A DNA stretch of 24,479 bases from a virus. The notes beneath the pieces are model-generated. The model was not told where the DNA came from. It ran no database searches and saw only the letters and a program-made list of their open reading frames with translations. Position numbers and translations under genes: made by a program. The stretch spans positions 1 to 24,479 of the IMG/VR virus record IMGVR_UViG_3300029787_000317. One strand, 5' to 3'. Positions 1 through 24,479 of the stretch are shown piece after piece (position 1 is the stretch's first letter; each line of letters starts with the position of its first letter).

Positions 1-397
1 AAGCGTTATCTCCGCGAAGGAAGGTAGTTGAACTTGGTGTTCCGGTTGCAGACAGTTCAGCCAAACCGACAGCATCATCGGCCATCTTTGCGTTCGTAAC
101 AGAATTATCAGCGGGTTCGTTTGCTGGGATCGTCGAGGTGTATGTCGCTTCAACCGCCGCAACCGCAGCCGGTATAGCAGCCGTGAAAGTGACTGTCGTC
201 CCCGAGACGCTGTACTCTGTCCGGTGTTGAACGATGCCATCGAAAGTAATGACTACCGCATTCTCTGTGCCTGGATCACTCGACAAAGAAATTGTTGTAC
301 TTGACCCAGCGGTAAAGCCTACTCCCGCGAGAAAGGTATCGACCGTTGGCGTCCGCGTCTGGCGTAAACTGGGATCAGTGCCGTTCAGAAATGCCAT
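1..397 (-). CDS. Tail fibre / receptor-binding protein, N-terminal part (cut by left edge)
   Basis: An open frame starts with ATG at 397 and runs off the left edge without a stop; I translated 132 residues by hand. It begins MAFLNGTDPSLRQTR. It continues with a beta-rich segment around FDGIVQHRTEYSVSG (about residues 60-75). It then has the spaced motif SVTNAKMADDAVGLAEL followed by GTPSSTTFLRGD (about residues 105-131). Such 'SVT.AKLADDAV' and 'GTPSS.TFLRGD' stretches are common in phage tail fibres and tail-associated proteins, where they precede the receptor-binding part. The start overlaps the upstream gene's stop as ATGA, implying translational coupling. The receptor-binding C-terminus is outside the window, so specificity cannot be judged. 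The fibre assignment is by family resemblance. Confidence 0.75.
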   Translation of the reverse strand, partial: MAFLNGTDPSLRQTRTPTVDTFLAGVGFTAGSSTTISLSSDPGTENAVVITFDGIVQHRTEYSVSGTTVTFTAAIPAAVAAVEATYTSTIPANEPADNSVTNAKMADDAVGLAELSATGTPSSTTFLRGDNA

Positions 398-720
398 CAG
401 CTAATCTCCAAAATCGACATGGTGACCTCAATATTCGCATCCGGGCCTTTGATCTGAAGATAATCTCCGGCCTCGAGGACAAGCTTTCCTTGGATGGGGT
501 TTAGGGTGTCGTTCACCGGAATGCTAATCGCATTGGCAATAATTGCCTCGGATCCACCGCCGCTTGTCACCGTCTTCAACTCGAACGCTTTTGCATCCGT
601 TGCGTGTACGTTACATGCACTAAACCCTATAAATATTGCTGTTGTACTGCCAGGGCATGTGTACGCCGTTGCGAAACTGCTCGTCGTATCTGCAATTACT
701 CGTTGAAAAACTTCAGCCAT
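397..720 (-). CDS. Small beta-rich virion protein next to the fibre genes
   Basis: A 107-residue protein starting MAEVFQRVIADTTSS. The pattern is beta-rich: a hydrophobic segment TTAIFIGFSACNV near residue 27, then IPVNDTLN, then GKLVLEAGDYLQIKG near residues 78-92, ending VTMSILEIS. This layout (an opening about signals arising at a 'tail-facing' sheet, then 'LVLEAGD' and a closing strand ending LEI) recurs in small phage proteins encoded beside tail fibres, usually annotated only as hypothetical or structural. A good ribosome-binding site (AGGAG, overlapping the preceding fibre's TAG stop) lies just upstream. The gene ends in an ATGA overlap with the next fibre. It is plausibly a fibre-network or head-fibre component, but I cannot assign a function from sequence. 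Confidence 0.7.
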   Translation of the reverse strand: MAEVFQRVIADTTSSFATAYTCPGSTTAIFIGFSACNVHATDAKAFELKTVTSGGGSEAIIANAISIPVNDTLNPIQGKLVLEAGDYLQIKGPDANIEVTMSILEIS

Positions 721-729
721 TTTTGTCTC

Positions 730-1752
730 CTATGTCATCGCCAAAAGTAGACCGACACTCACTGGGCCAGTTGGCCCTTGTAATCCTTGGGCGCCGGTCT
801 CACCCTTGTCACCAGTCCGAATAAATTGGACCCGTATCGTATCTCCCCCACCGAACGTGCCGTTGCTGTCCACATGGGTCAGATTAACCTGGAGCCAGGC
901 GGTATTATCGGTACAGGCTCCGACCGTGTAGATGGCGAAGTTCGCCGGGGTGCCTTGCTCCACAAAAATCATATGGCCATTTAAGGTGGATGAACTGTCG
1001 TCCATGGTCATGATGTAATCAGAGATGTCCGGGTTGCCGGTACTATTGGTTACATTCGAAAAGGCAACGGCTGTGACGCTTCCTGGCGTTGCATGATTGA
1101 AACGCATCTCCCCGGTGCCAGGGTCCGCCATAGACGTGCTAACATCAAATCCGTAAGGGAACGCCACAGTATCCAAGATGGAGGCGCTGGCTGATGCAGC
1201 CGTGGCAGAGGACGCAGCGGCGGAAGCCGACGCAGCGGCAGCCGATACGCTGCCAGACGGCCCGTCTACTTCCTCTAATGCATTCGCGCTGGCATTCCAT
1301 TCCCAGCTTTTGTCAGCTGATGGCGCCGGGCAAAATGCGCTGACACTGGTTGCCGTTGAAACCGGGAGCTTGATGCAGCGGTCGATCTGCTCTTGCATTT
1401 GCTGCATCATCTGGGTGAGTTCGTCGTAAATCCTTTCGTGAGTACCGCCGCGATATTGATCCTGGTTTGTGAAATCATCATCCTGGAGTAAGGTCAATTT
1501 GCGGCGGATTGTGAGTGTCTGGCCAGAGGCGGGAGGGGTTCCCATTGTGACGTTTCCGCCGCTTGCAGTGCCGACACCCGAGACCGAATAGTGGGTTGTT
1601 TTAGTTTGGATAACCTCCGCACCTGTGGACGTGGTTGTTAGCACCACCTCCAGGTCATCGTCATCAAACACAAGGAATGTGTACGCGAATACTGTCGTAC
1701 TACCGTTTCCGGTATACGGGCCAGTCCGAGTTGTTTCACTAGATATAGGCAT
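730..1752 (-). CDS. Tail fibre with T7 gp17-like anchor and collagen-like tip
   Basis: About 340 residues from ATG at 1752. The same frame extends to a GTG at 1761, but AAGGA would lie only about 1-2 bases from that GTG, so the ATG (MPISSETTRTGPYTG) is preferred. Residues 1-130 match the virion-anchoring N-terminus of T7-type fibres: the GNGSTTVFAYTF motif, RRKLTLLQDDDFTNQ, and a helical stretch YDELTQMMQQMQEQI. Next comes an Ala/Ser-rich linker (DNA about 1170-1262). A beta domain follows, with the motif MADPGTGEMRFNH and the phrase DDSSSTLNG. The C-terminus is a short collagen-like Gly-X-Y run (GDKGETGAQGLQGPTGP) ending ten residues before the stop. No large receptor-binding domain follows, so this looks like a short fibre or an adaptor to which other proteins bind. 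The role is inferred from the N-terminal anchor and the position after the internal virion proteins. Confidence 0.85.
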   Translation of the reverse strand: MPISSETTRTGPYTGNGSTTVFAYTFLVFDDDDLEVVLTTTSTGAEVIQTKTTHYSVSGVGTASGGNVTMGTPPASGQTLTIRRKLTLLQDDDFTNQDQYRGGTHERIYDELTQMMQQMQEQIDRCIKLPVSTATSVSAFCPAPSADKSWEWNASANALEEVDGPSGSVSAAAASASAAASSATAASASASILDTVAFPYGFDVSTSMADPGTGEMRFNHATPGSVTAVAFSNVTNSTGNPDISDYIMTMDDSSSTLNGHMIFVEQGTPANFAIYTVGACTDNTAWLQVNLTHVDSNGTFGGGDTIRVQFIRTGDKGETGAQGLQGPTGPVSVGLLLAMT

Positions 1753-1823
1753 TATATCCACATCCTTGAGAATATCTCAACACTTATAGCACAAGACATT
1801 TTCCGCCGTCCATATTTGATCAT
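1752..1823 (-). CDS. Possible 23-residue bridging micro-ORF
   Basis: In the gap between the giant protein and the fibre, a frame reads MIKYGRRKMSCAISVEIFSRMWI. Its ATG overlaps the giant gene's TGA as ATGA. Its TAA overlaps the fibre's preferred ATG as TAATG. It therefore fills the gap exactly, in the style of couplings used throughout this operon. There is no strong ribosome-binding site of its own beyond purine-rich GAGGGAACGGAA inside the giant gene's last codons. It may be a real micropeptide or only a translational bridge that carries ribosomes to the fibre gene. No family is recognised. It could also be chance, since the frame is short. Confidence 0.3.
   Translation of the reverse strand: MIKYGRRKMSCAISVEIFSRMWI
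1766..1780 (-). promoter_or_regulatory. Small inverted repeat before the fibre gene
   Basis: TTGAGA and TCTCAA form a 6-bp inverted repeat around three bases, immediately upstream of the AAGGA sequence that would serve the fibre start at 1752. It could be a tiny hairpin modulating access to the ribosome-binding site, or chance. No function is established. Confidence 0.25.
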
Positions 1824-4800
1824 CTATTCCGTTCCCTCTTTTCTTGATAGCCCACAACAAACGCTTGATATGGGTCAAACCCTTGGGTCTGACCGTCCAT
1901 ATACCGCTCGAAATAATCAACAGTCCTGACAACCTGGCGCCCTGGCAGGCGGGCCAGATATGATAATAGCATCCAGGCGTTCTTAGTTTCCGAGCGAGAC
2001 AACTCGCCGTCTTTAAAGGCGCCTGATGTCTGCACACCCATTTCCCCCAACCGCATGAGAGGCGGGCCAGAAAAACCAAAGTCAGACATCATGCCTTGAA
2101 CCAATTCCCTGAGAATAGGCATGCCGCCAACTGCAAAAGATGCTGAGAGCTTCGCCACCCAGGCCCACCAACTCTCCTCCTTTTCCTCATCCGGGCCGCC
2201 GTCCAGAATATAGGACGACAACACCGCCGGTAAAACGGTGAGCATAAAAGTATGATAGCCAAATTTGATAGCCGCCTCGGCACTTGGCTTGCGCCCAAAC
2301 TTCTTACCTTCCTCAACTTGCATCTGATAATGAGCCGAGAAAAATGTAAAAAATGCCGTAAACAATCTTTTATATTCATGGCCCGTTTGGACCGAGGCCA
2401 GGTTCATTGGCTCCCCAGAGCCTTGCGTCCGGCGCACTTGCATATCTGCAAAGGCAATAGCATCGGGTTCATATGCAGGGACGCCGTCCACCGCACCATC
2501 CATGACCTTCTTATAAGCCCCAATCCAGGTGGGCATGGCCACTAAAAAATCCGCTTTTGAGACCATCCAAAAGGCGGCATCTCTAAATTGATCCATGGTG
2601 CCGCCAGGCTTCCTCCGAGATAATTGGTCTCTGGCGTTTTGATCAAAGGTGGCTGCCCTCGCTCTCATCATAGGGGACAATGTGAAGACATGCTCGGCGG
2701 TGAAACTTGGATCTGCAAAGGCTGTCTTTACACCGGCCATGGCGTATTTAGCGCCCAACTGGGAGACCGTATTGGTAAAACCAAACGGCTGCACTAAAAC
2801 GGTGCGGAGTGAGAAACCCATTTCCGCAATGGAAACACCAAACCTGGCATGGCGCATAAACTTCTCCCAATGATTAATGGGATCCACATCGCCAGCCGCC
2901 ACATGCTTGAGCCAGTTTTCTAGCTCCCGGATAGCGCCCTGGCCCCGCGTATTCGCAATGGCCTGACGCACACGCGGCGACTTCAAAACCTTGTTGACCT
3001 CGATGACCGCCTCACGATGGGTCACATCATGGATCACACCATCCAGATGCTGAAACAACGGGCTTAATGTCAGATCCAATTTTTGATCACGGTTTGCCAC
3101 GCGGGCTTTTGTAAATCCATGAGACGTTGCCGCATTAGATAGTGTGCCAGAGTAAAGCGCCTTCTCTTGTTCGGTCTGGGTTCGGTCGAAGGTCTTTATG
3201 TTTTCTTTGAAATCAAACTTGATGGGATAGTATCCGCCCCTGGCAACTTCGTATCCGTTGAGGATAACAGGATCCGCCTCAACCTTGGGGGGCGCAAACC
3301 CTGTGACCCGCTCCTCCACCGCTTTGATTTGTGGCCAGAAACTATCCACATGATCCCAGATCGCCTGGACAAACTGCCAATCCGTTTGATCTAATTCATT
3401 TAAGATGGCATCGATCTGAGCATCATTCCATCCAAAGCCATTGGTGAGCGTGTCGCGGTTATATGCATTGCCCGCATTAAGAGCGACTGCCAGGATCCGA
3501 TCCTTTGACATGGACGCATTGATGGCCGGGATGAAGGTCTTCTTGGTCCAAAAGTTTTTCTTCCGGCCCTCATAGATCTTCATAATTTCTTTCATGGCCA
3601 GCATATTATCGTACCGCATTTTCGCCGCAGCTGAGTTGGCTTCACTGATGGGCAACACCAGGTTCCGCCACATCGGGCCAAGTTCTTCGAAGCCATCCAG
3701 TTCCCGTGAGATGCTCTCTGCTTTTCTAAACACCGCCATCAACCCGCCAATAAAATCAGCGGCAGTGCGTTTCTTTTCATCAAAAAATTCTCGAGGCTTC
3801 CGCTCTTTATTGTTGGCGTAGATATGCTCTTCCAATTCAGTCATCATCTCATCGAAGATGCGCTTGGCCTCTTTGGAACTCTCCCGGCCCGACTTGGCCA
3901 TGGACTTTACCGCATCCCTCAAAAGCATGAATTGCTCGAAGGTCATTTCTTCTGAGTTTTTGGGATCCTCAATAATCTCCACCGGGATCACAATCCCGGC
4001 GCCAGTGTTCTCATTTAACTCTGTGGCCCAGGCATCGATGGCGGCCAATGTTCCGATGGCCTGGTCTGTATTAATGTCACTTGGACCCAGACCGTAGGCC
4101 GCCAGGACGGTTTGGATGTAACGCAAATGGTCACCATCCATGTTTGCTTTCCGAATATCAGTGATCTTCCGATAGCGGGCAAATTCTTTGCTGGCCTTAT
4201 CTCGGGCCGTGATGGCCTTTTGTGCCTCAATGAAGATGTAATGGTTCCACAGCTGCTGCCATTTATGTTCCGCAGCGGCGGCAAAGTCTCTCTTAGCAAT
4301 GGCAAGTTCAGCCCGCTTGGCGGCCTTGAGTTCAGCCTGGGAGAACTTATGCGGCGAGTTCAATTCCTTGATCGTCATTTGCTGGACATGGCGCCGGGCT
4401 GCTTCTCTCACCACAGCCGGTGGGATCCGTTGCATCTCTCGGGTATCCCTGGCGCTTGCCCTCTCGGCCCGACGCTGGAGCCTGGATGCTTCTTGCCTGG
4501 CCCGAGCGGCCTGGAACTCGGCAATGTTCTCACCACCTGGCGCGGCAGCCATTTGCTCTTCAGCATCGGTAATATCGTCGCGCCGATCCTGGACTGTCTG
4601 AGCGCCCTCATCGGCAACCGTCCGTTCAGCTGCCGTTGTGAACTCAGCGTCCGCGTCCATCTGGCGGAGCAGTCTTAATTCCTCCACCAGAAACTCACCA
4701 CGATCAGTATTGTGAAGCGCATCCATAGCCTCGGCGCGTATCCGTAGCGGATCCAGGCTCATGCCCATTTCCTCATCAAGCCGCTGTTTGGCCTCTAGAT

Positions 4801-7800
4801 CGATGGCGTCTTGCATCTTGGGATATTTGACAGACCTAGAGCCATCCTCATTGATGGTGACCTGGGCTGCTTGCATGATGTAGTCCAACATCTCAGAGCC
4901 AGACGAAAATCCAAACATGGCCGAGGCGGCCTCGATGGGAATGGATTTATCTTTGTCCGTTGTATAGATGCCGGTCCTCCCGCGACCAGGCAGAAGTGCC
5001 ATGCCGTCCTGGCCGATCAGATCAACCACATCATCTTTAAACAATTTGACCGCCACATGATCACCGGGCGTCTCGCGATCTAAATACTCACCAAACCGGA
5101 GATAGTTGATAGCCCGCCACCAGGGCCGGTCATTATATTCCTCGCGGACAGTGTCCTTCATCCGCTCCAGAGCCAGCATATACTCGCCAGTCTTTTCCTT
5201 TTTAATGTCTCTCAGGAGCCGTTTTAAGAGCCGCTGACGGGCATTCTCTACGCTCTCTTCATACTTGGCCTCATACCTCTCACGGGCCTGGTCGTTGGGG
5301 AAAATCTCTGGATTGAGGTTCATGCGATAGCTGTCTTGCATCTGCGCCATCGCAATCTCTTCATCGGTCGCCAAAAGCCGATCCATCACCGCCGTGATCT
5401 CTGGCGTCATCTCGACATTGAGATTTCTGATATCCTTGTAGATGGACATCAGCCAATCGGCAAAGCGCCGGAAGGCGCCCCGGAGTTCTTTGGTGGGCGC
5501 CTTGCCCTCAAAGAAATAAGCTTCCATGCCTCGCGCAAATTTTTCATGATGGACGGTCTCGATCTGGTCGAAGCTCTCTACGCCGAGCCAGTTTAGCAAT
5601 ATCTTATTGTCAGCCTCGAAAGCGCCAGCCGTTGTTGGATCGATAGCCATGTCGCGCATGACCTCGAGGAAGAAATGACCGCTCTCATGTAGGAAGGTCG
5701 AAACATCCGCTTGCTCAAATAAAGAGATGACCCGCTTGGCGCGATCAGGGGTTATGGAGAAGGATCCTTTGTGGGCTTCGTCGCCCTGGAAATGCCGTTC
5801 TCTCTCTTGTCTCTTCTGTAAATTTTGTTTAACCTGTGCGTTCGGGTTGTTGCTTAATATGGTCCGCCACGCGGGGAGGTTTATTCCACGCCGGGCTTCC
5901 ATCTCCTTAGCAGCAACCCGATCTACATACAGGACGTTTCCCCGCTCCGCTGACTTCTGCAAGTAAGCCTCGATGCCGGAACCCTCTTCATCCTTTGGAA
6001 TATTTTCCAGACGCCGGAACCCGTGAATTGTTTTGATGGCGCCGGTCTTCGGATTGAACCCGACTTTGACATTCTCCCCTTCCCCATCGGTTAAGTTGAG
6101 AACTGCCTGGACATCCATCACGTTGCCATTCTGATCTGTGCGCTGATAGGTCAGAATTGGATCCGCCAGGTGAAAGAGTATTTCTTTCATATTGCGCGGC
6201 GTGAGCGAGTGCTTGTCTTCTAAGACTTTCCGCAACACAGCCTGTGAGACTTGGATGTTTTCGCCCTCGATGCCGGACATGCGAAGCACCTCGGGAAGAT
6301 CACCAACCACAATACTTGGTGGGATTTTATCCCGGCGCTCTTTGTCAGTGGCATTAAGCCAGGCATCGAGCCGGTCGTTAAATGCGTTCTGTTGATCGTT
6401 GGCGGGGTTGGTTGATTGCGCCTGGAAAAAGACGCTGGCGTCAGAGAAGCTTCCCTCTAATCCTCCAAGGGTAGCTGGATCGAAGGCGGCAACTCCGCTT
6501 CCAGTTCCGCCGGGAGCGGTTCCTCGATCCCGTTCGGATAGGCTATCTCGAGATAATTCGCTCTCGTAACTGCTATCTCTAAGCGGAGCATCGATGAAAT
6601 TATCGGATCCGCTTTGTCCATACCACTCAGGGTCATTGATGCCTCCGGCTTCGCCATTTATCTGTTCCCTTGCATCATCAATAGAGATTTTTCCATCAGC
6701 ATGATCATACCATATCTGAGAGATTGTGTCTTTATTTTGTTGATTAGATTTATAAGCGGGAGTGAATAAACCGCGCACCGCTTCCCAAGTGATCGACTGC
6801 ATTTCACGGGGCAAGATACCGCGCTCCGCAGCTGCGCGGCGATAAGCTTCTGCAAAAATCCCATATGTTCCTTGAACACCCGTCAGCGCAGATGACCTTG
6901 CATTAGGCATACCTTTTCCGGCACTTGTGGCTAGGTTATGCGCCACTTCGATATCCTTGCCCGCCAATGGCTGTAATAGCGCAGCGGCAACCGCGTGAGT
7001 ATCAATGGTCACGTCACCGGCATCTGCATTTGGCGAGAGGATGTTGTTATAAAAATTACGGACCTTGTGCTTGGCGCCCATACGCAATGTGATGTTCTCA
7101 TAGCTTGGGTCATCAATGACCGAGATGGCCTTGGCTATCTCACCAAACCCACCCCAAGATGTTTTTGATTTTTCTCCCACGGTCTCCAGGTCGATGGCCA
7201 GCGCATCTTGGGCGTTGTTCCTGGCCCAGTCCGCAAACTCACCTTCCGGTGTGACCACCCGATAGTTTCGGGAGTTGTAAGCCTCGTCATAAATGCGAAG
7301 CCAAATTGCCTTGAGATGAGGATCATCAAGTTCCCTAAGCCTTTTGCCTTTAACTTCATCCCAATACTTCTGATTTTTCTCAGTGACCTTGCCTGTCTTC
7401 TCATCGACCATAACTTTGGTCGCGGCAATTTGTTCCATGGCCGCATCGTATTTGTGATCCTGGGCATAAGTCATAATGTCCAGAACTCTCTCCGCCAGGT
7501 TTACATTTTTAAACCAGTCCATTTGTGGCGACAGAGCAGCAAGTACACCAGCCACTGATCGATCAGGAATGCCGTAAAGCTCTGACCATCTGTTGGTCAA
7601 TGCCCGAGCGCCATCGTACCAAAGATGGCTTCTCTCTTTGACTTCATTTGGTACTTGGTCATGAAGCCACAAAAGATTGTCCACCGATTGCTGAATGATG
7701 TTTTCGAAAACCTCTTCCGGTGTTTCGTTTTCTTTCTTTGGCTTATAGCTGGGATAGTTCTGGATCAGACCGGCATGATGTTCTGCCATGGCTGGATCAA

Positions 7801-10800
7801 GTAAAGATTGCTCCAGGTCAATAATCAGGTTTTCGGCTACAGGATCTTCTGTTGCATTGACGCCGGTTGGTAGCCGGGTGCTAATCCGGTCAGCGTGGTT
7901 CGCGACACTTTGAAAAAGCATCATGGGATCTTCGCGATTATATGCCCCAGTGTTCGCGACACTTTTTACCTGGCCTGGATCGAACGCAACCCAGCTTTCG
8001 GATCCTTTATCCTCGACTTTATTTTCATATACAAAGCCGTCATAGCCTCTGGACTTGAGCGCATCCACTAGCTCTTGCATGGTTGCACCAGCTTGGTATC
8101 GCACTTTCACGCCAGCCTTATTCACTTGGAAATACATATCTTCCATGCTGCTTGCGCTGGCATCATCGACAATTCGAAGCGGGTTTTGAATTGAGAGATA
8201 AACCGGGATAATTCGTTCACCTTCTCTTTGTATTCCTTGCGGATCCCGACCCACCATCCGGGCCAGGCGATCCGTTGGGCGGCGTTCACGCTGATCCTGG
8301 ATCCGCTCGTTGGCCGCCTCCGCTGTCCCAAAATGAGCAAAAGGAAAAAACTGATCAAACTCACCATCACGTCCTGTGCGACTTGTGCCATGATAAACAA
8401 CCAGCGGGTCTCCGTTTTCATCAACAACCTTGCTGTCACCGAACCATTGTTCAAACGCCGGGCTGCCAGGTTGGAACATGGGATCCGCTTCCGTTTCGGC
8501 TGCGCGGATCTGCGCCTTGATGGTCTCATTATCTTGATTAATATCGATGCCCATCATGTCGAGGGCTTCGCGGAACCGTTCCACCGATTGCTCGAAGTCT
8601 TGGATCAGGTCATCTTGATCCGGTGTTCTGAGCGGCAGCCCCCGTGTCTCATTATCCAGCGCAGCCAGCAACGCATCCCGATCAACATAGCCGCCACCCT
8701 CTTCGGTGGTTGGCAGCATGCCGAGGATCTCGGCGGTGCCAGGATCGATGGTATCCCCATCGGTCATGCCTGTTGTTTTCTTAAACAGACCCCGTGCCGT
8801 CGATGGGGTGACCCCCATGGCATTGAGTTCGGCTGCCAGGTTCGACCCAATACGGACGCCGCCCGCGCTTCTCAGATAATCAATGAGCGGCGTATCTGAG
8901 AGGCCAGGCACTTGGCGCCCGGCTCTGGCGCGATTGATTTGCACATCCAGCTGAGTATCAGTCCGAGGCATAACCTCGGGTCTGGAGACAAATGACGGCT
9001 CCCTCTCCAGGAATAATTCATAAGGATCTCTACCAGCCCTGGCGCCGAGGGTTCTAAATGCTGCCCGCCAAACAGAAGCGACGGCCCTGGCATCTGCATC
9101 ACCGAGACGGCCTGTGCTTTTAATAGCGCCAAACACACTTTCAAATATTTGGTTTTCGCTGGATGCTGTATCGGTAAAACCGTCTTGCTCCATCTGAGTA
9201 ATCAGCGTGGCAAAATTTTCATTGGCATGCTCATCGAGCATGTCCAGTTCGCGGTTCGTCAAATCATCGGTGTGGAATTTAACGTCCCGTTGTAGACCAG
9301 GGATATGCTCTGCGATGCCATCGATGGCGACGAAATTTTCCACCGGGACTTCCAAGTAATGTCCGGCATTGCGGACATCCTCCAGCTGTTCGGCGACACC
9401 CATCGCCTGATACATCTCTTCTGGATCGATGCCCTGGCTCTGGAAATATTCTGTGGCGCCCGCCTCATCGATGAACACAGTTTCTGAGCCGGTCTCTTCG
9501 GCCAATGTCCTGAGAGCTTCTTTGAGGGTCTCCGGGTCACGCTCTTTTGTTTTGGTGTTTTCCGCCTCATCAACGATGTTGGATAATCTCTCAACGCCAT
9601 CATCAGTCTCTTGCCGCCGCCGGTCGAGATCTTCCTTGACCAGTTGCTGATCCCTCTGACCGCGACGGCGCTCCAGTAATGCTCTCGGGGCCGCCGTCGT
9701 AACAGCAAGCGTACCACCAACACCGGCACCAATGATGCCCGCATCTCTGAGCCGGGACAACGCCTGGCCCATGGTCATCTTTTCATCGAGAATGCCAATA
9801 TCGTATCCAATATCGACAGCTTCCACGAACACCTCTTGTAGACCCTCGGCCCCGATGGATCTCAACGTGCGGCCCATGAGAGATCCGCCGTCTCTTGTTA
9901 GAATGCCGAGCGGGATCCGTTCTGTGGCAAATTCTACAGCCCCTTTAAAAAGAGCCTCTGCCGTTGCCTGGTCCGGGCTGAACCCCCGTCGCCGGGCCTC
10001 CGCATAGGATTGCCCAAATATCTGGCCACCTAAAATGGCCTGACCAGCAACAGGATTTCTTGTGATCAGACTGGCCAGTACCGATGGGGCCATCTGGATA
10101 GTGCCGCGTGTAATCTCCGATATGTAAAAAGGAATTGAGCCTTGTTGAAAGTTCGGCTGCTCTGCCGCAAATTGTTTATGCCCTGCCTCTGCGAGTTCAC
10201 GGGATCTACGGGTTAGCTGGATTGACCCTTCGCTCTCGACATCCTTTCTGGCTTTCTCATAAGCAGAAGCATCTGCCCCTAATTGTTCCTTCCGCAATTG
10301 AATCAATTCTTCGCGGAGCGGGCCTCGCTCTTCGATACCAACGGTCTGGGAAAATCTTGTCCAAACGCTTTGCTCTTCAGCAATCTGGTTTTCAAGTTGC
10401 TTGATCCGAGCATTCCGGGCCGAGGGATCCGTTTTATATTTTAATGCATGACGCTCCAAGCTTGCCCGATAGGCTGAACTGTTCTCCAGTATCGAGGTGC
10501 CAAGACCACCAATTTGCTGCCTTGCCACACCAGCAAGGGTGCCAGGTAGGGATGTAAAAATCGCGGACCAATCGTCTGGCTTGCTATCGGCAATCGATTT
10601 TCGAAGCCGCATTAAATCCGTAATGCGTTTGAGCGCCGGGGCATCCTCTTTCGATATGACAACATTCTTTTCCTTGTTGAAATATTTCATGAGGTTTGGA
10701 TGGGACGTGACCGTCTTTCGGAAGACTTTCTTAAAAGCCTCATCCTTCACCAAGGTGGGATCCGCCCGGACCATACTCTCGGGCAGTTCGAGTTCGCGGG

Positions 10801-10993
10801 CGCCCTGGACGCCTTGAGAATATTCCTCTGGATTGACATCTCGCGTGTCATCCACGCGGGCATCCATCATGCCCTCGCGTTCTCGAAGAAACTGCTTCGC
10901 CAGGTTTTGTTCTTCGTCCCTCTCCAAATCCCGATCAGGATCTTGATTGAGAGAAGGATTTTCTTCGAGAAATTGTCGAGCCAGATCGTCCAT
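1820..10993 (-). CDS. Giant 3057-residue internal virion / polyvalent protein (gp16 position)
   Basis: The last of four genes matching the T7 gp13-14-15-16 order, but over twice the length of T7 gp16. Visible order: charged N-terminus; glycine- and alanine-rich hydrophobic segments near residues 285-445; helical polyvalent-type regions to about 840; an ADP-ribosyltransferase-like domain (842-1028); a DUF7178-like domain (about 1100-1410); a MuF-C-like domain (about 1525-1740); a zincin with H1769-E-S-G-H1773; a long charged helical region (about 1886-2480); a conserved block around FVQAIWDHVDSFWPQI (about 2530); and hydrophobic segments near 2873-2970. Known family behaviour: gp16-like proteins are ejected and help form the channel across the envelope, and polyvalent proteins carry effector domains delivered with phage DNA. 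Inferred: both roles are fused here. I see no lysozyme or transglycosylase domain like that of T7 gp16. The start shares TAATG with the preceding stop. Confidence 0.9.
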   Translation of the reverse strand: MDDLARQFLEENPSLNQDPDRDLERDEEQNLAKQFLREREGMMDARVDDTRDVNPEEYSQGVQGARELELPESMVRADPTLVKDEAFKKVFRKTVTSHPNLMKYFNKEKNVVISKEDAPALKRITDLMRLRKSIADSKPDDWSAIFTSLPGTLAGVARQQIGGLGTSILENSSAYRASLERHALKYKTDPSARNARIKQLENQIAEEQSVWTRFSQTVGIEERGPLREELIQLRKEQLGADASAYEKARKDVESEGSIQLTRRSRELAEAGHKQFAAEQPNFQQGSIPFYISEITRGTIQMAPSVLASLITRNPVAGQAILGGQIFGQSYAEARRRGFSPDQATAEALFKGAVEFATERIPLGILTRDGGSLMGRTLRSIGAEGLQEVFVEAVDIGYDIGILDEKMTMGQALSRLRDAGIIGAGVGGTLAVTTAAPRALLERRRGQRDQQLVKEDLDRRRQETDDGVERLSNIVDEAENTKTKERDPETLKEALRTLAEETGSETVFIDEAGATEYFQSQGIDPEEMYQAMGVAEQLEDVRNAGHYLEVPVENFVAIDGIAEHIPGLQRDVKFHTDDLTNRELDMLDEHANENFATLITQMEQDGFTDTASSENQIFESVFGAIKSTGRLGDADARAVASVWRAAFRTLGARAGRDPYELFLEREPSFVSRPEVMPRTDTQLDVQINRARAGRQVPGLSDTPLIDYLRSAGGVRIGSNLAAELNAMGVTPSTARGLFKKTTGMTDGDTIDPGTAEILGMLPTTEEGGGYVDRDALLAALDNETRGLPLRTPDQDDLIQDFEQSVERFREALDMMGIDINQDNETIKAQIRAAETEADPMFQPGSPAFEQWFGDSKVVDENGDPLVVYHGTSRTGRDGEFDQFFPFAHFGTAEAANERIQDQRERRPTDRLARMVGRDPQGIQREGERIIPVYLSIQNPLRIVDDASASSMEDMYFQVNKAGVKVRYQAGATMQELVDALKSRGYDGFVYENKVEDKGSESWVAFDPGQVKSVANTGAYNREDPMMLFQSVANHADRISTRLPTGVNATEDPVAENLIIDLEQSLLDPAMAEHHAGLIQNYPSYKPKKENETPEEVFENIIQQSVDNLLWLHDQVPNEVKERSHLWYDGARALTNRWSELYGIPDRSVAGVLAALSPQMDWFKNVNLAERVLDIMTYAQDHKYDAAMEQIAATKVMVDEKTGKVTEKNQKYWDEVKGKRLRELDDPHLKAIWLRIYDEAYNSRNYRVVTPEGEFADWARNNAQDALAIDLETVGEKSKTSWGGFGEIAKAISVIDDPSYENITLRMGAKHKVRNFYNNILSPNADAGDVTIDTHAVAAALLQPLAGKDIEVAHNLATSAGKGMPNARSSALTGVQGTYGIFAEAYRRAAAERGILPREMQSITWEAVRGLFTPAYKSNQQNKDTISQIWYDHADGKISIDDAREQINGEAGGINDPEWYGQSGSDNFIDAPLRDSSYESELSRDSLSERDRGTAPGGTGSGVAAFDPATLGGLEGSFSDASVFFQAQSTNPANDQQNAFNDRLDAWLNATDKERRDKIPPSIVVGDLPEVLRMSGIEGENIQVSQAVLRKVLEDKHSLTPRNMKEILFHLADPILTYQRTDQNGNVMDVQAVLNLTDGEGENVKVGFNPKTGAIKTIHGFRRLENIPKDEEGSGIEAYLQKSAERGNVLYVDRVAAKEMEARRGINLPAWRTILSNNPNAQVKQNLQKRQERERHFQGDEAHKGSFSITPDRAKRVISLFEQADVSTFLHESGHFFLEVMRDMAIDPTTAGAFEADNKILLNWLGVESFDQIETVHHEKFARGMEAYFFEGKAPTKELRGAFRRFADWLMSIYKDIRNLNVEMTPEITAVMDRLLATDEEIAMAQMQDSYRMNLNPEIFPNDQARERYEAKYEESVENARQRLLKRLLRDIKKEKTGEYMLALERMKDTVREEYNDRPWWRAINYLRFGEYLDRETPGDHVAVKLFKDDVVDLIGQDGMALLPGRGRTGIYTTDKDKSIPIEAASAMFGFSSGSEMLDYIMQAAQVTINEDGSRSVKYPKMQDAIDLEAKQRLDEEMGMSLDPLRIRAEAMDALHNTDRGEFLVEELRLLRQMDADAEFTTAAERTVADEGAQTVQDRRDDITDAEEQMAAAPGGENIAEFQAARARQEASRLQRRAERASARDTREMQRIPPAVVREAARRHVQQMTIKELNSPHKFSQAELKAAKRAELAIAKRDFAAAAEHKWQQLWNHYIFIEAQKAITARDKASKEFARYRKITDIRKANMDGDHLRYIQTVLAAYGLGPSDINTDQAIGTLAAIDAWATELNENTGAGIVIPVEIIEDPKNSEEMTFEQFMLLRDAVKSMAKSGRESSKEAKRIFDEMMTELEEHIYANNKERKPREFFDEKKRTAADFIGGLMAVFRKAESISRELDGFEELGPMWRNLVLPISEANSAAAKMRYDNMLAMKEIMKIYEGRKKNFWTKKTFIPAINASMSKDRILAVALNAGNAYNRDTLTNGFGWNDAQIDAILNELDQTDWQFVQAIWDHVDSFWPQIKAVEERVTGFAPPKVEADPVILNGYEVARGGYYPIKFDFKENIKTFDRTQTEQEKALYSGTLSNAATSHGFTKARVANRDQKLDLTLSPLFQHLDGVIHDVTHREAVIEVNKVLKSPRVRQAIANTRGQGAIRELENWLKHVAAGDVDPINHWEKFMRHARFGVSIAEMGFSLRTVLVQPFGFTNTVSQLGAKYAMAGVKTAFADPSFTAEHVFTLSPMMRARAATFDQNARDQLSRRKPGGTMDQFRDAAFWMVSKADFLVAMPTWIGAYKKVMDGAVDGVPAYEPDAIAFADMQVRRTQGSGEPMNLASVQTGHEYKRLFTAFFTFFSAHYQMQVEEGKKFGRKPSAEAAIKFGYHTFMLTVLPAVLSSYILDGGPDEEKEESWWAWVAKLSASFAVGGMPILRELVQGMMSDFGFSGPPLMRLGEMGVQTSGAFKDGELSRSETKNAWMLLSYLARLPGRQVVRTVDYFERYMDGQTQGFDPYQAFVVGYQEKRERNR
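2085..2380 (-). other. C-terminal membrane-active segments of the giant protein
   Basis: Residues about 2873-2970 contain three hydrophobic stretches: LFTAFFTFFSAHY, FMLTVLPAVLSSYIL, and WWAWVAKLSASFAVGG followed by MPILRELV. They are separated by charged loops, including a DEEKEE cluster. This suits insertion in, or close contact with, the host inner membrane during ejection. The membrane role is inference from hydrophobicity and gene position. Confidence 0.6.
5339..5761 (-). other. Zincin metallopeptidase domain in the giant protein
   Basis: Residues about 1745-1885. The motif FLHESGHFFLE gives the zinc-binding H1769-E1770-x-x-H1773. A later helix HEKFARGMEAYFFEGKAP supplies E1817 or E1824 as a candidate third ligand, and the domain closes with LLATDEEI. 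This arrangement is the common zincin module of phage polyvalent proteins. Possible tasks are self-processing of the giant protein, cutting a host protein, or helping penetrate the envelope; the sequence does not decide. All three zinc-ligand positions have plausible residues, so the domain looks active. Confidence 0.75.
5774..6421 (-). other. MuF C-terminal-like domain in the giant protein
   Basis: Residues about 1525-1740, starting just after an FFQ boundary (Q1524). The segment VLRKVLEDKHSLTPRNM (H1595) leads to a LADPILTYQ motif, then a strand of the form QAVLNLTDGEGENVKVGF, then LYVDRVAAKEM. This follows the pattern of the phage MuF C-terminal domain, in which helices and a 'DPi..y/f' strand precede 'vl.l.d..g..i.v'. 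That domain has been placed with BECR-type RNase or effector folds. The catalytic residues cannot be assigned confidently from sequence alone. Confidence 0.55.
6734..7696 (-). other. DUF7178-like domain, possibly HhH-GPD glycosylase-related
   Basis: Residues about 1100-1420. Key segments are WYDGARALTNRWSELYGI, GVLAALSPQMDWFKN (S1155), GAKHKVRNFYNNIL (K1308, K1310) and VTIDTHAVAAAL (D1331). This is the pattern of the phage DUF7178 family. The order of motifs also parallels endonuclease III-type HhH-GPD glycosylases: a first helix with L-S-x-Q, a G-x-x-K helix-hairpin-helix, and a V-D-T-H catalytic aspartate. The DUF7178 match is recognised from memory. The glycosylase link is my inference. 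Confidence 0.5.
7910..8470 (-). other. ADP-ribosyltransferase-like domain (ART-PolyVal type)
   Basis: Residues about 842-1028. The domain opens FEQWFGDSKVVDENGDPLV and continues VVYHGTS (H868). It closes with YDGFVYENK, WVAFDPGQVKSV and NTGAYNREDPMMLFQ. This start and end are the hallmarks of the 'ADP-ribosyltransferase in polyvalent proteins' family. In such domains the early His and later polar residues are expected to bind NAD. The target, host protein or nucleic acid, cannot be deduced. Confidence 0.75.
9659..10141 (-). other. N-terminal hydrophobic region of the giant protein
   Basis: Residues about 285-445 hold alternating hydrophobic and small-residue segments, such as QMAPSVLASLITRNPVAGQA, AILGGQIFGQSYAEARRRG and GIIGAGVGGTLAVTTAAP. 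Similar stretches occur near the N-terminus of other large phage polyvalent proteins. A membrane-inserting or channel-lining role is plausible but is inferred only from composition. Confidence 0.5.
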
Positions 10994-12765
10994 TAGTAAC
11001 CTGACCGCGCATATTCGACTGCGAGATGAAACTGTTGGATAAGCTCTGGCGTGAGGTCTTTCTTATAATATTGGCTATTTGGATCCTTAATGGCCTCTTG
11101 TAATGTGGCCGCATAATCATCAACAAGGCTTTGCGGCACACCCTCAATCGGGGGCCGTTCGTAAACGGGTGTCCCGCCATAGCCAGGTGTGTCGATCTCG
11201 ATAACCATCCGGGTCAACAGTTTATTGACATGGTCCGTTGTGAGCGCCTTGCCATTATTGGCTTCGGTCATTTCGCGGAGTTCATCGGAAACCGCTTCTC
11301 TAAATGTCACCCTCTTTGGATTACCGGGCTTCCAACGCATTTTGTCTCGCATGTAACTATTGATCATGTTTGACTGGGTGTACTCACCTGTCCACCTGGC
11401 ATCCTTTGTTGCTTGAGCTTTTTGCGCTTGGGCATCCGCCTTGGCCGCGTTGGCTCTCGCAATGCGCCAATTGTTGAAGGCTGCGTCATACTCGCCATCA
11501 GGAAGCTTCGAGTTAAATTCGGCTTGAAATTCTATAGCGGTCATTCTGGCGAGACTGCCATCGTCCCACATGATATCGATCTTTGCTTTGGCTGCTCTAA
11601 CAGTTTTGTCGGGGATTATATTTTTCCAGTTAGGGTTTGCTTGGCGCTTACGATAATCTTCTGCAATCTTACGATATGTCGCTGCCTTGTGGGCGCCGAG
11701 TAAAGCCACTTCACTGGGCGTCGGCTCCTCTCCATTAGCTGCACGGGCAGACGCAGATTGCTCCGCCTGGTCTTTATCATAGTCTTTTTGCGCTTGCCCA
11801 ACCGCAATGCGTGACTTGAGCCGCGTTCGGGCTGCATCCTTAACCTCGATAGGAGCTTTCGATCTATCAATCGCTGCAAATTGTTCATCTGGTTTTTTGG
11901 ATGCCTTAAACGCCTGAACCGCCAATGCCTCGGCTGCTTCATCCACCGATGCCTTTTTGGTGGACGCATCAAGGGCGCTCACATTATCCGCATCGATCTC
12001 GCTTCGGTGTTCGGCAAGATATTCCTTTGCAGCTGTACCGTTCCCGGCATCCATCATGCCTTTAATAATTTTTTCATGGACCTCAGACCTGGCATCCCGG
12101 ACACGCTTATCGATTACCGCCTTGTCTTCTTTTTTCTTAGGATCAAAACCTTCTAACGCGGAGAGATCGCGCACCGTCTTTTCCAACTCGCGCATAGATT
12201 GGCTATGGATCCGTTGATCATTGCTTGGAAGGTTCGGATCATATCCAGAAATCGATGCTTCCTTGGCCCTCTCCACTTTGTCGGTAATCAATGCCGTCTT
12301 ATATTTCTTCACCTCGGCATCTTCATGGGATGCACTATTAGACCGGATCCGCCGCCGTCTGGCCAAAACATGCTGGCCAATACGTTGGGTCATCCGGGCA
12401 TTGCCTTTAAATCGATCCAATACCCTCTGAGATTGTGTATCGTAATCGGCCAGCGTGTCCGTCGTCAGGTTCTGAGCGCCGCCCAGCAAAGCCTTACTCC
12501 GCGCTTCACGATAGCCATCCTCAACAGTATCCAGTTCCCGCTCGATCTCAAGCAGCTGGATGGTCTCGGCTTCGTCGCGCTTCTGCTCAAATATTGAGGT
12601 AGCCGCCTGGGCGCCTTTACTTACCGCCTGGGACGCTTGCCCGGCCAGGCGGCCCTGTGCCGCACCGAACATATCAAGTGTTGTGTTGGCTTGCTGTTCG
12701 CCGCCTGAGACGGCCCTAGAGGTAACCTGGGGGCCATCGAGAGTTGGGACTGTTATTCCTGCCAT
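10993..12765 (-). CDS. Internal virion protein, gp15 position
   Basis: 590 residues, hydrophilic and mostly helical, with long charged stretches (for example YREARSKALLGGAQ near residue 85 and QRVLDRFKGNARMTQRIG near 110). There is no signal peptide or catalytic motif. It sits between a gp14-like protein and the giant gp16-position protein, as T7 gp15 does (T7 gp15 is about 750 residues). Known role of the position: a core protein ejected into the periplasm that forms part of the trans-envelope tube. The sequence itself is too diverged for me to claim direct homology to T7 gp15. The start lies 3 bases after the previous stop and the stop overlaps the next start (TAATG), so production is probably coupled to its partners. 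Confidence 0.75.
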   Translation of the reverse strand: MAGITVPTLDGPQVTSRAVSGGEQQANTTLDMFGAAQGRLAGQASQAVSKGAQAATSIFEQKRDEAETIQLLEIERELDTVEDGYREARSKALLGGAQNLTTDTLADYDTQSQRVLDRFKGNARMTQRIGQHVLARRRRIRSNSASHEDAEVKKYKTALITDKVERAKEASISGYDPNLPSNDQRIHSQSMRELEKTVRDLSALEGFDPKKKEDKAVIDKRVRDARSEVHEKIIKGMMDAGNGTAAKEYLAEHRSEIDADNVSALDASTKKASVDEAAEALAVQAFKASKKPDEQFAAIDRSKAPIEVKDAARTRLKSRIAVGQAQKDYDKDQAEQSASARAANGEEPTPSEVALLGAHKAATYRKIAEDYRKRQANPNWKNIIPDKTVRAAKAKIDIMWDDGSLARMTAIEFQAEFNSKLPDGEYDAAFNNWRIARANAAKADAQAQKAQATKDARWTGEYTQSNMINSYMRDKMRWKPGNPKRVTFREAVSDELREMTEANNGKALTTDHVNKLLTRMVIEIDTPGYGGTPVYERPPIEGVPQSLVDDYAATLQEAIKDPNSQYYKKDLTPELIQQFHLAVEYARSGY

Positions 12766-12768
12766 GAT

Positions 12769-13320
12769 CTAACTCTTGAAAGTGTACCATTTCGAGGCCA
12801 CATCAGCCGCCCCACCGAATACGTTCGTTGCACCAGCCAGGAGGGGGCTTTGACCGGCTGCACTTGTGTCATAAAGAATGCTTTGATTGGTTGCGTTCTG
12901 GGCATTCACCCGCTGAGTAAACGCCTCGCGTTCCGCATTGGACCGGATGGTCAGCGTATCTAGCTCACCCAGTTCCGCCGTATCTGCCAGGATATCGATG
13001 GCATCATCTTCGTTGGCATCAAATCCAGATGTGGCCAGGAGCGATCTTTGTCGGCCCATAAAATTAGATATCTTGAGCCGGTGCCTGGCCTCTTCCCGGC
13101 TGCCACGATCAAGGGCATCCTCTGCCTTCCAGTTGGCCACCTCCGCGTTATTGCGGGCCACCTGGGCCTGGTATTTGGCTTGGGCCTTCTGAGACTTACT
13201 TTGCTGATAAGCCGAATACCCACCGAGACCAGCGGACGCCACACTTGAGATGACAGCCACATTGGCCGCCACATTGGCCGCAGCCATGGCGGGACCGGCA
13301 GCTATGGCAAAAACACACAT
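12769..13320 (-). CDS. Internal virion protein, gp14-like
   Basis: 183 residues, close to T7 gp14 (196). It begins Met-Cys followed by a small-residue hydrophobic stretch (VFAIAAGPAMAAANVAANVA), then helical Gln/Ala-rich sequence AYQQSKSQKAQAKYQAQVAR. T7 gp14 also starts Met-Cys with an Ala-rich hydrophobic N-terminus followed by Gln/Ala-rich helices. In T7 this protein is ejected and sits in the outer membrane as the outer end of the DNA conduit. The motif MGRQRSLLATSGFD in the middle is typical of podoviral gp14-type proteins. The start directly abuts the previous stop (TAGATG), with a GGAGG site just upstream. Confidence 0.8.
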   Translation of the reverse strand: MCVFAIAAGPAMAAANVAANVAVISSVASAGLGGYSAYQQSKSQKAQAKYQAQVARNNAEVANWKAEDALDRGSREEARHRLKISNFMGRQRSLLATSGFDANEDDAIDILADTAELGELDTLTIRSNAEREAFTQRVNAQNATNQSILYDTSAAGQSPLLAGATNVFGGAADVASKWYTFKS

Positions 13321-13785
13321 CTATCGCCTCCACTCAAATTTTCTGAAGGCCTGGCCAAAAGGGCCATGAGGCCGAGGCTCTGACATCTCAAACCCCAACC
13401 ATGTTAGCCACCGCTTCGCCGAGACGTTATCGTCATAGACATGGTTGTATAGGTAATCGTAGCCGTCCTTCATGTACTTGTTGAGATAATACCAACTGTG
13501 TCTCAAAAATGGAATAGCGGCTCTGTCCACTTTATCTGTACCCACCAGCCAGGGCTGCCCTGTTTTGTCTGTAATATCGGCCAAACAAACGCCGCCCACC
13601 GTCACCAGTTCATCATCCATAAACCCCGTCCAGCAATGGGTGGATAGCTGATGGCTGATATCCAGGCACTGACGAAAGGGCATGCCGGTCTGATACCATA
13701 TCTCAGTACGATCAATTTCCCTGGCTTGCTCTTCCATCATATCCAAATGCTCTTCAGTCGTTGTTATAATCTCAACTTTCGACAT
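13321..13785 (-). CDS. T7 gp13-like virion protein with GNAT-type fold
   Basis: 154 residues (T7 gp13 is 138). Opening SKVEIITTTEEHLDMM is followed by IDRTEIWYQTG, CWTGFMDDELVTVGGVCL, and a helical C-terminal half ending YNHVYDDNVSAKRWLTWLGF. This pattern resembles the T7 gp13 / DUF2833 family: a GNAT-like core with a 'gf.dg.lva..Gv' strand pair and a final '..n..a.rwl..lGF' segment. In GNAT enzymes the last motif lies near the acyl-CoA site, but gp13 acts in virion assembly or core formation and no substrate is known. The start overlaps the end of the large tail gene by 14 bases, and the stop abuts the gp14-like start. Confidence 0.8.
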   Translation of the reverse strand: MSKVEIITTTEEHLDMMEEQAREIDRTEIWYQTGMPFRQCLDISHQLSTHCWTGFMDDELVTVGGVCLADITDKTGQPWLVGTDKVDRAAIPFLRHSWYYLNKYMKDGYDYLYNHVYDDNVSAKRWLTWLGFEMSEPRPHGPFGQAFRKFEWRR

Positions 13786-16543
13786 CTACTTCGCTGACAA
13801 TTCCGGTCACAGTTGCTGGCAGGGGGCTGGGCTGGCGAATATAAATCTTTCCTTCTTTGTCCCACTTGGGCCGGATACTTTGTGCCAGGGTGCCATCGGT
13901 TAATGTTAAGAGGCCTTGCTTGCCTTCTACGATGTTGGCTGCGTCTGGACCGACCCACAGGCCTCGAGTATCCAGGACCAAAACATCCACCTGGCTCACC
14001 TTCCGCTTTTTATTCATGATGGTTGTGGTGGATTGGTTTTTGATTTCTGGTCGGAGCGTGGCCAGGTCACAGAGATATCCGTACCCCACATGAACCCTGG
14101 ATGCTGCATTAGGCAAAGTGATGGCTCCACCAGAAACCGTCAGGCCCTCAAAGACGTTGCCATTGCCAAGCGCAGATACTGTTTCGCCCTCGAGATGATG
14201 CATGCCGGTGATTGACGTGCCAGCCTTTCTGACTTTGCCCTGGCCCGACACATAAGTGTTATAGGCCGAGCCATCGATGTTGACCGCGTCAGAGTTTTGC
14301 AGCTGGAAGGTGGTAGACGTGACGCCCGCCACTTTAAACCCCGTGCCGTTAATCTCGGTCATACCCCCGGCCCGAACACCTAGACTGGTGTAGGTCTCCA
14401 CCATGTCAGAGATATCCACCACATCACCGTTACTAAACCCATGAGCGCCCGAAGTGGTGACGACCACCGGGCTGGCCTTCGTGGCATTGGTTATGGTGAT
14501 GGGATTATCGACGGTCAGGCCGCAGTCTACAAAAAAGGCATCTTGCACATCGGTAAAATACCGGGTGTGCAGCCGCTCTACATATCTTACTGATCTGGAA
14601 TTGATGGTCCGCTTGACGATCATATAGACAGCGGTCTCGGTGCCTTCGGTGATCGACGCGATATTCTCGACCGTGCCGTTTGCTATTTCATGCTCATGCC
14701 AGGCCCAGACTTCATGCTCTCTTAAATAGGTGAGGCCTAAAAGCTTGCCGTCATCTCTTACACACCAGATAACCGAGAACGGCACTTCTGCATAACACCA
14801 GTCCACGATGATGTTATTTTCAAAAAAATGTTCACTCAATACGCTTAAATCAGTACCGGAATACTTATCACTCTCGAGCTTGTAAGCCAGGTCGCGTACC
14901 TTGTTGCCTTCCGATTGGACATAGACCACAGACGCATCGACCTCGAGGGGCGGCACGTTGGCAGAACCATGATTATCCTGGGGGACAATATTAATAGATG
15001 TTGGCGTGACGGCATTCTCTTGGCCGGTGATCATCCGCCAGATGGATCCAGATGTCATGACTATCAGATCCTGGAGTGGCACAAGCCAGCGAATTTCGTT
15101 TACCTGGCGGGCGGCTATCGTCCGCGTAATGGCGTCATCATCCTTCCTGGGGGATGAGTGGGTCATATTGTTGTAGTTAGCAGACTGGCTCATATACATC
15201 GTCTGAGGCTTGTCCGACCGATTGGCATACATCTTCCGCTGCTCGAAGTATGTGGAGACTGCCGGGTATGACGTGATGAACGGGTTGCGTTCTTTAGGCG
15301 GTGTATCGGTGAGTGTTGGCTCGATGCCGTCATCCACAAAGGTTGCTTCTTCTGTGGTGCCGATAAACCCATAGACGCCGTTGTCATACTTATAGACGTT
15401 ATAGCTGTCGGCATTGGCCGCAGCGGTCCAAGCAATCGTAATCTTATCTGTAGATGAGAGCGTGGCATTGCCATTGGCCACCTCTACAAATGACGTGGCA
15501 GCCGAGCCACCTGATGAATAGGCCGTGTACGCCGATCCGTTTTCATCGGCCAGTTCAAATGTATTGGTAGCCTTGTTCTGAACCGTGAACCGGCGATTGT
15601 TGATCTCTGTCATTCCAACCACGGCAGTGATGATCACCTGTTCCCCGTCCGTAAACGGATGCCCAGTGGCCGTCACCACAACCGGGTTTGCTGCCGTGGC
15701 GCCAGAAATTGTTGCCGTGGTATTGTCAGCGCCCGGCAAGCTTTCCTCGCCATCTTCTTCGTTAAATGCCGTGACTTTATATTTGTAGTTCTCGGATCCT
15801 GTGGATCCACCCTGGCTGGCCGTGATCCCAGTTGGCCAGGTTTGTGTGGGCGTGAATGCGGTCTCTGTGAGTGTCCAGGCACTATGGCCGGTTCGCGTGA
15901 GATCTCTCACCGAGTAGTTATTCTCGGTCAGCGTCATCACATCATTGGACTGTGCATATTTCAGAAGAGGAAGATTTGCTTCCAGATATGGTGACGTGAC
16001 CGTATAGACCCGCTCTGCCGTACCAGCGGAGCCGTATGCCGTGAACCCCGTGCTGTTAATGTTAGTGCCGCCGAGATCCGTAAGTTCAAACGTGTTGGTG
16101 GTTTTATTTTTGACCAGGTAGTTGCGACCGTTTAATTCGGTCATCCCCACGCACCCCGTCACATATATCTCATCACCGTTCTCATAAGAGTGGCCCGTGG
16201 CCGTGACCACCACAGGGTTTGCCTGGGTGGCTCCAGAGATGGTCTTCGCGGCCTCGAGAACAAACCCGCCATCCTTAATAATGCGGATGCTTTGGTTCTC
16301 AAATAAAAGGCAATAGGTTTGTTCGGTATTGAAACTAAACGGAATTAATCTGCCCGCTTTTGTGCTGTCATTCACCTCGCCAATGAACTGGGTGCCAGGC
16401 CGGTTGGCCGCTCCGCCGTGCGCCTTTACAATAAAATTAAAGCACTTGGACAGGCCGGTGGCGTACTTGGCCAGGGTTGTCCGATTGTGCAGCGACGGAG
16501 ATAGTTCGCCGCCGGTAAAATTATCCTGAAAGACGGTGGGCAT
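13772..16543 (-). CDS. Nozzle-like tail protein (gp12-position) with three E1-FCCH-type repeats
   Basis: 923 residues (T7 gp12 is about 794). The N-terminus VFQDNFTGGELSPSLHNRTT and ANRPGTQFIGEV mark a widespread podoviral tail protein that follows the adaptor gene, including in BPP-1/phiV10-type phages. After about residue 415 comes NPFITSYPAVSTYFEQRKMY, then a conserved beta-rich body (DDDAITRTI, IRWLVPLQDLIVMTSG) typical of this family. Three copies of a beta module similar to the E1-FCCH domain lie near residues 101-178, 278-352 and 682-770. The second copy appears inserted within an FN3-like segment. The protein probably forms the tail nozzle or fibre-docking ring. The start overlaps the previous stop (TAATG). 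Confidence 0.85.
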   Translation of the reverse strand: MPTVFQDNFTGGELSPSLHNRTTLAKYATGLSKCFNFIVKAHGGAANRPGTQFIGEVNDSTKAGRLIPFSFNTEQTYCLLFENQSIRIIKDGGFVLEAAKTISGATQANPVVVTATGHSYENGDEIYVTGCVGMTELNGRNYLVKNKTTNTFELTDLGGTNINSTGFTAYGSAGTAERVYTVTSPYLEANLPLLKYAQSNDVMTLTENNYSVRDLTRTGHSAWTLTETAFTPTQTWPTGITASQGGSTGSENYKYKVTAFNEEDGEESLPGADNTTATISGATAANPVVVTATGHPFTDGEQVIITAVVGMTEINNRRFTVQNKATNTFELADENGSAYTAYSSGGSAATSFVEVANGNATLSSTDKITIAWTAAANADSYNVYKYDNGVYGFIGTTEEATFVDDGIEPTLTDTPPKERNPFITSYPAVSTYFEQRKMYANRSDKPQTMYMSQSANYNNMTHSSPRKDDDAITRTIAARQVNEIRWLVPLQDLIVMTSGSIWRMITGQENAVTPTSINIVPQDNHGSANVPPLEVDASVVYVQSEGNKVRDLAYKLESDKYSGTDLSVLSEHFFENNIIVDWCYAEVPFSVIWCVRDDGKLLGLTYLREHEVWAWHEHEIANGTVENIASITEGTETAVYMIVKRTINSRSVRYVERLHTRYFTDVQDAFFVDCGLTVDNPITITNATKASPVVVTTSGAHGFSNGDVVDISDMVETYTSLGVRAGGMTEINGTGFKVAGVTSTTFQLQNSDAVNIDGSAYNTYVSGQGKVRKAGTSITGMHHLEGETVSALGNGNVFEGLTVSGGAITLPNAASRVHVGYGYLCDLATLRPEIKNQSTTTIMNKKRKVSQVDVLVLDTRGLWVGPDAANIVEGKQGLLTLTDGTLAQSIRPKWDKEGKIYIRQPSPLPATVTGIVSEVDVES
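14234..14500 (-). repeat. E1-FCCH-type module, copy 3
   Basis: Residues about 682-770 of the tail protein: KASPVVVTTSGAHGFSNGD, then MTEINGTGFKVAGVTSTTFQ. It is the most diverged copy, with an extra stretch ETYTSLGVRAGG before MTEING. Confidence 0.75.
15488..15712 (-). repeat. E1-FCCH-type module, copy 2
   Basis: Residues about 278-352: ANPVVVTATGHPFTDGEQV, then VVGMTEINNRRFTVQNK and NTFELADENGSAYTAYSSGG. Closely similar to copy 1 at protein level, with visible DNA similarity, suggesting duplication. FN3-like strands lie on both sides. Confidence 0.8.
16010..16243 (-). repeat. E1-FCCH-type module, copy 1
   Basis: Residues about 101-178: ANPVVVTATGHSYENGDEI, then CVGMTELNGRNYLVKNK and NTFELTDLGG. 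Starts just after the conserved N-terminal tail domain. Confidence 0.8.
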
Positions 16544-17136
16544 TAAACACGGGCCTCGATCCAGCTGGCCGCTGCCACGTTGTCTTGTTCGCCCTCCTCT
16601 GCATCTTCGCTCTGAGCTTCAGAAATAATATTTCTGAACACGGTCAATGCCGTGTTCTTCTTTTCATTTGATCCCGTGATAGGACCAGCAATACGGAACG
16701 CCAGGCCCCAGGCCATGGCCTCCACAAACATCACGTCATAAACGGTGGGGTCTGTTAAATCTTTTACAAATCGCAAGGTAGCGTCTTGCTGATCGGTCCA
16801 TATGTATTTGCCGGACGCTCCATCCCAACCAACAGAAAAAGGGATGGCCGCGTCCGTTGAGACTGTCTTTGCAATCTCAATAGCCCGCATGCAATCAGTA
16901 GGAAATTGATATTGGTACGACCAGGGAGCGGGTGCCGTACCGATAGATGCCAGTGCCTGATGCGTGATGGCAAAATTCCAATTATGCTGGCGCATAAGGT
17001 ATTTGCGGGTCTGCTCAAAATACATGTCGCAGTACCGCGCCTCTTCGGATTCGTAGGGGCTATCAAGACTTTCGACCAATGCCTCGGCCTCGATGTAGGC
17101 CAAGGCCATGTTCGCTATTTCAACCTTACTGGTCAT
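16543..17136 (-). CDS. Tail tubular protein A / head-tail adaptor, gp11-like
   Basis: 197 residues, the same size as T7 gp11 (196). The N-terminus SKVEIANMALAYIEAEAL, ARYCDMYFEQTRKYLMRQHN and WNFAITHQALA follows the helical pattern of the gp11/adaptor family ('a..aL...g........s.ea..c...y...r...l....WnFA'). Known role: a dodecameric ring below the portal that forms the upper tail and receives the nozzle. The middle YQYQFPTDCMRAIEI matches the usual 'y.yplP.Dclr' strand. The gene is preceded by a 45-bp spacer with an 8-bp hairpin, and its stop overlaps the start of the nozzle gene (TAATG). Confidence 0.85.
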   Translation of the reverse strand: MTSKVEIANMALAYIEAEALVESLDSPYESEEARYCDMYFEQTRKYLMRQHNWNFAITHQALASIGTAPAPWSYQYQFPTDCMRAIEIAKTVSTDAAIPFSVGWDGASGKYIWTDQQDATLRFVKDLTDPTVYDVMFVEAMAWGLAFRIAGPITGSNEKKNTALTVFRNIISEAQSEDAEEGEQDNVAAASWIEARV

Positions 17137-17153
17137 AGATACCCCCAGAGGGA

Positions 17154-17177
17154 GAGGGGCGAGTTTGCCCGCCCCTC
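17154..17177 (-). promoter_or_regulatory. 8-bp GC-rich hairpin before the gp11-like gene
   Basis: GAGGGGCG and CGCCCCTC form a perfect 8-bp stem around an 8-base loop, in the spacer between the 61-aa gene and the gp11-like gene. No T-run follows on either strand, so a full terminator is unlikely. It may be an RNA-processing or attenuation element separating head from tail genes. Function is inferred only from position. Confidence 0.45.
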
Positions 17178-17181
17178 GCCT

Positions 17182-17367
17182 TTACTCTTCTTCAGCTTCG
17201 ACTTCGTCAGCCTTAGACTTTTTGGCTTTCGCCTTCGCCTTTGGCTTCGGCTCTTCAATCACGTCCATCCAGGAGCCAAGCTCCCCGGCGCCGGTGATCT
17301 CAAAGACATTGCCGATGTCGTATAAGACACCACCAATGTAGCCGCGCTGCTTTGCTTTCACCTTCAT
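17182..17367 (-). CDS. Small protein with a Lys/Ala then Glu-rich tail (DUF7302-like)
   Basis: 61 residues. The first half, MKVKAKQRGYIGGVLYDIGN followed by VFEITGAGELGSWMDVIEE, resembles a small family of phage proteins ('MKVKA...GyygG....pGd.FeI......gsWM'). The second half is low-complexity: PKPKAKAKAKKSKADE then VEAEEE, strongly basic followed by acidic. Position between cement protein and tail adaptor suggests a head-completion or neck role, but function is unknown. The start overlaps the previous stop (TAATG). Confidence 0.75.
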   Translation of the reverse strand: MKVKAKQRGYIGGVLYDIGNVFEITGAGELGSWMDVIEEPKPKAKAKAKKSKADEVEAEEE

Positions 17368-17780
17368 TAGATGGCGTCAGCATAGGCTGCCCACTTGGTC
17401 GGCAGCTGATCGGTTACCCAGGACGAGATCGTCATGGATGGTGACGTTCCCGCGGTGGTGTAATAGAGACGGATGTACCGTTCGTTCGCCATGGGGAAGC
17501 CCATGGTATAACCAGTACCAGCGGCATCGCCCCTAGTAATGGTCGTGGTTGCGATGTCTGTCGCAGAACTGAATGACGTATTGTCATCAGTCTGCAACGC
17601 GACCGAGTAGGTCTCATCACTGTTGCCCGCGTCAGCCGCAACGTCTAGCTGCATGATGACCCAGAGCGGTTTGCCAACTCCAACATCCGCATCAACCGAA
17701 AGATCGATGTAATTTGTTGAAGCAGCGGATGACGTAACTGCCTGGCTGTCAGACAGTTCGAGTTCTTTATCGATAAACAT
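17367..17780 (-). CDS. Capsid cement / decoration protein, Bbp16-like
   Basis: 137 residues, beta-rich. It starts MFIDKELELSDSQAVTSSAA and continues STNYIDLSVDADVGVGKPLW, with later ERYIRLYYTTAGTSPSMTI. This matches Bbp16 of Bordetella phage BPP-1, the jelly-roll cement protein that binds the outside of the capsid. Position directly after the major capsid protein supports it. An AAAGGAG site precedes the ATG by a short spacer, suitable for high expression. The exact fold is inferred from family resemblance. Confidence 0.8.
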   Translation of the reverse strand: MFIDKELELSDSQAVTSSAASTNYIDLSVDADVGVGKPLWVIMQLDVAADAGNSDETYSVALQTDDNTSFSSATDIATTTITRGDAAGTGYTMGFPMANERYIRLYYTTAGTSPSMTISSWVTDQLPTKWAAYADAI

Positions 17781-17794
17781 TAATCATCGCTCCT

Positions 17795-18790
17795 TTAGCT
17801 GATGGTTGCTTCAGTGCCATTGACCAACGCATCGCACCGTTTGACGGGTACGCCATCGAAGGCCACAACTCTTTTACCGGCGAAGTCTTCCAGAGTTAGG
17901 TTGACGTTCGTGGTATTGTTGATTTGGCGGCGAAGGAATGAACGGATGGTCCGGTTTACATAGAATACCGGGCGACCCAGTCCGAGGCTCGGGATCATCT
18001 CAAGGGCTTGCACCATGAGATCCGTAATGTCGGCACTTGATCCAGACTTGTCCTTGGTCAAGTCAGAACTATCAATGTTCGGGATCCGAACAATGTAGCG
18101 CCAATCTTTAACCGTCAGGCCAATGTCCCACTTATAGTGAGTGCGATAGCCCTGGTACTTACCACCAGCTGCATCCTCGAGCGTCTCTTCACCAAGATCC
18201 GTGTGGGTGAAACCCGCTTTGGATCCTTTAGGGAAGATGCCGTGGCATGTGTTTGGACCCCAAACAACCAACCAGATGGAATGGTTGTCGGAACCGCTGC
18301 CACCACCAGAGATGATGTTGCTGCCGTTCTGAGCAGACGTGCTATCGAAGCGTGGCGCCATACCCATAAACTTCTCCGGGTACAGATCCGTATCACCATA
18401 AAACAGCGTATTGGCCATTTCCTGGTTCATGCTCTCAAGGAAAGCCCGATCTTCGCTCAACCGGAAAGCGCCGGTATTGCCGTTGAGATCAGCCAACGCC
18501 TTATCAACTTCGGCATATGCTTCCAGCATGCCACAGCTATCGGTGACCTGGACGGTCTGTGATTTCGAGGGCTGGACGCCGTAGTTGAGTTTCCGCCATG
18601 TGGTGCTTGGTAGACCGGAGCGGATCGTGGTCTTATGCCCGGTGGGAAGGTTGCCTTCCACAAAGGACATATCTTCCAGGACTTCGTTTGTCTCTGAAAG
18701 CAATTCGACAATCGTGTCGATTTTCCCGTCTGGATCGCTGCGCTTTGCAACATCCAAAAGGGTCGGGTTGTTGTTGCCTATTTCGGCCAT
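17795..18790 (-). CDS. Major capsid protein, epsilon15/BPP-1 type
   Basis: 331 residues, close to the epsilon15 gp7 length (about 335). The N-terminus has NPTLLDVAKRSDPDGKIDTI, then TGHKTTIRSGLPSTTWRKLN, then ALADLNGNTGAFRLSEDRAF, FYGDTDLYPEKFMGMAPRF, and a C-terminal RPVFYVNRTIRSFLRRQ. This is the pattern of the capsid protein of epsilon15/phiV10/BPP-1-like podoviruses (HK97 fold, 'LLD.akr....' start, 'T.lP...wR..n.g'). The strongest ribosome-binding site in the window (AGGAGG at 18799-18804) precedes its ATG by 8 bases, consistent with the most abundant virion protein. Confidence 0.9.
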   Translation of the reverse strand: MAEIGNNNPTLLDVAKRSDPDGKIDTIVELLSETNEVLEDMSFVEGNLPTGHKTTIRSGLPSTTWRKLNYGVQPSKSQTVQVTDSCGMLEAYAEVDKALADLNGNTGAFRLSEDRAFLESMNQEMANTLFYGDTDLYPEKFMGMAPRFDSTSAQNGSNIISGGGSGSDNHSIWLVVWGPNTCHGIFPKGSKAGFTHTDLGEETLEDAAGGKYQGYRTHYKWDIGLTVKDWRYIVRIPNIDSSDLTKDKSGSSADITDLMVQALEMIPSLGLGRPVFYVNRTIRSFLRRQINNTTNVNLTLEDFAGKRVVAFDGVPVKRCDALVNGTEATIS

Positions 18791-18798
18791 AACTCAAT

Positions 18799-18804
18799 CC
18801 TCCT
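18799..18804 (-). promoter_or_regulatory. Strong ribosome-binding site of the major capsid gene
   Basis: Perfect AGGAGG, 8 bases before the capsid ATG. It overlaps the scaffold's TAG stop, so termination of scaffold translation and capsid initiation are probably linked. Confidence 0.8.
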
Positions 18805-19462
18805 AAGATTGATCTGGGTACAGGATTTGGGCTGCATTACGTTGCAATTGCCCACTATCGGAACCGACACTCGGAACAGAGCTATCTGCACTGATACTGG
18901 TGCCATAAGCTTTGAACGCTGCGACGATTGCTGGATGCCGGTCGAGACCTAGCTGTTTCAACTGGGCCGCTGCCGATCCATCATGATCGAGAGCCTTGAG
19001 ACCAACGGATGCCATGTTGCGGCTATCGCTTGTCATAAGACCCGCTGCCCTGGACGCTTGTGTCCATGCAGCCGAGAGTTCAACCCGTTGAGCTTGCATA
19101 TTAGCTTCCTCTCTAGCCTTCCAATTGATCAGGCTGTCGAGATGCTTTTGAGCTTGGGATTGATTAAACCCCATCTCCCGGACTTCTTCTGAGAACGTCT
19201 TCATGCCCTCTTCATCCGGTGCGAACCCCTCGGGGAAGTTAAACGCCTCATATTGTTCCGGTGGACCGGCAGCCTCTTGTTCAGAGCCGCTACCCTGATC
19301 ACCTTCGCTGGCGTCAGTGCCATCAGATCCAAACGCATCGTCTGCGCTGGGCTGCTGGCTTTCACTCGCTTCGGCTGTTGTTGCCTCGGCGGGAGAAACT
19401 GGATCGGCATCGCTTCCAAAAGCTTCGCCGGTATCTTCTGTGGGGGTCTCTTCTAAACTCAT
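18803..19462 (-). CDS. Capsid scaffolding protein
   Basis: 219 residues lying directly upstream of the capsid gene. The N-terminal half is acidic and disordered (for example DAFGSDGTDASEGDQGSGSE near residues 42-61). Then comes FNFPEGFAPDEEGMKTFSEE, a pattern found in podoviral scaffold/assembly proteins, followed by a helical middle (FNQSQAQKHLDSLINWKARE) and a C-terminal helical region. Known role: internal scaffold during prohead assembly, later removed. Acidity, helix content and position support this, though scaffolds diverge fast and similarity is weak at sequence level. GGAG about ten bases upstream serves the ATG. Confidence 0.8.
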   Translation of the reverse strand: MSLEETPTEDTGEAFGSDADPVSPAEATTAEASESQQPSADDAFGSDGTDASEGDQGSGSEQEAAGPPEQYEAFNFPEGFAPDEEGMKTFSEEVREMGFNQSQAQKHLDSLINWKAREEANMQAQRVELSAAWTQASRAAGLMTSDSRNMASVGLKALDHDGSAAAQLKQLGLDRHPAIVAAFKAYGTSISADSSVPSVGSDSGQLQRNAAQILYPDQS

Positions 19463-19495
19463 GTTGATAAAATCTCCACCATGCGGTTAAAATAT

Positions 19496-19831
19496 TCATC
19501 TCTTCGGTATCAGAATTGACATTTCCTCAACCATCTGGGCATACAAATGAAACCTTTCCGGTGCCAACATATACGTCATCAGCATTTTGTTCCGAGCTTG
19601 CAGCCCGCTCCTGTACGCCGTGAGATCAGGCTGGCCAGCGACGAAGGGGTCTTCCATAACGCCAGAACCAACCTGATCAGAACCTTGTAGTAAAAACCAC
19701 AACATCCTACGGCCTTCTGTTGTTTTTAACACAACATCCAAATCAAATGCAAATTGCTCATGTGCATTTTTAACCTTGCGTGTCTTCTCGCGGACATCGC
19801 GTCCAGATGACGTGTCATAGCTTTCGGTCAC
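19496..19831 (-). CDS. Bbp19-like phage protein
   Basis: 111 residues. The core DVVLKTTEGRRMLWFLLQGS, then AYRSGLQARNKMLMTYMLA and QMVEEM, matches the Bbp19 family of Bordetella phage BPP-1 ('d...vl.T.eGRr.l..lL........f........fneG.Rn.gl.ll......' with an acidic end). It is normally encoded between portal and scaffold, as here. Its role is not established to my knowledge; a head-assembly or neck function is likely. The start overlaps the portal stop as ATGA. Confidence 0.75.
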   Translation of the reverse strand: MTESYDTSSGRDVREKTRKVKNAHEQFAFDLDVVLKTTEGRRMLWFLLQGSDQVGSGVMEDPFVAGQPDLTAYRSGLQARNKMLMTYMLAPERFHLYAQMVEEMSILIPKR

Positions 19832-21522
19832 GGACTGCCAACACCGGCCAGCATATCACCCAACATATTACCCTCTTCGGTGCTGGTCTCTGATAACACC
19901 TTGGCTCCGGCAGCTGCATCCGCCATTTGAGCCTGTTGCATCTGCGCTTGCTGGGCCGCAGCCTTCTCGGCCCGTATGTTCTCCACGTCATCATCGGCCC
20001 TGATCACATTGGGTGGCAATCCCCTCGCCTCTCCAAACTCATCCACTGCCTGGTCAAAATCAAACTTGTCGATCACGTCTGGATTAAGACTGGCCAGGCC
20101 ACCAACAAAGGATGCCGTGTCTTGAATGCCCAATATGTCCTGGCTCTTCTGGGCATTTGCCAACATGGAGATATATTCGATCTTTAATTGCTGACCCTGC
20201 AACTCCGGTGGCGCCTCTGGCAGCATGTCCACTTCAGTCATGCGGGCAAAGGTATTTTCCACCAGTGGATCCAAGAGATCATGATTGATGCGCGATAATA
20301 CCGGACCCAAGACCAACAGCTTCTCTGATCGACGCTCGATCACTTCCTCTGCCGTGATGGGCTGGCGGTTATCTGTTTGAGCCATCATTAAGAAGAGATC
20401 CGAGAAGAATGCCCGGCGGATCCGCTCTCTCACGTCTTGCATGTCGATCTGGAAGTCCTGGAGCCTCGGCTGCACCTGGTAGGCTGGCGTAAATCCACCC
20501 GTGCCATCAGTCTGTGCTGCGAACGTCACATCACCTGGCAATGTGGACAGCCTCTGGTTCTTCATATTCGGACTGGCCACCATTGGTGGGTTGACCATCT
20601 TGGCAATGGCAGAGCCTTTCTTCTTTTGCTGATCCTGTAGCTGGCGAAGATCGCCCAAGCTCTCCATGCCGGGAGAGCGCCCATAAATATCAGGCGGTGC
20701 TATGTGCCAGCGTGGTGCATAAACCGGGAACCGTGTGAACCCACCTTTGTGCAGCAACAAATCATCCTGGCCACCGATCTCAAATGCCACTGAACACCAG
20801 GGCATGTCTTCAGCCAGGCCGGTCTGATCAGGATCCGCATTCGGCTCGATCAAGTGAACGATGTTTATCCAGTTATCCTTCTGGCCTCGATCCCACAAAT
20901 TCTTCACTTCAGCTGAAATGTTTGACCAATCGATCTCACGCCGATCATTTCCCTTTACACCATATCGACCGACGATCTGCTCCACCGTCATGGGGATCTC
21001 ACGATAGATGCTGTTGACCCGATAGGTCTCATCCTGGGCAATGCAATACTCTCCCACTGTAAATGCCTGGAACCTGGACACCGTATCGAAATCATCCAGC
21101 TGGATCATCGAGGCCGTACCGAACGCACCCATTTCCTCATACACATATGGCATGACCTGATAGAAGTTAGATTGCTGGAACACCTCATAGGCTGCCAGTT
21201 CAACCTTGTGCAGCCATTCCTTGACTGGACCATAGTCCATCATCTCTCGATCTGGTGTAGCCAGGCGAAACCACTTGCGGGCTGGAGACGTGACACCGCT
21301 CATCAATCCAGACACCAGCGTATTGAGTGCCATGGTGCCTTCATTGTCGATGATCTTGTTGTTCTTCTTATCGCCTTTGTTCTTTTCAGTGATCAAGAAC
21401 CTCCCACGCCTGGGGAGCAGATACTCCGAGAGATCACGCCAGTGATCGATGAATGATTGACGCTCAGTCTTGAGCGCACCCAGTCGCCGATTGTATGGCT
21501 CTTTTCTGTTCACATGTACCAT
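19828..21522 (-). CDS. Portal protein (head-tail connector, T7 gp8-like)
   Basis: 564 residues (T7 gp8 is 536). The N-terminal LGALKTERQSFIDHWRDLSEY followed by LLPRRGRF is the classic opening of the podoviral head-tail connector family (PF12236). Next come KKNNKIIDNEGTMALNTLVS, GLMSGVTSPARKWFRLATPD, FQQSNFYQVMPYVYEEMGAF and DIYGRSPGMESLGDLRQLQ. The C-terminus is Gln/Ala-rich (QQAQMQQAQMADAAAGAK), suited to the portal barrel. Known role: dodecameric ring at one capsid vertex through which DNA enters and leaves. A strong GGAGG site lies upstream of the ATG. Confidence 0.93.
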   Translation of the reverse strand: MVHVNRKEPYNRRLGALKTERQSFIDHWRDLSEYLLPRRGRFLITEKNKGDKKNNKIIDNEGTMALNTLVSGLMSGVTSPARKWFRLATPDREMMDYGPVKEWLHKVELAAYEVFQQSNFYQVMPYVYEEMGAFGTASMIQLDDFDTVSRFQAFTVGEYCIAQDETYRVNSIYREIPMTVEQIVGRYGVKGNDRREIDWSNISAEVKNLWDRGQKDNWINIVHLIEPNADPDQTGLAEDMPWCSVAFEIGGQDDLLLHKGGFTRFPVYAPRWHIAPPDIYGRSPGMESLGDLRQLQDQQKKKGSAIAKMVNPPMVASPNMKNQRLSTLPGDVTFAAQTDGTGGFTPAYQVQPRLQDFQIDMQDVRERIRRAFFSDLFLMMAQTDNRQPITAEEVIERRSEKLLVLGPVLSRINHDLLDPLVENTFARMTEVDMLPEAPPELQGQQLKIEYISMLANAQKSQDILGIQDTASFVGGLASLNPDVIDKFDFDQAVDEFGEARGLPPNVIRADDDVENIRAEKAAAQQAQMQQAQMADAAAGAKVLSETSTEEGNMLGDMLAGVGSP

Positions 21523-21524
21523 GT

Positions 21525-21959
21525 CTAATTTCCTCCAGACGATCCAAGCGTCACTCGAGTGCCAAGTCGGTCATCGATCAGGCCACCCACAAACCTTGCC
21601 GGTATGTTGGCGGGAAATGGTGCAAGGCTGGCAGCACTGCTAAATAGGCCAATGCTTGGTGGTTGGTTCATTTGATCCAACACGCCACCACGGCTGGGAG
21701 CAACGCTATCTCGAGAATATCCTCGAGTAGAAACTGATCGACCACTTGCCGTTCTAAATGTTGCATCACCTCGCTCCAGTGCAGCCGTTTGCGCTTGATC
21801 GTTTTGAATGTCCTGATCAGAGCGGTTGTCACCAAAAAATCGACCAACCGTGCTGTCGGCGTAATTGTAGGTTTTATCGCTCATGGGGTCTCGCGTTCTC
21901 TCCCCATACTTATCGTCGCCAGCCCCAGAGCTACCGTCACCACCACCTCCGGCACACAT
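21525..21959 (-). CDS. Small Met-Cys-Gly-rich virion-locus protein
   Basis: 144 residues, opening MCAGGGGDGSSGAGDDKYGE. The body is polar and low in hydrophobic segments, with the phrase STRGYSRDSVAPSRGGVLDQ and a C-terminal PANIPARFVGGLIDDRLG. There is no recognised domain or membrane segment. It lies in the pair of small genes between terminase and portal, so a head or connector role is plausible. The start overlaps the previous stop as TAATG. The Met-Cys-Gly-rich opening is shared with its neighbour. Function unknown. Confidence 0.7.
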   Translation of the reverse strand: MCAGGGGDGSSGAGDDKYGERTRDPMSDKTYNYADSTVGRFFGDNRSDQDIQNDQAQTAALERGDATFRTASGRSVSTRGYSRDSVAPSRGGVLDQMNQPPSIGLFSSAASLAPFPANIPARFVGGLIDDRLGTRVTLGSSGGN

Positions 21960-22180
21960 TAGTATTTCACTCCCAGTGTCCGCTGCCTGGTGTTGGCCTC
22001 ATCTTCGAGACCTCGAGGCCCAGTCTGAATTGTTGACTGCCGCCCGATCATTGCCCTGACTTGTGTCTTTGTCCTGGCCCGAGCCTTCTGTACTTCCGGG
22101 TCTACCCGCTTGGGCGCCGGTGCTGGTTTGGCCACAGGTGGTGGCGGTGCCATGGTTGGTGTTGATCCTCCGATGCACAT
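21959..22180 (-). CDS. Small Pro-rich protein with conserved GR.STI..G..GL motif
   Basis: 73 residues. MCIGG opens a Pro/Ala/Lys-rich stretch (PPPPVAKPAPAPKRVDPEVQ). A compact C-terminal motif follows, GRQSTIQTGPRGL, with RTLGVKY at the end. Small proteins with a proline-rich start and a 'GR.sTilTg..GL.....tLLG' end occur next to terminase/portal genes of many podoviruses; no function is established to my knowledge. The ATG is preceded by AAGGAG. Its stop overlaps the next start (TAATG). Confidence 0.75.
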   Translation of the reverse strand: MCIGGSTPTMAPPPPVAKPAPAPKRVDPEVQKARARTKTQVRAMIGRQSTIQTGPRGLEDEANTRQRTLGVKY

Positions 22181-22192
22181 ATCATGTCTCCT

Positions 22193-23698
22193 TCAAAAAA
22201 CATCTTCATGGTCTGTGACCAGGCCAGCTGGTCGAGTTGAACGATCCTTGTGATTGAGTGATGCGTCTCTCGGTCCTACCGGATAGGCATAGGTAAGAGC
22301 CAACGCATCAGCCAGGTCGGGGGATGCCAGGCCACGTTTCTTCATGTCTTCCTTTGGCTCAAGCTTGATCTTGTTTGCCTGGTTGAATGCATACTCGACA
22401 CCAGTGAGATCTGCTCTGACCTCAACATCTGATGGCAGCAAGACACCATCCTTGAGAGCATTCCTCATGTTGAGCCACATCTGCGCTCTCATGTTCAGGC
22501 ATTCCGGTGATGTAGCCTTTGCACCGAAGTTCACTTCAATGTGATCGATCTGCAATTGGTTTAGACGATCGCACACGCCACCACCCACTCCGCCACCATC
22601 CACAAAGATCGCATCTGGTGAGAGATCCGATGACAGTTCAGCAATGCGTGAGGCTGTCTGCATCGTGTCCAGGCCTCGATACTTGTACAGCCCAAAGTTC
22701 CTAGCATCACGTCCACGCCTGACCCATAGCACTGTCTGATCATCACCAAACCTGGCAATGTCACATCCAATGATGATGGGGTCCGTTAGACCGGCCACAC
22801 CTTCGCTGTCGGTCATGGCCATGCAGTCCTCCACCACATCAGATGAGATGAACTGTAATGATCCAGCTGATGGAAACATGCCCCGGACCCTGACCTTCAC
22901 ATAGTCGCTGTCTTCTCCGAAGTCATCGATCCACGTCTTGAACAACTCCTTGTTGGTGCCTTCCACATCTCGACTATCGATGTTCTTGTGCAGCCATCGA
23001 TGCTTGAGCCGATTATGTGTCTCGAAGAACCGGCCACTGTTCCTGGTGCCATTGCCAAAGAGAAACCACATAGGCTCCCCATCGGTCAGTCCACCTGATG
23101 CCACCTCATAGATCGCTTCCGGTACAGCTGATGCCTCATCAAAGATATAGAATGGTGTGCTATTGACCGCATGCAATCCAGCGAACGCCTCGCTGTTCTC
23201 TTCCCTGCAAGTCTGAGCATCCACACGCCAACCACTTGGATCAGCATTGGACGCCAGGGACATGTTGCCCCTGGTGGCTCGATATTCAGACCAATGGGAC
23301 GTGATGCTCATCTTGTGCCACTTTCCACACTCGGCCCAGGTTTTGGTTCGGAGTTGTTCAGACGTGTTAGCGGTAACGACACCACGGCTATAAGGCCGAG
23401 TATCATGGATATACTTAATGACCATGCTAGTAAGAGCAGACTTGCCAATGCCATGGCCAGATACAGTGGAACATTGCACAGGGCTGACAGGATTGAATCC
23501 ATCAAATTGCCTTGCCCGTATTTCTTCACCAAGTTCCGTAAGCCACCCACGCTGCCAGTCGCGTAGCCCGTGACCTTCGAGTGGACTTCCTTCTTCATCC
23601 CATGGAAATGCAAACTCAACATATCCCACTGGGTCATTAGCCAGGGACGCAATGATCTCCACCAGTTCATCTTCACCATCCTCAATCTCCTCAATCAT
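22193..23698 (-). CDS. terL: Terminase large subunit (packaging ATPase and nuclease)
   Basis: 501 residues. ATPase: Walker A SGHGIGKS (80-87), Walker B FYIFDE (D187-E188), coupling motif FGNGT (214-218). Nuclease (RNase H-like): IIGCDIARFGDDQT with D313, IFVDGGGVGGG with D367, and SPDLADALAL with D461/D464, the usual acidic triad. Both activities look intact. Known role: ATP-driven translocation of phage DNA into the prohead through the portal and cutting of the concatemer. The start overlaps the small-subunit stop by 8 bases, so the two are co-translated. Confidence 0.95.
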   Translation of the reverse strand: MIEEIEDGEDELVEIIASLANDPVGYVEFAFPWDEEGSPLEGHGLRDWQRGWLTELGEEIRARQFDGFNPVSPVQCSTVSGHGIGKSALTSMVIKYIHDTRPYSRGVVTANTSEQLRTKTWAECGKWHKMSITSHWSEYRATRGNMSLASNADPSGWRVDAQTCREENSEAFAGLHAVNSTPFYIFDEASAVPEAIYEVASGGLTDGEPMWFLFGNGTRNSGRFFETHNRLKHRWLHKNIDSRDVEGTNKELFKTWIDDFGEDSDYVKVRVRGMFPSAGSLQFISSDVVEDCMAMTDSEGVAGLTDPIIIGCDIARFGDDQTVLWVRRGRDARNFGLYKYRGLDTMQTASRIAELSSDLSPDAIFVDGGGVGGGVCDRLNQLQIDHIEVNFGAKATSPECLNMRAQMWLNMRNALKDGVLLPSDVEVRADLTGVEYAFNQANKIKLEPKEDMKKRGLASPDLADALALTYAYPVGPRDASLNHKDRSTRPAGLVTDHEDVF

Positions 23699-24104
23699 TG
23701 TCTCGCGCCAGGCGCTTCTTTGCCCTGGACAACCTCAAGCCTAGATCCGCCGTGATCTTTTGCTCTTGCTTCTCGATCAACAGCCCGTGCAACTTCGCTT
23801 TGCCGAGCGTAGCTGACACGGCAGCTGATGCCTGGCTCGTCTTCAATGCCAGATCCCGGCTCTCTGATAGTTCCTCGGTCAGGCTGTCTATTGTCACCTC
23901 ACATCTCTCACGATGCTCACGCAGCCTGTCATGTATCGCGTGTGAGATGTCAGGTTTCGTCAAGTTCTCATGACCGATGGCACGGGCTGTCTTTTCAGAG
24001 TAGCCAGCACGAATTGCAGCCTGGGTCGCGTTCTGATCAATCAGATACTCGTCCACAAATTTACGCTGCTTATCGGTCAGCCCATCGGAGAAAGATTTAG
24101 CCAT
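23691..24104 (-). CDS. terS: Terminase small subunit (Terminase_2 family)
   Basis: 137 residues. LTDKQRKFVDEYLIDQNATQ, AAIRAGYSEKTARAIGHENL and DISHAI form the N-terminal DNA-binding helix-turn-helix of the Terminase_2 family. A helical region follows for oligomerisation, ending in a basic tail (RLSRAKKRLARDND) that may contact TerL. Known role: recognises packaging sites and presents DNA to TerL. No strong ribosome-binding site precedes its ATG, so it may be modestly expressed. It is the first gene after the minus-strand terminator and probably begins the late operon. Confidence 0.9.
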   Translation of the reverse strand: MAKSFSDGLTDKQRKFVDEYLIDQNATQAAIRAGYSEKTARAIGHENLTKPDISHAIHDRLREHRERCEVTIDSLTEELSESRDLALKTSQASAAVSATLGKAKLHGLLIEKQEQKITADLGLRLSRAKKRLARDND

Positions 24105-24130
24105 GTTGAGGTTATATCATGATTGTTGAG

Positions 24131-24177
24131 AAAAAAGGAACCCCCAGGCCGTGCAAAAGGTAAAACGGCCTGGGGGT
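24131..24177 (-). terminator. Strong Rho-independent terminator before terS
   Basis: A perfect 13-bp inverted repeat (24140-24152 with 24165-24177) encloses a 12-base loop. Read on the minus strand, the hairpin is followed by TCC and six T residues (24136-24131). It should stop transcription coming from the nuclease gene, so terS and the genes downstream need their own promoter. I see no convincing promoter in the remaining 24105-24130 or in the spacer. Confidence 0.85.
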
Positions 24178-24256
24178 CAAGTTCAACAGGGAGGGGCCAC
24201 CCAATGGAGAAGATGGCCAAACACCTGGCACCTAGAGAGCCAGGCATGTTTATGGT

Positions 24257-24479
24257 CTAAACCATGTTGGATTTTTTCGCAAGATTGAGCAGCCCCAGCA
24301 CAAAATCCTGGGCGGCTGCCGGGGTTGGTTCCTGGCATACATGGACCTCGAACCCCAGCTGCCTCAATCGATCATGCCGTTCACGTTGCACTTTGCTCAA
24401 CTTGCCACGCATGGTTTTCATTTCAATAAACATGACCTGGCCCCCAGCCATGTACAATCTTAGATCCGGCTCACCAGCT
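24257..24479 (-). CDS. VRR-NUC-type nuclease, C-terminal part (cut by right edge)
   Basis: An open frame runs from the right edge to TAG at 24257. Reading upstream of the first in-window start-like codon gives AGEPDLRLYMAGGQVMFIEM, then KTMRGKLSKVQRERHD and LGFEVHV. This is the VRR-NUC fold: a 'G.PDL' motif with the metal-binding Asp, then F-I-E-x-K, then a Q in 'ls..Q'. Such single-domain nucleases occur often in phages, generally in replication or recombination regions. The gene starts beyond the window. A terminator separates it from terS, so it belongs to the upstream, probably earlier, operon. Confidence 0.85.
   Translation of the reverse strand, partial: AGEPDLRLYMAGGQVMFIEMKTMRGKLSKVQRERHDRLRQLGFEVHVCQEPTPAAAQDFVLGLLNLAKKSNMV

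Follow-up and report, generated by a model that had tools for sequence, protein, structure and literature searches.

The locus described here raises the question of whether one giant protein, encoded where T7 has its gene for gp16, is delivered by the virion into the host with several enzymes carried in the same chain. The window is the whole stretch of DNA that was analysed (24,479 nucleotides; IMG/VR record IMGVR_UViG_3300029787_000317), and the gene and its neighbours lie in it as follows.

1820..10993, minus strand: giant polyvalent protein in the ejection slot, 3,057 aa, single ORF
10993..12765, minus strand: protein in the gp15 position, 590 aa, no domain found
12769..13320, minus strand: gp14-like internal virion protein (phrog_418, E 1.4e-23)
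13321..13785, minus strand: gp13-like internal virion protein (phrog_308, E 4.6e-39)
730..1761, minus strand: tail fibre with gp17-type N-terminus (phrog_1640 and phrog_13893)

The giant ORF has 3,057 codons, starts with ATG and runs without an internal stop. Chance is excluded, since 42 GenBank phages have matches to its last 1,000 aa (E-values down to 1e-122). Relatives were found at more than 700 loci. The sequence-only reading had placed the gene at the exact position of T7 gp16, and this is correct because the cassette follows the podovirus order of portal, scaffold, MCP, gp11, gp12, gp13, gp14, gp15-like protein, giant protein and gp17-N fibre; T7 gp16 likewise comes after gp15 and before gp17. 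Lying among late virion genes, with the gp15-like gene on one side and the fibre gene on the other, it has the genomic setting of a polyvalent protein. Among the relatives, a gp14-like gene is upstream in 98 of 122, a gp15-like gene adjoins in 89 of 122, and a gp17-N gene is downstream in 91 of 142. Within the protein, these features were located.

8504..10993, minus strand: N-terminal chassis module, residues 1-830, present in 123 complete relatives
10601..10855, minus strand: LPD22 domain, residues 47-131 (Pfam E 3.9e-5, below cut-off)
10064..10120, minus strand: weakly hydrophobic N-terminal stretch, residues 292-310 (family mean hydropathy 0.88)
8471..8479, minus strand: junction tag MFQ, residues 839-841, between chassis and ADP-ribosyltransferase (from the sequence)
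7952..8422, minus strand: ADP-ribosyltransferase (ART-PolyVal), residues 858-1014 (Pfam E 1.8e-14)
7910..7918, minus strand: junction tag LFQ, residues 1026-1028, between ADP-ribosyltransferase and DUF7178 (similarity to relative L179 begins at 1029)
6614..7888, minus strand: DUF7178 domain, residues 1036-1460 (Pfam E 9.7e-25)
6422..6430, minus strand: junction tag FFQ, residues 1522-1524, between DUF7178 and MuF_C (similarity to relative L119 begins at 1519)
5918..6220, minus strand: MuF_C (PBECR-like) domain, residues 1592-1692 (Pfam, isolated segment E 3.6e-5)
5786..5794, minus strand: junction tag HFQ, residues 1734-1736, between payload and zincin (from the sequence)
5279..5740, minus strand: zincin metallopeptidase, residues 1752-1905, HExxH at 1769-1773 (motif and alignment of relatives)
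1859..4426, minus strand: C-terminal core, residues 2190-3045 (phrog_9880, E 1.5e-296)
2207..2263, minus strand: conserved hydrophobic segment resembling a transmembrane helix, residues 2911-2929 (family mean hydropathy 1.6)

The multi-enzyme content that had been proposed for this protein is borne out. The ADP-ribosyltransferase (ART) is well above threshold (55.1 bits against a cut-off of 31.2), and DUF7178 also exceeds its cut-off, with a Pfam match at 1102-1197 plus a second stretch. The active site of ARTs is H-Y-D/E; here the strand-1 His is kept (YHGT), the usual Tyr position in strand 2 is Phe (HFGT), as in several relatives, and an acidic residue is found in FDPGQVKS. For the MuF-C-like domain the Pfam match itself stands, at E 0.0015 in the whole protein and lower on the isolated piece, but both are below the curated cut-off, so that a nuclease-like domain with an RNase-like fold is weakly indicated; the domain is shared with L119. 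The zincin was recognized correctly: all 14 aligned relatives have the block STFLHExGH...E around the HExxH unchanged, and the third ligand is an invariant Glu downstream (alignment position 89, residue 1817). Searching the PDB for sequence relatives of the whole protein gave no significant match. With ART-PolyVal, DUF7178, MuF_C, LPD22 and the zincin motif, two or more unrelated domains share one chain, which makes it a polyvalent protein as defined by Iyer et al. 2017. It belongs to the family of Bbp10 from Bordetella phage BPP-1.

In order to find which modules come and go, its architecture was compared with about 170 relatives, 123 of them complete and used for chassis and slot lengths. 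An N-terminal module of about 700 aa, the zincin and a core of about 870 aa are shared and form what we call the chassis, while the comparison shows that the slot between N-terminal module and zincin changes. In the 123 complete relatives the N-terminal module ends at residue 695±71, the zincin-to-core distance is 212±55 aa and the core measures 867±55 aa. Slot size, which ranges from 0 to 2,051 aa, explains nearly all length variation of the family (total length against slot, r=0.97). In 129 slot segments we counted ART (36), PBECR/MuF_C (about 28), LPD3 (16), GNAT (about 10), DUF7178 (7) and GGDEF (4), and RadC, zeta toxin, RelA/SpoT and ParB domains also occur. The slot modules move independently of the chassis: DUF7178 is 52–53% identical to the copies in L179 and L180, where the N-terminal modules of both and the core of L180 are only 26–30% identical. 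In both, ART and DUF7178 are in the reverse order of that in the window. Another relative (L019) has a core 39% identical to that of the window, yet neither its ART nor its DUF7178.

The LPD22 domain near the N-terminus had been missed by the sequence-only reading; it is found at the same place in relatives, with E-values up to 3.5e-25. Hydrophobic regions had been described at both ends. The C-terminal one is clear, while at the N-terminal end the stretch at 292-310 and a second one at residues 422-440 (family mean hydropathy 0.64) are weak.

The C-terminal core was modelled with AF2 at pLDDT 87, and by Foldseek the model matches phage polyvalent proteins in BFVD. The giant protein and Bbp10 are 28.7% identical over about 1,320 aa. 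The description of this region as a gp16-type core is not supported as worded, as neither sequence nor fold comparison gave a significant match to T7 gp16. T7 gp16 is absent among the PDB and BFVD matches listed for the model, none of the solved ejection proteins matches the core significantly, the core profile finds nothing significant among PDB sequences, and single-sequence BLAST against T7 gp16 gives nothing convincing. What was found is one weak colinear alignment of 120 residues around RGGYYPxxYD / HKGTYVPHVYD. T7 gp16 scores above 400 shuffles with an HMM of 14 cores, but not with one of 67 sequences, and hhalign of core against T7 gp16 gives P 0.012–0.055, compared with 0.18–0.67 for core controls. 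Homology to T7 gp16 is thus only hinted at by sequence comparison and not established. The giant protein also differs from T7 gp16 in being more than twice as long, in lacking a transglycosylase domain and in bearing effector enzymes and a zincin. The transglycosylase domain of T7 gp16 finds its counterpart in the family of the adjacent gene, in the gp15 position, to which it aligns; relatives have a transglycosylase in their gp15-position genes. It is plausible that one molecule is both ejection channel and payload, with the core as a putative channel.

The module junctions bear an LFQ/ILxQ tag. In the 60 aa before HExxH, LFQ was observed 39 times against 1.8 expected, a 21-fold enrichment in the same data that gave the motif; in those data, from which the tag was first spotted, it occurs 29 times in the rest of the slot (6.8 expected) and 7 times in the core (17.6 expected). 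Behind each of the 22 aligned ARTs comes a tail that terminates in a Q tag, mostly P.IL.Q. These tags may be processing sites. HExxH is present in 170 of 177 relatives, a set partly selected by search patterns, and the zincin is also present in relatives with an empty slot, so it must have some role besides any release of cargo.

Moderate evidence from profiles and a predicted structure makes DUF7178 a probable, divergent HhH-GPD DNA glycosylase/AP-lyase, an assignment that is not statistically secure. The model is a compact high-confidence domain (pLDDT 89), so that the structural test of the middle domains does not refute an enzyme here. K1310 and D1331 are invariant in 47 of 47 sequences, and in two hhalign profile comparisons the Lys/Asp of the solo forms fall in register with EndoIII (single comparisons with HhH-GPD, P 0.006–0.017). 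The Lys and Asp motif and a helix-hairpin-helix-like pair in the model are shared with HhH-GPD glycosylases such as EndoIII, MutY and AGOG; unlike in these, the LPGVG hairpin is not conserved, no profile or fold score is significant, and the form in giant proteins has a long insertion. The domain could instead be another helical one, perhaps a structural or DNA-binding module, which we regard as the lesser but a serious possibility. Foldseek against the PDB returns no match below E 1e-3 (best relevant E 0.9), PDB sequence relatives are not significant, no DUF7178 member has an HhH-GPD Pfam match even at E 10, and the long-form profile gives no signal against EndoIII, only the solo short forms aligning. 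Against this reading are the Lys/Asp register, the 8-oxoguanine glycosylase that is the highest-probability Foldseek match, and the solo homologues to which two depositor groups gave a glycosylase annotation. DUF7178 was found in 1 of 299 cellular genomes sampled from the phylum to which the Pseudomonas genome used belongs (within a 3,606-aa frame), and it is therefore not a common host gene in that phylum.

We consider it likely that the giant protein travels in the virion as a delivery protein with a fixed chassis and an exchangeable cargo slot. Packaging and ejection are suggested by gene position and precedent, T4 Alt, P1 DdrB and N4 vRNAP being packaged and delivered (PMC5512222); together with T7 gp16 these precedents agree with the purpose first proposed. 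Virion proteomics of this phage or its relatives was not found in open-access literature. The protein would be packaged in the head alongside the gp13-, gp14- and gp15-like proteins and would exit via the tail, before the DNA or along with it, its hydrophobic ends helping it to cross the envelope. The built-in zincin would cut FQ-type tags at every cargo junction, and the freed enzymes, which in the window would be the ADP-ribosyltransferase, DUF7178 as a probable DNA glycosylase/AP-lyase and MuF_C with an RNase-like fold, would act in the cytoplasm before phage transcription. The best reading is thus a chassis for delivery whose cargo can be exchanged and possibly releases itself. Its fullest form, a general chassis whose LFQ/ILxQ-bracketed modules pass through the tail and are freed by the zincin, with a DNA glycosylase/AP-lyase as one cargo here, is put forward tentatively and is rather doubtful as a whole.

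Among the alternatives to a delivery chassis, a packaged and ejected payload that serves to protect or repair phage DNA as it enters, or to block host defence, instead of modifying host proteins for a takeover, is unlikely but has real points for it: DUF7178 probably acts in base excision, the same slot or family also contains RadC, ParB and methyltransferase domains, and P1 offers a precedent in its Dar proteins (PMC5512222). However, the commonest payloads (ART, PBECR nucleases and GNAT), as well as zeta toxin and RelA/SpoT, hit proteins, RNA or nucleotides. Much less probable is a payload cut off before or during head assembly and never delivered, serving for example in assembly or kept in the producing cell. 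The zincin adjoins the slot and P1 DdrB is cut before packaging, but N4 vRNAP has such a zincin and is packaged uncut (both PMC5512222), and delivery better accounts for a late structural gene with such varied enzymes aimed at the cell. It is very improbable that the protein is a lysis or cell-wall enzyme, as several depositors annotate relatives ("lysin", "lysis protein"), including those of Jess A, BL94 and Mel-JY33, and as gp16 of OANV1 was likened to a lysin (PMC9239159). No peptidoglycan hydrolase was found in the giant proteins scanned, the transglycosylase of BPP-1 belongs to the neighbouring gp15-position gene, and relatives have separate amidase, holin or endolysin genes; we reject the lysin identity.

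The fusion of enzymes to such a core is not new, since the giant protein is a polyvalent protein of the Bbp10 family: the same chassis with other payloads is found in BPP-1, in Carin1, in Caulobacter and Limnohabitans phages, where the payload is ART, and at some 170 more loci, the concept dates from a 2017 publication (PMC5512222), and a 2,986-aa podovirus gp16 of the family was noted in PMC9239159. The phrog_9880 family includes Bbp10, Xanthomonas CP2 ORF24, Pseudomonas AF gp16, Caulobacter Jess A gp039c, Cobetia phage Carin1 gp32 and OANV1 gp16. It shares with the giant protein LPD22, the zincin, the core (27–33% identity) and the gene position before the tail fibre gene, and differs in cargo, which is PBECR1 in Bbp10, PBECR5 in Carin1 and ART in Jess A; DUF7178 was not found in these. 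Polyvalent proteins likewise combine several unrelated enzyme domains and a zincin in one late-gene protein, and ART, PBECR/MuF_C, LPD22 and zincin are all on the polyvalent-domain list (PMC5512222). Neither "glycosylase" nor the LFQ motif occurs in that text, so a DUF7178/glycosylase payload is undescribed there, and the chassis-and-slot layout is quantified here. Judging from the text searched, a DNA glycosylase/AP-lyase would be a new payload type for polyvalent virion proteins. N4 vRNAP gp50 is another giant podovirus protein that is ejected; it combines a zincin and an enzyme in the middle with an N-terminal ejection region and a C-terminal packaging region (PMC5512222), but its payload is an RNA polymerase and no similarity to the giant protein was detectable in the part compared.

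If delivery and self-release are true, the chassis ends, zincin and junction tags would give a rule for reading injected effectors from the genomes of short-tailed phages, and a large set of early-acting anti-bacterial enzymes would become available for study. DUF7178, a common domain in phages, would also gain a function, and the giant proteins of many podoviruses now labelled "lysin" or "crystallin motif" would be explained.

Nearly all genes of the window (24.5 kb, an IMG/VR virus record) lie on the minus strand in a podovirus order: the small and large terminase subunits, portal, scaffold/protease, major capsid protein, two tail tubular proteins, gp13-like and gp14-like internal virion proteins, a 590-aa gene that fits no known family, the gene of the 3,057-aa giant protein (1820-10993) and a fibre gene with an N-terminus of the T7 gp17 type. 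This order bears out the sequence-only reading, which had put the giant gene in the exact T7 gp16 slot. The following features were recognized in the giant protein (residue numbers; all encoded on the minus strand):

47-131, LPD22 (Pfam, below the curated cut-off)
839-841, MFQ, cargo-junction tag
858-1014, ART-PolyVal (Pfam, far above the curated cut-off)
1026-1028, LFQ, cargo-junction tag
1102-1197 and a second stretch, DUF7178 (Pfam, far above the curated cut-off)
1522-1524, FFQ, cargo-junction tag
1592-1692, MuF_C (Pfam, below the curated cut-off; E 3.6e-5 on the isolated segment)
1734-1736, HFQ, cargo-junction tag
2159-3044, phrog_9880, the C-terminal core (PHROGs, E 1.5e-296)

MuF_C is further supported by one relative (L119), which has it along with the zincin. 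In the ART domain the strand-1 His is kept (YHGT) and the strand-2 Tyr position holds Phe, as in several relatives; judged from its active-site residues, the domain is likely, not certainly, active.

The C-terminal 1,059 residues matched 42 GenBank phages at 22-33% identity, including Bordetella BPP-1 (Bbp10), Xanthomonas CP2, Pseudomonas AF and Caulobacter Jess A, as well as Vibrio, Cobetia and cyanobacterial phages. With an alignment of 14 relatives as query, 562 viral and 154 genomic loci were found, and 160 were kept. A gp14-like gene lies upstream in 98, and a gp15-like gene adjoins in 89, of the 122 loci with enough upstream sequence, while a gp17-type fibre is found downstream in 91 of 142 loci. 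Because these neighbours recur across loci, the gp16-slot position is a trait of the family.

Some database records of relatives deserve mention. Caudoviricetes sp. vir555 (L016:6152-12076), a virus assigned to Methanomicrobiales (archaea), shares the core, the zincin and a gp14-like neighbouring gene, and the family seems to extend to archaeal viruses. Limnohabitans phage DC33 (L011, PQ492659.1) carries this podovirus cassette, yet its GenBank lineage is the filamentous Inoviridae, which looks like a taxonomy error. In GenBank, BPP-1 Bbp10 and relatives have inherited the names "lysin", "lysis protein" and "crystallin beta/gamma motif", and Pfam scans of family members gave no domain matching these names.

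Profiles of the three chassis parts (N-terminal module, zincin, core) were applied to complete relatives. Module order is identical in 123 complete proteins, with the N-terminal module ending at residue 695 ± 71, a zincin-to-core stretch of 212 ± 55 residues and a core of 867 ± 55. The slot, the cargo stretch between N-terminal module and zincin, ranges from 0 to 2,051 residues in these proteins and accounts for total protein length (r = 0.97). The zincin motif served as one of the search patterns for viral loci, and selection thus accounts in part for its occurrence in all of them; it is also invariant in the 14 aligned proteins found mainly via the C-terminus. Pfam detected in 129 slot stretches ART (36), PBECR and MuF_C nuclease-like domains (about 28), LPD3 (16), GNAT (about 10), DUF7178 (7) and GGDEF (4), as well as RadC, zeta toxin, RelA/SpoT, ParB and others. 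Full-length scans of complete proteins with this layout placed effector families within the slot and LPD22 within the N-terminal module. In Rhodobacteraceae phage LS06-2018-MD07 (L018:3403-12555) the zincin comes first, followed by ART, methyltransferase and DUF7178; therefore, layouts other than chassis-and-slot exist. GGDEF (diguanylate cyclase) occupies the slot of four relatives and RelA/SpoT that of one (loci of alignments A2 and A3), and virions may thus deliver second-messenger enzymes.

The check on module gain and loss proposed in the sequence-only reading showed that slot cargo changes apart from the chassis. For example, DUF7178 of two relatives (L179, L180) is 53% and 52% identical to that of the window, while their N-terminal modules are at 27-30% and the L180 core at 26%; unlike in the window, DUF7178 precedes ART in both. 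Likewise, cargo and chassis identities are 45 vs 31% in L199 and 42 vs 25% in L252, and another relative (L019) has zincin and core in common with the window at 39%, but not ART and DUF7178. Judged by these identities, cargo and chassis have separate histories.

The motifs S-P-Q-x-D-W, H-K-x-R and T-x-D-T-H are invariant in DUF7178 of the window and 46 relatives, and from them an HhH-GPD DNA glycosylase was predicted ahead of any structural match. EndoIII has an LSxQ turn, a catalytic Lys after the hairpin and a VDTH catalytic Asp, in the same order as the DUF7178 motifs. Foldseek with the AlphaFold model (pLDDT 89, pTM 0.87) gave no significant match in PDB; the one match clearly ahead of the others in probability (0.30) and TM-score (0.39 on the target), though not significant, was Pa-AGOG, an 8-oxoguanine DNA glycosylase of the HhH-GPD superfamily. 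Phages also encode distant solo homologues (about 200 aa), confirmed as DUF7178 by Pfam; depositors named that of Synechococcus phage S-CRES3 "N-glycosylase/DNA lyase" and that of Streptomyces phage Triumph "glycosylase". In profile comparison with EndoIII/MutY, the solo forms place Lys and Asp in register. P was 0.006 for shallow alignments and 0.017 for deeper ones, whose score exceeded 60 of 60 column-shuffled decoys; the long form alone gave no signal against EndoIII. On balance, DUF7178 is probably an HhH-GPD DNA glycosylase. Many phage proteins of 600-900 aa also carry DUF7178 (L181-L258 and L017), and that of Roseobacter phage CRP-738 (gp40, L017:7876-10383) lies one gene from the portal gene, which suggests a second head-linked carrier of this cargo.

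Each cargo junction of the window bears one tripeptide tag, where several BLAST similarity blocks begin or stop. Across 150 non-redundant relatives, the last 60 residues ahead of the zincin motif contain 39 LFQ tripeptides, against 1.8 expected from shuffling, and the remaining slot contains 29 (6.8 expected). The core shows no enrichment (7 against 17.6 expected). These counts come from the same data in which the tag was noticed. In 22 of 22 aligned ART domains the tail after the domain ends in a Q tag, mostly FDPxxPxILxQ. Because the tag separates domains unrelated to each other and has a peptidase next to it, it is likely a processing site for the zincin, though it could equally be a scar left by module joining.

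The giant protein works in the same place as T7 gp16, and its core may be a very distant relative. With a core profile of 14 sequences, the score of T7 gp16 was higher than that of every shuffle, the match lying around an RGGYYPxxYD-like stretch; hhalign with a set of 16 gp16 sequences weakly repeated the match (P 0.012-0.055; core controls 0.18-0.67). With a 67-sequence profile the T7 gp16 score was not above all shuffles. The core model (pLDDT 87) had no match in PDB, and its matches listed in the viral structure library were large phage polyvalent proteins, at identities as low as 12%, with no gp16 among them. These comparisons leave membership of the T7 gp16 family, implied by the earlier term "gp16-type core", not established. 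The gp15-position family aligned to the T7 gp16 transglycosylase domain (hhalign, P 6e-6), in line with the reported ability of this domain to move between gp15 and gp16 (PMC8954989). No transglycosylase domain was found in the window's 590-aa gp15-position protein (10993-12765), though relatives have one there, and no peptidoglycan hydrolase was seen in the window's structural cassette.

The fusion at the gp16 position, which had been thought possibly new, is of a known kind: polyvalent proteins were described before (PMC5512222), and BPP-1 Bbp10 and OANV1 gp16 (PMC9239159) are examples in this very position. Judged against the searched text, three elements are new: the payload of DUF7178/glycosylase, the chassis-and-slot rule as measured here, and the junction tag. 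Virion proteomics for any family member was not found in the open-access papers searched. The analysis shows position, chassis, slot, exchange, tags and domain content. By analogy with T7 gp16, N4 vRNAP, T4 Alt and P1 DdrB, from knowledge of which these steps follow, the giant protein would be packaged in the head and then ejected. It is further inferred that the zincin would process it at the junction tags and that the cargo would act ahead of phage gene expression.
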